DNA of 64,000 nt from Hyphomicrobiales bacterium. Its GTDB lineage: Bacteria; Pseudomonadota; Alphaproteobacteria; Rhizobiales; Rhizobiaceae. The number at the start of each line of letters is the position of its first letter. Within the stretch, counting starts at the first letter, position 1. Of this stretch, positions 1 through 64,000 are shown piece after piece. Under the pieces are notes generated by a model. It worked only from the letters and a program-made list of their open reading frames with translations. It made no database searches and was not told the DNA's origin. The DNA lies in the NCBI GenBank assembly GCA_900472175.1, contig UCHD01000004.1:774726-838725 (forward strand), written 5' to 3'. The position numbers and the translations under genes were made by a program.

Positions 1-822
1 CTTGCGAAACTTGCCGGTGAGGAGGTGATTGCCGAAGATCGCGATGTCAGTGCCCTTGCTCCGGTGATTATCCCCCGCCAGGTCGTGTTCGGAGGGTTTG
101 AAAGCCTCTTTGAAGTGGTTGAGGCGCTCGGGATCGGCGCCGATAAAGTCGAAGATCCGCTGCTCTGGGTCGGCCAGCGCGATCAGCGTGGTGCTCTTCC
201 CGATTGCCTCGACCGCGCGCCATTGCTCGGCGCTCGTGTCCTGGAATTCGTCAAGGATGATGAACGGGTACATAGTCGACACAAGCGCGCGGACCTTAGC
301 CGAGCCATGCAACAAGATCGCCACCCGCTCCGCGAACAGGTCGAAACAGACCTTGCCCTCGTCCGTCGCCAATCGCATGCGTTCGGCCACTTCCAGCGCG
401 GCCTTCTTCGCTTTCTCCTCGTCCGACAGCTTGGAGGGCGCCTTGAAGCCGCTCCGGATCGCCGACAGCGCGATCGCCTCGTTCGGCGGCGTCAGGATCG
501 TCATCCGCCGCGGAAACCCGACCAGATAGCCGTGCGCCTTGAGGATGCGCCAGAAGAAGGAGTGATAGGTGTCGACCTCGATCCGCTTCTTTTCCTCCTT
601 CGTAACCGACTCCTCTTCGTCGATCGCCTCGAACACGCGCGAGACTGTCGCGCGTGCGAAGCTGAGAAAAAGGATGCGCTGCCCCGGCTTCAGTTTTTCG
701 CACGCGATCTTCGCGGCCCTCAAGATCGACACAGTGGTCTTACCCGAGCCGGGACCACCCACAACGAGTTGGTGCCCCTCGACGGTTAGAACATCCTTTT
801 GCGCGTGCGTCAGATTGACCAT
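1..822 (-). CDS. UvrD/PcrA-like helicase, Gabija GajB-like (partial, C-terminus off the left edge)
   Basis: The minus strand is open from an ATG at 822 to base 1 (274 codons, no stop), so the gene continues outside the window. It starts MVNLTHAQKDVL and has a Walker A GGPGSGKTT near residue 23, a FLSFARATVSRV stretch like superfamily 1 motif Ia, a Walker B/DEXQ-type ILDEFQDTS with an EQW after it (motif II), and ADPEQRIFDF (motif III/Q-like). This is the N-terminal half of an SF1A DNA helicase. The start lies 8 bp after the stop of the OLD-family nuclease at 831-2669, so the two are probably co-transcribed. OLD nuclease plus UvrD-like helicase is the Gabija (GajA-GajB) arrangement; the assignment to Gabija is inference because the C-terminal half is not visible. 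Confidence 0.85.
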   Translation of the reverse strand, partial: MVNLTHAQKDVLTVEGHQLVVGGPGSGKTTVSILRAAKIACEKLKPGQRILFLSFARATVSRVFEAIDEEESVTKEEKKRIEVDTYHSFFWRILKAHGYLVGFPRRMTILTPPNEAIALSAIRSGFKAPSKLSDEEKAKKAALEVAERMRLATDEGKVCFDLFAERVAILLHGSAKVRALVSTMYPFIILDEFQDTSAEQWRAVEAIGKSTTLIALADPEQRIFDFIGADPERLNHFKEAFKPSEHDLAGDNHRSKGTDIAIFGNHLLTGKFRK

Positions 823-830
823 CGCGTCCT

Positions 831-2669
831 CTAACCGGCGGGCGCGGCGGCGGCTTCCCCACCGTTGCTGAACGAAGGCACGGGCGGCGCGGCGGGAGCA
901 GGCGGGGGATCACAGATCGCCTTCAGCGTTGTGCAGGCATCGCGGATCCAGGTCGGGATTTCGGCCTCGGAGCACTGGCCAAGGAAATCGGCGATGCCCC
1001 AATTGCCCTTTGCCCAGCCGAAATACTCTTTCAGCGCCGGGATCACATTGGCCTTCGGATCGGGATATTTCACGAGGATATGCGGCGGCCAGTCGAGCGC
1101 GTCTGAGAACCGCTCAAGCGCATCCTTCGTCGTATTCTTGAGGATGAGATCTTCGATCCCCTTCTCATCGTGCATGAATAGCCGCTCGACCTGGGCTTCG
1201 ATCGCGGCCTTCGCCGGATCGGTCTGCTTGTCGCAAAGCCCGAACGTTCGCTTACCGAGACCCTTATACAGCCCGGCGAGATCGGCGATCTGGGACTCGG
1301 TGCCCGCATCAATGATGCAGATGCCGAGCGCCTCAAGCGAGGCATAGGTGACGGGGTTTAGCTCCGACAGCCGGCGTGCGGCCACCGGAAAGGAGCTGGC
1401 CTCGGTGGCTCCTTCGGCGATCAGCACGCGACGGGACAGGAGGCCCTCGCAGAAGCGCGTGCGAAACTCCTGCCGATAGCGCTTGTGCTTTACGCTGTCG
1501 GGCAAAGCTATCTGCGCCTGGCTGAGCACACCGTCATTGGCCCGCGACAGGATCACGGTCTCGTCGAGCTTAAATTCCTCGAGGACGTATGGCGAATGCG
1601 ATGTGACGATTGACTGGGAGGCCAGCTTGCGCAGCTCATGCACGATCCGCTTCTGGGCATATGGCGGGATCGCGGTTTCGACCTCTTCCATGGCGAAGAT
1701 GACGTTCTGCTTGTCTTCGGCGATCTGCGACAGCATCGCCAGGACCAACATGTTGATCGTGCCGGTGCCTTGCCGGAAGAAGGGCGCGGCGTGATCGCCG
1801 TCGCCGGTTGCGATGAAGGCGGTCACTACCTTGCGCAGATGCTCACGCGTGAGGTTCGACACCTTAAGGTGCGGCTTCATACCCCATTCGCGCGGCACAT
1901 ATTTCTTCAGCGACTTGTCGATGCTGTCGAGCACGCCAGAAATCCCGATCGCGGGGTCGCTTGCCACATCGAAGGCGGCGAGCGTGCCGATCGTGCCTTC
2001 CCACATCTGCGGCCGAATTTCCTTCAGCCGCAGAATAATGTCGAGCAGGCTGCCATGCTCTAGGCTCAGCGCACGCGACCCAGTGCGTAGTGAGCGCAGG
2101 AACAGGAAGCCGCAATGCTGTTTGTCCTTCTTGGAGAACGGCTCGGGCTTGTCCGCCTCCGTCAGGCTGCGCGAATAGTAGGTGCTGCCGACGAAATCGT
2201 CTTCATCGGAATCGTAGCCGCCGATGAAGGTGACGCGCAGCGCCGCCTTGATGTTCGCGGCATCGACACCCGCCGGGTTGGCCTCGGTGAAGAAATCGCC
2301 GGTTTCGACATTGAGCCACTCGATATTGCCGCCGAACCTGGCCTCCTGCTCTTCCGACAGGTCGATGATGGTGACTACAACGGTGATCTTCGGGGCTCCG
2401 GCGACGGCCGTCTCGTAAGCGTCATCGGGCACGGCGCCCTCGTCGGCGGCGGCAGCGGCCACGGGAAGATATTTGCCCTCAAAAAAATCATGCTCATCGA
2501 CCGGAGGGCGGCGGCTCAGTCTATCAGGACCGAGCGCAAGATCTATCGCTTCAAGGACCGAGGACTTGCCCGTGTTGTTGTCGCCGATGAGGACAGCATG
2601 GTCGGGCAGCACAAGCTTCGCATAACTGATGCCCCGGAAATTCTCGATCGATACGTCGTAAATCTTCAA
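831..2669 (-). CDS. OLD-family ATPase/TOPRIM endonuclease, Gabija GajA-like
   Basis: A 612-residue protein with an N-terminal ABC-type ATPase and a C-terminal TOPRIM domain. The Walker A GDNNTGKSS is at residues 29-37. A Walker B region (VIFAMEEVE) and an H-loop SHSPYVLEEF follow in the middle of the protein. TOPRIM elements are VLIAEGATE, then IIDAGTE and FGLCDKQ, which provide the Glu and Asp residues expected for metal binding. The length is close to known GajA proteins (slightly under 600 residues). The C-terminal 25 residues are a low-complexity Pro/Ala tail. In Gabija, GajA is a sequence-preferring DNA-nicking enzyme controlled by nucleotides, working with GajB against phage. The helicase at 1-822 follows directly. 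Class 2 OLD nucleases in general also pair with UvrD-like helicases, so Gabija is likely but not proven. Confidence 0.85.
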   Translation of the reverse strand: MKIYDVSIENFRGISYAKLVLPDHAVLIGDNNTGKSSVLEAIDLALGPDRLSRRPPVDEHDFFEGKYLPVAAAAADEGAVPDDAYETAVAGAPKITVVVTIIDLSEEQEARFGGNIEWLNVETGDFFTEANPAGVDAANIKAALRVTFIGGYDSDEDDFVGSTYYSRSLTEADKPEPFSKKDKQHCGFLFLRSLRTGSRALSLEHGSLLDIILRLKEIRPQMWEGTIGTLAAFDVASDPAIGISGVLDSIDKSLKKYVPREWGMKPHLKVSNLTREHLRKVVTAFIATGDGDHAAPFFRQGTGTINMLVLAMLSQIAEDKQNVIFAMEEVETAIPPYAQKRIVHELRKLASQSIVTSHSPYVLEEFKLDETVILSRANDGVLSQAQIALPDSVKHKRYRQEFRTRFCEGLLSRRVLIAEGATEASSFPVAARRLSELNPVTYASLEALGICIIDAGTESQIADLAGLYKGLGKRTFGLCDKQTDPAKAAIEAQVERLFMHDEKGIEDLILKNTTKDALERFSDALDWPPHILVKYPDPKANVIPALKEYFGWAKGNWGIADFLGQCSEAEIPTWIRDACTTLKAICDPPPAPAAPPVPSFSNGGEAAAAPAG

Positions 2670-2846
2670 CGCAGCCCCCTGACGCGATGCCGTTTTCTCG
2701 TTTTACATGCGTCACAGTTACACCTGGTTTCGATGGAACGTCACCCGCCGTGTCAGTGGCGGCGGTTTCTCAAAGCGACCATTTCAGTTCGGCAATGAAG
2801 TCACTCATCGAAGTCATTGGTGGTCTCCGCTAGTTTCAAAGCGGCC

Positions 2847-2993
2847 TCAATGGCAATGCACCTCTCCGGTGCTCCGATCCATGTGGCAGCATTTTCCAGG
2901 CGGCGAACTTTTCCGGCATCCGCCTCCATGTGCCAGAGCAGCATCTTGTGCAGTCAAGCCCAGCAGAGCGAATATGCAAACTACGATTCTCAT
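2847..2993 (-). CDS. small secreted YHYH-like Cys/His-rich protein
   Basis: A 48-residue protein with a signal peptide of about 21 residues ending ...AALA, then a mature part of about 27 residues rich in Gly, Cys and His (HGGGCRKSS, GKCCHMDR, GEVHCH). The CCHxDRxTGxxHCH arrangement resembles the small YHYH-type domains common in secreted proteins. The ATG at 2993 is preceded by a strong GGGGAGGGGG ribosome binding site, which decides this start over longer readings. The Cys and His residues suggest metal binding or disulphides; this is inference. It is too short for automatic gene finders and is easily missed. Confidence 0.6.
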   Translation of the reverse strand: MRIVVCIFALLGLTAQDAALAHGGGCRKSSPPGKCCHMDRSTGEVHCH

Positions 2994-3269
2994 GCGGCTA
3001 CCCCCTCCCCAAATTTGCATGGCCGCAACCGGGAGTCTAGCTGGGGAGCTGGATTCATGGATGTTTCGTAAAGTTCGTAGTTCCTTGGCAAAAATTGCTA
3101 CCTCAACGATTAATTGCCGGTGGACTTCAAAACACCTGAGTGCTTCATTCGCGGATGGGGGAAGACTTGCACGGCTCACGAATTTCGTCATCGGATGCAT
3201 CCGGTCTCGCCGGCTGCGACAACATTCGAACCCGCTGGTGACCCTTTGAGTTCGTGAAGGATCTGCCAG

Positions 3270-4937
3270 ATGCCATTTTACATTCGGAAGTCGATATCTG
3301 CAGGGCCGTTTCGCTTCAACTTTTCGAAAGGTGGAGTCGGGGTCTCGGTAGGCATCCGCGGCCTTCGGATCGGAACAGGCCCTCGAGGGCACTACATCCA
3401 TGCAGGCATGGGCGGGTTATATTATAGGGCGTCGCTTGGCGTCGCCGGGAAGCCGATCGAGACAGCGCACGCCCTTCCAAAACAGCCGACTGTAATTCAC
3501 TCCGACGACGTCTGCATGATTGAAGTCGACTCCGGCGACGTCATGCTCATGCGTGATGAACCCTTCAAAGACTTGCTGGACGAAATCAACTTGAAGAGCC
3601 GGCAAGTCCGGATGGCGCATGCGCTAGCTTGGTCCCTAGGGGGTGTTGGGATTGTGGCCGGCTTGTTAACCGGGGGACCCGGCATTTTACTGACAGCACT
3701 CGCCGTCCCAGGCTGGATGATCGGTAACTGGCTAGACTCCTACCGTCGCAGTACGGTTCTTTACTATGATCTGGAGGGCGATGCCGAAGCAGCCTACAAG
3801 CAAATCGCCGAGGGATTTGACGGCCTTACCCAATGCGTTGGGAAATGGCATATCGAGGCGGGTGGCGCAATCACCTCCCTCACCGCATGGAAACGCAATG
3901 CCGGAGCATCTCATCTCGTCAACAAAAAACCGACTACGCTCAGCTATTCGCTTCCTCTGGTGATTAAAAGTAATGTGACCCCTCCGGCCATCAGTGTCGG
4001 CAGGCAAATCATGTATTTCATGCCAGACGTCGTCCTCGTGCAAGATGGCAGCAGGGTCGGGGCTGTCAACTATCGTGATCTGAACATTCGATGGCAGGAT
4101 TCACGCTTTATCGAAGACGGCAATGTCCCCAGTGACGCAAGGGTCGTCGGGCATACATGGAAGCATCCTAACAAGAGCGGAGGTCCTGATCGCCGTTTCA
4201 ATCACAACCGTCAGATTCCAATCTGCCTCTATGAAACTATCCACTTCCAAAGCGGCAACGGCGTCAATGAACTGGTTGAGTTTTCTCGAACCGGTCGGGC
4301 GGAGAGTTTCGCTAGAGGTTGTACGCTCGCAGGTCAACTACCGAGAGAAAGGGCCGCCGCCCCGCAGTCACTCCCCATTCAGACCTTGCCCAGGAGCGAA
4401 CCGCAGGCGCCGCCTCCAAAAAAGCACATCCGGCTCCGAACCGTCTTTCTATCCGCGCTCGCGCTGGTCATAGGTTTCTCTTTGGTCGTTGACCTTTCTA
4501 GGAAGAGCCTAGATCGGCCGGCTGCCAGCACCCCAACAGAGCTAAAGGTCATTGAATCATCGGACACCAAGGGTGCGCCGCAGCACATTCAACCCAGTGG
4601 ACCGAATGAGTTGCCAATCAGCAAGTTGATCGACAACAAACCTACGCCGACCGCAAAAGCGGAAATCGCCACGCCAGATACCACCTTGGATCGACCTGAA
4701 GCCAACGATCAACTGAAAACCACTGTACTGGAGGCGCTCGTCCCGCAAGCGGGCTGGTACACTGCCACCAACGTCAATCTTCGGGATGGTCCGGGAACGA
4801 AACATCCAGTGCTTCTGGTCATTCCCAATGGGTCGCCAATCAAATTGATCGAGCAGCGAGCGGGCTGGAGCCGCGTTCAAATCGAGGATGGCCGAACTGG
4901 CTGGATGACGAGCAAAGCAGTCGTGGCTGGTGACTGA
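3270..4937 (+). CDS. DUF4236 membrane protein with C-terminal SH3b domain
   Basis: A 555-residue protein. Residues 1-55 are a clear DUF4236 domain (RKSISAGPFRFNFSKGGVG, then RGLRIGTGPRGHYIHAG). Hydrophobic segments near 120-155 give one or two membrane helices. A further helix lies near 395-415 (FLSALALVIGFSLVVDL), followed by a Pro/Ser/Thr-rich linker and a C-terminal bacterial SH3 domain (about 495-550: NVNLRDGPGTKHPVL, LIEQRAGWSRVQ, GRTGWMTSK). DUF4236 proteins occur widely in accessory regions and their function is not known; SH3b domains usually bind peptidoglycan. The C-terminal part is probably periplasmic (inference). It precedes a secreted nuclease and the four-gene ZorAB-like operon on the same strand. 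Confidence 0.8.
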   Translation: MPFYIRKSISAGPFRFNFSKGGVGVSVGIRGLRIGTGPRGHYIHAGMGGLYYRASLGVAGKPIETAHALPKQPTVIHSDDVCMIEVDSGDVMLMRDEPFKDLLDEINLKSRQVRMAHALAWSLGGVGIVAGLLTGGPGILLTALAVPGWMIGNWLDSYRRSTVLYYDLEGDAEAAYKQIAEGFDGLTQCVGKWHIEAGGAITSLTAWKRNAGASHLVNKKPTTLSYSLPLVIKSNVTPPAISVGRQIMYFMPDVVLVQDGSRVGAVNYRDLNIRWQDSRFIEDGNVPSDARVVGHTWKHPNKSGGPDRRFNHNRQIPICLYETIHFQSGNGVNELVEFSRTGRAESFARGCTLAGQLPRERAAAPQSLPIQTLPRSEPQAPPPKKHIRLRTVFLSALALVIGFSLVVDLSRKSLDRPAASTPTELKVIESSDTKGAPQHIQPSGPNELPISKLIDNKPTPTAKAEIATPDTTLDRPEANDQLKTTVLEALVPQAGWYTATNVNLRDGPGTKHPVLLVIPNGSPIKLIEQRAGWSRVQIEDGRTGWMTSKAVVAGD

Positions 4938-5141
4938 CGCTCCTCGCTTGAAACGAGGAACAGTAGGGCCACCTGCGTTGCTTCTCCAACTCCGTGAGCA
5001 CCAATTGACTATCCGCCCGCCAGGTCGCCAAAGCTCCCCGTGCCCGCGAACCAAATCTACGAGAATATCGCTCTGAAATTGTTTATCTTGTTGAGATTGC
5101 AACCAGCTTGCTCTAGCGTCCTCTTCGGGACGTTGGGGGCA

Positions 5142-5810
5142 ATGTTGAAGATTTTGATGCTATGCGCGGCAATGGCGTTGTCGCAGTCGATCCATGCAGT
5201 CGCGGGATCGCCGGTTCACGTTGTCGATGGAGACACCTTGGACGTCGGCGGGCTCCGCTACCGTCTGCATGGAATTGATGCGCCGGAAGCCGCGCAGGTG
5301 TGTGCCGCCCGAGATGGCCGTACTTGGAACTGCGGGCAGGATGCCATTCGCCGAATGGAAGAAATCACCGGCGGAAAATCAGTCGAATGCGATGACCGAG
5401 GCCACGACGCATACGGTCGAACGATTGCTGTCTGCACTGCGGCCGGCGTCGAAATTAATGCGCTGATGATTGAACAAGGGATGGCGTGGGCATTTCGCAA
5501 ATATTCGCAAGACTATGTCAAAGCCGAAGACGCGGCCCGCAGTCGGGGCGTCGGCATCTGGCAGGCCCCCACCGAGACGGCTTGGGATTTCAGAGCGCAC
5601 AAATGGGAATCGTCGCTCTCCGCCGTCCCTGATCGCGCCTGCCCCATAAAGGGAAACATCAACCGCAAACACGAGCAAATCTACCATGTCCCCTGGTCCA
5701 AAGACTACGGAAAGACAAGAATCGATGTGGCAAAGGGCGAGAGATGGTTCTGCACCGAAGAAGAAGCCGTTGCGGCCGGCTGGCGAGCTCCACTATGGGG
5801 TCACGAATGA
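5142..5810 (+). CDS. exported staphylococcal-nuclease-like (thermonuclease) protein
   Basis: A 222-residue protein with an N-terminal signal peptide (MLKILMLCAAMALSQSIHA) and an SNase domain: HVVDGDTLDVGG, YRLHGIDAPEAAQ (catalytic Arg and Asp region), YGRTIAV, and GMAWAFRKY. Such enzymes cut DNA and RNA with Ca2+. A C-terminal extension has Cys residues and a WFCTEEEAVAAGWR segment, as in other proteobacterial exported SNase proteins with an Ada-like or nuclease-associated tail. The start at 5142 was chosen because it gives a proper signal peptide; upstream in-frame starts do not. The gene ends 53 bp before the four-gene operon at 5864 and could be transcribed with it. Confidence 0.85.
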   Translation: MLKILMLCAAMALSQSIHAVAGSPVHVVDGDTLDVGGLRYRLHGIDAPEAAQVCAARDGRTWNCGQDAIRRMEEITGGKSVECDDRGHDAYGRTIAVCTAAGVEINALMIEQGMAWAFRKYSQDYVKAEDAARSRGVGIWQAPTETAWDFRAHKWESSLSAVPDRACPIKGNINRKHEQIYHVPWSKDYGKTRIDVAKGERWFCTEEEAVAAGWRAPLWGHE

Positions 5811-5863
5811 TCAGACCGCATTACCTGCGTTTTGTTTGAATCAACGAACCCTTGTGAATTGAT

Positions 5864-7315
5864 ATGGCCAAACCCTTCGAAGCACTGAACCGCCTCATCG
5901 ACAGCGTTCGTGAATCAAACCACGATTTCCGGATCACCACGGACCCTTTTCCTCCACTTGACGCTGAGAAGCTCGCGAAGACGATGGAGCTCGCCAAAAA
6001 GGGCGCCGAAAACGGAGCTGAGGAAAAGCCGGCGTCATCTGCCCAGGCTCTCGACGAAGTTGAAAAAACTGTAGCCAGCCGCGTGGAGACCGAACGCGAC
6101 GATTCCTATCAGGTTCTTGAGGATCAGCTTCATACGTACGCCACGCGCATGCAGAACCTGGATTTCAATGGTCATTTCGGAAGGATTCGTCAGGCCAACA
6201 TTTCGAGCCTAACTGACTTTAGAGGCGAAGTTGCCGGCGGGCGAGATGAGCTGTTCGGGCTACGTCGTAGCCTTAAAGAGGCTGATGAGGAACTGACGGA
6301 ATTTAGGAAAGACAATCGCCTTAAACGGGTCGCCCAGACCAAATCTGAAATGGCGACAATCATAAAATGGATTGTGGTGCTGGCGCTGCTGGTGGGCGAG
6401 ACAGTCGTCAACGGCATTTACCTGGCCCAAGGCAGTGATCAAGGGCTTGTGGGCGGTGTCGGTTTGGCGTTCGGATTCGCAATCGCGAACGTCTGCGGAA
6501 CCGTTCTTTTGGCTTGGGTTCTCATCCCCAACATCGTTCATCGTGCACTGTTTCGTAAGCTGGTTGGACTGATTGGAATAGCCGCATGGCTCTGCCTTGC
6601 CCTCGGCCTAAATCTGGCTATGGCTCATTACCGCGAAGCGTCAGCAGATACGGCGTCTCAAATTGGCACTGCAGTAATGACCCGTCTCAAGACTGATCCG
6701 CTGTTCCTGAAGGACATTGATTCATGGATCCTGTTTGCGACCGGCTTCATGTTCTCCGCAATCGCGCTGTTCGACGTCCTCAGCATTCGAGACATTTATC
6801 CTGGCTACGGCGGAGTCCATACGCGATACGTCAAGGCGCGGCAAAACTACGTCGATCACAAAATGGAGCTGATCGAAGAGTTGAAGGAAATCCGTGACGA
6901 CCACAACACAAAGGTCGAAACAATCATCCGAGACCTCGCTATCCGTCGCCGCGAATGTGCGTCGATCATTGAAAGCCGCGCCCGAATCGTCCGCTTGTTC
7001 AATGAACAACAGGATCGTCTCGAGACCTGTGCTAGAAAGCTGCTCACCATCTATCGTGAGGCTAATCGACAGTCCAGGACCAAGACGGCGCCGAAATACT
7101 TCGCACAGCAATTCGTCCTCGACCGGAGAAAACCAATTGTCGACACCAGCGACGATTGGAACGACAAGGAGTTAGCAGCACAAATAAAGGGGGCTGAAAG
7201 CGAACTCGCGGGGCAGATGCAGCAAATCGGACAAGAGTTCGAGAGTGCCGTCGTCGCCTATCATCAGCTCGACGATCTGTTCTCGGAGAATATAAATGGC
7301 CAGAAGGCGGCGTAA
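5864..7315 (+). CDS. four-helix membrane protein with flanking coiled coils (ZorAB-like operon, gene 1)
   Basis: I do not recognise the family. The 483-residue protein has a charged, Ala/Glu-rich N-terminal region (1-160) with coiled-coil character, then four predicted membrane helices at about 165-187, 194-221, 233-254 and 287-305. A long C-terminal cytoplasmic coiled coil (about 320-483) is rich in Glu, Arg and Gln. The second gene begins inside its last codons (20-bp overlap), so the four genes to 10698 form one translationally coupled operon. It may be a scaffold or regulatory membrane subunit of the motor-like pair encoded downstream; that is inference from context only. Confidence 0.75.
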   Translation: MAKPFEALNRLIDSVRESNHDFRITTDPFPPLDAEKLAKTMELAKKGAENGAEEKPASSAQALDEVEKTVASRVETERDDSYQVLEDQLHTYATRMQNLDFNGHFGRIRQANISSLTDFRGEVAGGRDELFGLRRSLKEADEELTEFRKDNRLKRVAQTKSEMATIIKWIVVLALLVGETVVNGIYLAQGSDQGLVGGVGLAFGFAIANVCGTVLLAWVLIPNIVHRALFRKLVGLIGIAAWLCLALGLNLAMAHYREASADTASQIGTAVMTRLKTDPLFLKDIDSWILFATGFMFSAIALFDVLSIRDIYPGYGGVHTRYVKARQNYVDHKMELIEELKEIRDDHNTKVETIIRDLAIRRRECASIIESRARIVRLFNEQQDRLETCARKLLTIYREANRQSRTKTAPKYFAQQFVLDRRKPIVDTSDDWNDKELAAQIKGAESELAGQMQQIGQEFESAVVAYHQLDDLFSENINGQKAA

Positions 7316-8111
7316 AAAACAGAGCGACGTCTCGGCCGGTGGTCTGATGGGAGCAGTTTTGCTGGTTCTTATCATAATGGGAGCGGTGGCCGGTTACTTC
7401 TATCTGCGCGAGAAATCGAAGCAATTTCCGCCTTTGGACGCAGAATATTGCCCGACGACGGGCCCGACTTCCGTCACCGCTGTTCTCCTAGATACGACAG
7501 ACCCGATCGCAGACATCACCAAGGTGGATTTGAAGCGACAATTTCAAAAGTCGGTTGCGGATGTCGAAAGGGGTGGCCTGATCGAGGTCTATGCCCTCAC
7601 CGACCGCGAAGGCGCCCTCACCCGCACCTATCGAGGATGCAATCCAGGCGACGGCGCCGACGCCGACGAGCTGGTATCGAACCGCAAACGGATCCAAAAG
7701 CGCTGGGAGGACGGCTTCAACAAACCTCTGCAGGATATCGGTGAGCAGCTTGGCGAAGGCTCCGAGGGTAACCAATCGCCGATCATGGCAGGCATTCAGC
7801 GCATCGTGGTGGAAAGCTTTTCCGACGCCAAACTCGAAGACAGGTCGAAGACCCTTATCGTCGCCTCGGACATGGTCGAGCACACTGCGGCCTTCTCCAT
7901 CTACAAGTCCGGCACGGACTATGCCGCCTTCGAGAAAAGCAGCGCAAGCGACAAGTTCAGAAGTCCGCTTGATGGCGTCGGCGTCAAGGTGTTCGCCTTT
8001 CAGAGAGAGAACACCAAGCTCCTGAAAGAGCTCCCTGATTTCTGGCTCAAATGGGTGACCGCGAATGGTGGTGAATGGATCGGTTACGAGCGATTGGTGG
8101 GAGTAGAATAA
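7296..8111 (+). CDS. membrane-anchored protein with a possible vWA-like fold (ZorAB-like operon, gene 2)
   Basis: A 271-residue protein with a very basic start (MARRRRKKQ), one membrane helix at about 16-37, and an exported globular domain. The domain begins with a hydrophobic strand ending in DTTDP (LLDTTDP, residues 64-70), reminiscent of the first part of a degenerate MIDAS motif. A later hydrophobic strand LIVASDM (187-193) resembles the second metal-binding strand of von Willebrand A domains. The fold call is tentative. The start overlaps gene 1 by 20 bp, and the stop overlaps the next start (TAATG at 8109-8113). A partner that senses or binds in the periplasm would fit this layout (inference). 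Confidence 0.7.
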   Translation: MARRRRKKQSDVSAGGLMGAVLLVLIIMGAVAGYFYLREKSKQFPPLDAEYCPTTGPTSVTAVLLDTTDPIADITKVDLKRQFQKSVADVERGGLIEVYALTDREGALTRTYRGCNPGDGADADELVSNRKRIQKRWEDGFNKPLQDIGEQLGEGSEGNQSPIMAGIQRIVVESFSDAKLEDRSKTLIVASDMVEHTAAFSIYKSGTDYAAFEKSSASDKFRSPLDGVGVKVFAFQRENTKLLKELPDFWLKWVTANGGEWIGYERLVGVE

Positions 8112-9655
8112 TGGGTACCGGCATGGACATCAGACGCTCGATCCGGACCAATGGCCCCATCATGCTGTTCGCGTTGATGACGCTCGTCGGGTCAACCATC
8201 ATATGGTTTGGTAAGCTTTACGGCGTTGACACTGTCACCATCACGCTTATCCCACTCTGTATGATGGCGATCTACTTCGTAGTCTCGTTCTTTGCGGCGG
8301 GCCTAAGTCTTCACAACGAGCAGGCGGGCGATAACCTCTACTACATGGGCTTCCTGTTCACGCTGACCAGTCTCGGAGTATCCCTGTATCAGTTCACCGG
8401 GGAAGCGTCGATCGAAGACGTCGTCCGGAACTTCGGCGTTGCCATTTCATCGACCATCGCGGGGATTTCGCTCCGCATTCTCTTTAACCAGATGCGACGT
8501 GATCCGGTCGATATAGAAAAGGCGGTGCGGTACGACCTCGCTGAGATGACCCGACGTGTCCGAACTGAACTCGACACGTCCGCCATGGAGTTTTCGAGCT
8601 ATCGCCGTACCAGTCATCAGATGCTTGTCGAAGGATTTGAGGAGATTGCGCGCCAGGCGGAAAAGAGCGGCGAGGCCGTTCGCGCGTCAATCGAATCCAT
8701 GTCTCTGCAAGCGACGAAATCGATCCAAGAAGCGTCCGATAAACTCAGCTTGACGCTGGACAGCACGCACAAACAGATTAGCGAATACGCTGCTCGCAAT
8801 GCCGCCATGGTCGCTGAAATGAGCGAGCGTCTTCAAGGCTCGGTTTCTGCGATCGAGGAGAGAACTACCAAGCTGGGCGACGCAGTCGATGGCGTTATCC
8901 AGAAATTCAGAGATGCTCGATCGCCAGACGAGATTCTGAAGATCGAGGTCACGCCTGTCATCGAATCCTTGCAGGCCATCGTGACCGAACATGCCAAAGC
9001 GATCGACGGTAACGCCGCCGCAACGAAAGAGACCGTCAAGAGGATCCTTGCGGCCATCGCTCCGTTCAAGGCAACAAATACGACCCTCGGCGCCATCGCG
9101 ACAAAACTCGACGCCGCGACCTTGGCTTCTGAAAACTCGACCCAAACCATTGATGCTACGCTTCAGCGCTGGGAAGCCATCGCCGCTGCGACGGAAACGG
9201 GGAACATGGCTGCCTCCGGACTAATTGGCCATCTCCAGGAGAACCTTGCCGAAACAAAAGCGGCGACGGGCGCTCATTTGAAGAATGCCGAGAAGCTTTC
9301 CGAGGTGGTCTCATCACTCAAGACGAACACGACAAGCATGAAGTCGGTCGCAGACCGACTTGTCGATTTATCGTTGTCGACGACTGCACATGAGAGACGC
9401 CTGGAGAGCGCAACAGAGGTCATAGGACGTGCTGCCACGTCTGCGGAGAAGGCCAGCTCTGGCATCGAAGCGGCGGCGCGGCGCCTTTCCGAGGAACGTG
9501 CGCAGATCGTTCTTGCTCCGCTACCAAATCCGATCCCCGACGGCTCAGCGACCGTTCTACCAGCGATCGCGATTGCAGCGTCGGAGGGTGAAGGACCCAC
9601 GAACACCGGATCCGGCGACGACAAGCCGAGGAAAAGCGGCTGGTTCAATCGATGA
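8111..9655 (+). CDS. ZorA/MotA/ExbB-like membrane channel protein with long coiled-coil tail (gene 3)
   Basis: A 514-residue protein with four predicted helices near the N-terminus (about 14-34, 42-64, 76-94 and 105-124). The last, NFGVAISSTIAGISLRI, has the small-residue pattern of MotA/TolQ/ExbB proton channels. The remaining roughly 380 residues are almost wholly Ala/Glu/Lys/Thr-rich coiled coil, ending in a short basic tail. A MotA-like core with a long cytoplasmic tail, directly followed by a MotB/OmpA-like gene, is the layout of ZorA-ZorB of Zorya anti-phage systems. No ZorC, ZorD or ZorE is seen. The start at 8111 overlaps the preceding stop as TAATG; the stop overlaps the next start as ATGA. 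Confidence 0.75.
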   Translation: MGTGMDIRRSIRTNGPIMLFALMTLVGSTIIWFGKLYGVDTVTITLIPLCMMAIYFVVSFFAAGLSLHNEQAGDNLYYMGFLFTLTSLGVSLYQFTGEASIEDVVRNFGVAISSTIAGISLRILFNQMRRDPVDIEKAVRYDLAEMTRRVRTELDTSAMEFSSYRRTSHQMLVEGFEEIARQAEKSGEAVRASIESMSLQATKSIQEASDKLSLTLDSTHKQISEYAARNAAMVAEMSERLQGSVSAIEERTTKLGDAVDGVIQKFRDARSPDEILKIEVTPVIESLQAIVTEHAKAIDGNAAATKETVKRILAAIAPFKATNTTLGAIATKLDAATLASENSTQTIDATLQRWEAIAAATETGNMAASGLIGHLQENLAETKAATGAHLKNAEKLSEVVSSLKTNTTSMKSVADRLVDLSLSTTAHERRLESATEVIGRAATSAEKASSGIEAAARRLSEERAQIVLAPLPNPIPDGSATVLPAIAIAASEGEGPTNTGSGDDKPRKSGWFNR

Positions 9656-10698
9656 GCGCCGCCGACACTGCCACGAAAGTTGAGGCAAAGGGATATAACC
9701 GTGGCCTCATTCTCGGCTTCACCATGGCGGAGTCCATGCTTCTTCTGGTATTCTGCCTTCTTCTCGTGACCGGGGCGATTATCTCAAATGAGCGCCTTAA
9801 AGCAAGCAACGCGCTTAGAGAGGTAGCCGAGGTCAAGACCGCACTCGAGCAACGAAAGCGCGACAACCTGGAGCTTCAGGCCAAACTTGCGACGCAGCTC
9901 TCCTTGGTGGACAAGCGGAAGGCTGAGGAAGAGTGGCGGGAACTCGTGGTCGGTCGCGAGGTCGTCGAAGCATTAAGGAAGCAAGGCATTGACGCAGAGG
10001 ATCTCGACGAACTTGTGAAAAGCGTCGCACTGCTCCTTCAACGGTCTCTGGATGTCTCGGATCCCGTCGCTCTCCAGAAAAAAGTCGACGCCTTGCTGGC
10101 CGCCCAAGCCTCTCAGGACCGCGAACAGACACTCGAAGCAGCACTTGAATCTCTAACTAGACGCTTGTTAGAAAAAGAGGACGAGCTTTCGAAAGTTCAG
10201 CAGGCGTCGAAGCCGCACGAATGGCCTCCGATCATCAGTCTCAGCGAAGCGAGCGGGTACTTCTTCACATCGGGTAGCGCAGAACTGACCGAGAAGTTTA
10301 CCGCCGATCTCAGTGGTTCAATTTCCACTCAGATAGCAGAAAACTTGAAACGCTACGGCGTGGATATCGTGGAAGTCATTGGCCACACTGACGAGCAGCC
10401 GCTCTCCCGGTCCGGCTCAAACATGGACAAGCTTGCCATAGGCGTTGTGTCAGCGAACACCCCCATCGTAGATCTCGTGCCCGCGGACAATGCCGGACTG
10501 GGTCTGGCGCGTGCAATTTCAGTTGCCAGCGTGCTCCGTAACAATGAGGCCTTGGCAGGCATGACGATCCTTCCTTTATCTGCGGCCCAACTGATCATGC
10601 CCGGCGACAAACTCACAACCGGCCAATCTGGAAATGTCGAATCTCGGCGGCGGATCGAAATTAGGATTCGACGGAGGGATAACTCAGCGGTCCAATAG
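9652..10698 (+). CDS. ZorB/MotB-like protein with OmpA-type peptidoglycan-binding domain (gene 4)
   Basis: A 348-residue protein with one membrane helix (about 18-42), a long coiled coil (45-190) and a C-terminal OmpA/MotB domain (about 200-340). The OmpA signature is visible: VIEVIGHTDE around 239-248, then an N-x-x-L-x-x-x-R-A-x-x-V pattern at 280-291 (NAGLGLARAISV), and RRRIEIRI at 332-339. The helix carries Glu27 (MAESMLLLVF) where MotB and ZorB usually have the proton-carrying Asp. The start overlaps the ZorA-like gene by 4 bp (ATGA). It probably anchors the complex to the cell wall as a stator (inference by family). This is the last gene of the operon. Confidence 0.82.
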   Translation: MSAADTATKVEAKGYNRGLILGFTMAESMLLLVFCLLLVTGAIISNERLKASNALREVAEVKTALEQRKRDNLELQAKLATQLSLVDKRKAEEEWRELVVGREVVEALRKQGIDAEDLDELVKSVALLLQRSLDVSDPVALQKKVDALLAAQASQDREQTLEAALESLTRRLLEKEDELSKVQQASKPHEWPPIISLSEASGYFFTSGSAELTEKFTADLSGSISTQIAENLKRYGVDIVEVIGHTDEQPLSRSGSNMDKLAIGVVSANTPIVDLVPADNAGLGLARAISVASVLRNNEALAGMTILPLSAAQLIMPGDKLTTGQSGNVESRRRIEIRIRRRDNSAVQ

Positions 10699-11017
10699 GA
10701 CACCTCAGAAGTCAGTGAATCGCTGCCCCTACCATGCCACCGCCGTGCTCTTCTAAAGAAACGCCACCTTTGACTTTGCTGCAGAATGTCATGACCTGCG
10801 CCTCAATGTTGACGATTCTCACTGCCGCTTTACGACTTTGATGCTTCGATCATGATCGCGGTCTTTCTGTTCATCAGCGAATCTCGCATAGACGCCACAC
10901 GTCTAATCGCTGGGCCACGATCGCAGACATCGTTGGAACCTGGCTTTCACACGCGAGCTACAAAGGTCTGCGGCACGATCACGACGACATCGAAATATTT
11001 TCCGTCAACGATCAGGG
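10699..11017. other. intergenic stretch with no gene recognised
   Basis: This is the convergent space between the ZorB-like gene and the small gene at 11018-11233. No convincing coding frame, RNA gene or clear T-tailed hairpin was seen. Confidence 0.5.
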
Positions 11018-11233
11018 CTAATCCGCCGATGGCCAATCGTTTGCCGGTTCCTCGATAGCGGGCGTCTCGTCGTCTGCTGGATTGGGATCACGCTCGTACA
11101 CCGCACGAAGGATTGTGACCTCCTCGACGATCGCGTCGAGCACCTCTTCCGGTTTGGCGCCTTCCTCGACAAACCGAGAGACGAAATCCTCCACTTTCAG
11201 TCGAAAGCCATCTTTCCATTCAACGTCGCTCAT
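11018..11233 (-). CDS. small acidic hypothetical protein downstream of xthA
   Basis: A 71-residue acidic protein (MSDVEWKDGFRLKVEDFV..., Glu/Asp-rich, ending EEPANDWPSAD). Its start overlaps the stop of xthA by 4 bp (ATGA), which supports it as a real, translationally coupled gene. The predicted structure is mostly helical. I do not recognise a family. It is the last gene of the imuA-imuB-dnaE2-xthA direction of transcription and may belong to the same DNA-repair unit (inference). Confidence 0.6.
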   Translation of the reverse strand: MSDVEWKDGFRLKVEDFVSRFVEEGAKPEEVLDAIVEEVTILRAVYERDPNPADDETPAIEEPANDWPSAD

Positions 11234-12036
11234 TTCTTTTTCCGCGGTTTCTTCGTTTTGTCGGTCAGTTCAATCCAAACCGGAGCGTGGTCGCTGGTAT
11301 GCTCCCAGCCGCGGACGTACTTGTCGACCTGCGCCGTGGCAAGCCGCGACGCCGCCTCCGGGCTGAGAAGGAAATGATCGATTCTCAAACCAGCGTCACG
11401 GGCAAAGGCATTCCGAAAATACTTCCAGAACGTGTAGATACGCTCATTGGGATGGAGCTTGCGGAGCGCATCCGTCCAGCCCTGGTTCACGAGATTGGCA
11501 TAGGCCTCACGCACTTCAATGCGGAACAGGGCATCATCGAGCCAGCGTTCCGGCTTGTAGACGTCAAGTTTGGTGGGCATGACGTTGTAATCCCCGACTA
11601 GAATGACCGGTACTTCCAGCTCAAGCAACTCGGCGGCATAGTCATGAAGTCGTTGAAACCAGCGAAGCTTGTAGTCGAACTTTGGCCCAGGATACGGGTT
11701 ACCGTTCGGGAGATAGAGGCCACCGATCACCATGCCATCGACAACCGCTTCGATATAGCGGCTCTGGGTATCGTCCGGGTCGCCGGGAAGACCCCTTCTC
11801 GTGAGGCGCGGTTCCTGCCCTTTGGTCAGGATCGCCACCCCGTTCCATGATTTCTGCCCTGTCCAGACCGCGCCGTATCCTGCGGCTTCGATCGCCCTGA
11901 TCGGGAACTTCTCTTGGGGTGCCTTCAATTCTTGTAGGCAGACGACGTCGGGCGACGCCTCTTCCAACCACCTGAGGAGCACATCGAGGCGGCCGTTGAT
12001 GCCGTTGACGTTGTAGGTCGCGACTTTCAATTGCAA
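11230..12036 (-). CDS. xthA: exodeoxyribonuclease III (AP endonuclease)
   Basis: A 268-residue member of the Mg2+-dependent endonuclease/exonuclease/phosphatase family. Visible motifs are YNVNGI (start), CLQELK with the metal-binding Glu, GLYLPNG with the catalytic Tyr, VGDYNVMP, RIDHFLLS and the terminal TSDHAPVW with the catalytic Asp-His pair. The enzyme cuts at abasic sites and degrades DNA from 3' ends in base excision repair. It lies 66 bp downstream of dnaE2 on the same strand, so it may be read through from the SOS cassette. Most bacteria also have a core copy, so this could be an accessory paralogue. Confidence 0.93.
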   Translation of the reverse strand: MQLKVATYNVNGINGRLDVLLRWLEEASPDVVCLQELKAPQEKFPIRAIEAAGYGAVWTGQKSWNGVAILTKGQEPRLTRRGLPGDPDDTQSRYIEAVVDGMVIGGLYLPNGNPYPGPKFDYKLRWFQRLHDYAAELLELEVPVILVGDYNVMPTKLDVYKPERWLDDALFRIEVREAYANLVNQGWTDALRKLHPNERIYTFWKYFRNAFARDAGLRIDHFLLSPEAASRLATAQVDKYVRGWEHTSDHAPVWIELTDKTKKPRKKK

Positions 12037-12102
12037 TCCTCGAGCTGGCCCGACTAGCTATGTCGGGAGGGTACCGCCGCCATTAACTAGCGCCGACTTT
12101 AC

Positions 12103-15100
12103 TCATTGGAAGTTGCGCGCCTTCACCTTGAGCGTGTCGATATGCAGATCTCGCACGAAAATGTCTCGTGGCTGAACGGCCGGCCTCGGTCGATCACGCG
12201 AGTCCCCGCCCCCAGCCGATCCATGGGCGAATTCATCTCCCCTGCCCGAGGTCAGCTTGAACGCCGCATCCATGTCCGCCAGATTGGACAGATCGCCCGA
12301 GAGGTCGAATAGTTGCTGGGCTACAAGATGCACGACATCCCCTTCGCGTTGAATGCGGCCGTTGATCGCCATCATGCTGGCCCCCAGGACGACACGGCGG
12401 CGCTTTTCAAACAATGACGGCCAGACCACGACGTTAGCCGGACCCGTTTCGTCTTCAATCGTGATGAACATCACCCCCTTTGCGCTGCCGGGCTTCTGGC
12501 GGACGAGCACCAACCCCGCCGTATAGACCCACCGCCCGTCACGAGCGGACATCGCCTCGTCGCAGGTGACCATGCTCCGTCGTCTGAGGTCTTCTCGTAG
12601 GAAGGCGATCGGGTGATCGCGTAGCGTCAGCCCGATATGGCCATAGTCTTCGACGACGTTATGGCCTTCGGTCATTTGGCGTAGAAGCACGTCTGGTTCC
12701 TGCTGTTCGGCAATCGTTTTCTCTTCTCGCTCTGCGGCTGCAGCGAATAACGGCAAAGGTTCGTCGCGTAGCGCTTTGATCGCCCAAAGCGCGTCGCGAC
12801 GCTCCTGACCCAGCGACGGCAGGAAGGCGTCAGCTTCAGCAAGTTGGACAAGCGAAGCGGCGGGAACTCCGGATCGACGCCACACGTCGTCGACTGAATC
12901 GAATTCGCCATTCATGCGGGCGGCGACGATCCGCGCGACGTCCGCGGTGGCAAGGCCTCTTACGAGACGCATGCCCAGGCGTACAGCGTGGCGACCCGTA
13001 TTGCCAATCTCCTCAAGGGTGCAGTCCCATCGCGAACGATTGACGCAAACGGGTCGAATTACCACGCCGTGTTTGGCGGCGTCGCCGACGATCTGTGCCG
13101 GTGCGTAGAACCCCATCGGCTGGCTGTTAAGGAGTGCCGCGCAGAACACGTCCGGATGATGACATTTCACGAAGTTCGAAGCATAAGCAATCAAAGCGAA
13201 CGAGGCCGCATGGCTTTCGGGAAACCCGTATGACCCGAACCCTTCGAGCTGGCTAAACGTCTTCTCGGCGAACTCCGCTGTGTACCCATTTCGGACCATG
13301 CCGGACACCAGCTTGTCCTTGAACCTTGAGACGCCGCCTGTGAACTTGAACGTCGCCATGCTCTTTCGTAGCTGATCGGCCTCGCCTCCTGTGAAACCAG
13401 CGCAAACCATCGCCACTCGCATTGCCGATTCTTGAAACAGGGGAACGCCGAGTGTCTTTCCAAGCACAGCTTCCAGCTCCGGCGTCGGATACTCCACCGC
13501 CTCTTTGCCCTCGCGTCGCCGAAGATACGGATGAACCATGTCGCCCTGGATCGGTCCAGGGCGGACAATCGCGACCTGCACGACGAGATCGTAGAATGTG
13601 CGCGGCTTCAGGCGGGGTAGCATGGCCATCTGCGCCCGACTTTCGATCTGAAAAGTTCCGAGCGTGTCAGCTTTGCGGATCATCGCATAGGTCGCGGCAT
13701 CCTCCTGGCGAATGGTAGCAAGGTTCATGCTGTCGTCGTTCTTATGCTCGCGGATGAGGTTGAAAGCCTTGGCCATGCAGGTCAGCATGCCGAGCGCGAG
13801 CACGTCGACCTTCATCATTTTGAGGGCTTCGACGTCATCTTTGTCCCACTCGATGATCTGTCGATCGGCCATGGCCGCCGGCTCGATCGGCACGAGATCG
13901 TCCAGGCGGTCGTGGGTCAGCACGAAACCGCCGGGGTGCTGACCGAGGTGGCGAGGTGCCCCCATGAGCTGCTGCGCCAGCTTGAGCGTCAGGACAAGCC
14001 GGCGATCGTCGGGATTGAGGTTCAGCTCCCGGACGTTGCGGTCGCTGACTTCTTCGGACCACGACCACATGCCGGACGAAAGCGCCTTGATCAAGTCTTC
14101 AGGCAGGCCGAGCGCCTTGCCTACGTCGCGGATGGCGCCCTTTGCGCGATACCGAGTCACGGTCGCACAGAGAGCGGCCTTTTCCTTGCCGTAGGTCTTG
14201 TAAATCCATTGAATGACCTCTTCCCGCCGCTCATGCTCGAAATCGACGTCGATGTCTGGCGGCTCATCGCGCTCTTGGCTGACGAACCGTTCGAACAAGA
14301 GATCGTTGGTCGAGGGATCAATAGACGTGACGCCGAGCATGTAGCAGACGGCACTGTTTGCAGCCGACCCGCGCCCCTGACAAAGGATTCCCTGTGATCG
14401 AGCGAACCGGACGATGCTGAACACCGTCAGAAAATACGGCGCATACTTCATTGTTCGAATGAGATCGAGTTCGTGTCGCACCGTCTTCAGAACGTCAGTC
14501 GGCAGACCTTCCGGATAGCGGTCGGGCACGCATTCCCAAACATACTGTTCGAGTGACTCCTGCGGTGTCTTTCCAGGGATGATGGCTTCCTCAGGATACT
14601 GGTACGTCAGCTCTTCTAGCGAGAATTTGCAGCGCTCTACGATTTCCAGCGTTCGTCGCAGCGCCTCCGGATAGCGAGGGAAAAGCCGCTCCATTTCCTC
14701 GGGAGGCTTGAGATACCGGTCCGCATGGCGTTCGCGTTCGAATCCCACCTCGTAGATCGTCGTGCAGTTCCGAATACAGGTGACAACGTCCTGTAGCTGC
14801 CTGCGGCCGGGTTCATGAAACAACACATCGTTGGTGACGACCGTCCTCACTCTCAAGCGCGTCGCCATGTTCGAAAGCTCATGAAGCCGAAGCTGGTCAT
14901 TTGGGCGGCGTCGCAGCGACAAGGCGACATAGGCACGGTCGTTGAAGACCTCGGCCAATTTGCGCATCTGGACGCCGCATGTCTCATCGGGGAGGTCTGG
15001 TACCAGCACGGCAAGCATGCCCTCGGAAAAAAGAATGACGTCGTCGAGATGGAGAATGCAGTTATTCTTCCCTCCCCGGCTCTTCCCCAAGGTGATCAAT

Positions 15101-15369
15101 CTGGTGAGGCGGGAATAGGCAGCGCGGTCAGTCGGGTAGACAAGGATCGACATCCCGTCCTGCAGATCCAGGCGACAGCCCACGACAAGGCGGATGCCAG
15201 TCGCACGAGACGCCTTCAATGCCCGGACGATACCCGCAAGGCTGTTGCGATCGACCACACCCAAGGCCTCGATACCAAGTTGCTTGGCAGTCGCGAACAG
15301 TTCGTCGGCACTGCTGGCTCCCCTCAGGAAGCTGAAATGCGTCGTCACCTGAAGCTCGGCGTATCTCAT
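12103..15369 (-). CDS. dnaE2: error-prone DNA polymerase DnaE2 (ImuC)
   Basis: A 1088-residue C-family polymerase with an N-terminal PHP domain ([18 protein letters not shown]), a polymerase core with [15 protein letters not shown] (catalytic acidic residues) and [12 protein letters not shown], and a C-terminal OB-fold region. The length matches DnaE2 rather than the longer replicative DnaE1. It performs translesion synthesis with ImuA and ImuB in damage-induced mutagenesis. The ATG at 15369 overlaps the imuB stop by 4 bp (ATGA), which decides the start over an in-frame ATG 24 bp upstream. It is transcribed from the LexA-controlled imuA promoter. Confidence 0.95.
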
Positions 15370-16877
15370 GCGAAGATCCCGTGAACAAACCATTTGTGAG
15401 ATCCGGTAGCGGCGTCGACGCCGTCGCCGGCGCGGTAGACCCAGAGCCGTTCTCCCGTCTCGTCCTCAATGATGAAATAATCGCGGACGGCTTCAAGTTC
15501 GGAGTTGCGGACCCACCATTCGCCGAAGACACGTTCCGGGCCATCAGCCCGCTTTACCTTGCGGCGTTTTCCCCTCCAGTTCACCGACACGGGCGGGTGG
15601 TCGGGCATAAGGGCGATGACCTCAACGAGTTCCGGATAGGGCAGCAGTCGCACCGGCCGAGGCCAGTGGTGCGACCAAGTGGCCACAACGCTATCGGAGG
15701 CTGCCGAAATTCGCCGAACAGAACGTTCTGGAACATCCGAAGGCACCGGTGCGAAACGATAAACGCGCGAACCTCGGTTGCCGAGGACGTCGATCAACGG
15801 CGTGATGTCTTTAGCGTCTTCTTCTATGAGCGACGACGCCTTCTGCACCTCCTCCAACCGTTCCGACATCACGGCCACAAGCGTCAGCTTCTCGATGCCG
15901 AAACCCGGTTCGATCTTTTCGGTCCGATCGCGAAACAATTTGGTCAGCCAGGTGACGTCACGAGCAGGCTTGGCGGTTCCCGCGCGGATGGCCTGTCGAG
16001 TGTTGTCGACCTTGTCGACGATGAGGTCCGCGCGCCGGACACCCAAGCCGCGTCTCTGCAGCTCTTCACACAGTTGCACCACGAGCCGTCCGACGTATTT
16101 GTCGATGGTCTCTGCAGCCCCGATCGGTTCCTGGAACGAGCGGCTAACTTCTATGAGATCGGGGTTGCGTACTGGATCGATCGGCTCCGATAAGCGGCCG
16201 AACGTCTGGTCGAGACGGCGGCCGACGGCGGGGCCGAAACGCAAGGTGATCGGCGCTCGGTGCGTGTTTGCCAGTTCACCAATCGTCCGGAAACCAAGTG
16301 TTCGGAGATCGCCGACGGTCTTTGCCGGAAGCCGAAGCAGGGATACCGGGAGCCGCTCGACGGCGCGAGCAGTGCCACCCCGAGGTATGATAACGGTGTC
16401 GCGATTGATCGCCCGCGCACAGGCATGAGCCGCTCCCCAGGTATCGGCAATAGCAATTCTAACGTTCAGCCCCTTGCCTCGAAACCGATTTGCGATGCCC
16501 GTAAGCATCGGCGCTTCACCACCCTGGAGATGGTCCGCCCCCTCGGTGTCCATAATGATCCCGTCGGGCGCATCGACTGCAACAATCGGCGAATAATGGC
16601 CGAGCGCCCAGAGCGTTATGCGTTGAAGTGCCGCCGCGTCCGCCATTTCGTCCGCGTCGATCATAAGAAGGCCCTGGAACAGTGCCTGGGCCTTGGCGGC
16701 GGGCATACCTTTGCGAACGCCAGCATTCCTTGCCGAGGCGTCGGCAGCAGATACCCACCGTTTCGAGCCAACTTTCGCTATTACCGCGATCGCCTGTTCA
16801 ACGGGAATTGACGGATCGGCGCGACGGATCCGATCCGTGGGCAGATCCGGTAGAAATATTGATACGACCCTTGTCAT
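15366..16877 (-). CDS. imuB: ImuB, inactive Y-family polymerase of the SOS mutasome
   Basis: A 503-residue protein beginning [16 protein letters not shown]. It has the palm/finger/little-finger layout of Y-family polymerases but lacks the usual first catalytic motif: SIFLPDLP stands where active enzymes have an acidic F-x-D-M-D type motif. This is the hallmark of ImuB, which acts as the hub linking DnaE2, ImuA and the beta clamp. Helix-hairpin-helix-like segments ([17 protein letters not shown]) precede the little finger. The start at 16877 lies inside the 3' end of imuA (80-bp overlap); an alternative in-frame start at 16916 is possible. Confidence 0.92.
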
Positions 16878-17553
16878 CACACGCTCCGACGAGAAATTCT
16901 GCACACTCACCCGCACGAACCCGCATCAATTCAAGCAACCATCGCCCTCGCCCTACCCCTGGGACCGGGAGTTCCTCTGACGGAAGGACACTTACCCTCC
17001 ATCTCGTTGTCGAAGCCGTCGGCTGCCCGAAATCATTGGCCTCCGTCTGCCGCCGCCACCGCCTGACGACGAGGCCGATCGTCCCAGTCTTCTCGGCAGC
17101 AAGCTGCAAGCGGCGTGAGGCGGTCATTGGCAGCCTGACAAGTTCGCCGACGACAGCTCCGAGGCCTCCGTATGATAAAGCCTCAAGCATATTGGCCATT
17201 ACGTCTTCTTCCCTGTCGGATTCGACAAACACGACGCGATCAGCATGAAGACCCGCCTGCGCCAGGCCTGGGAAAAACAGGTCTGGCCGCGTCAGACACC
17301 AGACAATCTTTCCACGGGTTCTGGCCGCTATCCCGGCAACAAACAGAGCCGCCGCTGCCCCATCGACCGTGCCCGCGCCGCCTCCCGCGATTTCATGCAA
17401 GGCACCGTAGGAGAGGCCGCCCGATGGCAGAACGCCATCGATTTCTGGAATCCCGAATGGCAACACTGTCCGGGCTCGTACGAGGCCGCCTTCGAGATGC
17501 TGGACGCGCTCGCGCAGTTCGGAAATCAGGGCATTTTTGGCGGCCGTCTGCAT
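16798..17553 (-). CDS. imuA: ImuA, RecA/SulA-like SOS mutagenesis protein
   Basis: A 251-residue RecA-like protein of the imuA-imuB-dnaE2 cassette. It has HEIAGGGAGTVDGAAAALF in the position of a P-loop-like region, GKIVWCLTR, and a C-terminal [18 protein letters not shown] typical of ImuA. The start at 17553 (MQTAAKNALISELRERV) was chosen because a longer frame from 17655 would run through the LexA box and promoter at 17605-17639. ImuA regulates assembly of the mutasome. The protein ends 80 bp inside imuB, so the two are translationally coupled. Confidence 0.9.
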   Translation of the reverse strand: MQTAAKNALISELRERVQHLEGGLVRARTVLPFGIPEIDGVLPSGGLSYGALHEIAGGGAGTVDGAAAALFVAGIAARTRGKIVWCLTRPDLFFPGLAQAGLHADRVVFVESDREEDVMANMLEALSYGGLGAVVGELVRLPMTASRRLQLAAEKTGTIGLVVRRWRRQTEANDFGQPTASTTRWRVSVLPSEELPVPGVGRGRWLLELMRVRAGECAEFLVGACDDKGRINISTGSAHGSDPSRRSVNSR

Positions 17554-17604
17554 AGGCTTAACAGTTCCATGTGAGCGATTTCCATAACGATGAAAAGCGA
17601 ATAT

Positions 17605-17639
17605 GTTCTCTATTTGTTCCTTAGCTCGGAGGGAGTCAA
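17605..17639 (-). promoter_or_regulatory. LexA (SOS) box and promoter of imuA
   Basis: GTTCTCTATTTGTTC at 17605-17619 is an exact GTTC-N7-GTTC, the LexA operator of alphaproteobacteria. On the minus strand a TTGACT -35 box (17634-17639) stands 17 bp from a CAAATA -10 that overlaps the operator, so LexA would block polymerase directly. The site is 52-66 bp before the imuA start. Confidence 0.85.
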
Positions 17640-17765
17640 CGGGCGCATCTGGCAAGAAAGCGACGCAACAAGAGCCGAGGCGAACTTGATGACGGATTCA
17701 ACGAACGGAATCACAACGGTAGCTAAACGGCATAGCTGTAAAAAAATATTGGAGCGTGGAGTGCA

Positions 17766-18029
17766 ATGAGTGGACTGCTGACTTTGAGAGACTTCCGAGC
17801 ACAGGTGATCACGGTTGAATGCCGAGCATGTGACATGAGCACCGAACTCGACCGCTCAGTACTCGTCAAACGATACGGCGCAAGCACGAGGTTCGTGGAA
17901 TTGCGCCGTCGCCTTGCGATCGGTTGCGAAAAAGTGATCTGCGCGGACGGCGCAGATAGGTGCGAGACAAGATTTCCCTGTCTGCTCCGGGCCGACCTGT
18001 ATTTCGAAGGGAGCAAGTCCGATGCGTGA
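17766..18029 (+). CDS. small Cys-containing protein, divergent from imuA
   Basis: An 87-residue protein with several cysteines: VECRACDM (CxxC), CEKVICADGADRC and CLL. The spacing suggests a small zinc-ribbon-like fold, but the family is not recognised. A GGAG ribosome binding site lies a few bases before the ATG. The next gene starts 8 bp inside its 3' end, and the SRAP gene start follows, so the three form a short operon facing away from imuA. The link to DNA damage is only by context. Confidence 0.6.
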   Translation: MSGLLTLRDFRAQVITVECRACDMSTELDRSVLVKRYGASTRFVELRRRLAIGCEKVICADGADRCETRFPCLLRADLYFEGSKSDA

Positions 18030-18366
18030 AATAACGGAAACATCAACGCTGTCTGTGGACAATGCATCCAATGGTGCGGTTATTTTCGGGAAGACACCGG
18101 ATGAGAGTCGGCAAGCCGCGCATGGTGCCCGTCTCGATTTCTACAGACAGGAGCGCGACCTCGTCCGGAGTTATGTCGAAGCACTCGACGCCGACGTCGT
18201 CGTCATTACGTCAGCCGAAGGCGGTGCCGACACCACGTTTGGTTTATCCCATCTGACCAGTGTTCTGCTCAACTACGAAACCCTTATGTCTGAACGGATC
18301 GGCGACTTGCAGGTTGAATTGAAGATCGTGGATGGTTCCGTCTCGAGCTGTGATGAACAGGACTGA
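18022..18366 (+). CDS. hypothetical protein between the Cys-rich gene and SRAP
   Basis: A 114-residue acidic protein with no recognised domain (ARLDFYRQERDLVRSYVEALDADVVVI...). A GGGAG site lies before the ATG at 18022. It overlaps the upstream gene by 8 bp and ends 2 bp before the original ATG of the SRAP gene (18369), which supports it as a real operon member. The spacing to SRAP is seen only after mentally removing the insertion sequence. Confidence 0.55.
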   Translation: MREITETSTLSVDNASNGAVIFGKTPDESRQAAHGARLDFYRQERDLVRSYVEALDADVVVITSAEGGADTTFGLSHLTSVLLNYETLMSERIGDLQVELKIVDGSVSSCDEQD

Positions 18367-18378
18367 GTATGTGTTGGT

Positions 18379-18389
18379 GTGGACGGCTC
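18379..18389 (+). repeat. left subterminal inverted repeat of the IS110-family element
   Basis: GTGGACGGCTC, perfectly complementary over 11 bp to the right repeat at 19743-19753. Confidence 0.85.
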
Positions 18390-18450
18390 TGAGACCTCGG
18401 AGTTCCGTGGCATAATAGCCATGGAGATACGAGCGAGAGGAGCGCTTACG

Positions 18451-19488
18451 ATGAATCCCATTTCAAGAATTGGTATGGACACGGCTAAAAACGTGTTTCA
18501 GTTACATGGCGTTGATAACGTCGAAGAACCCGTTCTACGCCGCCAATTTCGGCGACGCGAGATGATCAAATTCTTTGAAAATATGCCGCCGACTTTGATT
18601 GCCATAGAGGCATGCGGCAGCTCACACTACTGGGGGCGATTGCTTACCAGTCTTGGTCACAGTGTCCGCTTAATCCCGCCGCAATACGTTAAGCCATATG
18701 TGAAACGAGGAAAGAATGATGCAGCAGATGCTGAAGCGCTATGCGAAGCAGTCAGCCGCCCGTCGATGCGGTTCGTTCCTATAAAATCGGAGGAGCAACA
18801 GGCCGCTTGCATGCTGATGAGCGTTCGCGAACGGATGGTTGGCATAAAGACGCAGCTCTCGAACGCAATCCGTAGCTATGCGGCCGAGTTCGGCATCATT
18901 GGTCCACCTGGTCGCCAGAACGTCAATGCGTTGATTGAAAGAATACTCGAAGATGATACGCTGCCTCATCTCGCGAAGGAGCTATTCAGCCTTCAGGCGA
19001 AGGAATACCATGCAGTAGAAGCTAGGCTTGAAGAGGTCGAAGCCAAGCTCATGAAGTGGCATCGAAACGATGATGTCAGTAGGCGGATTGCGACCATTCC
19101 GGGGATAGGACCGATCGGGTCGACAATGTTGAGCGTTAAAGCACCCCCGGCCGAAAGCTTCCCTTCTGGCCGCCATTTTGCTGCTTGGCTTGGTTTGACA
19201 CCCAAAGACCACTCGACCGGTGGTCGGGCCAGATTGGGCGGCATCACCAAGGCAGGCGATCCTTTGATCCGATCAACGTTAATTGTCGGTGCGACTGCGC
19301 TACTCAGACATATCAGGAAGGGACGAACGAAGCCCTCACGTTGGCTCGCTGCAATGCTGGAGCGTAAGCCGCCGAAATTAGTGGCTGTGGCGCTCGCGAA
19401 CAGACTCGCTCGCATCGCTTGGCGACTCATGGTCTCCGGAGGCATATATGAAAGACCGGACGATCCTGAATTATCGCCAGTGTCATAG
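18451..19488 (+). CDS. IS110-family DEDD transposase (IS1111 type)
   Basis: A 345-residue transposase. The N-terminal RuvC-like DEDD domain shows RIGMDTAKNVFQL (Asp), LIAIEACGSSHYWG (Glu) and KRGKNDAADAEALCEA (Asp-Asp). A central coiled coil follows. The C-terminal Tnp_20 domain has a helix-hairpin-helix (IATIPGIGPIGSTML), FAAWLGLTPKDHSTGG and KAGDPLIRSTLIVGA with the catalytic Ser. The start at 18451 follows a GAGAGGAG ribosome binding site. The frame is intact, so the element may still be active. IS110-family recombinases insert under guidance of an RNA encoded in the element's own non-coding end. Confidence 0.95.
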   Translation: MNPISRIGMDTAKNVFQLHGVDNVEEPVLRRQFRRREMIKFFENMPPTLIAIEACGSSHYWGRLLTSLGHSVRLIPPQYVKPYVKRGKNDAADAEALCEAVSRPSMRFVPIKSEEQQAACMLMSVRERMVGIKTQLSNAIRSYAAEFGIIGPPGRQNVNALIERILEDDTLPHLAKELFSLQAKEYHAVEARLEEVEAKLMKWHRNDDVSRRIATIPGIGPIGSTMLSVKAPPAESFPSGRHFAAWLGLTPKDHSTGGRARLGGITKAGDPLIRSTLIVGATALLRHIRKGRTKPSRWLAAMLERKPPKLVAVALANRLARIAWRLMVSGGIYERPDDPELSPVS

Positions 19489-19742
19489 CCTAAACAATCC
19501 GGCCATGTTTCAAAAGCAAACGGCCGAGTAACTGAACTTGCAGGAACGAGTAGATGGAAAGACCGATTGGTCGGTACCCGCGACAATCCGAAAGTTGCAC
19601 TGGCGCAAAAAATCGTCGCGTATGTGTTTGGGGCGTGGGTAGCGAACACCATCTTGGCCAGCAGATCTAATCTGCATCAACAGGCCGGACATCTGATTGC
19701 AAGCAATCGTTTTGTCCGTATACTCAAAGCCTGACGAGGGAG
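19489..19742 (+). ncRNA. predicted seekRNA/bridge RNA region of the IS1111-like element
   Basis: This is the non-coding stretch between the transposase and the right inverted repeat, where IS1111-group elements encode their guide RNA. AAGTTGCAC (19592-19600) is the exact complement of GTGCAACTT in the rejoined target. GTATGTG (19620-19626) is identical to the left target flank plus TG. ACACCA (19646-19651) is complementary to TGGTGT of the left element end, and ACATCTG (19689-19695) matches the right element end with its following TG. The order, target guides then donor guides, is as expected. The exact RNA ends and strand are not determined. Confidence 0.65.
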
Positions 19743-19753
19743 GAGCCGTCCAC
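19743..19753 (-). repeat. right subterminal inverted repeat of the IS110-family element
   Basis: GAGCCGTCCAC, the exact inverse complement of the left repeat at 18379-18389. It lies 3 bp from the point where the SRAP coding sequence resumes. Confidence 0.85.
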
Positions 19754-20463
19754 ATCTGCAACTTGTATAATCTGTCGTCCAACCAACAGGCGATCCGCGA
19801 CTTCATCGACATAACCCGCTACCGCGAAGGCAATCTGCCACTGACTGTCAACGTTCATCCAGACAGACCGGGACCAATTGTCCGCGTCGATGCCGACGGC
19901 GAGCGAGAACTGGCTATGTCGACTTGGGGCATGCCGACGCCCGACGTCCACCTCGACGGCAAACCCGACCGGGGCGTCACCAACGTCCGGAAAACCTTCG
20001 TCCCCCACTGGCAACAGTGGCTTGGCGTCGAAAACCGATGCCTTGTACCTGCGACGGCATTTTCGGAATACGAACAGGAACCGGATCCGGAAACTGGCAA
20101 GAGCCGTTGCGGTGGTTTGTCCTGAACGAGGACCAACCTGTGTTCGCCCTCGCAGGAATCCACACGAAATGGACCGGCGCAAGGGGGCCGATAAAAGCGC
20201 CGCGGGAAGGCGAGCACGATCTATATGCATTCCTCACGACAAATCCCAATGACGTTGTGAAGCCGATCCATCCGAAAGCCATGCCGGTGCTTTTGACGAC
20301 GCGGGAGGAATGCGAGATTTGGATGACGGCAGACTGGATAGAAGCGAAAAAGCTGCAGAGGCCCCTTCCCGACGAGAAAATGATTGTGCTGCCGCGCTAT
20401 TCCGAAGTCGGCGGCCTTGGTGGACATCCGAATAAAGTGACGGACTTATTTGCTGGAATTTGA

Positions 20464-21840
20464 ACACGCTGGAGCTCGTTCAATTCGGGGTCGCGCCGGG
20501 CAAAATGTTCGGCACCGCCACGTTGACGCGTTAATAAGAATCCATCGTCACAAGCAAGCGCCATCCAGAATGCGATCACCTCTCCAGTGAACCCCAACTT
20601 GCGTGGTACCAATCGAGATGCCGCTCACGATGTAACTATCATTTAACTTTCAGTTGATAGCTCGACACGACCACCATCAAGAGGTTGGGTCGTGTCACTT
20701 ACGCCAGAACTGGTGCAGGAATGCGGCTGAATCGCAACTACATTTGATTCTCTCGTCGAACAGACTGGTGACGATGTCGCGACTGGACGGGTTGGTTGCT
20801 CGCCTGCCGTTTCGTTGGCCACAGGAAGCAACGGGAAAAATCTCTGTGTCCGCGTGGCTTCAACGACCTTACGCGGACCTCCAACGGGATTTCACCCTAT
20901 CGCTCAGGCTGTGTGGCGATGAGATGAGATAAAGCAGCAAACACTTCAAGTTGGGGCTCGCCTTACGAGATTGCGGCTCCATACCTCAGCGAAACCTCTT
21001 AAGGATGCTCGTTGTTGGCAATCCTTTGTCGACTTCAACCAGGTCGATGCGTACTCCACGCCAGTCGATCACATCTCGCGTGGCGCGCCGCCAAGCCCCA
21101 ACCTTTAAGCCGGCGAGCGTGCTCTGCAGTTCGGCCTTCAATTGTTGACACTAAGACGCACCCTCCGATTTTCACCGGCGGGCGGGTTGCATTGTCAACA
21201 TTTGTACAGACTCTCGTTCTAGGACTCGAGCGGGCTTATCTCGCGACAAACGCGCGCGCATTTAAACTCGCGCCTGAATAGGATTCGAGACACATCCTCC
21301 AAATGCCTTTTCACAGGTTCCCGGAGGTCTCCTGGCTGTCGCGGTCGGGGTCTTCGCCGGGGCGATGCGATCATCTACCGAAGCAACTTAACCGTCCAAG
21401 ATGAAAACGTCAATGACATTTTGATCACGACATGATCATAATGATCACATTTTATGAAAAAGAGGCGAGTTTTAGGAATTTCGCCCAAAATGCTGCAGTG
21501 CTTTTCCATGCTGCGACGCACGCATCAAATAAATAAGGCGTCATCCGCAGTAAAGGATTCGAGGTGTTCTGTATTTACGTGTATTGCGGGAAAAACGATG
21601 TTTAAAAACAGGAACTTTCAAGAATTCGTAGATGTCGACGATAAAGGACTCGAATTAACTTCGAACAACTGCCTCTTGGTTTGTCTATGGTTCTCGTCGT
21701 CACGTGCAAAAACTCCAATTTTAACTCCACCTAATATTACTCTGGACTCATATAGTCTACATATGCGATGCTTTACACCGTCCACCTCACCAAAGGGGAA
21801 AAACGGAAACTCTAGCCAGACGAGATTAAAGGAGGAAGCG
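20464..21840. other. gene-poor stretch between the SRAP remnant and the AlpA-like gene
   Basis: No complete gene was recognised in about 1.4 kb. A 9-bp inverted repeat (GACACGACC at 20664-20672, GGTCGTGTC at 20688-20696) may form a hairpin. On the minus strand a short frame ending near 20986 (from about 21157) reads like a protein fragment (WRGVRIDLVEVDKGL) and may be a gene remnant; its family is unknown. The stretch becomes AT-rich after about 21400. The lack of genes fits a decayed end of an integrated element. Confidence 0.4.
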
Positions 21841-22071
21841 ATGGTTAGGATGATCGACATCAACGAAGTCATACGCCGCACGGGTTTGGCCCGGAGCACC
21901 ATTTGGCGACGCAGGAAAGACAGGAAGTTTCAGTTTCCGCTAGCTCGCCAGATGTCGCTCAGACGCATCGGCTGGCCGGACGTCAAAATCGATCGGTGGA
22001 TTCTGCGCCGTCCCGCCACATCCACTCGCAGGCGCCGCCGCCGGCGCCTGGTCGGCCGCCGCCAGTCGTGA
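21841..22071 (+). CDS. AlpA-family helix-turn-helix regulator (excisionase-like)
   Basis: A 76-residue protein. Residues 1-55 show the AlpA/MerR-like winged helix: MIDINEVIRRTGLARSTIWR (helix-turn-helix), then a basic strand and IGWPDVKIDRWI. The C-terminal 20 residues are nearly all Arg. The start at 21841 follows a strong AAAGGAGGAAGCG site; a longer frame upstream has no coding character. AlpA proteins control excision or integrase genes of P4-like and genomic-island elements. It sits 78 bp from the 3' end of tRNA-Arg, a classical integration site, but no integrase is seen nearby. Confidence 0.78.
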   Translation: MVRMIDINEVIRRTGLARSTIWRRRKDRKFQFPLARQMSLRRIGWPDVKIDRWILRRPATSTRRRRRRRLVGRRQS

Positions 22072-22148
22072 TTCAGACGCCGCGTTGCCCAGTTGGCTGC
22101 CCAGAAACGGCGGCCCGGCTGGGCAATGCTCATAAAGCTTTGAAATAT

Positions 22149-22225
<77 letters not shown>

Positions 22226-22265
22226 GCTTTGAGGAGGTTTCCCTCCTGAACCGGCAAATCCTGGT

Positions 22266-22571
22266 TCAATGTGTCCAGGGTTGCGAACGGCTGAACCGGA
22301 AATTATCGCTATAGGACACGCTCTTGCGGGTCGGTTCCTTCGGCGCGATGACACGGTATTCGATGCCGTTGCGCTCGGCATAGGCGACGGCCTGTTCGGC
22401 TGTCTCGAATGTCAACTTGACCTGCTGGCGGGTATCGGCAGAGCTGGTGTAGCCCATGATCGGGTCGATGGTGCGCGGCGTTTCCTGATCGAACTCGAGA
22501 ACCCACAAATTCGTCTTGGCCTTGCCAGACTGCATGGCGGTTTTTGCAGGTCGATAGATTTTCGCGGACAT
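22266..22571 (-). CDS. ETC complex I subunit, NDUFS4-like
   Basis: A 101-residue protein (MSAKIYRPAKTAMQSGKAKT...) of the NDUFS4/AQDQ family, an accessory subunit of NADH dehydrogenase conserved between alphaproteobacteria and mitochondria. Typical elements are WVLEFDQETPRTIDPIMGYTSS, FETAEQAVAYAERNGIEY and the C-terminal KSVSYSDNFRFSRSQPWTH. The start at 22571 is the family start. It stands alone between tRNA-Arg and tRNA-Pro on the same strand and acts at the matrix-equivalent (cytoplasmic) side of complex I. Confidence 0.92.
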   Translation of the reverse strand: MSAKIYRPAKTAMQSGKAKTNLWVLEFDQETPRTIDPIMGYTSSADTRQQVKLTFETAEQAVAYAERNGIEYRVIAPKEPTRKSVSYSDNFRFSRSQPWTH

Positions 22572-22795
22572 GTCTTGAGCGGCTCCACCATGGTTCAATA
22601 CTGCCGGCGCTGCCGGTCACTGCGCATTGCCATAGCGCAGAACGGATTAAAACGAAATGACCTTGCAGTGATATATCCGCCGATTTTGCTGCACGAGCCA
22701 GCTGCCTACAAAAAGCACTGGTTATTCGGCGGTACAAAACCCCGAAGAGGCAAGGGCCTCATTCGCGGCAGATGTAATCAAAATGGGAAAATCAA

Positions 22796-22872
<77 letters not shown>

Positions 22873-22968
22873 TGACCCGTCGATGGCGGGGAGATACACG
22901 CTTCCCCCTGCCCCTGCAACACCTAAATTGAACAATTCCACAGAGATGCCAAAGGATTGCCCGGGTGG

Positions 22969-23454
22969 TCAGGGCTGCGCACTGGAGATGCGGCGGGTAT
23001 CGACGATATCGCCGGTCGCAATACCCAGACGATTGACGGTGCCTGCGTTCAATTCGAGAACGAAGGCGACCGGAACGCGCGAATCGATGATGGATTCCGA
23101 CAACGGAACGGCGTTCTCCCGAATCGTCTCTATCCTGCCATCCTTGGCGATGAACAGCATGTCGAGCGGAAGATAGGTATTCTTCATCCACATCATCACC
23201 TGGCGCGTCACGCCGAAATCAAACAGCATGCCGTGATCGCGCGCCATGTGACGGCGATTCATCAAGCCTTGTGACCGCTGGTCGCTATCGACCGCCAGTT
23301 CGACGGTAAATTTATGCACCTTGCCGCCGGTGGCGATAATCTGCAGGGGTGCCGTCTCAAAGGTAATGTCGGCAGCGGCGGTCACGACCGGGACAAGCCA
23401 CAAAAAAAGCGCCACGAGGGCGCTTCCGGCGAGGCGCGGACAAGACGCGCGCAT
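22969..23454 (-). CDS. DUF192 exported protein
   Basis: A 161-residue protein with a signal peptide (ALVALFLWLVPVVTAAA) and a DUF192 domain: FTVELAVDSDQRSQGLMNRR, GMLFDFG, VMMWMKNTYLPLDMLFI and NAGTVNRLGIATGD. The function of DUF192 is unknown. The ATG at 23454 overlaps the stop of the cold-shock gene (ATGA), so the two are co-transcribed; this pairing fixes the start over longer frames. Confidence 0.88.
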   Translation of the reverse strand: MRASCPRLAGSALVALFLWLVPVVTAAADITFETAPLQIIATGGKVHKFTVELAVDSDQRSQGLMNRRHMARDHGMLFDFGVTRQVMMWMKNTYLPLDMLFIAKDGRIETIRENAVPLSESIIDSRVPVAFVLELNAGTVNRLGIATGDIVDTRRISSAQP

Positions 23455-24032
23455 CAGTGTGCCCGGCCCACGGGAGCGGGTATGTCGGGATGGATCTCGG
23501 CAGCCATCAGCCCCTTGTCCCCATCGCCGAAGCGCACCAGAACGGTCTGGCCCGGGCGCAGCTCGGTAAGTCCGAAACGACGCAGGGTTTCCATGTGGAT
23601 GAAAATGTCCTCGGTGCCGTCGCCGCGCGTCAGGAACCCAAATCCCTTGGTGCGATTGAACCACTTGACCAGGCACCGCTCCAGCCCGCTGGTCGGCGTC
23701 ACCTGAACGTGGGTCTTGACCGGCGGCAGCTGCGACGGATGGATTGCCGTCGACTGATCCATGGAGAGAATACGGAAGGCCTGATAGCCGCGATCGCGCC
23801 TTTGAATGAGCGCAACCACGCGGGCGCCTTCAAGCACGGTCTGGTAGCCGTCGCGGCGCAGGCACGTGACGTGAACGAGAACATCCTGCATGCCATTGTC
23901 GGGAATAATGAAGCCGAAGCCTTTGGCAACGTCGAACCACTTGATGACACCGGTAATTTCGACCAGATCGAGAGCATCATTGGCAAAATCGTCATCCAGC
24001 GTGACGCCCTTTGCTGAAATTCTGTCCGCCAT
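23454..24032 (-). CDS. protein with two cold-shock domains
   Basis: A 192-residue protein with two CspA-type domains. The first (about 27-95) contains GVIKWFDVAKGFGFIIPDNG with DVLVHVTCL. The second (about 118-185) contains CLVKWFNRTKGFGFLTRGDG with EDIFIHMETL. Both keep the RNP1/RNP2 aromatic residues that bind single-stranded RNA or DNA. The double-domain form of roughly 190 residues is typical of Rhizobiales. It is the first gene of a pair with the DUF192 gene. Confidence 0.92.
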   Translation of the reverse strand: MADRISAKGVTLDDDFANDALDLVEITGVIKWFDVAKGFGFIIPDNGMQDVLVHVTCLRRDGYQTVLEGARVVALIQRRDRGYQAFRILSMDQSTAIHPSQLPPVKTHVQVTPTSGLERCLVKWFNRTKGFGFLTRGDGTEDIFIHMETLRRFGLTELRPGQTVLVRFGDGDKGLMAAEIHPDIPAPVGRAH

Positions 24033-24228
24033 TGCCTATCCAGCCCCTCGATTACGCGTCACATCATTACGGTTAACTGATTCTTGACGATCAGAATAAC
24101 ATCGTCCCGCCGCAAATGTGCAAGCCCCCGGATGAAATTTGCCGTCGAAGCACATTAACCTCCGAGCCTTGCCTCTGGCTGGTTGTCGGCTCATTATACT
24201 CCATCTTCCGCAAAACAAGGACATACCA

Positions 24229-24669
24229 ATGCGTTATCTGCACACGATGGTTCGCGTCAAAGATCTGGACGCCTCACTTCACTTCTGGGTCAAGCTGTTT
24301 GGCCTTGTGGAAATCCGCCGTTACGAGAATGAAAAGGGCCGTTTCACCCTGATTTTCCTCGCGGCTCCCGGCGACCTTGATCATGCCAAGGCGCAATTGT
24401 CGCCCTGCCTGGAACTGACCTACAACTGGGACACCGAGGATTACACCGGCGGCCGCAATTTCGGTCATCTCGCCTATGAAGTCGACGACATCTACGCAAC
24501 CTGCCAGCATCTGATGGACAGCGGTGTCATTATCAACCGGCCGCCGCGCGACGGTCACATGGCTTTCGTCCGCTCCCCGGACGGCATTTCCATCGAAATC
24601 CTGCAGAAAGGCGAAAGCCTCGCATCACAGGAACCGTGGGCCTCGATGGGCAATACCGGCGCCTGGTAA
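24229..24669 (+). CDS. gloA: lactoylglutathione lyase (glyoxalase I)
   Basis: A 146-residue VOC-family enzyme. MRYLHTMVRVKDLDASLHFW carries the first metal His, LELTYNWDTEDYTGGRNFGHLAYEVDD the Glu and second His, and SPDGISIEILQKGE the last Glu. It converts the methylglyoxal-glutathione hemithioacetal to S-lactoylglutathione. The start at 24229 is the normal family start; an in-frame ATG 90 bp upstream would add an unrelated leader. It is transcribed alone, divergent from the cold-shock gene. Confidence 0.95.
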   Translation: MRYLHTMVRVKDLDASLHFWVKLFGLVEIRRYENEKGRFTLIFLAAPGDLDHAKAQLSPCLELTYNWDTEDYTGGRNFGHLAYEVDDIYATCQHLMDSGVIINRPPRDGHMAFVRSPDGISIEILQKGESLASQEPWASMGNTGAW

Positions 24670-24942
24670 GCTCCGCACAATGCCGCCGGGCGATACCTGA
24701 AGCAACATTCCGGCACCGGTGGTGTCTGGGCTCCATGTATCGCCTGCGTCAGCGCAGGTTTACAAAGAACGGTCCGTTCACTATTGTTTGAACGAAACGT
24801 TAACGGGATCAGGACGCATGCCGCATCAGGCTGGCGAGCCCCTTTTCCCGGTTGAACCGGTCAAACCGCAATGGAGGCGGCGTGGTGATCCTTGAACAAG
24901 GACCATGCTGATCGTGCGGTTTGTGACGTCTGATGAAAGGCC

Positions 24943-26355
24943 ATGACGGCAAATGTCGCCCGGCCCGCAGTGAGTGGGGATCCAACGTTGCGCCATATTC
25001 TGCAGAAAGCGGCGATGATTCGCGGCCTTGGTTGTGCCGTTGCGCTGAGCGTTTCGGCAATGATGTTGTCGGGTTGCGTCTCCGCCGCCAGGGACACGGC
25101 CGAGGCGGCCTCCGCAGAAGATGTGGTGGTGCCTGAAATCGCCGCCGCCAACACTGCCCAGGCAGCCGCCGGTTCCTATGAGGATCAGCAGGTTTCCGCC
25201 GTTGGCGCCAACGGTCAGCAACAGCCTGGCGCCCAGGCAAATGCGATGATGCCCGCGCCAAACAATGGCCAACCCTCATCACTGACGATGCAGAGCACTG
25301 GCCTCAACGCCACCTCGAACAGCATTTTTGCGGTTCATGCGCCGAACGCGGTGCAGGCTCAGAGTGCAGCGGCCGCCGCAGGCAATGCGCCACTGCCGGC
25401 CGGACAAGCCACCGGCGTCAATCCGGCGACAAACAGCCTTTTCAACAACGGCCAGCCGGCAGCAAGCCAGGTGCCTCTGCCGCTGGAAGGCGCGAGCAAT
25501 ACCGATGGTGCGGCTGCCACCCAACAGGTAGCAAGCGTAGAGATTGGCGCCGACGGTACGCCACTCCCGGTCGCGGTGCCGATCCCCTCCAGCGGCGACG
25601 GCATGCGTGGTGACGCAACCGGACAGACTGCTGCCATGCAAACCGCATCCACGGAGGAAGCCAAGAACGCCACGGCGTCGATTCCTGATTCGGGGAATGC
25701 GCAGGATAACGGCACTGAACCGGATGGGGCCGGGAAAACCCTGACGCTGGCCAGCCTGTTTGCTGCCAAACGCAAGAACCGGGACCAGTTCAACAATGAC
25801 CGGTTTGCCAAGACACCAGCGACAAAGACACGCGTCGCCAATGACCTGAAACCGCAGCAGATTGCCGCGCTCGGTTTCACCGCCCTGCCCGGCGTGCGAA
25901 CCACGTCGATGTTTGCCAGCACCGATGATTCCGAGCCGGGGCATGACGACGATAGCGCCACGGTCGAAATGGCCTCCTTGTCCGGTTTGGCCAGGCTTGC
26001 GCCGAACGGGCTCTGGCTGCAGACCGAAAAGGTGGAAACGGGCTGTTTCCAACCTGAACTGTTGCAGGTCCTGAAGGTCGTGGAGACCCATTACGGCCAA
26101 AAGGTCATGGTGACCTCCGGCCTGCGCGACCTGAAACACAATGCCAGTGCCGGCGGACGCAAACACTCGCTTCACACCACCTGCCAGGCAGCCGACATCC
26201 AGGTGCCGGGTGTCAGCAAATGGGATCTGGCCGAATATCTGCGCACCATTCCCGGGCGCGGTGGTGTCGGAACCTATTGCCACACGGAATCCGTCCATAT
26301 CGACATAGGCGAGCCCCGCGACTGGAACTGGCGCTGCCGCCGTCGTAAAGGCTGA
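24943..26355 (+). CDS. lipoprotein with C-terminal peptidase M15 domain (YcbK/DUF882-like)
   Basis: A 470-residue protein. A lipobox (SAMMLSGC, Cys near residue 45) predicts a lipoprotein. A long Ala/Gln/Asn-rich low-complexity linker (about 50-320) leads to a C-terminal M15-like domain (about 365-465): VMVTSGLRDLKHNASAGG, KHSLHTTCQAADIQV and YCHTESVHIDIG provide the His/Asp zinc ligands. Related proteins are DD-carboxypeptidase-like murein enzymes. A later start at 25015 (MIRGLGCAVALSVSAM) would give a more ordinary signal peptide; 24943 has a GAAAGG site. Start uncertain, function at the cell wall likely. Confidence 0.85.
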   Translation: MTANVARPAVSGDPTLRHILQKAAMIRGLGCAVALSVSAMMLSGCVSAARDTAEAASAEDVVVPEIAAANTAQAAAGSYEDQQVSAVGANGQQQPGAQANAMMPAPNNGQPSSLTMQSTGLNATSNSIFAVHAPNAVQAQSAAAAAGNAPLPAGQATGVNPATNSLFNNGQPAASQVPLPLEGASNTDGAAATQQVASVEIGADGTPLPVAVPIPSSGDGMRGDATGQTAAMQTASTEEAKNATASIPDSGNAQDNGTEPDGAGKTLTLASLFAAKRKNRDQFNNDRFAKTPATKTRVANDLKPQQIAALGFTALPGVRTTSMFASTDDSEPGHDDDSATVEMASLSGLARLAPNGLWLQTEKVETGCFQPELLQVLKVVETHYGQKVMVTSGLRDLKHNASAGGRKHSLHTTCQAADIQVPGVSKWDLAEYLRTIPGRGGVGTYCHTESVHIDIGEPRDWNWRCRRRKG

Positions 26356-26446
26356 AGTTAACCAGCTGTTTTAATTCAATAATTATCTCAAAAATCGAAA
26401 ACAGCGCGTTATCAGAACTTTTTTACAGGAAAATGAAATTTGCCGC

Positions 26447-26475
26447 TTGCGGTATTCAAAACCCCTGACTATAAG
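26447..26475 (+). promoter_or_regulatory. promoter of first tRNA-Glu
   Basis: TTGCGG (-35, 26447-26452) and TATAAG (-10, 26470-26475) with 17-bp spacing, 17 bp before the tRNA. Confidence 0.75.
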
Positions 26476-26492
26476 ACGCCCACACAACGGAT

Positions 26493-26567
26493 GCGCCCTT
26501 CGTCTATCGGTTAGGACACCAGATTTTCATTCTGGGAAGAGGGGTTCGACTCCCCTAGGGCGTACCA
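26493..26567 (+). tRNA. tRNA-Glu (TTC), copy 1
   Basis: A 75-nt cloverleaf. The anticodon stem-loop is CCAGA-TTTTCAT-TCTGG (anticodon TTC), the T arm GGGGTTCGACTCCCC, and CCA is encoded. It is identical to copy 2 at 26756-26830. Confidence 0.95.
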
Positions 26568-26709
26568 TTGTGAACCTCCCCTTCAGTCCGGAAATATGCC
26601 GCGCAATCACCAAAATCCGGTGTTGCGGGCGCTTTCGCATGACGCGAACCCGCCTCGTTTAACCGCTGATTTTACTGCGAAAATTTCTTGAAAAAATGCG
26701 ATTTAGCGC

Positions 26710-26738
26710 TTGCAGCATTGAACGTGTCTGACTATAAG
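26710..26738 (+). promoter_or_regulatory. promoter of second tRNA-Glu
   Basis: TTGCAG (-35, 26710-26715) and TATAAG (-10, 26733-26738), again with 17-bp spacing and 17 bp before the tRNA. Confidence 0.75.
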
Positions 26739-26755
26739 ACGCCCACACCACTGAT

Positions 26756-26830
26756 GCGCCCTTCGTCTATCGGTTAGGACACCAGATTTTCATTCTGGGA
26801 AGAGGGGTTCGACTCCCCTAGGGCGTACCA
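26756..26830 (+). tRNA. tRNA-Glu (TTC), copy 2
   Basis: Identical over 75 nt to the first tRNA-Glu, with CCA encoded at 26828-26830 and its own copy of the promoter. Confidence 0.95.
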
Positions 26831-26909
26831 TGGTCTCTCAATATCCCAAACAACATCACAGAGTTTTCCGGGCCTGCCGAGCTTTTTGGCTTTATCGCGC
26901 GCCGCCGGT

Positions 26910-28712
26910 TCAGAACGCCTTTGCGGCGTCGATTACCCGCAATTGCACGCGGCGTGTTCCCTGCCACATGTCGGCCGAGATCGAGGCAGCAACATGCAGC
27001 GAGGCGCCACGCTCCGACAGCAGCAAGTCGCCCAAAGGCGTCTCCAGAGCCCGGAACGCGATGCCGTCGATCCTCGAGCCATCCTGACCTTCCAGCGTCA
27101 CCTTCACATGATTGGCACCGACCTGGCGCGAATCGCGCAGACGATGCGCCGGTAGCGCAAAAATCGGTTGCGGATGCCCTGCCCCATACGGGCCTGCCTG
27201 TTCGAGTTGGTCGATCAGCGCCAGATTGGCACCGGCTGCCCCCAGGGCGCCATCGATCTTCAGCGTTTCGGCTGAGACGAGCTCTTTGACAGTATTCTTT
27301 GCCTTCTCGTCGAAGAAGTGCCTGAGCTTACCGAGATTGGCGCGCTCGACGGTCAGGCCTGCCGCCATCGCATGGCCACCGCCTTTGACCAGGAGGCCGT
27401 TATCGACAGCCGCGCGAACGATCTTGCCAATGTCGAAACCACTGATCGAGCGGCCCGAGCCTGTTCCCTTGCCATTGATATCGAACGAGATCGCGAAGGC
27501 TGGACGGCGAAACTTTTCCTTCAGGCGCGCGGCCAGGAGACCGACGATGCCCGGGTGCCAGTTTTCGCGGGCCGTGACGATGATCGACGCCGATTCGCCG
27601 GTGCCGTATTCCGCCAGCGCTTCGGCCTCCGCCTCTGCCAGCATCGCCACTTCCATCACCTGCCGCTCGCGGTTGAGTTCATCGAGTTTGGCGGCGATCT
27701 CTTCGGCGGCGGCCTCATCCTCCAGCGTAAGCAAACGGCTACCGAGTGCTGCATCGCCGATGCGGCCGCCGGCATTGATGCGCGGGCCGATCAGGAAGCC
27801 GAAATGATAGGGCGTGACAGGCCCGCCAAGCCCGGCCTTGCGAAACAGCGCCGACAGGCCCGGATTCTCCATATGCCGCGCGGCAACCAGCCCCTTGACC
27901 ACATAGGCCCTGTTCAGGCCTTTGAGCGGCACCACATCGCAGACCGTTGCCAGCGCGACGATATCAAGCAAGGCGAGCAGATCGAACGACGCGACGCGCT
28001 TATCACCCGCTTCACGCAACTGGCGCACGGCATTGACGAGAACGAGGAAGACGACACCGGCGGCGCAGAGATGCCCCTGCCCCGACAGATCGTCTTCCCG
28101 ATTCGGATTGACCAGCGCCACGCATGGCGGCAGTTCAGCGCCAACCTGATGATGATCGATCACAACGACATCGATGCCGCGCGCTTCGGCAGCGGCCAGC
28201 GATTCGTGGCTGGTCGAGCCGCAATCGACGGTGACGATCAAGCGGGCGCCATTGTCGATCAACTGATTGATCGCAGCGGGATTGGGGCCGTAGCCTTCGA
28301 AAATCCGATCAGGAATATAGATCTCCGCCTCGACGCCGAAATGACGCAGGAAGCGGAACATCAATGCCGAGGATGCTGCACCATCAACATCGTAATCGCC
28401 GAAGATGGCGACCTTTTCGCGCACCTTGATCGCGGTGACGATGCGGGCTGCAGCCTTGTTGCAATCGGTCAGCGTATCGGGATCGGGCATCAGCGAGCGA
28501 ATGGTCGGATCGAGAAATGCCACCGCGTCGTCCATGGTCACACCGCGGCCCGCCAGCACCCGGGCGATGAGATCGGAAAAGCCATGAACCTGGCTGATGG
28601 CCAATGCACGGTTCTGACCGGCCTGGTCGAGCCGCGATACCCAGCGCTGTCCGCTGACCGACCGCTCGACATTGAGAAACGCCCGCTGGACGGGATCTGG
28701 CACTTCAATCAT
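26910..28712 (-). CDS. recJ: single-stranded-DNA-specific exonuclease RecJ
   Basis: A 600-residue DHH-family nuclease. The motifs are FGDYDVDGAASSALMFRFL, TVDCGSTSHE, VVIDHHQVGAELP (DHH) and, in the DHHA1 domain, VKGGGHAMAAGLTVER. The C-terminal OB fold follows (PQPIFALPAHRLRDSRQVGANHVKVTL). It degrades ssDNA 5' to 3' in recombination and mismatch repair. The start at 28712 (MIEVPDPVQRAFLNVERSVSGQRW) fits the family; longer in-frame starts add an unrelated leader. It lies downstream of hom on the same strand. Confidence 0.95.
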   Translation of the reverse strand: MIEVPDPVQRAFLNVERSVSGQRWVSRLDQAGQNRALAISQVHGFSDLIARVLAGRGVTMDDAVAFLDPTIRSLMPDPDTLTDCNKAAARIVTAIKVREKVAIFGDYDVDGAASSALMFRFLRHFGVEAEIYIPDRIFEGYGPNPAAINQLIDNGARLIVTVDCGSTSHESLAAAEARGIDVVVIDHHQVGAELPPCVALVNPNREDDLSGQGHLCAAGVVFLVLVNAVRQLREAGDKRVASFDLLALLDIVALATVCDVVPLKGLNRAYVVKGLVAARHMENPGLSALFRKAGLGGPVTPYHFGFLIGPRINAGGRIGDAALGSRLLTLEDEAAAEEIAAKLDELNRERQVMEVAMLAEAEAEALAEYGTGESASIIVTARENWHPGIVGLLAARLKEKFRRPAFAISFDINGKGTGSGRSISGFDIGKIVRAAVDNGLLVKGGGHAMAAGLTVERANLGKLRHFFDEKAKNTVKELVSAETLKIDGALGAAGANLALIDQLEQAGPYGAGHPQPIFALPAHRLRDSRQVGANHVKVTLEGQDGSRIDGIAFRALETPLGDLLLSERGASLHVAASISADMWQGTRRVQLRVIDAAKAF

Positions 28713-28835
28713 CGTACACCCATGACTTTTGACCGTTCGTACGCGGGTTTTGCATCCGGCGCAAACAGCAACGAAAACGGCCCCACCCGGATACAATCCG
28801 GATGGGGCCGCAAGACGTTCAATGGAAAATGCGGA

Positions 28836-30158
28836 TCAGGCAGCCTTCGGCCGCTCGATGCGGATAACCTGCGGTTCGCCAACCAGATAGCCCTCGGCCT
28901 TGATCGACGCCACGGCCTTACGCACCGAATCCTCGGTCGTCGCGTGGGTGACGAGAATGATCGTCTGCGGTTCGCCGGTATCGACAGGCTGCTTGGAGTG
29001 CTGGACGATCGATTCCAGCGAAATCCGGTTTTCCGCCATGCGCGCCGCAATGCTTGCAAAGACGCCGGTCTTGTCGAGAACCTTCAGACGGATGAAATAT
29101 CCGCCCTCATGGCTCTGGATCTGCGCCTGCTTGTAGGGCAGCAGCGCCGTGACCGGACGGCCAAACGCCGGCACATGCTGGGCGCCCGGACGGCTCTTGG
29201 CGAGATCGGCGATATCGCCGAGTACGGCGGATGCCGTTGCATTGCCGCCAGCCCCCGGGCCGACCATCAGCAACTCGCCGAGAATATCGGATTCAATCGC
29301 CACCGCGTTGGTGACGCCATCAACCTGCGCAATCACCGAATCGAGCGGCACCATGGTCGGGTGCACCCGCTGCTCGATACCGCTGTCGGTACGCTGGGCA
29401 ACGCCAAGCAGCTTGATACGGTAACCGAGATCGGCGGCTGCATGGATGTCGTCGATCGAAATATTTGTGATGCCCTCCAGATAGATATCATCGGCGGCAA
29501 TTGCCGTTCCGAAGGCAAGGCTCGTCAAGATCGACAGCTTGTGGGCGGTATCGTTACCCTCGATGTCGAAGGCCGGATCGGCTTCGGCATAACCGAGGCG
29601 CTGGGCTTCCTTGAGGCAGGCCTCAAACGACAGGCCTTCCTTTTCCATCTTGGTCAGGATGTAGTTGCAGGTGCCGTTCATGATGCCATAGACGCGGGAA
29701 ATCGTGTTGCCCGTCAGCGATTCACGAAGAGCCTTGATCACCGGAATGCCGCCGGCGACCGCAGCTTCGTAGTTCAGCAGCGCGCCATGCTCTTCAGCCA
29801 GACCGGCAAGCTCGATGCCATGGGCGGCAAGCAGCGCCTTGTTGGCGGTAATGACATGCACCCCGCGCAACAGGGCAGCCTTGACGGCTGACAGAGCCGG
29901 CTCACCGGCACCGCCCATCAACTCGACGAAAACGTCGATATCGGCGGTCTGGGCCAGCGAAAGCGCATCCGCATGCCAGTCGATGGCGGAAATATCGACG
30001 CCGCGGTCGCGGTTCCTGTCGCGTGCCGTGACGGCGGTGATTTCGATGGCCCGGCCGCATGTCGTCGCCAGCGCCTCGTGGCGCTCCTGGAGAATACGCA
30101 CGAGCGAGGCACCAACAGTTCCCAAGCCCGCAATGCCGATTTTAAGGGCATCTGCCAT
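28836..30158 (-). CDS. hom: homoserine dehydrogenase
   Basis: A 440-residue monofunctional enzyme. An N-terminal NAD(P) fold (IGIAGLGTVGASLVRIL), the catalytic region with GIMNGTCNYILTKME and EGITNISIDDI, and a C-terminal ACT domain (YFIRLKVLDKTGVFASIAARMAE) are seen. It reduces aspartate semialdehyde to homoserine for Met and Thr synthesis, and the ACT domain usually gives threonine inhibition. An aminotransferase gene lies 83 bp upstream, and recJ follows after 123 bp. Confidence 0.96.
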   Translation of the reverse strand: MADALKIGIAGLGTVGASLVRILQERHEALATTCGRAIEITAVTARDRNRDRGVDISAIDWHADALSLAQTADIDVFVELMGGAGEPALSAVKAALLRGVHVITANKALLAAHGIELAGLAEEHGALLNYEAAVAGGIPVIKALRESLTGNTISRVYGIMNGTCNYILTKMEKEGLSFEACLKEAQRLGYAEADPAFDIEGNDTAHKLSILTSLAFGTAIAADDIYLEGITNISIDDIHAAADLGYRIKLLGVAQRTDSGIEQRVHPTMVPLDSVIAQVDGVTNAVAIESDILGELLMVGPGAGGNATASAVLGDIADLAKSRPGAQHVPAFGRPVTALLPYKQAQIQSHEGGYFIRLKVLDKTGVFASIAARMAENRISLESIVQHSKQPVDTGEPQTIILVTHATTEDSVRKAVASIKAEGYLVGEPQVIRIERPKAA

Positions 30159-30241
30159 ACACGTTTCCTATCATTAACATATCGAGAGCGCTCCGCCTGA
30201 ACCGGCGGAGCAGATTTTGAGGGGACTGGAAATCCAGTGCC

Positions 30242-31459
30242 TCAGCGGTGAGCGTTCAGCGAGATGACGTTGTGCAACGTATCGTCGGCTGTCGACAGAA
30301 ACTTCTTCAGGCTGCGGGCTGCCTGGCGAATCCGGTGTTCGTTCTCGACCAGCGCGATGCGGATATAATCGTCACCCTGTTCGCCGAAGCCGATGCCGGG
30401 TGCCACTGCGATATCGGCCTTTTCAACCAGAAGCTTGGAGAACTCCAGCGAACCGAGATGGCGGAATTTTTCCGGAATCTTTGCCCAGGCAAACATCGTT
30501 GCAGCCGGCGGCGGCACGTCCCATCCGGCCTTGCCGAAGCTTTCGACCAGAACGTCGCGGCGGCGCTTGTAGATATTGCGCACTTCCGCAATATCCGAGC
30601 CATCGCCGTTCAACGCATGGGTTGCAGCCACCTGGATCGGCGTGAAAGCGCCGTAATCAAGGTAGGACTTGACCCGCGTCAGAGCCGCAATCAGGCGCTC
30701 GTTGCCGACGGCAAAGCCCATGCGCCAACCGGGCATGGAAAATGTCTTCGACATCGAGGTGAACTCGACCGTGTTGTCCATGGCGCCTGGAACTTCCAGA
30801 ACGGACGGCGGCAGGACGCCGTCGAAATAGATTTCCGAATAGGCCAGATCCGACAGGATGACGATGTCGTGCTTCTTCGCAAACGCGACGACTTCCTTGT
30901 AGAAATCCAGCGTTGCCACATGCGCCGTCGGGTTGGACGGATAGTTGATGACCAGCGCGATCGGCTTGGGGATCGAATGGCGGATCGCCCGCTCCAGCGG
31001 TGGGAAGAACGTATCATCCGGCTCGACCGAGATCGAACGGATCACGCCGCCGGTCATCAGGAAGCCGAAGGCATGGATCGGATAGGTCGGGTTCGGGCAC
31101 AGGATCACGTCGCCAGGTGCGGTGATCGCCTGCGCCATATTGGCGAAGCCTTCCTTGGAGCCGAGGGTGGCGACCACCTGCGTGTCCGGATTGAGCTTGA
31201 CGCCGAAACGGCGGGCATAATAGGCGGCCTGCGCGCGGCGAAGGCCGGGAATACCCTTGGAGGACGAATAGCGGTGAGTGCGCGGATCCTGAACGACCTC
31301 GCACAGCTTGTCGACCACGGATTGCGGCGTCGGAAGGTCCGGATTGCCCATGCCGAGATCGATGATGTCAGCTCCACCCGCTCGCGCGCTGGCTTTCAAA
31401 CGGTTGACCTGTTCGAAAACGTAAGGCGGCAGACGCCGGACTTTGTGAAACTCTTCCAT
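30242..31459 (-). CDS. PLP-dependent aminotransferase, AlaC / LL-diaminopimelate aminotransferase-like
   Basis: A 405-residue class I/II aminotransferase. It has DIIDLGMGNPDLPTP near the N-terminus, HRYSSSKGIPGLRRA, VINYPSNPTAH (Asn-Pro motif), ILSDLAYSEIYFDG (Asp and Tyr at PLP), SMSKTFSMPGWRMGF with the PLP-binding Lys, and IRIALVENEHRIRQA. Proteins of this type are called AlaC or LL-diaminopimelate aminotransferase; the substrate cannot be decided from sequence. Its place before hom suggests amino-acid biosynthesis. Confidence 0.9.
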   Translation of the reverse strand: MEEFHKVRRLPPYVFEQVNRLKASARAGGADIIDLGMGNPDLPTPQSVVDKLCEVVQDPRTHRYSSSKGIPGLRRAQAAYYARRFGVKLNPDTQVVATLGSKEGFANMAQAITAPGDVILCPNPTYPIHAFGFLMTGGVIRSISVEPDDTFFPPLERAIRHSIPKPIALVINYPSNPTAHVATLDFYKEVVAFAKKHDIVILSDLAYSEIYFDGVLPPSVLEVPGAMDNTVEFTSMSKTFSMPGWRMGFAVGNERLIAALTRVKSYLDYGAFTPIQVAATHALNGDGSDIAEVRNIYKRRRDVLVESFGKAGWDVPPPAATMFAWAKIPEKFRHLGSLEFSKLLVEKADIAVAPGIGFGEQGDDYIRIALVENEHRIRQAARSLKKFLSTADDTLHNVISLNAHR

Positions 31460-31581
31460 CTCTAAACCTCGTCTTGCGCCGTCCCCGTGCCGGAATCATG
31501 CGTGCAAGGAGACGCGCGCGGTGCAATCTGGCCCACGCGGCCATGAAACGCTTTGCGTCCAAATCAGCCGAAACGCAAGCG

Positions 31582-31944
31582 CTATTTCTGTATCTCTTTC
31601 AGCGTGTCGGCGCCGTGATTGGCGGCCAACAGCTGCAGCTCCTTCAGGCGGCGCTGATATTCGGCTTCGGAGATTTTTCCCGATGAGCGGGCAGCCCCGA
31701 GCGCTGTCAGCCGCGCCGACTGGCTTGCGGCGTCTTCATTGCTCATCTGGGCACTCGCTGCCGGCAATTTGCCCTCGATGACAGGATAGACATCGGCGGG
31801 AATAGGCTTGGCCATGGTGGCCGAATAGATCGACGGCTGCTCCTCGACCTTTGTCGAACTGCACGCGGCGAGAGCAAGCACCAAAGCTGCCAGTCCAAAG
31901 GCCGTACCCATCCGCGTCATCACTGCTTTCCCCGACTTCGTCAT
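31582..31944 (-). CDS. small lipoprotein, possible SHOCT-like C-terminal segment
   Basis: A 120-residue protein with a lipoprotein signal (AFGLAALVLALAACSS). The C-terminal part, SSGKISEAEYQRRLKELQLLAANH, resembles a short SHOCT-like oligomerisation segment. The start at 31944 has a weak GGGAC site; an internal Met at 31920 is also possible. It lies alone behind the aminotransferase gene direction. Function unknown. Confidence 0.7.
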   Translation of the reverse strand: MTKSGKAVMTRMGTAFGLAALVLALAACSSTKVEEQPSIYSATMAKPIPADVYPVIEGKLPAASAQMSNEDAASQSARLTALGAARSSGKISEAEYQRRLKELQLLAANHGADTLKEIQK

Positions 31945-32095
31945 CTCGTCCCTGCCCGGCCCCTTTAGATTGAATCTCTGACCGAAACCGGCGGGCGGCC
32001 TATCTGCCCCGAGTCCAACATGCGCTGGCACTTGTAATCATTTTAAGGCAGAATGTAAAAAGACAAAACAAACAAACATCTGTGGAGGAAACTGG

Positions 32096-33949
32096 GTGGC
32101 AGAAGACAGGAAGGCCGAGGGCCAGACCGGCACCAGCACGGATGGTTTTCCCGGTTTCGACCCGAAATCCGTCGAACCCTACATCGTCAAGGATCCGGAA
32201 GCCTTTACGATCAATCTTGCCCGCACGGTCGAACAGCTCGGCAAGGCCGCATCCGCATGGCTTGCCCCCCGTGAAAGCGGCGAGAAGATCGACATGGTCG
32301 CCGACCCAATGGTCGATATGGTCAAGACCCTTTCAAAAGTTTCCGAATACTGGCTCTCCGATCCAAGGCGCACCCTCGAGGCGCAAACCTACCTGATGGG
32401 CAGCTTCTTCTCGATGTGGACACGAAGCCTGCAGAAAATGAGCGGCGAGACGGTCAGCGATACCGACGACGTGCCGCGCAATGACAAGCGGTTTGCCGAT
32501 GCCGACTGGGCCGCCAATCCGTTCTTCGATTTCCTGCGCCAGGTCTATTTCATCACGTCCAACTGGGCGGACCGGATGGTGCGCGACGCCGAAGGTCTTG
32601 ACGAGCACACCAAGCACAAGGCGGCATTCTATGTCCGGCAGATTTCCAGCGCGCTTTCGCCTGCCAATTTCGTCACCACCAACCCGCAGCTTTATCGCGA
32701 AACGGTCGCCTCCAGCGGTGCCAATCTCGTCAAGGGCATGCAAATGCTGGCCGAAGATATCGTTGCTGGCAAGGGAGACCTGAAACTTCGCCAGACGGAT
32801 GTCAGCAAATTCGCGGTCGGCGAGAACATCGCGATTACGCCCGGCAAAGTGATCGGCCAGAGCGACGTCTGCCAGGTCCTGCAATATGATGCGTCGACCG
32901 AGACGGTGCTGAAACGGCCGCTTTTGATCTGCCCGCCATGGATCAACAAATTCTATGTGCTGGATCTCAATCCGCAAAAATCCTTTATCAAATGGGCCGT
33001 GGATCAGGGCCACACCGTCTTCGTCATCTCCTGGGTCAATCCGGACGAGCGCCATGCCAACAAGGACTGGGAGTCCTATGCCCGCGAAGGCATCGGCTTT
33101 GCGCTCGACACGATCCGCCAGGCGACTGGCGAAGAGGATGTGAACGCAATCGGCTATTGCGTTGGCGGCACCCTGCTTGCCGCAACCCTGGCGCTGCACG
33201 CACAGGAAGGCGACACCCGCATCCGCTCTGCCACCCTGTTCACCACGCAGGTCGATTTCACCCATGCCGGCGACCTCAAGGTCTTTGCCGACGAGGAACA
33301 AATCGCCCAGATGGAACAGCGGATGAAAGAGACCGGCTATCTCGACGGCTCGAAGATGGCGATGGCCTTCAACATGCTGCGGGCGTCGGATCTCATCTGG
33401 CCCTATTTCGTCAACAACTACCTGAAAGGCCAGGAGCCCTCGGCCTTCGACCTGCTCTACTGGAATTCCGATTCCACCCGCATGCCAGCAGCCAACCATT
33501 CCTTCTATCTTCGCAATTGCTACCTGCAGAATAACCTGACCAAAGGCGACATGGTGCTGGCCGGCAAGAAGGTCTCGCTTGGTGACGTCAAAATCCCGAT
33601 CTACAATCTTGCCACCAAGGAAGACCACATCGCTCCGGCAAAATCTGTGTTCGTCGGCAGCCAGTTCTTCGGAGGCGATGTCACTTACGTGATGTCCGGT
33701 TCCGGTCATATCGCCGGCGTCGTCAATCCGCCGGACAAGAGCAAGTATCAGTTCTGGACCGGTGGCGCTGCCTTGGGCGACTTCGACGCCTGGGTGAGCA
33801 CGGCCAAGGAAACACCTGGGTCCTGGTGGCCGCACTGGCAGGCCTGGATCGAAACGCTTGATGGCGAACGCGTACCGGCGCGCAAAACGGGTGGAAATCT
33901 CAACTCTCTCGAAGAAGCGCCGGGCTCCTATGTCCGCGCCCGCGCCTGA
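32096..33949 (+). CDS. phaC: class I poly(3-hydroxyalkanoate) synthase
   Basis: A 617-residue PhaC. It begins with GTG (32096) eight bases after a GGAGGAA site, which decides the start. The catalytic domain has GYCVGGTLLAATLALHA (lipase-like box with the nucleophilic Cys), LATKEDHIAPAKS (Asp) and SGSGHIAGVVNPP (His). LICPPWINKFYVLDL and the WNSDSTRMPAANHSFYLRN region are typical of class I enzymes. It polymerises hydroxyacyl-CoA into carbon-storage granules. sfsA follows after 18 bp. Confidence 0.96.
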   Translation: MAEDRKAEGQTGTSTDGFPGFDPKSVEPYIVKDPEAFTINLARTVEQLGKAASAWLAPRESGEKIDMVADPMVDMVKTLSKVSEYWLSDPRRTLEAQTYLMGSFFSMWTRSLQKMSGETVSDTDDVPRNDKRFADADWAANPFFDFLRQVYFITSNWADRMVRDAEGLDEHTKHKAAFYVRQISSALSPANFVTTNPQLYRETVASSGANLVKGMQMLAEDIVAGKGDLKLRQTDVSKFAVGENIAITPGKVIGQSDVCQVLQYDASTETVLKRPLLICPPWINKFYVLDLNPQKSFIKWAVDQGHTVFVISWVNPDERHANKDWESYAREGIGFALDTIRQATGEEDVNAIGYCVGGTLLAATLALHAQEGDTRIRSATLFTTQVDFTHAGDLKVFADEEQIAQMEQRMKETGYLDGSKMAMAFNMLRASDLIWPYFVNNYLKGQEPSAFDLLYWNSDSTRMPAANHSFYLRNCYLQNNLTKGDMVLAGKKVSLGDVKIPIYNLATKEDHIAPAKSVFVGSQFFGGDVTYVMSGSGHIAGVVNPPDKSKYQFWTGGAALGDFDAWVSTAKETPGSWWPHWQAWIETLDGERVPARKTGGNLNSLEEAPGSYVRARA

Positions 33950-33967
33950 TCGGATAACGGACACTCC

Positions 33968-34687
33968 ATGCTCTTCGACAGGCCACTGGTGCCCGCTGTG
34001 CTTATCCAGCGCTACAAACGCTTTCTCTTCGATGCGGTGCTTGAGGATGGGCGTGCGATCACCGGCTCCTGCCCGAATACCGGATCGATGCGCGGGCTGA
34101 CGACGCCGGGCTCGCGCATCTGGCTGTCCGAACACGACAGTCCGACGCGCAAATATCAGCATATGTTCGAAATGATCGAAGTCGGCAACACCGTCGTCGG
34201 CATCAATACCGGACTGCCGAACCGGCTGGCGGAAGAGGCGATCAAGGCCGGACAGGTCGGCGACCTGCATCTCTATTCAACTTTGCAGCGCGAACAGAAA
34301 TATGGCCGCAATTCCCGCATAGACATGCTGCTGACCGATCCCGAGCGCGGCCGTGCCTATGTCGAGGTCAAGAACGTCCATTTCAGCCGCACGGCGGGCC
34401 TTGGTGAATTTCCCGACAGCCCGACCGCGCGGGGTGCAAAACATCTGGAAGAACTCGGCGATATGGTCGATGAAGGCCATCGCGGCATCATGATCTACCT
34501 AATCCAGCGGGATGACTGCGCCACGTTCAGGATATGCGACGATCTCGACCCGGTTTATGCCGCGGCTTATCGCCGGGCCATGCAGCGCGGGGTTGAGGTC
34601 TTCGCCGTCAAATGCCGGGTTTCGCCGCAGCAAATTACGCCTGACGGCCTGATCCCGATAGACGAACCCGCCTGTGCTGATCTATGA
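33968..34687 (+). CDS. sfsA: SfsA family protein (sugar fermentation stimulation protein homologue)
   Basis: A 239-residue SfsA. Motifs are [44 protein letters not shown]-type nuclease-fold residues ([12 protein letters not shown]) and [12 protein letters not shown]. SfsA proteins bind DNA and have a nuclease-like fold, but the physiological role is unclear. It lies between phaC and map on the same strand, with 30 bp to map. Confidence 0.93.
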
Positions 34688-34717
34688 CATTTATGAAAGA
34701 CAACTGAAAGTATTGTA

Positions 34718-35545
34718 ATGGTCACCTATATCGAGGCAGCGTCAGCGCCCTACAAGAATACCGGCGTCATCCGCCTCTATACGCCCGAGGATTTTGCCGG
34801 CATCAAGCGCGCCTGCCAGATCACCGCGCGTTGCCTTGACGAATTGGCAAGCCGCGTCAAACCGGGCGTGACAACCGACGAGATCGACCGGTTCGTTTTC
34901 GATTTCGGCATGGATCACGGCGCCCTGCCCGCGACACTCAACTATCGCGGCTATACCAAATCGTCGTGCACATCGATCAACCACGTCGTCTGCCACGGCA
35001 TTCCCAACGAGAAGCCGCTGCGCGAAGGCGATGTCGTCAATATCGATGTCACCTATATCATCGATGGCTGGCACGGCGATTCCAGCCGGATGTATCCGGT
35101 CGGCGAAATCAAGCGCGCCGCTCAGCGCCTACTCGAAGTCACCCATGAATGCCTGATGCGCGGCATCGCCGCCGTCAAGCCGGGTGCACGCACCGGCGCC
35201 ATCGGTGAAGCCATCCAGACCTTTGCCGAAGCCGAGCGCTGTTCGGTGGTGCGCGATTTCTGCGGCCATGGCGTGGGACGGCTTTTTCATGATGCCCCGA
35301 ACATCCTGCATTATGGCCGCGCCAACGAAGGCCCGGAAATGCGCGAAGGCATGATCTTCACCATCGAGCCGATGATCAATCTCGGCCGGCCGCATGTGAA
35401 GGTTCTGGCCGATGGCTGGACTGCCGTCACCCGCGACCGGTCTCTCTCGGCGCAATACGAACATGCCGTCGGCGTCACCGCCACCGGCTGCGAGATTTTC
35501 ACCCTGTCGCCGGCCGGCCTCGACCGTCCGGGGCTGCCAGCATAA
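34718..35545 (+). CDS. map: type I methionine aminopeptidase
   Basis: A 275-residue enzyme. The metal ligands and motifs are seen: [39 protein letters not shown] (two Asp), [18 protein letters not shown] (His), [12 protein letters not shown] (Glu) and [13 protein letters not shown] (Glu). It removes the initiator Met from nascent proteins. radC follows 8 bp downstream. Confidence 0.96.
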
Positions 35546-35553
35546 GGTTTGCG

Positions 35554-36345
35554 ATGACAAAGCTCCCCTTTCCTTCCGACGGCGATCATTCGCAACCGGC
35601 TGATGAAAGGGGCTTTTTCGCCGAACAACAACCGAAGCGCTCCAGCCTTGGCGTACCGGCGGTGCAACAGGACGATGCGCATTATCATGGCCATCGCGAC
35701 CGGTTGCGGACACGCTACCGGGATCATGGCGATACGGCGCTGGCCGATTATGAAATCCTCGAACTGCTGTTGTTCCGGCTAATCCCGCGCCGCGATACCA
35801 AGCCGATCGCCAAGGCGTTGCTTGAACGTTTCGGAACGCTGGCCGGCGTCTTTGGCGCTTCGCCTGCCTTGCTGCAGGAAGTGAAGGGCATCGGCGAGGC
35901 CGTTGCCTTCGACCTGAAACTGATCTCGACCGTGGCCCACCGCACCCTCAAGAGTGAGCTTAAAGGTAAGCAGGTGCTGGCCTCCTGGTCATCGGTGATC
36001 GACTATTGCCATGCTGCCATGGCGCACGAGACCCGCGAGCAGTTCCGTATTCTCTTTCTCGACAAGCGCAATGCCCTGATTGCCGACGAGGTACAGCAGA
36101 CCGGCACCGTCGATCATACGCCGGTCTATCCGCGCGAAGTGGTCAAGCGCGCGCTTGAACTGTCCGCGACCGCGCTTATCCTCGTCCATAATCATCCTTC
36201 CGGTGACCCGACCCCTTCGAGGGCCGATATCGAGATGACCAAGATGATCGTCGATACGGCAAAACCGCTTGGGATTACCGTCCACGATCACATCATCATC
36301 GGCAAGGATGGTCATGCCAGCCTCAAAGGGCTGCGCCTGATCTGA
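35554..36345 (+). CDS. radC: RadC family protein with JAMM motif
   Basis: A 263-residue RadC. It has a UPF0758 N-terminal helix-hairpin-helix part ([18 protein letters not shown]) and a C-terminal JAB/MPN domain with [21 protein letters not shown], the zinc-binding HxHx7D type motif, then [16 protein letters not shown]. Despite the name, a direct role in repair is doubtful. It starts 8 bp after map and ends 9 bp before the end of the convergent corA gene. Confidence 0.93.
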
Positions 36346-36354
36346 TCTCCCGGC

Positions 36355-37419
36355 TCAGAGCCATTTCGCTCGCCGGAACATCCGGTAGAGCATGCTGCAA
36401 ATAAAGACGATCAGTGCCAGGACGACGAAATAACCGTATCTGAATTTCAATTCCGGCATGTCGTCGAAATTCATCCCATAAATCCCTGCAATCGCCGTCG
36501 GGACGGCAAGGATGGCGGCCCAGGATGCAAGCTTGCGCGAAATTTCGGTCTGCTCCGACTGGCCGATCATCAGGCTGGCCTCGAAGGTGAAGGCCAGTAC
36601 CTCGCGCAGCGTGTCGATATCCTCCTGCACCCGCCGGACATGATCGGTCACGTCACGGAACAGCGCGTGCAGCGTGGCGTCCATGCCGGGCAGATCGAGA
36701 TGCTCGTGGCGCCGGCAGACATCGACCAGGGGAACGACGGCATTGCGCAGGCGCAGCAGGCTGCGGCGCAGGAAATACAGACGTTCTATGTCCTTCTTGT
36801 CGAGCCGATCGCGCAGGACCCGTTCTTCCAGTTCCTCGACTTCCGCATGGATGCCCTCGACGACGGGCATATAGTTGTCAACGATGAAATCGAGGATCGA
36901 ATAGAGGATATAGTTCTCGCCATGCGCCAGTGCGGCTGGAGAAGCCTCGCAGCGCTGCCGGACCAGATTGTAGGATGTCGATGGCCCGTGGCGTACCGAA
37001 ACCACATAGCCGCGGCCGACAAACAGATGGGTTTCGCCGAAGACAATCTCCTCGCCCATCATATGGGCGGTGCGGGCCACGACAAAGATGGCATCGCCAT
37101 AGATTTCCAGCTTCGGACGCTGATGGGCATGCCGGGCATCCTCGATGGCCAAGTCATGCAAACCGAACTCCGCCTGGACTTCGCGCAACAGCGCATCATC
37201 GGGCTCATGCAGGCCGATCCAGACCACCGCCTTGTCGCGGCCCTTCCATGTATGCGCGTCCTTTATCTCGATATCGAGAATGCGTTGGCCATGCTCGTAA
37301 ACGGCAGCAGCCACTACGCCCGGGCGGTTGCGCGGTTTTGCGGGGGGCTCGGACGGATTGCTCTCCGCGGAGGAGCCGGTCTCGTTTTTCAGTCTGCCGA
37401 CGGTTTCTTGCAAACCCAT
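36355..37419 (-). CDS. corA: CorA-type magnesium/cobalt transporter
   Basis: A 354-residue protein with a large cytoplasmic N-terminal domain and two C-terminal helices. The signature AGIYGMNFDDMPEL (Gly-Met-Asn) lies between the helices near residue 315, and RMFRRAKWL ends the protein. Proteins of this type form pentameric Mg2+/Co2+ channels. It is convergent with radC and divergent from sthA. Confidence 0.94.
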   Translation of the reverse strand: MGLQETVGRLKNETGSSAESNPSEPPAKPRNRPGVVAAAVYEHGQRILDIEIKDAHTWKGRDKAVVWIGLHEPDDALLREVQAEFGLHDLAIEDARHAHQRPKLEIYGDAIFVVARTAHMMGEEIVFGETHLFVGRGYVVSVRHGPSTSYNLVRQRCEASPAALAHGENYILYSILDFIVDNYMPVVEGIHAEVEELEERVLRDRLDKKDIERLYFLRRSLLRLRNAVVPLVDVCRRHEHLDLPGMDATLHALFRDVTDHVRRVQEDIDTLREVLAFTFEASLMIGQSEQTEISRKLASWAAILAVPTAIAGIYGMNFDDMPELKFRYGYFVVLALIVFICSMLYRMFRRAKWL

Positions 37420-37690
37420 AACCCTCTCCCATTGCAGAAACCGGGCGCGGCCGGTTAGACATGTGACAACAGAACCTCAGTGCTGCGCGGCCCCATGACT
37501 GGTGGCCACGGCATCGCGTTAAGCAGCAGACGATGTCATGCTCAATATAATCGCATTCCGTAAAATAAGCACCCGCAAGCCTCGGGCTGCCCATAGGGTT
37601 TATCAAACTGTAAGATTGACGATATAGACGGTCGCAGGCGACATTTACCGCAACGCACAACGATTCTTCCTCCATCACCGGAAACGCGAC

Positions 37691-39097
37691 ATGAACCAGT
37701 ACGATCTCGTGGTTGTCGGCAGCGGACCTGCAGGGCGCAGGGCTGCCATTCAGGCCGCCAAGCTGGGCAAGAAGGTTCTTGTCATCGAGCAGGGAAAGCG
37801 GGTCGGCGGCGTCTCGGTCCATACCGGTACCATCCCGTCCAAAACCCTGCGCGAAACCGCGCTGAACCTAACCGGCTGGCGCGAGCGCGGCTTTTATGGC
37901 CGTGCCTACCGCGTCAAGGAAGAAATCAGCGCCGAGGATTTGCGCCGGCGTCTGCTGATCACCCTTGATCACGAGGTCGAGGTGCTGGAACATCAGTTTG
38001 CCCGCAACCGCGTTCAGCATATCCGCGGCAAAGCCAGCTTCATCGATCCGCAGACGATGCAGATCCTCAAGGAAGACGGCGAAATCGTTCAGGTTTCCGC
38101 CACCAGCATCCTGCTCGCTGTCGGCACGAAACCGTTTCGCCCCGACTACATTCCCTTCGACGGAAAGACAGTGCTCGACAGCGACGAGTTGCTTGAAATC
38201 GAGGAGCTTCCCCGTTCCATGGCCGTGATCGGCGCAGGTGTCATCGGCATCGAATACGCAACGATTTTCAGTGCGCTCGACACGCAGGTCACGCTGATCG
38301 ACCCGAAGACCACCATGCTGGATTTCATCGACAAGGAAATCGTCGAGGACTTCACCTACCAGCTGCGTGACCGCAACATGAAGCTGCATCTCGGGCAGAA
38401 GGCCGAAAAAGTGGAGCGGCTACCGGATGGCAAATGCTCGATCAAGCTCGACAGCGGCCGCATCATCATCTGCGAAATGGTGCTGTTTGCTGCCGGGCGC
38501 ATGGGCGCCACCGATTCGCTCAACCTGGAGGCTGCCGGTCTTCAAGCGGACAATCGAGGCCGCCTCAGCGTCAATCCCGAGACTTTCCAGACCTCGGTTC
38601 CAAACATCTATGCCGCTGGCGACGTTGTCGGCTTCCCGAGCCTTGCCTCCACCTCAATGGAACAGGGCCGTATCGCAGCCCGCGTTGCCGTTGGAGCGAT
38701 CGCCAAGGAACCGCCGAAATTCTTCCCCTACGGCATCTACGCCGTACCGGAAATTTCGACCTGCGGCCTGACGGAGGAAGAGGTCAAGGAGCGCGGTATT
38801 CCCTATGAGTGCGGCATCGCCCGTTTCCGCGAGACATCGCGTGGCCATATCATGGGGCTAGATTCCGGGCTTTTGAAGCTGATCTTTTCGCTGAAGACCC
38901 GGCGCCTGCTCGGCGTCCATATCGTCGGCGAAGGCGCCACCGAACTTGTCCATATCGGCCAAGCTGTGCTGAACCTGAAGGGCACCGTCGAATATTTCGT
39001 CGAAAACACCTTCAATTACCCGACGCTGGCCGAAGCCTACAAGATCGCCGGCCTAGATGCCGGAAACCGGATGGGCGAAATTACGCCAAAGCTGTGA
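37691..39097 (+). CDS. sthA: Si-specific (soluble) NAD(P)+ transhydrogenase
   Basis: A 468-residue flavoprotein of the dihydrolipoamide dehydrogenase family. FAD-binding VVGSGPAGRRAAIQAA opens the protein. GGVSVHTGTIPSKTLRETAL lacks the redox-active cysteine pair of other family members, which identifies soluble transhydrogenase. The NAD domain (VIGAGVIGIEYATIFSAL) and the dimer domain (HIVGEGATELVHIGQAVL) follow. It balances NADPH and NADH. A terminator at 39140-39179 follows. Confidence 0.95.
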   Translation: MNQYDLVVVGSGPAGRRAAIQAAKLGKKVLVIEQGKRVGGVSVHTGTIPSKTLRETALNLTGWRERGFYGRAYRVKEEISAEDLRRRLLITLDHEVEVLEHQFARNRVQHIRGKASFIDPQTMQILKEDGEIVQVSATSILLAVGTKPFRPDYIPFDGKTVLDSDELLEIEELPRSMAVIGAGVIGIEYATIFSALDTQVTLIDPKTTMLDFIDKEIVEDFTYQLRDRNMKLHLGQKAEKVERLPDGKCSIKLDSGRIIICEMVLFAAGRMGATDSLNLEAAGLQADNRGRLSVNPETFQTSVPNIYAAGDVVGFPSLASTSMEQGRIAARVAVGAIAKEPPKFFPYGIYAVPEISTCGLTEEEVKERGIPYECGIARFRETSRGHIMGLDSGLLKLIFSLKTRRLLGVHIVGEGATELVHIGQAVLNLKGTVEYFVENTFNYPTLAEAYKIAGLDAGNRMGEITPKL

Positions 39098-39139
39098 GGA
39101 TGATTTAGGAGCGAGGGGCTCGCTCCAAACTTCAGACAC

Positions 39140-39179
39140 AAACGAGAAAAGCCGCCCCATCGAGCCGCTTTTCTCGTTT
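39140..39179. terminator. bidirectional hairpin between sthA and the RND pump gene
   Basis: A perfect 13-bp inverted repeat (AAACGAGAAAAGC at 39140-39152; GCTTTTCTCGTTT at 39167-39179) in the space between two convergent genes. T-rich tails occur in the stem on both strands. Confidence 0.7.
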
Positions 39180-39193
39180 CAAGGTGTCGCAGT

Positions 39194-42100
39194 TTACTCC
39201 GCCGGCTGGCTTTCCGTCTTGCGACCGATCATCTTTGCCTTTTCGCGCAGCCACTGGAAATTCACGTAGAGCATCGGGATCAGGAAGATGCCGACCAGTG
39301 CTGCCCCCAGCATGCCGCCGAAGACGGCGGTGCCGACGCCGCGGCGGCTGAGCATGCCTGCCCCTTGTGCGATCACCAGTGGCACCAGGCCGGCGATGAA
39401 GGCAAAGCTGGTCATCATTACCGCACGGAACCGTTCGCGCGCGCCCTCGACCGCTGCATCAGCAATACCCAAACCGTGCTTTCGCCGCTCCATCGCGAAT
39501 TCGACGATGAGAATGCCGTTTTTCGCCGCAAGCGCAATCAGCACCACAAGGCCGATCTGGGCATAGAGGTTGTTGTCGAGGCCCGCGACTTTCAACGCCA
39601 GCATCGAGCCGGCGATCCCGGCCGTCACCGACAAAAGCACTGCAATCGGGATTGTCCAGCTCTCGTAAAGCCCGACAAGGAACAGATAGGCAAACAGCAC
39701 GGCAAGCCCGAGAATCATCGTCGTCTTGCCGCTCGCCTCGATTTCCTGCAGCGCCGTGCCCGTCCACTCATAGCTATAGCCAGCCGGAAGCGTCTTGGCC
39801 GAAACCGCCTCCATCGCAGCGATCGCTTCGCCGGAACTGCGTCCCTCTGCCGGCCCGCCATTGATCGTCGCGCTGGCATAGTTGTTGTATCGCACGATCA
39901 GCTGTGGCCCGAGGATCAGGCGCGCCTGCGCAAACGCCCGGATCGGCACCATCTGGCCCTTGTTGTTGCGGACATTGATCCGGTAGATATCGTCAACCTT
40001 CGATCGCTCTGACGCTTCGCCCTGCACCGTGACCTGCCAGGTCCGGCCGAACAGGTTGAAATCGTTGGCATAGGCGCTTCCCAGCACCGATTGCAGCACA
40101 TTGAAGACATCGGAAACCTCGATGCCGAGCGTCTGGACCTTTTCACGGTCTATATCGAGATAAAGTTGCGGGGTGTTTGCCGCATAGGTGGTGAATACCT
40201 TGCTCAGCGCCGGATCCTGGTTTGCCGCAAACACGAGACCCCGTGCCGCCTGGGCAACATCGCTGGCGCTATCGCCGGTGAGGCTGAGCAGCTGGTATTC
40301 GAAGCCACTGCCTGTGCCCAACCCGATGATCGGCGGCAGGTTATAGACGATGACATTGGCGTCCTGGATCGTCTGGAGCTCAGCGCTCAACTTGGCAAGC
40401 AGGCCGTTGACGGACAATTCCGCCGTTGTGCGGTCGGCAAACGGCTTCAGCGTGATTACCAGCAGGCCGGAATTCGACTTCACCTGGCCATCGAGCAGAC
40501 TGTAGCCGACAACCGACATGACGCCGTCAACACCATCGGTCTTGCGGATCATGTCTTCGACCCGCCTGGCCACTTCGTTGGTGCGGTTGACTGACGCGCC
40601 ATCCGGCAGGACGATTTCGCCGAAGATGGCGCCCTGATCCTCAGACGGCAAGAAACCTGTCGGCGTCGACTTGACCAACCAGCCGGTGCCGGCAATCAAC
40701 CCTACCAGCAGTACGAGCCCGAGAAACGCGAAGCGGACAAACCGGCGTACAAGCGAGGCATAACCATCGCGGGCATAGTCGATACCCTTCAGCACATAGC
40801 GGATCGGGCCACGCTTGGGACCATGATGCGCTTTCAGAAGCACCGCGCAGAGGGCTGGCGACAGCGACAACGCGTTGATGGCAGAAATCACCATCGACAC
40901 CGAAACGGCAACCGCGAACTGGCGGAAAAGCTCACCGGAAATGCCCGGAATGAAGGCCACCGGGATGAACACAGACAGCAGAACCAGCGTGATGGCGATA
41001 ATCGGCGCGGTGATCTCGCCCATGGCAAGCCGCGCCGCTTCAGCTGGCGTGATGCGCGGGTCCTTTTCCAACTGGGCCTCGACCGCCTCGACCACGACGA
41101 TCGCGTCATCGACGACGATCCCGATGGCCAGCACGAGCGCCAGCAGTGAAACGGTGTTGGCTGAAAAGCCCAGCGCCATCATCACGGCAAACGTTCCGAT
41201 CAACGAAACCGGTACCGCGATCAGCGGAATGAGCGTTGCCCGCACACTTCCAAGAAACAGATAGACAACGATCACCACGAGGATAAAGGCCTCGATCAGC
41301 GTCTTGATGACCTCGTGGATGCTCTCATCGACAAACTTTGTCGTATCGTAGGTCACCTTGTAGTCGACGCCATCCGGAAAGGACGGTTTCAACCTCTCCA
41401 GCAGCTGGCCGATGGCCTCCGCCGTGGCAATCGCGTTGCCACCGGGCGATTGATAGATACCGAGCACGGCGGCCGGTGTACCGTCCTGACGGCCGATTTG
41501 CTCGGCCGTCTTCGACGTCAGTTCGACGCGCGCCACATCGCGGATGCGCACGAACGACCCATCCGGCTGGGCACGCAGAACAATGCTGCCGAACTCCTCG
41601 ACTGTGCTGAGGCGCCCCTTCGTCTGGATGGTCAGCTGGAACTGTTGATCCGGCAGCGCCGGCTGGGCGCCGATGCGGCCGATGGCCGCCTGGACGTTCT
41701 GCCGCTTCAGCGCATCGACAATGTCGTTCGGCGTCATGCCGAAGCTGGTCAGCCGCTCCGGCGTCACCCAGATGCGCATGCTGTAGTCGGAAGGGGTCAA
41801 TAACGAGACGTCGCCGACGCCGCTAACCCGCTTCAATCCGTCGATGATGTTGATGGTCGCGTAGTTGGACAGAAAGAGCTGGTCCTGTTTGCCGTCCTTC
41901 GACGTCAACGCGATGATCTGCATCAGCGCCGAGGATTTCTTCTTGACGTTGATGCCCTGCGCCCGCGCCTCCTGTGGCAGCTGCGCCTCGGCGAGGCTGA
42001 CGCGGTTCTGCACGTTGACGGCGTTGATGTCCGGGTCCGTCCCAACGGCGAAGCTGACCGTCAGCGTATAACTGCCGTCATTGCCGCTGGTGGACTTCAT

Positions 42101-42334
42101 GTAGATCATGTTGTCGACACCGACGACGCGGGATTCGATCGGCTGGGCGACGGATTGCTGAACAATTTCAGCGCTGGCGCCGGGATAGCTGACCGTCACC
42201 GACACCTGCGGTGGCACGATGTCCGGGAACTGGGCAATCGGTATGACGCTGAGTGCGACAAGGCCTGCAATGGTGATGACGAGCGATATAACGACCGCAA
42301 GACGTGGCCGATCGATGAAAATACCCGACAGCAT
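39194..42334 (-). CDS. RND efflux pump, AcrB/MexB (HAE1) family inner-membrane transporter
   Basis: A 1046-residue protein with the twelve-helix RND layout and two large periplasmic loops. The proton-relay pair is in [22 protein letters not shown] (Asp-Asp in helix 4). Other marks are [24 protein letters not shown] at the N-terminus and [19 protein letters not shown] in the second half. The length and motifs are those of AcrB-type multidrug exporters. The adaptor gene ends 3 bp upstream, so the two are one operon. No outer-membrane channel gene or local regulator is visible. Confidence 0.94.
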
Positions 42335-42337
42335 GGC

Positions 42338-43480
42338 TCAGGACCCCGACTTGACTTCAAGCGGCTCAACGACCTGGCCTGGGCGAACTCTTTGAATGCC
42401 TTCGGTGACGATCCTGTCCCCAACGGCAAGCCCTTTGAGAACGGACAAATCGCTGCCTTCGGTCTGACCAGGCTCGATGCGGCGAACCTCGATCTTGTTC
42501 TCGCTGTTGACGACGAGCGCAAACGGTCCAGACTGATCGATCTGGATCGCCGCCTGTGGCACGACCAGCGATTTTTGCGCTGTTCCACCTTCGACGGTCA
42601 CCGTCACCAATTGGCCATCGATCAGAATCCTGTTCGGATTGGGAAATGTCGCGCGAACCGGTACCGTGTCGGTGCTTTGATCTGTCGTCACATCGACAAA
42701 GCTGACCTTACCGGGCTCCGGGTATCGCTTCCCGTCGGCAAGCTCGACAAAGACGACCGCCGCATCAACGGCGCTACCCAGCGTTCCCTTGCCCGCCAGC
42801 TTGTTGCGAATCTCCAGAATCTCGCGCTGAGACACCGAGAAGGTAACATAGATCGGATCCTGGCTGACGATAGTCGCCAGCACATTGCTTGAGGGACCGA
42901 CGAAGTTCCCGATAGAGTAAGCCGAGCGGCCGATGCGCCCGGCAATCGGCGCGCGGATTTCAGTATAGCCGAGGTCCAGCTTGGCCTTGTCCAATGCCGC
43001 GTTCAGCTGCACAAGACTCCCTTTGGCCTCACTATGCTTGGCGGTGGCCAAGTCAAGTTGGTTTTGCGGTGCGGCACTTTTGGCAACAAGCGTTTTCTGC
43101 CGCTCAACCTCGATATTCGCCAGAGACAACTCGGCTTCGGCAGAATCGATCGCGCCCTGAGCCTGGGCCACCGCCGCCTCGTATTGTCCCCTTTCCATGA
43201 CGAACAGAAGATCACCCTGCTTGACGTCCTGACCTTCGGTAAAGAGCCTCTTTTCGAGGAAACCATCGACCCGAGCGCGCAACTCGACCTTGTCCACCGC
43301 TTCGATACGTCCGGTGAAGGAAATAGCCGGCCTGATATCCTTTTCAACGACCTGGGTAACGGAAACCGATGGCGCGGCGGCGGGTTTGGCCGCGTCCTGA
43401 GCGACGGCCTGATGGCCCGCAGCTGTTACCGAAATGACCATTGCCGCCGTGATCAGCGATCGATAAGCGCAACCTGCCAT
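42338..43480 (-). CDS. RND efflux periplasmic adaptor (AcrA/MexA family)
   Basis: A 380-residue membrane fusion protein with a signal peptide (AAMVISVTAAGHQAVA). The domain order is beta-barrel, lipoyl, helical hairpin: VELRARVDGFLEKRLFTEGQDVKQGDLLF (first lipoyl half), coiled hairpin about 95-165, and LGYTEIRAPIAGRIGRSAYSIGN (second half). It lacks a lipobox Cys, so it is probably anchored by its signal or free in the periplasm. It is directly followed by the transporter gene. Confidence 0.93.
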   Translation of the reverse strand: MAGCAYRSLITAAMVISVTAAGHQAVAQDAAKPAAAPSVSVTQVVEKDIRPAISFTGRIEAVDKVELRARVDGFLEKRLFTEGQDVKQGDLLFVMERGQYEAAVAQAQGAIDSAEAELSLANIEVERQKTLVAKSAAPQNQLDLATAKHSEAKGSLVQLNAALDKAKLDLGYTEIRAPIAGRIGRSAYSIGNFVGPSSNVLATIVSQDPIYVTFSVSQREILEIRNKLAGKGTLGSAVDAAVVFVELADGKRYPEPGKVSFVDVTTDQSTDTVPVRATFPNPNRILIDGQLVTVTVEGGTAQKSLVVPQAAIQIDQSGPFALVVNSENKIEVRRIEPGQTEGSDLSVLKGLAVGDRIVTEGIQRVRPGQVVEPLEVKSGS

Positions 43481-43664
43481 TGAATATTCCCCTCAATCGC
43501 GTCCGGTAAACTGCCTCACCTTCCTCCGTCCGACAGACAGTGTCAATCTATCTGCATCCTTGGCGTTTTAGCCTTCCGTGTTGTTTCAATCGGGGACATG
43601 GCGGCCGAACCTCACCAAGGAACGCGGCGGAACCATCCACACGATAATCCGGCCGCGCGAACAG

Positions 43665-43689
43665 AAAAAGCCGCCCCTTTCGGGACGGC
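43665..43689 (-). terminator. rho-independent terminator of tig
   Basis: On the minus strand an 8-bp stem (GCCGTCCC/GGGGCGGC with a GAAA loop and one G-T pair) is followed by TTTTTC, 30 bp after the tig stop. Confidence 0.8.
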
Positions 43690-43718
43690 CTTTCAAAATC
43701 ACGTAGCGATGTGCGGGA

Positions 43719-45191
43719 TTATTCGGCGCTGTCGTCAGCGGCCTTCTTCTTGGCCGGGGCCTTCTTCTTCGGTGCAGCGGCTTCTTCGCCTTCCGCAGCA
43801 TCAGCCTTGGCAACCTTCTTCTTCGAAGCGGACTTTTTCGTTTCCGAAGCGCCTTCCTCGTCGTCGGCCAGCAGTTCTTCCTTGCTGACGGTCTTGTCGG
43901 TTACCTTCACTTCGGAGAGCAGGTGATCTACGACCTTTTCTTCGAAGATCGGGGCGCGCAGCGATGCGGCTGCACCCGGGGTCTTCTGGAAGTAGTCGAT
44001 GATCTGCTTTTCCTGGCCCGGGAACTGGCGCAGCTGTTCGAACAGCGAACGCTGCATTTCTTCGTCGGTTACCGTAACACCGGCCTTCTCGCCGATTTCC
44101 GAGAGAACCAGGCCGAGGCGGACGCGGCGTTCAGCCAGCTTGCGGTATTCGCCGCGGGCTTCTTCTTCAGTCGTGTCTTCGTCAGCGAAGGTCTTGCCGG
44201 CCTGTTCCAGATCGGTGTTGATCTGGCGCCAGATGTTGTCGAATTCTGCGTCAACCAAGCGCTGCGGCGTGTCGAACTGGTAGAGTTCGTCCAGCTGGTC
44301 GAGAATCTGACGCTTGACCTTCTGACGGGTCATCGAGCCGTACTGGCTTTCGATCTGGCCACGAACGACTTCCTTCAGCTTGTCAGCCGATTCGAGGCCG
44401 AGCTTGGTAGCGAGGTCGTCGTTGATTTCAACGGCGGCAGCGGCGGCAACGTCCTTGACGGTGATGTCGAAGGTGGCTTCCTTGCCAGCAAGGTTTGCAG
44501 CCGGGTATTCAGCCGGGAAAGTCACGGTGATGACCTTCTCGTCGCCAGCCTTCAGGCCAACGAGCTGTTCTTCGAAGCCCGGGATGAAACGGTTGGAGCC
44601 GAGAACCAGCTCAGCGTCTTCGTCCTTGCCGCCGTCGAAGGCTTCGCCGTCGACCTTGCCGAGGTAATCGATGGTGACGCGGTCGCCGTTGGCGGCCTTG
44701 CCCTTCTTGGTTTCGTAAGTGCGGGCATTTTCAGCGATCTTGAGAATCTGCTCGGTCACTTCGGCTTCGTCGATATCAACGACTTCGCGGGTCACCTTGA
44801 TGCCGCTAACGTCCTTGAGTTCGATCGCCGGAATGATTTCATAAGCCAGCGTGAATTCGAAATCGGCTTCAGCGTTGAGGATCTTGTCCGCTTCAGCTTC
44901 GTTTTCGGTCATCGCGATTTCCGGCTGCGTCGCAGACTTTTCGCCGCGCTCGGACAGGATTTCGGTCGGCTTTTCGCGAACGAGTTCATTGACGAGCTCA
45001 GCCATGACCGACTTGCCGTACATCTTCTTCAGATGTGCGAAAGGCACCTTGCCCGGACGGAAACCGTTGATACGGACCTTGTCCTTGGTTTCGGCGAGGC
45101 GCTCGTTCATCCGAGCTTCCATGTCCTTGGCCGGGATAACGACCTTGAGTTCGCGCTTCAGCCCTTCAGCGAGCGTTTCGATAACCTGCAT
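43719..45191 (-). CDS. tig: trigger factor, ribosome-associated chaperone
   Basis: A 490-residue trigger factor. The N-terminal ribosome-binding domain carries [16 protein letters not shown]. The FKBP-type PPIase domain spans about 155-250 ([41 protein letters not shown]). The C-terminal chaperone domain follows and ends in a low-complexity Lys/Ala tail. The ATG at 45191 has an AAGG site and is the family start. tRNA-Leu lies upstream on the same strand. Confidence 0.96.
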
Positions 45192-45364
45192 GTTCAAACC
45201 TTCATTTCACGTTGACAGGGCTCTGTCGGTGTTCTTGTTAAACGAGCACTTGAGCCGATCCATTTGCCGGGAGTGGCTTTACGCAAATCAGTCACCGTTT
45301 TGCAAGCAAAATGGCGCCGTCCTCTCGATCGACGCCAAGGCAAGCCCTGGACGTCCCTTTATTC

Positions 45365-45449
<85 letters not shown>

Positions 45450-45660
45450 GTTCAGAAAACCGCAGCGCCTGCTCGCATCGGCACAGAAAAGTCTTGAGCG
45501 ATAACGCCAAAGACAGACCTGCACCGGGTTCAGGGCGTTCCCGAGCGCGGCGTCTCTATATCACCCGTTTCCAAGGGATCAAAGGAAAAATGGGGATCTC
45601 AGGAAAAATGCGGTTTTTGTCGTATTCCCATCACCTGCACGGCAAGAAACCATCTCCCGA

Positions 45661-46242
45661 TCAATAAAGCGGCTCCTCATAGAGCGGCTTGCCGTCAATC
45701 GCGATCAGACGGATCTGCATCCGGCCGTCGTCATCCACCCGTGCGGTCACCGACAGGGCGCTGGCATTGCGCGCCTCCTCGAGAACCTTGCCCTCGCCTT
45801 CCGGCACATAATAACGCTCGACGCCGTAATCGACGCTCAGGGAAGACTGCGGGCCATCGGCCGCCGGGTAGAAATAGAACGGCGCGCTACGGGCGATAAC
45901 GCTGCCCTCCTTGGGCGCAAGCGCACCGAAGGACGCTTCTGCTACACCCCAGAATCCGTCCGGCTGCTTTTCCAGGCGCACGGAAAGCTGCGCGTCGGTC
46001 GCCTCGCTGGGAAAACCACCGGTCACCTTGTCGGCAGGAATGGTCGAGATGTCGTAAGACAGGATGACATAGTCGCCGCGCAAAAGGTCGCGCGGATCGA
46101 CGGGAACGGTCTTCAGCACCACATCGACCCCGTTGCGCAAGATGGATGCGCGGCTCTCGATCATGTAGCCGAGGAAGGCGGTCTGCAGCACCGCCACCAG
46201 AATTGCCGCAAACAGCGGCCTCACCAACGGATTGCGGTTCAT
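45661..46242 (-). CDS. GDYXXLXY-domain protein
   Basis: A 193-residue protein with an N-terminal signal or anchor helix (FAAILVAVLQTAFLGYMI) and the name-giving motif GDYVILSYDIS, then SVIARSAPFYF. GDYXXLXY proteins are usually coded next to DUF2157 membrane proteins, as here. Their function is unknown. The ATG overlaps the stop of the DUF2157 gene (46239-46242). Confidence 0.88.
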   Translation of the reverse strand: MNRNPLVRPLFAAILVAVLQTAFLGYMIESRASILRNGVDVVLKTVPVDPRDLLRGDYVILSYDISTIPADKVTGGFPSEATDAQLSVRLEKQPDGFWGVAEASFGALAPKEGSVIARSAPFYFYPAADGPQSSLSVDYGVERYYVPEGEGKVLEEARNASALSVTARVDDDGRMQIRLIAIDGKPLYEEPLY

Positions 46243-47351
46243 GCCATGCTCCCTTCCGTACCGGTTTTTCCGGCAATCCGCTTTTCCAGCCGGATGACCA
46301 GCCAGGCGATCAGCGCGACAACGACGCCGGAAATCAGGAAGAAACCGGATGTACCGAGAATGCTGCCAAGTGTCTCGGACGCCAGATAAAGGGTTTCGGC
46401 CGCGAAAACAGCGTAACCGAGAAAGCGGACCGCACCATTCAGCCGGCCGGCGATGGCAATACCGCCGAGCGCCACCGCAAGCGTCGTTGCTCCGATCGCG
46501 ATCTCCTGGCCAATGCCATCAACCTCGTCATGCAAGGCCGCGAGCCCCATCACGGCAAGCGCAAAACTATAAAAGGCGGGTGCCGCTCCGGCCTCGCGGG
46601 CGAAACGATAGAGCGGCGACAGGGGAATGCTGGTCACCAGGAACACTACGACACCGGCCCCAAACAACAGGCTCGCAACCCAGACCTCCGGCAGTTCGAT
46701 GTAAAACCATCCAAGCCAGGCCAGAGCCAGCAGATAGGCAAGGTGGCGTGCGATGCCGGCATTGGTGTAGCGCACCAGCGCAATGACGACGAGGATCAGC
46801 ATCGGCACGAGGTAGATATAGCCGTTGCCCTCGAACGAGGCATCATTGTCGACCACCAGTTCACCGAAAATGGCCCAGGCCAGGAAACCGCAGAACACCG
46901 CGAGTGCGGCGGAGCGAAAGGCAACGGCCGCGACGCAGGTTGCTGCGAACCAGACCAGCAGCGCATCAGTCGCATCGCCCGACAGGTGATACATCTGCCC
47001 GACCAGCGCGATTGCGCCGCCAAAGGTCATGGTCGCCAGCACAAGCAATGCGGTACCTACACCCCTGAAGCCGCGGCCAAGGCAAAAGGCTGCCCCCAGA
47101 TAAAACGCCCAGATCAGGCCGACGATACCGCCGACGCGCAGGATGCGTGGAATGGCTTCCCAGTTGGCGGCCACCAGAAGCAGGATCGCCGCAGACAGAA
47201 GTACCGCCGCCAGCACCAGCAGAACCCGGCCTGCACTGAAGACCGTCTCGCGGCCATCATACTCGGCCAGCATGGCTTTTGCGGCTCCGGAATCGAGTAG
47301 GCCCTTGGACACCCAGATATTGAAGTCTTTTTCGATCCGTCCCCGGTACAT
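46239..47351 (-). CDS. DUF2157 multi-helix membrane protein
   Basis: A 370-residue protein beginning MYRGRIEKDFNIWVSKGLLDSGAAKAML, a DUF2157 N-terminal segment, followed by about ten membrane helices. The ATG at 47351 has an AAGGAGA site, which decides the start over one 36 bp upstream. It is coupled to the GDYXXLXY gene by a 4-bp overlap. The pair probably forms a membrane complex of unknown role. Confidence 0.85.
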   Translation of the reverse strand: MYRGRIEKDFNIWVSKGLLDSGAAKAMLAEYDGRETVFSAGRVLLVLAAVLLSAAILLLVAANWEAIPRILRVGGIVGLIWAFYLGAAFCLGRGFRGVGTALLVLATMTFGGAIALVGQMYHLSGDATDALLVWFAATCVAAVAFRSAALAVFCGFLAWAIFGELVVDNDASFEGNGYIYLVPMLILVVIALVRYTNAGIARHLAYLLALAWLGWFYIELPEVWVASLLFGAGVVVFLVTSIPLSPLYRFAREAGAAPAFYSFALAVMGLAALHDEVDGIGQEIAIGATTLAVALGGIAIAGRLNGAVRFLGYAVFAAETLYLASETLGSILGTSGFFLISGVVVALIAWLVIRLEKRIAGKTGTEGSMA

Positions 47352-47721
47352 CGACCGATCTCCTTGTATGCGCGTGTTGGGCAACACATATCATAGGCGT
47401 TCCTGATTCCTAGATGATGATCAGGCCCGGCGCTCCCCCTTAACGGCGCCAGCGGCGCGGTCATCATTAACGAAACATGAGGAGTTTCGTGCGAATCTGG
47501 AACCGGAAGAGAACTGGAGGGCGTATCGCCTGGCTTATGCGGAATTTGCATGTCATCCATGATGATATTGCACTGCACAAACCACCATCGGTCACCTATA
47601 TTGTTCTCAAGAAGACGGAACGAGATCAGCACAAGCGATAGGGACCGTCAGCGGCATGGCCAGCCGCTTTCGCTCAAGAAGCGGAAAAGGCCAGCGAATT
47701 TAAAAGGTTCGCTTTATAGAA
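47352..47721. other. intergenic region between DUF2157 and the first anti-SD small RNA
   Basis: Divergent upstream region. No coding frame was recognised and no clear sigma-70 promoter found; it should hold the promoters of the DUF2157 pair and of the first small RNA. Confidence 0.45.
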
Positions 47722-47842
47722 TTCGGAGTGGCGCACTCCTCCTCCCAGTGCCGCTCCGATCCGATGGGCAACACTCCTCCTCCCAGTTGCTCATCACCGT
47801 AAATGACGCCCGCTGGACCTCCTCCCCCAGCGGGCGTTATTC
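47722..47842 (+). ncRNA. anti-Shine-Dalgarno small RNA, alpha-r14 / CcsR-like, copy 1
   Basis: Three CCTCCTCCC motifs lie at 47738-47746, 47776-47784 and 47818-47826, each in a predicted loop. The last is the loop of an 11-bp hairpin (ACGCCCGCTGG at 47806-47816; CCAGCGGGCGT at 47827-47837) that looks like the terminator, though its T tract is poor. Three hairpins with exposed CCUCCUCCC are the mark of the rhizobial alpha-r14 family (which includes NfeR1 of Sinorhizobium). Such RNAs pair with ribosome binding sites and repress translation. The ends are estimated. Confidence 0.8.
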
Positions 47843-48011
47843 GTTTCAGATCCCCGGCACATCATTGTATTTCCGCAGTCGCAACTGCGTGGATGATCAA
47901 AATTCAGGCATCCGTGTGGCGGACGGCAAGCCTAGCCATGCAACAGCGGAATAGGTGCCATTCGCCATTGGCTCTACCCATCTGTGTCAGGCGGATTTAT
48001 ATTCAGGACAA

Positions 48012-48136
48012 CTTCGGGGCAGCGCACTCCTCCTCCCAGCGCGCTCTGATGGGATCGGCAACACTCCTCCTCCCAGTTGTCGATCAGAACAAGCAACGCC
48101 CGCCGGACCTCCTCCCCCGACGGGCGTTGTTTTTTG
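48012..48136 (+). ncRNA. anti-Shine-Dalgarno small RNA, alpha-r14 / CcsR-like, copy 2
   Basis: The same layout as copy 1, about 290 bp downstream. CCTCCTCCC occurs at 48029-48037, 48066-48074 and 48108-48116. The terminal hairpin (CAACGCCCGCCGG and CCGACGGGCGTTG, one mismatch) ends in TTTTTT (48130-48135), a better terminator than in copy 1. The middle block ACACTCCTCCTCCCAGTTG is identical in both copies; the first hairpin differs by compensating changes. The ends are estimated. Confidence 0.83.
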
Positions 48137-48354
48137 TTGGTCACCCTCCGCAAAATCAGCACGTCATTTCCCGGCGATAACGCCTTCGCATGGAATTTGG
48201 CCATATCGCGACCAACAGGCGCATCGAGGCCTGCAAGAAGCGCATGGGTGCGATGCAGCATTGTCTCTGTAATTTCAGGGCGGAACGGCCTATATTCCAA
48301 CCATCAGATGAGGGCCAGCAAATGGAGCTGGCAAACCTAGAAAGGACCAGCATC

Positions 48355-48498
48355 ATGAACATCGCTCGCTCGTTCAACAATTGGCGCAAGTATCGTCAGA
48401 CCTGCAACGAACTCGGCCGCATGACCGACCGCGAACTGAACGACCTCGGCATCGGCCGTGGCGACATCCAGTACGTCGCCCGCCAGGCAGTCAAGTAA
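48355..48498 (+). CDS. DUF1127 small basic protein, first copy
   Basis: A 47-residue protein, MNIARSFNNWRKYRQ..., with the DUF1127 core ELGRMTDRELNDLGIGRGDI and a basic N-terminal helix. The ATG at 48355 follows an AAAGGA site and a strong terminator follows the stop. In Rhodobacter a DUF1127 protein is encoded with CCUCCUCCC small RNAs and acts on RNA; here a similar gene follows two such small RNAs. In Agrobacterium relatives these proteins influence metabolism and phosphate uptake. Confidence 0.9.
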   Translation: MNIARSFNNWRKYRQTCNELGRMTDRELNDLGIGRGDIQYVARQAVK

Positions 48499-48541
48499 GT
48501 CTCGCAACCGGCCGGTTCTTCCGGCCTGGTGTGCAGCGACC

Positions 48542-48578
48542 AAACGCCCTCCGGCTCAAACCGGCGGGCGTTTTTTTT
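48542..48578 (+). terminator. rho-independent terminator of the first DUF1127 gene
   Basis: AAACGCCC-T-CCGG stem with a CTCAAA loop and CCGG-C-GGGCGTT, followed by eight T residues. Confidence 0.92.
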
Positions 48579-49001
48579 CGTCCAGATCCGGCTTGCGGTT
48601 TCCCAATCGCCACTTGCCATGCCTCGCACTGGCGCAGCTCAACCATAGCTTTCGACGCGGCGCAGCATCCGATGGCTGCCTATTTTCGTTGCAGCAGCAC
48701 ATTTACACCGCCGCACCGCGCGATTCTGCCCGCACCCAACGCACCAACACAATTCGGACACAAAAAACACCACAAAGAAACAAATAGTTAAACGGAATAC
48801 GGCGGCACAGGTGCCGCCGTTAACCCATGACTTCTTTTTCAGCAGAAACAGAAAATGCTCAGTGAAGCAGCATCGCAATGCACAAACGCATAGCAGATGC
48901 ATTTTCTTTGCACTCCATCTTTTCCCGCGAAAGGCGTACAAGAATGTCAACGAAGCAGGCAATCACTGCACTGCTCATTTGCATCTCTCAAGGAAAAGAT
49001 C
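48579..49001. other. region between the two DUF1127 genes
   Basis: About 420 bp without a recognised gene. A GC-rich palindrome (CGGCGGCACAGGTGCCGCCG, near 48800-48820) followed by a T-rich stretch may be a terminator or RNA hairpin. The rest is AT-rich and should hold the promoter of the second DUF1127 gene. Confidence 0.45.
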
Positions 49002-49145
49002 ATGAACCCGATTCGTATCGCAAAAAGCTGGATCAATTATCGCCGTACCGTTGCTGAACTTGGCAACCTGTCCAACCACGCTCTCACGGACATCGGCATC
49101 ACCCGCTTCGACATCCGCAACATTGCTTCGCGTTCCTTCCGTTAA
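49002..49145 (+). CDS. DUF1127 small basic protein, second copy
   Basis: A 47-residue paralogue of the gene at 48355: MNPIRIAKSWINYRRT... with ELGNLSNHALTDIGITRFDI. The ATG at 49002 follows an AAGGAAA site. Length and layout equal the first copy, while about half of the residues differ. It has its own terminator at 49188-49215 and is probably a separate transcription unit. Confidence 0.9.
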   Translation: MNPIRIAKSWINYRRTVAELGNLSNHALTDIGITRFDIRNIASRSFR

Positions 49146-49187
49146 TCGGACCAGTCCGTTGACCGGGCCGGGAATGTCGAGGAACTG

Positions 49188-49215
49188 AAAACGGCACCAC
49201 ATGGTGCCGTTTTTG
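49188..49215 (+). terminator. rho-independent terminator of the second DUF1127 gene
   Basis: A perfect 10-bp palindrome (ACGGCACCAC/ATGGTGCCGT, near 49191-49210) followed by TTTTT. Confidence 0.9.
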
Positions 49216-49290
49216 ATTCCGGGCCTTGCGTGGACATCAACCGTACGGAACCGGTTTCCTTCCTCGCCGCGTTGCTCTAATAAACGGCGC

Positions 49291-50703
49291 ATGACAGATA
49301 CATCTTCGCACTCCCCCATTCACGTTATCGGCGGTGGCCTTGCTGGCTCCGAAGCCGCCTGGCAGATCGCGGCGGCAGGCATTCCGGTTGTTCTCCACGA
49401 GATGCGCGGCGTCCGCGGCACGGATGCCCACAAGACCGACGGCCTGGCCGAACTGGTCTGCTCGAACTCCTTCCGCTCAGACGATGCCACCAGCAATGCC
49501 GTCGGCGTCCTGCACGCCGAGATGCGGCTTGCCGGTTCGCTGATCATGTCCTGCGCCGACAAGAACCAGGTTCCGGCGGGCGGCGCGCTTGCGGTTGATC
49601 GCGACGGCTTTTCCGATGCGGTCACTGCGGCGATCGACAGCCATCCGCTGATCACTGTCGTGCGCGAGGAAGTGGACGGCCTTCCGCCGAAAGATTGGGA
49701 TCTCGCCATCATCGCCACCGGCCCCCTGACGGCACCTTCGCTTGCCAGCGCCATCCAGGCGGAAACCGGTGCCGATGCGTTGGCCTTCTTCGATGCCATC
49801 GCGCCGATCATCCATACCGAGAGCATCGACATGGATGTCTGCTGGTTCCAGTCCCGCTACGACAAGGTCGGACCGGGCGGCACGGGCAAGGACTATATCA
49901 ACTGCCCGATGGACGAGGCACAGTACAATGCTTTCGTCGATGCGCTGATCGCTGGTGACAAGACCGGTTTCAAGGAATGGGAAGGTACGCCCTATTTCGA
50001 CGGCTGCCTGCCGATCGAGGTCATGGCCGAGCGCGGCCGCGAAACCCTGCGTCACGGCCCGATGAAGCCGATGGGCCTCACCAATGCCCATAACCCCACC
50101 GTCAAGGCCTATGCCGTCGTACAGCTGCGCCAGGACAACGCGCTTGGCACGCTCTACAATATGGTCGGTTTCCAGACCAAGCTGAAATACGGTGCGCAGG
50201 CGGAAGTGATCCGGATGATTCCCGGGCTGGAAAATGCGGAATTCGCCCGTCTCGGCGGCCTGCACCGCAATACCTACATCAATTCGCCTATCCTGCTCGA
50301 CAGGTCGCTGACCCTGAAGTCGCGGCCTGGCCTGCGATTCGCAGGCCAGATCACAGGTTGCGAAGGTTATGTCGAAAGCGCCAGCATCGGCCTGCTCGCC
50401 GGCCGCTTTGCTGCTGCAGAGCGCAAAGGCCAGTCACTGCCGCTGCCGCCGGAAACCACGGCCTTCGGTTCGCTGCTCAACCATATCACCGGTGGCCATA
50501 TCGTTTCGGACGACGAACCGGGCAAACGCTCGTTCCAGCCGATGAACATCAATTTCGGCCTGTTCCCACTGCTGGAGCCGGGCGCCATCGTCAAGCCTGA
50601 CGGCGTCAAGCGCTTTCGCGGCAAGGACAAGACGGTGATGAAGAAGCAACTGGTGGCGCAGCGGGCGCTGGACGATTGCGCAGCCTGGCTGAAGACAGTC
50701 TAA
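49291..50703 (+). CDS. trmFO: folate/FAD-dependent tRNA (uracil-5-)-methyltransferase
   Basis: A 470-residue GidA-like flavoprotein. [18 protein letters not shown] binds [14 protein letters not shown] is the conserved Cys region, and [11 protein letters not shown] and [21 protein letters not shown] are family marks. It makes T54 in tRNA using methylene-tetrahydrofolate. The start at 49291 is the family start, well after the upstream terminator. It is transcribed towards the convergent gene at 50700. Confidence 0.95.
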
Positions 50704-51140
50704 TTCTCCGGAAGGGCCACAGGTTCCGATTGCGGCTTGAAACTGCCGAGCAGCCAGAGGGAAACCTCGGCTGCAATTTCGGGACTTTCGAACTCGTAGA
50801 CGCCATCGAGATGCGAGAAATCGGTGAAATGCACCGTAAGCCCGCGTCCGCTTTCCGAATCGCTGACATTGACCTTGCCGGCTTCGATCAGATGGCAGGC
50901 GAAATGCGTGCCGTGGGCCGCCATGAAACCGGCCTTGCCGTCGTGCAGGCGGACGAAATAGGCTTTTTCATCGGCGGTCGCATGAATGGCCCTGATCGCT
51001 TCCTCGGGAAAGGCGCGGCCAAAATCGAGAATCGCGATCCCGGCATCCGGCTCACGCCGGTCCTTGTCGGCCCGCGCCTTCATTCGCATGTAGAAAAGAC
51101 CTGCGATCACGATGCAGATGATGACAATCGGCCAACCCAT
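50700..51140 (-). CDS. small membrane-anchored hypothetical protein
   Basis: A 146-residue protein with one N-terminal membrane helix ([17 protein letters not shown]), a basic linker, and a globular domain of about 115 residues ([26 protein letters not shown]...). I do not recognise a family. It overlaps the end of trmFO by 4 bp, tail to tail. The gene appears to be a core hypothetical of this group because of its setting. Confidence 0.75.
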
Positions 51141-51257
51141 GGCGCCGACTCCCTTTTACACAGTTCCTGACAATAGCACGGAAGCGACCCTAAAAGGCGA
51201 ACCTTGCGCCAATGTGCCCGCGCTCACCAGCATCAGTGAAGACGAAGATTCAGCGTT

Positions 51258-52133
51258 CTACCATCTGCCGCTGCGAGCGGCCCGCCACATCCACCACTGC
51301 CGGCGCCACTGCGGCGGTACGATCGAATGTTGAAAGAGTTTTGCCCCTGCCCGCTCGGCGCGATCGAACACCGGTTCTGCCAGTGCCAGAGCGGTAAACG
51401 CATAGCGGTTGGCCGGGGAGATGCTCGCAGCAGCCGAACGCGCCCTGGCAAGGTGCTCGCGGCCAAGGCCAGCAAATGCGCGGATTGCCAGACTGACGGA
51501 CTGTTCGTTCTCGCCCGAGAGGAAGCCATCACGGTCAAGCCCGGTCGCGGCCAGGAGTTCGGCCGGAAAATAGACCTGACCGCGCCGGCGATGCAGTGGC
51601 AGCAGCAGAAGAAGGCCGGCAATCGCTTGGGCAACACCGGCATGACCGGCAGCAGACGCCGAATTCTGCGCCTCGGCGGGATCGAGAATCAGGCTTGCCA
51701 GCTGAATGAGCGCCGACGCGGTCTCACCCGCATAGCCTTCAAGCGACGCGCGGCTTTCCATTGGATCATCATAGAGATCGAAGATACGGGCATCGATCAT
51801 GTCCTGCAGCACTGGCACTGGGAGATTGTGGCTCTTCACGCAAGCCAGCAGTGCCTCGGCCAGCGGGTTGCCCTCGCCGCTCGCGCCCGTTGGATCGTCG
51901 AGCATATCGCGCCACCATTGCAGCCGGATTTCACCGGGCAACGGTTCCCGTACAAGATCGCGCACCCGGGCAATCTCCGCGTGGAACGCATAGAGCGCCG
52001 AGAGCGGGCCGCGTTTATCCTGCGGTGATAAGAGGCAGGCAAGATAGCGGTCACGGTCGCTGTCGCGCAGCGCAGCAAGGCTGAAATCGTAGGCAGGCTG
52101 AAGAGCCACGGCGGTGTTTTCTGGCATGGTCAT
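51258..52133 (-). CDS. squalene/phytoene synthase-family protein (NDUFAF6-like)
   Basis: A 291-residue all-helical protein with DRYLACLLSPQDKRGPLSALYAFHAEI and IRLQWWRDMLDD. The trans-prenyl-synthase DxxxD motifs are not kept in full, so it is probably not a terpenoid enzyme. The same type includes mitochondrial NDUFAF6, an assembly factor of complex I. The gene lies 3 bp after the Mth938-like gene, whose mitochondrial relative NDUFAF3 is also a complex I assembly factor, which supports this reading. Confidence 0.85.
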   Translation of the reverse strand: MTMPENTAVALQPAYDFSLAALRDSDRDRYLACLLSPQDKRGPLSALYAFHAEIARVRDLVREPLPGEIRLQWWRDMLDDPTGASGEGNPLAEALLACVKSHNLPVPVLQDMIDARIFDLYDDPMESRASLEGYAGETASALIQLASLILDPAEAQNSASAAGHAGVAQAIAGLLLLLPLHRRRGQVYFPAELLAATGLDRDGFLSGENEQSVSLAIRAFAGLGREHLARARSAAASISPANRYAFTALALAEPVFDRAERAGAKLFQHSIVPPQWRRQWWMWRAARSGRW

Positions 52134-52136
52134 CGT

Positions 52137-52523
52137 TCAAACCACAATGAAGGCGGCGGCGACGGCGCGTTCTTCAGCAAGCATGATATTGTAGGTTCGG
52201 ATGGCAGCACCGGTGCTCATCGGATCGGATGAAATTCCGTGTTCCTTGAACACCGCCCTCAAGGCCGCAGGCAAAGGTCTGATATCCTTGCCGGTGCCGA
52301 CAAGAAGAACCTCGATGTTAGCGGCCTCTTCCAGAACGCGCTGGAAATAGTCCACAATCAGCGGATCGCCTTCCATCATGTCCCAGCCGTAGATGCCCGA
52401 GGGCAGCATCAGCAGCGAACCACGATGCGACATTTCCGCGAACCGGAATCCGCCATTGCCATAACTGTCGATCGGCGCCCGGCCCGGAAAATGAGCCTGG
52501 CGGATTTCGATGGGTTTTCGCAT
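52137..52523 (-). CDS. Mth938-like domain protein (NDUFAF3-like)
   Basis: A 128-residue protein of the Mth938/DUF498 family: YGNGGFRFAEMSHRGSLLMLPSGIYGW, EVLLVGTGKDIRPLPAALR and the C-terminal TGAAIRTYNIMLAEERAVAAAFI. The start at 52523 is one base after the secDF stop. In mitochondria the relative NDUFAF3 helps complex I assembly. Conserved linkage to secDF/yajC and to the NDUFAF6-like gene is known in alphaproteobacteria. Confidence 0.9.
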   Translation of the reverse strand: MRKPIEIRQAHFPGRAPIDSYGNGGFRFAEMSHRGSLLMLPSGIYGWDMMEGDPLIVDYFQRVLEEAANIEVLLVGTGKDIRPLPAALRAVFKEHGISSDPMSTGAAIRTYNIMLAEERAVAAAFIVV

Positions 52524-52524
52524 G

Positions 52525-55083
52525 CTACTGCGCTCCCTTGACCGGCTGCGCACCAAGGCCACCGGCTTTTTCCGCGTCGCCCGGTGTACCGTGCCGCAGC
52601 TTGAACAGGATCAGGACCGGGCCCGCCACATAGATCGACGAGAACGTGCCGACAGCCACACCAAACAGCATCACGAACGCAAACGGCTGGATCGCCTCGC
52701 CGCCGAAAAAGCAAAGTGCCGCCAGCGCCAGCATCGTCGTGGCGCCGGTCAGCACGGTGCGCGACAGGGTTTGATTGATTGATGTATCGATCAGGATCGG
52801 CAAAGGCATGCGCGGATATCGCCTGAGGTTTTCGCGGACGCGGTCATAGACGACGACCGTGTCGTTGAGCGAATACCCGACGATCGTCAGCAGCGCCGCA
52901 ATGCTCGTCAGATTGAACTCCATGCCGGTGACGACAAACAGGCCGATAGTCAACAGCACGTCATGCAGCGTGGCGACGATCGCCCCTGCGGCAAACTGCC
53001 ATTCGAAGCGGATCCAGATATAGATCAGGATCGCCAGAAGCGAGGCCAGCACGCCAATGGTGGCAGCCGTGGTCAGGTCGCCGGAAACGGAGGGGCCAAC
53101 GACTTCGACGCGGCGGAACTCGTATTGATCCTCAAGCTCGCCCCGGATCATGATCACCGATGTCTGCTCGGCATTCTCGCCGCCATCGCGTGAATGCACC
53201 CGCACCACGACATCCTGCGGCGAACCGAATGGCTTTACCGTGACGTCACCAATGTTGAGTTCATAGAGACGGCCGCGGATATCCTCGATATCGGCGTTGC
53301 CTTCGCGGGCCTTCAACTCGAGCACCGAGCCGCCGGAGAAATCGATACCGAGATTGATACCGAGCGCGCCGAACAACAGCATGCTGACAACCGATAACAG
53401 CGCGGTCAGCGAGAAGACATAGTTGCGGATCGCCATGAACCGGACGGCTGCGCCATCGAATATGCCGGTGCGGATACCCTCCGGCAAAGCAGTCGGCTTG
53501 CGGCGGTCGACCCAGATTTCCAGCATCACCCGTGTCAGGGTAAAGGCGGTGAACAGCGTGGTAACGATGCCGATGGCAAGCGTCACGGCAAAACCGCGAA
53601 CCGCACCCGTCCCGAGGAACAGCAGGATGATTGCTGCAATCAGGGTGGTGATGTTGGCATCAACGATGGCCGCAAACGCGCGTGAAAAACCATATTGCAG
53701 GGCATCCCGCACCGAGCGGCCCTGTCGCACCTCTTCGCGGATACGCTCATAGATCAAAACGTTCGAATCGACCGCCATGCCGATGGTCAGCACGATCCCG
53801 GCAATGCCCGGCAATGTCAGCGGTAGCCCAGTGGCCGACAGGACCGCAATGATCATCACGACGTTGAGTGCGACAGCGAGGCTCGCCACGGCTCCGAACA
53901 GGCCGTAGAAACCAACCATGAAGGCAATGACGAGGACAGCGCCGATCGCACCGGCCGTCATGATCGAGTGAATGGAATCGGCACCACGTCCCGCCCCGAT
54001 CGACCGTTCCTCGACAACCGTGAGCGGCGTCGGCAGGGCTCCGGCGCGCAACAGCAGCGCCAGATCGTCGGCACCTTCGGGGCTCATGTCCGCAACCAGC
54101 TGCACAGTGCCATCGGTGATCGCCTTGCGCACCAGCGGCGTGGCAATCACCGCGCCGTCCAGGACAATGGCGACCGTCGTGCCGGAATTGTCGGCCGTCG
54201 CCTGCGCAAGCCGTGTCGTGCCTTCCGGCCCGAGCTTCAGGTTGACGACAGGATTGCCGGACTGGGCATTGATCGCCGATTGGGCGTCGATGATGTCGGC
54301 GTTGTCAATGATTGGTTGGCGGCGCAACAGGTAGCCGATCGGCGGATCGTCGGCGGAATAGAGAATTTCCGAATTGACCGGCGGCTGGCCGTTGACGGCG
54401 TCCTGCACGGGCATCGACATATCGATGCCGCGAAACGACAAATTACCGGCCTGGCCGAGGATGTATTTGACCTGCTCGGGATCATAACGGCCGGGTATCT
54501 GGACAATGATCCTGTCGGCACCCTGTTTGCGGATCTTCGGCTGCAGCGAACCAAGCTCCGTCAGACGCCGGTGCAGAACCGTGATCGCGTTGTCGAGTGT
54601 AGTGGAAATCCGGTGATTGATGCCGTCATCAGTGACAGCGATGGACAGGGCGCCATCAGCAGAAGTTTCGATAGCGACTTCGCTGAAATCCTTCTTCGTC
54701 AGACCGCTCGCCTTAACCAGATCGGTCAACGGCTTCAGCGCTGTCCGCGCCGCATCGGCCTGGGCTGGATCTCGAAGGAGAAGCTGGATCGCCTGCCCGG
54801 TTCCCGACAGGCCGGAATAGCCGATGCCGGCAGCGCGAAGGCGCGTGCCGACATCGTTGATGATTCCCTCAAGCCGCGCCTTGACGACATCTTCCCGTTC
54901 GATCTTCAGCGTGATCTGCGATCCGCCCTGAAGATCGAGGCCGAGCATCATCTGCTTCTTGGGAAGCCAGTCCGGCAGTGTGGCCAGCGTCGCGGTCGGA
55001 ACCGCGTTCGGTATGGCCACCAGGATGCTAAACAGCACGACGAGCCAGACGATGATGGTTTTCCAGCGGGAAAAATACGGCAT
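52525..55083 (-). CDS. secDF: fused protein translocase subunit SecDF
   Basis: An 852-residue fusion of SecD and SecF with twelve membrane helices. The SecD part has MMLGLDLQGGSQITLKIE (P1 start) and GIVLTIGMAVDSNVLIYERIREE; the SecF part has LGIDFSGGSVLELKA and IVGYSLNDTVVVYDRVRENLR. It uses the proton gradient to help pull proteins through SecYEG. yajC lies 59 bp upstream on the same strand, and the Mth938-like and NDUFAF6-like genes follow. Confidence 0.96.
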   Translation of the reverse strand: MPYFSRWKTIIVWLVVLFSILVAIPNAVPTATLATLPDWLPKKQMMLGLDLQGGSQITLKIEREDVVKARLEGIINDVGTRLRAAGIGYSGLSGTGQAIQLLLRDPAQADAARTALKPLTDLVKASGLTKKDFSEVAIETSADGALSIAVTDDGINHRISTTLDNAITVLHRRLTELGSLQPKIRKQGADRIIVQIPGRYDPEQVKYILGQAGNLSFRGIDMSMPVQDAVNGQPPVNSEILYSADDPPIGYLLRRQPIIDNADIIDAQSAINAQSGNPVVNLKLGPEGTTRLAQATADNSGTTVAIVLDGAVIATPLVRKAITDGTVQLVADMSPEGADDLALLLRAGALPTPLTVVEERSIGAGRGADSIHSIMTAGAIGAVLVIAFMVGFYGLFGAVASLAVALNVVMIIAVLSATGLPLTLPGIAGIVLTIGMAVDSNVLIYERIREEVRQGRSVRDALQYGFSRAFAAIVDANITTLIAAIILLFLGTGAVRGFAVTLAIGIVTTLFTAFTLTRVMLEIWVDRRKPTALPEGIRTGIFDGAAVRFMAIRNYVFSLTALLSVVSMLLFGALGINLGIDFSGGSVLELKAREGNADIEDIRGRLYELNIGDVTVKPFGSPQDVVVRVHSRDGGENAEQTSVIMIRGELEDQYEFRRVEVVGPSVSGDLTTAATIGVLASLLAILIYIWIRFEWQFAAGAIVATLHDVLLTIGLFVVTGMEFNLTSIAALLTIVGYSLNDTVVVYDRVRENLRRYPRMPLPILIDTSINQTLSRTVLTGATTMLALAALCFFGGEAIQPFAFVMLFGVAVGTFSSIYVAGPVLILFKLRHGTPGDAEKAGGLGAQPVKGAQ

Positions 55084-55142
55084 GAAGCTCTCAAAGACAC
55101 GTCGTTACAAGGTGGCCAGTGTGCCCCGGCCTCCCTGCAAGC

Positions 55143-55478
55143 TTATTCCTTGACAGGTTCGCCCTTCACACGGACTTCGGATACACCACTGCGTACCACA
55201 CGAATCTTCACGCCGTCAGCAATTTCGACTTCGAGTTCGCTGTCATCAACGACCTTCGTCACCTTGCCGACAATTCCGCCACCCGTGACGATTTGATCGC
55301 CGCGGCGGATGTTCTTCAGCAGTTCCTCGCGGCGCTTCATGTTGGCGCGCTGCGGACGGATGATCAGGAAGTACATCACCACAAAGATCAGCAGGAACGG
55401 CAGGATCGACATGAGAATATCAGCGCCGCCAGCGCTTGCGCCGGGTGCCGTCTGGGCGAATGCCTCGGTAATGAACAT
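55143..55478 (-). CDS. yajC: preprotein translocase subunit YajC
   Basis: A 111-residue protein with one N-terminal helix (ILMSILPFLLIFVVMYFLII) followed by RPQRANMKRREELLKNIRRGDQIVTGGGIVGKV, the YajC signature. The ATG at 55478 follows AAGGAG. It forms a complex with SecDF, encoded just downstream. Confidence 0.96.
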   Translation of the reverse strand: MFITEAFAQTAPGASAGGADILMSILPFLLIFVVMYFLIIRPQRANMKRREELLKNIRRGDQIVTGGGIVGKVTKVVDDSELEVEIADGVKIRVVRSGVSEVRVKGEPVKE

Positions 55479-55719
55479 CAATCACTCCTTGAATGCAGTT
55501 TGGCGGGTGGATACCCGCGTTTCGGATCGCCGGACTATAGGAAAGGCTGATTTTGATGCAACAACAGTCCAACCGGCTTCTGTCTCCAGCCTCATACATG
55601 AAATCGGCTTAAGGAGAAGCTCTTTCTACTGGATTTCACGCCTTTTACCGTTAGGTCAGCCATGCTACCGGACAGGCTGGCCCGCTGCCAAAACCATAGC
55701 CACCATCGGGGATGCTCTC

Positions 55720-56592
55720 ATGCAGGACACAAAAATCGACCTTCTGATCGCCGAAATGCGCAAGCTATCGGAGGCCATCGAGCGGATCGCCGGCCCTGCC
55801 CCTGCCGTCAACGACTGGGATGTCGCCGAATGCTTCGTCTGGGCACCCCAGCGCCTGCACCTGCAGCCGGTGACAAGGCCCAACCGGGTCGAGCTGAAGC
55901 TGATCCAGAGCGTCGATCATGTCCGCGATATCCTGTTCGACAATACGCTGAGATTTGCGCAAGGCTTTCCGGCCAACAACGTGCTACTCTGGGGCGCGCG
56001 CGGCATGGGGAAATCCTCGCTGGTCAAGGCGGTTCATGCCAGCGTCGCTGCAGATGCGGGAATCCGCCTGAAGCTGGTCGAAGTCCATCGCGAGGACATC
56101 GCCACCCTGCCGACCCTGATGGAAATTCTAAAGACCGCCCTTGTCCCGGTCATCGTCTTCTGTGACGACCTGTCGTTCGATCACGATGACACATCCTACA
56201 AGTCGCTGAAGGCTGTTCTCGATGGCGGTATCGAAGGCCGGCCGGCAAACGTGCTGCTCTACGCGACATCCAACCGCCGGCATCTGCTGCCACGCCATAT
56301 GATGGAAAACGAGCAATCGACGGCGATCAATCCGTCCGAGGCAGTCGAGGAGAAAGTCTCGCTGTCCGACCGGTTCGGGCTCTGGCTCGGGTTCTACAAG
56401 TGCAGCCAGGACGACTATCTGGCAATGATTGACGGCTATGCCGCACATTTCGGGCTGGAAACCGCCCCCGAACAGCTGCATGCCGATGCACTGGAATGGA
56501 GCACCACACGCGGCGCCCGCTCCGGCCGCGTCGCCTGGCAATTTATCCAGGACTTGGCCGGTCGCTCGCAGAAAAAAATCGATCTGGTCTAA
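55720..56592 (+). CDS. DUF815-type AAA ATPase
   Basis: A 290-residue ATPase. The Walker A is LLWGARGMGKSSLVKA (about residue 90), Walker B VIVFCDDLSFD, and ATSNRRHLLPRHM with SLSDRFGLWLGF are the sensor/arginine-finger parts typical of DUF815 proteins. Its function is unknown; it is conserved next to yajC in this group. The start at 55720 is chosen since upstream frame shows no coding signal. A hairpin terminator follows. Confidence 0.88.
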   Translation: MQDTKIDLLIAEMRKLSEAIERIAGPAPAVNDWDVAECFVWAPQRLHLQPVTRPNRVELKLIQSVDHVRDILFDNTLRFAQGFPANNVLLWGARGMGKSSLVKAVHASVAADAGIRLKLVEVHREDIATLPTLMEILKTALVPVIVFCDDLSFDHDDTSYKSLKAVLDGGIEGRPANVLLYATSNRRHLLPRHMMENEQSTAINPSEAVEEKVSLSDRFGLWLGFYKCSQDDYLAMIDGYAAHFGLETAPEQLHADALEWSTTRGARSGRVAWQFIQDLAGRSQKKIDLV

Positions 56593-56598
56593 ACGCAG

Positions 56599-56626
56599 AA
56601 AAGCCCCAAAACGGGGCTTTTCTTTT
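56599..56626. terminator. bidirectional terminator between the DUF815 ATPase and the M23 lipoprotein
   Basis: AAAAGCCCC and GGGGCTTTT form a 9-bp stem with a 5-nt loop, flanked by T-rich sequence on the plus strand and by a T run of the stem on the minus strand. The genes are convergent. Confidence 0.88.
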
Positions 56627-56650
56627 GATGATTGTTTTCGCGGCCTCGGG

Positions 56651-58183
56651 CTATTCGAGGAACGTTGCCGGATTGACCGCGCTGGCGTTCTTGCGAACCT
56701 CGAAGTGGACCTGCGGCTGCGTTGCCGTGCCGCTCATGCCGGATGCTGCAAGCGTCTGGCCGCGCTGGATTTTTTGGCCGCGCTGAACCTTCAGCTCCGA
56801 CGCATTGCCGTAGACGGTAACCGTACCGTCGTCGTGGCGCACCAGGACCGCGTTGCCAAGTTCCTTCAGGCTGCTGCCGGAATAGATAACCACGCCGTTT
56901 TCGGCAGCCTTGATCGGCGTACCCTCGGGGACCGAGATGTTGATGCCGTCGTTGCGGTTGCCTTCGACATTGGCACCGTATCCGGCAATGACTGCACCGC
57001 GAACCGGCCAGCGATACTTGCTGATACCGGTTGCCTTCGGCGATGCTTCCGGCACGTCCTCACGCGAGGCGACTTCCGTGACCGACTGCTTGGCGACCGG
57101 CGCCGTGTATTCGGCAGGCTTCGTGGTGTCTGCCTTGGCAACCTTCGCGTCAGCCTTTTTCGGAACCGACGCCGTGACGACCTGATCTGCAGCCGAGGCA
57201 TTGCCGCCCGGGATCTTCAGCGTCTGGCCGATGCGGATTGCAGCGCTGGTCAGGCCGTTTTCCTTGCGCAGGGCATCGACCGATACGCCGTTTGCCTTGG
57301 CGATCCGGTTGATGGAATCACCCGCCTTGACAGTGTAAGTGCCGCCCTGGCCGTTGCCGTCACCGGAAACCGGCTGCTTGCCAGTGGCCATATCGGTGCG
57401 ATTGACGCCCTTTTCGCGGGACTGGGACTGGCCGGGCAGGATTGCCACGTCGCGGCTATCCGGCTGGATCGGGATATTCTTCTGCTTGTCGACATCAAGG
57501 CTGGTTGCGGCATCCGATGCTGACGCCTTGGCGGCACTGCTGGCGACGCCGAAGGTCGGGATCAGGATGCGCTGGCCAGGTTCAGCCTGGGATGAAGACG
57601 TCAGACCGTTTGCCTTGAGAATTTCCTTCTCCGGCACACCAAACCGCTTGGAGAGTGTCGCAACGGTATCGCCCTGACGCAGCAGGACGGCAGGAGCATT
57701 CGCAGTAGACCAGCCGCCCTTAGAGGTGGTCGCCGTCGCGATCGGATCGGCGCTCAGGGTCTGTTCGGCTTTCGCCAGATTGCGAGCCGCTGGCATGGGC
57801 TGCGCCAGCGATGTGTCACGCACCTTCGAAGCCGGGTCTGCCAGTGCGACACGCTGAACATTGATCGGCGTCGAGGCTTCCCGGGCACGAGAGACCGGCG
57901 TAGATGCGGTATTGACCGGATCAGGGAACGGCTGACTGACGGCCTCCTGGCGATTGACTTGGCCAACCGGCGCAGCTGCCAAATTACCGCCCTGCACATC
58001 GCCGCGTGGAATGGGGACATTGCTGCCGGCTATAGAGCTGGTCGTCAGATTATCGGACTTCGAAAAAAGCCCACCAAAGCGGCTCGCATCGGAGCTGCAT
58101 CCTGTCGCTACGCTTGCCAGCAATACTGCTGCAAACAGGCGAACAGCGGACTTCCCCACACTCGATGAAACTCTAATACGCAT
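56651..58183 (-). CDS. LysM and M23-domain lipoprotein (NlpD/EnvC-like murein hydrolase factor)
   Basis: A 510-residue protein. It has a lipoprotein signal (LLASVATGCSS), two LysM repeats (VLLRQGDTVATLSKRFGVPEKEILKANG and YTVKAGDSINRIAKANGVSVDALRKENG), and a C-terminal M23 domain with NDGINISVPEGTPIKAAENGVVIYSG and QPQVHFEVRK. The first metal His is replaced (NDGINIS rather than HxG.D), as in NlpD/EnvC-type activators of amidases. It probably acts in septal peptidoglycan splitting. It lies in the pcm-surE-serS-tat direction. Confidence 0.92.
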   Translation of the reverse strand: MRIRVSSSVGKSAVRLFAAVLLASVATGCSSDASRFGGLFSKSDNLTTSSIAGSNVPIPRGDVQGGNLAAAPVGQVNRQEAVSQPFPDPVNTASTPVSRAREASTPINVQRVALADPASKVRDTSLAQPMPAARNLAKAEQTLSADPIATATTSKGGWSTANAPAVLLRQGDTVATLSKRFGVPEKEILKANGLTSSSQAEPGQRILIPTFGVASSAAKASASDAATSLDVDKQKNIPIQPDSRDVAILPGQSQSREKGVNRTDMATGKQPVSGDGNGQGGTYTVKAGDSINRIAKANGVSVDALRKENGLTSAAIRIGQTLKIPGGNASAADQVVTASVPKKADAKVAKADTTKPAEYTAPVAKQSVTEVASREDVPEASPKATGISKYRWPVRGAVIAGYGANVEGNRNDGINISVPEGTPIKAAENGVVIYSGSSLKELGNAVLVRHDDGTVTVYGNASELKVQRGQKIQRGQTLAASGMSGTATQPQVHFEVRKNASAVNPATFLE

Positions 58184-58466
58184 GACACTTTACCCACTTG
58201 GAACACAACTCGGTGTAAAATGATTAAAACGCATTAGAGTTACCGCGCAGTTAAAGCCGCTGCCGGCGCGCATGTTTTTTGATGAATTGATAACCATGAT
58301 GGCTGTGGCCGGCCAGGCTCTGCGGAATTTTCCCGGCTGAACGGCCTGAGAAACAGGCGCCGCAGAAGCACAGTCCAAACGGGGTCAAAGCCTTAAACCT
58401 CGATCGGTCCTTTGCAGCTCGCATCCATGACGCCAAATACATGCGGCTTTTATGCGGCGCCCAGGT

Positions 58467-59123
58467 TCAGAAATTTTCCTGGTAGAATTTCTCGATTTCG
58501 GACACGGGATTGCGCGTCTGCGTGACATCCTCGTAGCTGATCGTGCCCGTATCCCAGCCGAACATGTCGCCGGTGATCATGCCGAATGGTTCGGGCGCTG
58601 CCGTCAATTCCGACTGCACCTTGTCGGCATCGAGCAGCACGCTGACGAGGGTTTGAAATGCCTGTCCGCCGTCCATGCCGCTTTCGTCGCTATAGGCGAC
58701 CGAACGCGCACCGGCAATCGCTGCGTCGCGGGTGCCGAAATAACGCAGGCTGTTCTGGTCTTCCGGGCGCAGGTTGTCATAGTACTCGATGAAGGCCCGG
58801 TAATAGGCCTTGTGATCGCCCGTCTCGCTGTATTTGCCAAAGGCCTGGTATTCGCGCGCGGCGAGCTGCGGCGACAGCGTGTTGCTCCACTCGCCTCTCG
58901 TCAATGCCGGATATTTTTCCTGCACCCGCTTGGTCCGGCCAAGAAACAGAAGCGCGTCTGCAGAAAGCGAGACACGCGAGGACGGATCGTAGCCGCCAGT
59001 CGAAAATGCGGCTGCACCTCCGTCTTCCCGGCTGCCCGGGGCGCCTTGCGCTGCGGCGCGGCCGGCCAGATTATTCAGGCCATCTCCGGCGGCTGAAGAA
59101 TTCAATCTGTTTGCGATCTGCAT
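58467..59123 (-). CDS. hypothetical protein, conserved setting beside pcm
   Basis: A 218-residue protein without membrane helices, Ala/Gly/Ser-rich at the N-terminus and acidic, aromatic-rich in the C-terminal half (KYSETGDHKAYYRAFIEYYDNLRPEDQ). I do not recognise the family. The start at 59123 follows AGGAG, which decides it against one 42 bp upstream. Confidence 0.7.
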   Translation of the reverse strand: MQIANRLNSSAAGDGLNNLAGRAAAQGAPGSREDGGAAAFSTGGYDPSSRVSLSADALLFLGRTKRVQEKYPALTRGEWSNTLSPQLAAREYQAFGKYSETGDHKAYYRAFIEYYDNLRPEDQNSLRYFGTRDAAIAGARSVAYSDESGMDGGQAFQTLVSVLLDADKVQSELTAAPEPFGMITGDMFGWDTGTISYEDVTQTRNPVSEIEKFYQENF

Positions 59124-59427
59124 CTGCCGTCTCCTGCGCTTTAACGCCTGGAATGAAGCTGACACATGCGCTTCCGGTCAGAGGTCAGCCCGTCTGTGTG
59201 ACTTTGGTGCGCATGTTTCGGTTAGGCCCCGAAGCTTGCACGAAACTGACGATAGTTAACCAAAAATTAACGCGCTGTTTTCACAAGGAGAAATCACTTA
59301 ACAAGCAAGACCGCACAGACACGGACATACCACGCCGCCACAGCGCGCAGCGGAATCGGTGCGCCCCACCACGTTTTTCCGGGTTGTTTTTTTGAACATC
59401 AGCCGTCAGCGGGAGGGATCCGGGGCT
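59124..59427. other. intergenic stretch upstream of the hypothetical gene
   Basis: About 300 bp, partly AT-rich (near 59250-59310). It should hold the promoter of the hypothetical gene and the end of the pcm transcript. No gene or clear terminator was seen. Confidence 0.45.
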
Positions 59428-60066
59428 TCAGAGGAAGGAGGCGACTTGCGGCACGAACGGCAGGTATGGCGCGTCGAACAGGTCTTCGCGGTCAAAGCGG
59501 CTGCCGGTGCGCGTCAACCGGACGATCCGGCATTCGGTTTCGCTCATCATGATCGGCACGACGAGAATGCCACCCGATACGAGATGATCGGAAAAAACCC
59601 GTGGCAGGCTGGAGAAGGCCGTGGTGACGAGGATACGGTCAAAGGTCCCCTCGCCGGTCGGGCCGATGCTGCCATCAGCCTGGCGAACGATCACATTGCG
59701 GATGCCGGCTTTCTCCAGGTTTCGCTGAGCGCCGGTGACGAGCGTCTTGTAGCGCTCGATGGTCAGGATACGTTCGGCGATCCGTCCCATCACCCCGGCG
59801 GTAAAGCCGCTGCCGGTGCCAACCTCAAGGACGCGCTGTCCCGGCTTGACGTTGAGGCTGTGGAGCAACCGGACAGAGAAATCGAAGCCTTCCATGAACG
59901 CACCGCATTCCAGCGGAACGAGCCGTGAGGAATAGGCGTTTTCCTGATATTGCGGCGGCGTAAAAATCGTCCGCGGCGTCTGCTCGACGGCGTTGAGCAA
60001 TTCCTTGTTGGAAATCCCTTCGGCCCGCAAACGCAGCACCAAAGCGGCAAATCCTTCCTGCTCCAT
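59428..60066 (-). CDS. pcm: protein-L-isoaspartate O-methyltransferase
   Basis: A 212-residue SAM-dependent methyltransferase: LLNAVEQTPRTIFTP, QRVLEVGTGSGFTAGVMGRI (motif I) and ILVTTAFSSLPRVFSDHLVSGGILVVPI. It repairs isoaspartyl residues in aged proteins. The start at 60066 lies 11 bp after the surE stop; the longer frame upstream is a shadow of surE. Confidence 0.94.
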   Translation of the reverse strand: MEQEGFAALVLRLRAEGISNKELLNAVEQTPRTIFTPPQYQENAYSSRLVPLECGAFMEGFDFSVRLLHSLNVKPGQRVLEVGTGSGFTAGVMGRIAERILTIERYKTLVTGAQRNLEKAGIRNVIVRQADGSIGPTGEGTFDRILVTTAFSSLPRVFSDHLVSGGILVVPIMMSETECRIVRLTRTGSRFDREDLFDAPYLPFVPQVASFL

Positions 60067-60077
60067 GACGCGCGGGC

Positions 60078-60848
60078 TCAATCGGCGTCTCCGTCGAGAA
60101 GCGCGCGGGCGACACGGTCCTGCACGGCATAATCGGTCAGATCCAGCTTCAAGGGCGTCACGGAGATCTTGTGCTCGCGGATCGCGTGGATATCGGTTCC
60201 CGCCCGGAAGTCGCCGTGGCGCTCGCCAAAACGGAGCCAATAATAGGGATGGCCGCGTCCATCGGAGCGTTCATCGATCGACAGGCCGAAATCAAGCTTG
60301 CCCTGACAGGTCACTTCGGTGCCGGTCACCGCATCGGCCGAACAGTTAGGGAAATTCAGGTTGAGGAACGTCCCGTCCGGCAGATCAAGATTCATCAGCT
60401 TCCTCAGAAGCTTGGGCGCGTGGGTTTCCACAACATCCCAGGGAACGATACCGCCATCTGCGTGGCGAAAGGCCTGGCTGAGGGCAAATGAACGGATGCC
60501 CTGCAGCGTTCCTTCGATGGCGCCGGCAATCGTGCCGGAATAGGTGACGTCGTCGGCCATGTTGGCGCCGACATTGACACCCGACAGAATGAGATCTGGC
60601 TTGACGTCGAGAACCTTGCGCACGCCCATGATGACGCAATCGGTCGGCGTCCCGCGCAGTGCGAAATGCTTTTCCGAGACCTGCCTTAGACGCAGCGGCT
60701 CCGACAGGGTCAGAGAATGCGCAAGACCGCTCTGGTCCGTTTCCGGCGCCACCACCCAGACGTCATCAGAGAGCGTCCGGGCGATCCGTTCGAGCACGGC
60801 TAGGCCTTCGGCATGGATGCCATCATCATTTGTCAGCAGAATTCGCAT
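60078..60848 (-). CDS. surE: 5'-nucleotidase SurE
   Basis: A 256-residue enzyme beginning [19 protein letters not shown], with the metal-binding Asp pair, [17 protein letters not shown] and [22 protein letters not shown]. It dephosphorylates nucleoside monophosphates in stress survival. It stands between serS and pcm as in many proteobacteria, with small gaps on both sides. Confidence 0.96.
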
Positions 60849-60873
60849 CTTTACCCCTGCCGCCAGACGCGGC

Positions 60874-62157
60874 TCAACCGGCCTTTTCGATCTTCGTGAG
60901 GCCGCCCATGTAGGGCAACAATACGGCCGGGATGGTTACCGATCCGTCTTCATTCAGATAGTTTTCGATGACGGCGATCAGAGCGCGGCCTACTGCTGTG
61001 CCGGAGCCGTTCAGCGTGTGAACGAACTTCAGAGCCTTGTCGTCCTTCACCCGGTAGCGGGTATTCATCCGCCGGGCCTGGAAATCGCCACACACCGAGC
61101 AGGACGAGATTTCGCGATAGGCGTCCTGCCCCGGCAGCCAGACTTCCAGATCGTAAGTCTTGCGGGCGCCAAAGCCCATGTCGCCGGTGCATAGCGTCAT
61201 GACACGATAGTGCAGACCGAGACGTTTCAATACTTCCTCGGCACAGGCCGTCATGCGCTCATGTTCGCCGATAGAGTTTTCCGCATCGGTAATCGACACG
61301 AGTTCGACCTTGTTGAACTGATGCTGGCGCAGCATGCCACGGGTATCGCGCCCTGCGGAACCTGCTTCCGAGCGGAAGCACGGCGTCAGCGCGGTGAAGC
61401 GCAGCGGCAGGGCATCGGCCTCAAGAATCTGTTCGCGCACCATATTGGTCAACGGCACTTCTGCCGTCGGGATCAGCCATCGGCCATCCGTGGTCTTGAA
61501 AAGATCCTCGGAGAACTTTGGCAGCTGCCCCGTACCGTACATCGCCTCGTCCCGCGTCATCAGCGGCGGCTGAACTTCCAGATAGCCATGCTCGCCGGTG
61601 TGCAGGTCGAGCATGAACTGGCCGAGCGCTCGCTCGAGGCGCGCCAGCTGGCCCTTGACGATGGTAAAGCGCGACCCGGCGATCTTGGCCGCCCCTTCGA
61701 AATCGAGCCAGCCGAGCTCTTCGCCGATTTCGAAATGTTCCTTCGGCTGGTGATTCCAACCCGGCTTCTGGCCATGACTGAGCTTGACCACGTTGCCGTG
61801 TTCGTCACTGCCGACAGGAACGTCGTCGAGCGGAATATTCGGAATGCTGGACAAGGCTTCGATGAGGGCGGCGTCCGTCAGCCGGTTTTCCTCTTCCAAC
61901 GCCGGCATCGTGGTCTTCAATTCGGCCACTTCCGCCTTCAACTTGTCGGCAAGCTCGCTATTCTTCTGCGCCATCGCAGCGCCGATTTCCTTGGATGCGG
62001 CATTGCGGCGCGACTGCATATCCTGCAGCGACTGGACGAGAGAGCGGCGCTTTTCATCGAGCGAAATCAGTGCTGCCGACAGGGGCTCGGCGCCGCGCTT
62101 TGCAAGTGCGGCGTCCAGGGCTTCGGCATTATCCCTAATCCATTTGATATCAAGCAT
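60874..62157 (-). CDS. serS: seryl-tRNA synthetase
   Basis: A 427-residue class II synthetase. The N-terminal coiled coil (about 30-105) binds tRNA-Ser. The catalytic part has [34 protein letters not shown] (motif 2) and [18 protein letters not shown] (motif 3). It is located between tatC (69 bp upstream) and surE (25 bp downstream). Confidence 0.97.
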
Positions 62158-62226
62158 GGTCGTTCAGGTCCTGATCGGTCTTGGTAAAAACTGAGACCCG
62201 AACGCATTGGCTGATACACAAGCGTA

Positions 62227-63045
62227 TCAGCCGGCGTTTTCCTCCGCCTCGGCAACCTCGCGCGCAGCTGCGTCGCGCGCCCGTTGCCGCTCGATGAGTC
62301 GGGCCGTGTAGATGGAAATCTCGTAGAGAAGGATGGCAGGCAGGGCAAGGCCGATCTGGGATACAGGATCCGGCGGCGTCAGGATGGCGGCGGCGATGAA
62401 CGCGATGACGATTGCATATTTCCGCTTTTCCTTCAGGCCATCCGCCGTGACAAAACCGACACGCGCAAGCAGCGTGGTGATAACAGGCAGCTGGAACACC
62501 AGGCCGAACGCGAAGATCAGCGACATGATCAGGCTCAGATATTCCGAAACCTTAGGCAGAAGCTGGATCGACACCTGCCCGTTGCTGCCATCCTGCTGCA
62601 TAGCCAGGAAGAACCACATGACCATCGGCGTGAAGAAGAAATAGACGAGACAACCACCGAGAATGAACAGGATAGGCGATGCAATCAAAAACGGCAGGAA
62701 AGCCGCGCGCTCGTTCTTGTAAAGCCCGGGCGCGACGAATTTGTAGACCTGCGAGGCAATCACCGGAAACGCGATCACCAGCGCGCTGAACATCGCCACC
62801 TTGATCTGGGTGAAGAAAAATTCCTGGGGCGCGGTATAGATCAGCTCAACCGATCCGTGATTGAGACCAGCCCAATCGACCGCCCATTTGAATGGCTGGA
62901 CAAGGATATTGAAGATACCCTTGGCAAAATAGAAGCAGACGAGAAAGGCCACGAAGAACGCACCGACGGCCCACATCAGGCGCGCGCGCAGTTCAATCAG
63001 GTGCGCCATCAGCGGCTGGGGCTTGTCTTCGATATCGCCGCTCAT
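62227..63045 (-). CDS. tatC: twin-arginine translocase subunit TatC
   Basis: A 272-residue protein with six helices. It begins with DKPQPLMAHLIELRARLMWA, including the conserved HLxELRxR segment that binds the signal peptide, and YTAPQEFFFTQIKVA follows. The C-terminus is a charged tail. The ATG overlaps the tatB stop by 4 bp. Confidence 0.97.
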   Translation of the reverse strand: MSGDIEDKPQPLMAHLIELRARLMWAVGAFFVAFLVCFYFAKGIFNILVQPFKWAVDWAGLNHGSVELIYTAPQEFFFTQIKVAMFSALVIAFPVIASQVYKFVAPGLYKNERAAFLPFLIASPILFILGGCLVYFFFTPMVMWFFLAMQQDGSNGQVSIQLLPKVSEYLSLIMSLIFAFGLVFQLPVITTLLARVGFVTADGLKEKRKYAIVIAFIAAAILTPPDPVSQIGLALPAILLYEISIYTARLIERQRARDAAAREVAEAEENAG

Positions 63046-63668
63046 GCGTCACCTTTTTTCTTCGTCGTCTTGGCAGCAGGCTTGCGGACGGCTGGCGTCA
63101 CACTGTCAGCCACTGTCGCCTTCGCCTTTTTCGCAGGCGCTTTCGCAACGGGCGAAATGGCGGCTTCGGCAACCACGGCCTTCGGCTTGGCAACCCGTTT
63201 GGCCTTCGGCTTTTCTGCAGCGGCGGCGCGGTCCATCTGCTTGGCAGCCGACGCAAGCGCTGCGGCTGAAACCGGATCGGCCTTGGGCTGATCCTGCAGT
63301 ACGGCGGCTTCGGCCGAAACAGTGGCCGGAGGGACACCGTCCGGTGACTTCGGCGCTGAATCGGTGGTGGTCGCCTTCTGCAGATCGGCCTTGATCTCGT
63401 TGCCCATCTGCCTAAGCGGGTTCATCGCCTCGCGGATGGTGTTGGCCGGATTGAGCTTCTGCGCGTCGCTCAACGTCTTTCGCACGTCGTCGAGATCGGC
63501 TTCCTTGAGGGCTTCGTCGAATTGCTGGCGGAAATCGTTCGCCATGCCGCGCATCTTCGTCATCATCTTGCCAAATGTTCGCAACATCGGCGGCAGGTCC
63601 TTCGGACCGACGACGATAATCAGAACGATGGCGATAACGACAAGCTCGGTCCAGCCGACATCAAGCAT
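63042..63668 (-). CDS. tatB: twin-arginine translocase subunit TatB
   Basis: A 208-residue protein beginning MLDVGWTELVVIAIVLIIVV, one helix, then GPKDLPPMLRTFGKMMTKMRGMANDFRQQFDE (amphipathic helix). The long C-terminal Ala/Lys/Pro-rich tail is variable. The start at 63668 is the family start; an upstream in-frame GTG at 63683 would add five residues. Confidence 0.94.
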   Translation of the reverse strand: MLDVGWTELVVIAIVLIIVVGPKDLPPMLRTFGKMMTKMRGMANDFRQQFDEALKEADLDDVRKTLSDAQKLNPANTIREAMNPLRQMGNEIKADLQKATTTDSAPKSPDGVPPATVSAEAAVLQDQPKADPVSAAALASAAKQMDRAAAAEKPKAKRVAKPKAVVAEAAISPVAKAPAKKAKATVADSVTPAVRKPAAKTTKKKGDA

Positions 63669-63740
63669 TCTCAGGAACTCCACAAAACCGAAGGCGGCAG
63701 GGCCCGCCCAGACGGGTCAGGCCCTGAACAAAATGCATGA

Positions 63741-63947
63741 TCAGCGGACTTCGTCGGATTTGTGTTCGACCGTCTTGCCGTCGACGGTCTTGTCGGCCGA
63801 TGCCGTCTCGTCTTCAGTCATGCCCTTCTTGAAGCTCTTGATGCCCTTGGCAACATCGCCCATCAGTTCAGGGATCTTGCCACGGCCGAACAGTAGCAGA
63901 ACGACGACCAGAACGATCAGCCAATGCCAGATACTAAAGGAACCCAT
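63741..63947 (-). CDS. tatA: twin-arginine translocase subunit TatA
   Basis: A 68-residue protein: [20 protein letters not shown], then [23 protein letters not shown], the TatA helix-hinge-amphipathic helix layout, and an acidic tail. The ATG at 63947 follows an AGGGAGTAAG site. It is the first gene of the tatABC-serS-surE-pcm series within the window. Confidence 0.95.
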
Positions 63948-64000
63948 ATTCTTACTCCCTTGAAGCCTGTAACCCCGATTTAAGATGTTCAACCATCTTT

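What the first reader, a model, noticed from the sequence alone, without database searches (positions are those of the whole stretch)
5864..10698. Four-gene ZorAB-like membrane operon with no ZorC/ZorD: candidate undescribed system
Seen: four genes with overlaps of 20 bp, 1 bp (TAATG) and 4 bp (ATGA), encoding a four-helix coiled-coil membrane protein, a one-helix protein with a possible vWA-like domain, a MotA/ExbB-like protein with a coiled-coil tail of about 380 residues, and a MotB/OmpA-like partner. Known: ZorA-ZorB of Zorya form a proton-driven, peptidoglycan-anchored motor with a long intracellular tail. Here the usual cytoplasmic effectors are replaced by two membrane proteins I cannot assign. 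Inference: a Zorya-related or new envelope motor, probably defensive given the Gabija-like pair nearby.
Basis: partly seen in the sequence, partly recalled or inferred. Interest (0 to 1): 0.88.

Follow-up and report, generated by a model that had tools for sequence, protein, structure and literature searches.

The report
Zorya-like motor with periplasmic DNA-cutter
A conserved set of four membrane-protein genes, mostly in soil and marine bacteria, looks like a relative of a known virus-defence motor, but its likely DNA-cutting partner sits outside the inner membrane, so it may destroy foreign DNA on its way into the cell.

Summary
The four genes are real, with the overlaps described, and form a conserved unit: all four, same order and strand, in 61 of 72 loci; 10 of the other 11 are short loci. 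g2 is a one-helix vWA protein (Foldseek). g4's periplasmic domain is profile-related to ZorB of type II Zorya (hhalign prob 98.4, E 8e-15); its membrane helix has an invariant Glu. g3's membrane domain aligns with ZorA2 in the expected register (P 0.0015, prob 16%, above 60 of 60 shuffles): suggestive, remote. g1 has no known family or fold. It is fused to g4's C-terminus in two genomes, and an unrelated nuclease (GmrSD_C) is fused there in two others. Best reading: a Zorya-II-related envelope motor that carries or recruits a periplasmic DNase, probably against incoming DNA. Defence is inferred, not shown. New variant of a known kind.

The parts
5142..5810 (+). Secreted staphylococcal-nuclease-like DNase (222 aa from the ATG at 5142; the ORF list starts it at GTG 5040), Sec-type signal peptide by eye, C-terminal 'sunset' domain
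   Evidence: PF00565 1.4e-15, NCBIfam sunset domain 1.9e-11; catalytic R35, D40, E43, R87 present in 28 of 28 aligned homologues; homologue within 3 kb of the module in 19 of 34 dereplicated loci
5864..7315 (+). g1: membrane protein with four membrane-length helices between long helices; unknown family
   Evidence: No Pfam or NCBIfam match near a cut-off and no PADLOC match; AlphaFold mean pLDDT 84.7, pTM 0.57; no PDB fold with E <= 0.001
7296..8111 (+). g2: one N-terminal membrane helix (residues 14-42), then a vWA domain, probably periplasmic, with invariant D66, D69, S161, D192 and two invariant Cys (C52, C115)
   Evidence: AlphaFold mean pLDDT 88.8; Foldseek best hits are vWA/I-domain proteins at prob 0.99-1.00; invariant columns in 39 rows
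8111..9655 (+). g3: probable MotA/ExbB/ZorA-like subunit, membrane domain of ~130 residues with invariant T84 and T115, then a tail of ~380 residues; tail length varies among relatives
   Evidence: Alignment A9, 36 rows; MotA_ExbB is the family that most members match (8 of 36, best 4.1e-4); hhalign to ZorA2 P 0.0015, prob 16%; ZorA2 model hits in relatives, best 3e-7
9652..10698 (+). g4: ZorB/MotB-like subunit, membrane helix with invariant T24, A26, E27, then an OmpA-type domain (about residues 200-345)
   Evidence: OmpA 7.7e-5 and ZorB1 1.9e-4 for the window protein; hhalign of 39 rows to ZorB2 prob 98.4, E 8e-15; ZorB2 model hits down to 1.4e-27 in relatives; E27 invariant in 39 rows
3270..4937 (+). 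Possible accessory: DUF4236 + SH3 protein, related to a gene that directly follows g4 in Mesorhizobium loci
   Evidence: PF14020 4.6e-15, PF08239 3e-12; neighbour cluster in 13 loci, the window and 12 Mesorhizobium loci, several near-identical

Best explanation
A Zorya-II-related, ion-driven envelope motor whose nuclease acts in the periplasm. g3 (pentamer-type subunit with a cytoplasmic tail) and g4 (dimer-type subunit with a membrane carboxylate and an OmpA-type peptidoglycan-binding domain) form the motor; g1 and g2 are module-specific partners; the secreted SNase-type nuclease is the effector, fused to g4's periplasmic end in some genomes and replaced there by a GmrSD_C nuclease in others. 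Proposed working: the complex senses disturbance of the envelope or of peptidoglycan (g2's vWA domain and g4's OmpA domain being the likely sensors), ion flow turns or opens the motor, and the nuclease is brought to, or released at, the breach, where it cuts DNA before it reaches the cytoplasm. Shown here: the conserved unit, the vWA fold (by model), the ZorB relationship, the nuclease linkage and fusions, intact nuclease active sites. Inferred: assembly with ZorAB stoichiometry, ion flow, sensing, and foreign DNA (phage or plasmid) as the target.
For: Four-gene unit in 61 of 72 loci. ZorB2 model hits on g4 in 6 of 6 Rhodobacterales-branch proteins tested, 1.4e-27 to 1.3e-24; hhalign g4 vs ZorB2 E 8e-15. 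g3 membrane domain vs ZorA2: score 26.3 against a maximum of 18.1 in 60 column shuffles, 18.4 for g1's membrane part and 22.0 for TolQ; PADLOC names the reference loci Zorya II in the four of five scanned. Nuclease linkage: 19 of 34 dereplicated loci with at least 3 kb on both sides, against about 2 SNase genes per genome (summed), roughly 0.3% expected per site; at least 12 changes of arrangement on the tree if absence is a state, 5 among placements alone. Fusions: g4-SNase in L071 and L170, g4-GmrSD_C in L174 and L175. Catalytic residues kept in 28 of 28. Patchy distribution: 4 of 151 genomes of the family and 10 of 398 of the phylum, own genome included; 24 plasmid records. Precedent: ZorAB of Zorya II recruits the ZorE nickase to the membrane on infection (PMC11890865, passages); SNIPE, a membrane-anchored nuclease, cuts phage DNA during injection (PMC13190303, abstract and passages).
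Against: No experiment. Secreted SNase-type genes can have other roles, and 15 of 34 loci have no confirmed one within 3 kb. The fusions seen are 4, all in one branch. The window's own g4 matches ZorB only at 1.9e-4, and g4's membrane helix alone does not match ZorB2 (prob 0.4%). In four divergent loci g4's C-terminus is not the OmpA domain. L178 (G223) has g1-g2 with no g3-g4 recognised beside them, and L177 (G858) g3-g4 with no g1-g2. g3's link to ZorA is remote: hhalign prob 16% (12% for the last two helices alone), 2-3% against TolQ or the alphaproteobacterial MotA-like family. The membrane acid is Glu, where Zorya has Asp. Most annotated neighbourhoods listed are not defence islands.
Confidence: 0.55

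Rival explanations
1. A nutrient or DNA-scavenging machine: the nuclease trims environmental or periplasmic nucleic acid and the motor energises its handling or import.
For: Secreted nucleases often serve nutrition (recalled); paired subunits of this kind energise uptake in the Ton system (recalled).
Against: Apart from SH3 proteins, the nuclease is the only neighbour cluster seen around many unrelated loci: no permease, outer-membrane receptor or TonB-like cluster was among the 28 largest. The presence is very patchy for a nutritional trait.
Confidence: 0.15
2. A general envelope-mechanics system (peptidoglycan or outer-membrane tethering, vWA force transducer) in which the nuclease is a frequent but separate passenger.
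For: vWA force transducers beside TolQ-like motors are described (PMC12204202, section 8); OmpA-type domain in g4; SH3 proteins recur nearby.
Against: Passengers do not explain two unrelated nucleases fused to the same end of g4, nor a nuclease gene kept in four placements.
Confidence: 0.15
3. An exclusion or self-protection device of plasmids: it degrades DNA arriving by conjugation, serving the resident plasmid against competitors.
For: 24 plasmid records, 11 of them typed conjugative; relaxase gene traA in the fetched stretch of L016 and L017.
Against: The module is also found on contigs of up to 1.8 Mb and on a one-contig genome (G444), so it is not tied to small mobile plasmids; conjugation moves single strands through a channel, which may bypass the periplasm (recalled).
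Confidence: 0.1
4. Ordinary Zorya (type I, II or III) with diverged components.
For: ZorB2 and weak ZorA2 similarity.
Against: No match of g1 or g2 to any PADLOC model; ZorB2 of NCBIfam far below its curated cut-off (81.9 of 400 bits), although the reference Zorya II loci also miss that cut-off; g1 and g2 models find nothing in five Zorya II loci.
Confidence: 0.05

Closest known systems
Zorya type II (ZorA2-ZorB2-ZorE)
   Same: Profile-level relationship of g4 to ZorB2 and, suggestively, of g3 to ZorA2; short membrane domain before a long tail; OmpA-type domain; a nuclease as partner
   Different: Two extra membrane genes (g1, g2-vWA); nuclease secreted or fused on the periplasmic side instead of cytoplasmic ZorE; membrane acid is Glu, not Asp; below the curated ZorB2 cut-off
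SNIPE (DUF4041, PD-Lambda-1 in PADLOC)
   Same: Inner-membrane-linked nuclease that acts on DNA at entry; one such gene lies beside the module's nuclease in L011
   Different: Single protein, nuclease domain cytoplasmic (PMC13190303 passages), no motor subunits, different nuclease family (GIY-YIG)
vWA force transducers beside TolQ-like motors
   Same: One-helix vWA protein encoded beside a motor-type pair (PMC12204202, section 8)
   Different: g2 shows no SHLS motif and no acid inside its helix in the 12-row alignment (by eye); no nuclease partner is named in the section read
MotAB, TolQR, ExbBD
   Same: Architecture of the pair; conserved Thr/Ser in the last two helices of g3 and a carboxylate in the helix of g4
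   Different: No significant match of g3 (hhalign prob 2-3%); long tail; no flagellar, Tol or Ton gene noticed in the contexts listed

Membership tests
Zorya | ZorB: membrane helix with an essential Asp followed by a peptidoglycan-binding domain | tested here: inconclusive
   Domain met (hhalign E 8e-15; ZorB2 model 1.4e-27 in relatives); the acid is an invariant Glu, the helix alone does not match, and NCBIfam's ZorB2 cut-off is not met (nor by the reference Zorya II loci)
Zorya | ZorA: MotA/ExbB-type membrane domain with a Ser/Thr ring and a long cytoplasmic tail | tested here: inconclusive
   Tail present; membrane domain aligns with ZorA2 at P 0.0015, T84 and T115 invariant; prob only 16%; no trusted family match
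Zorya | Type-specific cytoplasmic partners: ZorC+ZorD, ZorE, or ZorF+ZorG | tested here: not met
   No PADLOC match for g1 or g2 and none to ZorC-ZorG for the module proteins and few neighbours scanned; the recurrent neighbour is a secreted nuclease. Neighbours as a whole were not scanned with PADLOC
Zorya | Protects against phages | not testable with these tools
   No experiment possible
Ion-driven 5:2 motor superfamily (MotAB/TolQR/ExbBD) | Match to the MotA_ExbB profile above its cut-off | tested here: not met
   8 of 36 members match PF01618 at E <= 1, best 4.1e-4; the three of them printed score 11.3, 16.9 and 19.8 of 22.9 bits
Ion-driven 5:2 motor superfamily (MotAB/TolQR/ExbBD) | Five A subunits around two B helices | not testable with these tools
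   Only single chains can be modelled here; g3 and g4 were not modelled
vWA domain | Rossmann-type alpha/beta fold of vWA topology | tested here: met
   Foldseek prob 0.99-1.00 to vWA/I-domain structures among the 50 rows shown
vWA domain | Canonical MIDAS motif DxSxS...T...D | tested here: not met
   Motif 1 reads D-x-[ST]-D; D66, D69, S161, D192 invariant; the MIDAS motif is recalled. Metal binding unknown
Staphylococcal nuclease (PF00565) | Catalytic Arg, Asp, Glu, Arg | tested here: met
   28 of 28 aligned sequences; residue numbers recalled from the Staphylococcus enzyme. A stricter text pattern had matched only 22 of 42

The most novel reading that the evidence does not exclude
A periplasm-facing immune motor, 'Zorya turned outward': an ion-driven, peptidoglycan-anchored complex detects DNA injection at the envelope and delivers a nuclease into the periplasm, which destroys phage or plasmid DNA before it enters the cytoplasm. 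Self and non-self are told apart by compartment, not by sequence or modification, and the nuclease end is a swappable cassette (SNase or GmrSD_C).
Probability: 0.45. Interest if true: 0.93.

Novelty: new variant of a known kind. Interest (0 to 1): 0.8.

Why it matters
The known Zorya II effector ZorE acts inside the cell, and how ZorAB passes its signal is an open question. A relative in which a nuclease is covalently attached to the periplasmic end of the ZorB-like subunit gives a direct handle on which side of the motor does the work. It would also be an immune strategy that separates self from foreign DNA by place: the periplasm should hold no host DNA. The module lies on plasmids of nodule bacteria that are used as laboratory strains, such as pRL11 of Rhizobium johnstonii 3841, so tests are straightforward.

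Tried and rejected
Family assignment of g1 and g2 with Pfam, PADLOC and NCBIfam gave nothing usable. PDB sequence search with g3 hit mainly long-helix proteins such as apolipoproteins, and ZorA in its tail at 0.018; these were taken as composition. g2's weak hits (best 0.077; ricin chains at 1.1 and worse) were taken as chance. hhalign of g3 against TolQ and against a widespread alphaproteobacterial MotA-like protein did not show homology; only ZorA2 did, weakly. The search for NCBIfam's ZorA_4 found none of 219 genomes at 1e-20, and none of the controls either; g4 in the family of G223 found none of 105 at 1e-25.

A hit taken as SNase in L063 (3.6e-7) was not confirmed by Pfam and was dropped, so the count is 19 and not 20 of 34. 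Only the window, L067, L070 and the fused proteins were checked with Pfam; the other nucleases were found by phmmer with the window's nuclease. The looser count printed (25 of 39) includes L063 and loci kept only because the nuclease was found on a short flank. Inside clusters counted as positive, L040 and L019 have no hit of their own. The tree count (13 changes) included L063; without it 12, and 5 among placements alone. A comparison of defence genes around the module with random sites was considered and not done. Foldseek of g1 gave no hit at E <= 0.001.

Literature: seven answered searches in the open-access PubMed Central library listed no paper on this module; subscription papers were not searchable. 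Papers seen: PMC11890865 (outline, section 6 part 1, passages), PMC13190303 (abstract, passages; 51, 95), PMC8565338 (passages; 124), PMC12505986 (passages; 126), PMC12419801 (passages; 129), PMC12204202 (passages, section 8; 130, 132).
Full report
OBSERVATION. g1-g4 and the upstream nuclease evolve under strong constraint: against the closest relative L012, pN is 0.10-0.20 and pS 0.71-0.78.

CONSERVED UNIT. tblastn of g1 and of g3 each hit 24 plasmid records, with the same counts per genus: Rhizobium 12, Paracoccus 6, Sinorhizobium 3, Microvirga 2, Tistrella 1; g4 hit 20. A scan of bacterial genome contigs with the g1 alignment gave 48 loci, mostly Alphaproteobacteria by title; single MAG contigs labelled Flavobacteriaceae, Acidobacteria and Latescibacterota may be misbinned. 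In all, 61 of 72 loci carry g1-g2-g3-g4 in this order on one strand (that count includes near-identical Mesorhizobium loci and three loci present twice, and leaves out the short L003-L005, which also show all four genes). Of the 11 others, nine (L021-L029) are cut-outs of about 4 kb, L075 is a 5.2-kb contig, and L034 shows a shortened g1 only in 21 kb. Longer DNA completed the unit for four of the cut-outs (L170, L174, L179, L180) but not for G223 (L178), which shows g1-g2 without recognisable g3-g4. The reverse exception is L177 (G858): g3-g4 without g1-g2. g2-g3 junctions are within 30 bp in 61 of 61, g3-g4 in 60 of 61, g1-g2 in 56 of 61, with start codons chosen by script.

WHAT THE PROTEINS ARE. 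g2: a confident model (mean pLDDT 88.8) has one helix and a vWA domain; the best PDB hits are vWA or I-domain proteins at prob 0.99-1.00. The metal-site motif is not canonical. The positive N-terminus before the helix suggests that the domain is periplasmic (inference). g1: four membrane-length helices between long helices (mean pLDDT 84.7, pTM 0.57) and no PDB fold at E <= 0.001. g4: T24, A26 and E27 of the membrane helix are invariant in 39 aligned rows, and in most loci an OmpA-type domain follows. PADLOC's ZorB2 model hits the periplasmic domain in 6 of 6 Rhodobacterales-branch members tested, at 1.4e-27 to 1.3e-24; the window's own g4 matches ZorB only at 1.9e-4, and the g4 of L070 not at all at 1e-5. 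NCBIfam's ZorB2 gives 7e-23 for L174 but far below its cut-off. hhalign of the 39-row g4 alignment against five ZorB2 proteins gives prob 98.4, E 8e-15, over the periplasmic domain; the helix alone gives 0.4%. In L067, L069, L070 and L074 the membrane part is kept but the OmpA domain is replaced by another C-terminal domain without a Pfam match.

g3 AND THE MOTOR QUESTION. g3's membrane domain matches no family above a cut-off. MotA_ExbB is the Pfam family that most members match (8 of 36, best 4.1e-4; next family 4 of 36), over the last two helices in the three matches printed. hhalign gives only 2-3% against TolQ and a MotA-like family. Against ZorA2 membrane domains from five genomes it gives P 0.0015 and prob 16% over 98 columns (12% for the last two helices alone), with the conserved Thr of the penultimate helix and the Ser/Thr of the last helix in register. 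The score 26.3 exceeds all 60 column shuffles (maximum 18.1), the reversed alignment (10.8), g1's membrane part (18.4), and TolQ against the same ZorA2 set (22.0); the MotA-like family scores 54.5. The reference loci were found with the ZorB2 model, below its cut-off, and PADLOC names their genes ZorA2, ZorB2 or ZorE2 in the four of five loci scanned. In Rhodobacterales-branch members ZorA2 models match from about the last helix into the tail, best 3e-7 (L073). I read this as probable but remote kinship with ZorA2, not as proof; coiled-coil tails inflate such matches.

THE MISSED PARTNER. Comparison of 755 ORFs around 63 loci found one cluster that recurs widely: the staphylococcal-nuclease-like gene of window 5142-5810 (35 loci before dereplication). 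After dereplication at 90% identity (58 loci to 44 clusters), and counting only the 34 clusters with at least 3 kb on both sides, 19 have it within 3 kb; the L063 hit was dropped because Pfam did not confirm it. It stands upstream on the same strand, downstream on either strand, or upstream on the opposite strand. On the g1+g2 tree this needs at least 12 changes if absence is a state, 5 among placements alone. The family has about 1.95 members per genome in the order (about 236 matches in 121 genomes, summed), so about 0.3% of sites would have one within 3 kb; taken as independent draws the excess has P about 6.5e-39, although loci are related and plasmids may differ from chromosomes. Active-site Arg, Asp, Glu and Arg are intact in 28 of 28 sequences (two were cut before the first Asp). 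In 36 of 42 nuclease hits a stretch of 11 residues before the domain has mean hydropathy of at least 2.0, as in a signal peptide or anchor (duplicates and the dropped L063 included).

FUSIONS. In L071 (a Rhodobacteraceae MAG contig) and in G444 (L170, a one-contig genome) g4 and the nuclease are one open frame of 488 and 589 residues, with the nuclease at the C-terminal end (Pfam SNase 4.6e-9 and 2.3e-13). In G281 (L174) and G1068 (L175) the same end carries a different nuclease, GmrSD_C, at 2.3e-11 and 3.8e-12, above Pfam's cut-off. Two unrelated nucleases on the same end of the same subunit are the strongest evidence that DNA cutting on the outer side of the membrane is the output. Twelve modules of this branch were seen (L007, L008, L071-L073, L076, L077, L170-L172, L174, L175; g2 of L072 is split over two ORFs); four are fused.

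DISTRIBUTION AND CONTEXT. 4 of 151 genomes of the family (g3) and 10 of 398 of the phylum (g1), the window's own genome included in both; no match in 50,697 phage records; one IMG/VR contig with a portal-like gene (by eye) and the module. On the tree, Sinorhizobium and Rhizobium loci fall in several places, consistent with transfer. Known defence genes near the module: Gabija beside the window module and in L012, a SNIPE-type gene in L011, and weaker hits in L009 (cyclase) and L057 (restriction-type). Most other annotated neighbourhoods hold metabolic or plasmid genes. No background was measured, so I do not claim defence-island enrichment.

MECHANISM. Zorya II recruits the ZorE nickase to ZorAB at the membrane upon infection (PMC11890865, section 6 part 1 and passages). 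By analogy, an envelope breach sensed through g4's peptidoglycan domain or g2's vWA domain would license the motor and concentrate the nuclease on the periplasmic side. In the periplasm host DNA should be absent, so an unspecific nuclease would be safe. Sensing, ion flow and target are inferred.

NOVELTY. Zorya types I-III have ZorCD, ZorE or ZorFG as partners (PMC8565338 and PMC11890865 passages). vWA proteins beside TolQ-like motors are described (PMC12204202 section 8), with no nuclease named in the section read. The literature searches listed no description of this module. I file it as a new variant of a known kind: Zorya-like in working, not a member of a defined Zorya type because a defining partner was not found.

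Noticed in passing
window 831-2669 (-), continuing to the left of the window: GajA (PADLOC PDLC00086, 4.7e-265) followed by an ORF, UvrD-like by eye, from window 909 to 1001 bases left of the window: a Gabija-like pair.
   Followed up: partly
window 3270-4937 (+): DUF4236 + SH3 protein; a relative directly follows g4 in Mesorhizobium loci, and another SH3 cluster flanks the module in L010, L015, L033, L053, L060. Possible accessory gene.
   Followed up: partly
L067, L069, L070, L074 (g4): g4's OmpA domain is replaced by an unassigned domain with a conserved CW stretch; the L070 protein has no plasmid relative by tblastn.
   Followed up: partly
L178 (G223) and L177 (G858): g1-g2 without recognised g3-g4, and g3-g4 without g1-g2: the module may split into two halves.
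   Followed up: no
L081 1189-2292 and 2292-3323 (own genome, contig C24): A second MotA-like plus OmpA-like pair; the MotA-like protein has matches in 27 of 41 genomes of the class, and its profile is related to ZorA2 (hhalign prob 93.6, 2.1e-7).
   Followed up: partly
L011 1-3316: Two hypothetical genes plus an OmpA-family gene about 9 kb upstream of the module in Sinorhizobium fredii NXT3, possibly a second motor-like set; not analysed.
   Followed up: no
L011 17995-19470 (-): SNIPE-type gene (PD-Lambda-1, 5.8e-170) directly beside the module's nuclease.
   Followed up: partly
L188 1-3764 and L189 7675-10403: A second ZorAB-like pair (by eye) beside the Zorya II genes.
   Followed up: no
L082 44-1225 and 9989-14715: IMG/VR contig with a portal-like gene (by eye) and the complete four-gene module: possible prophage cargo.
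   Followed up: no
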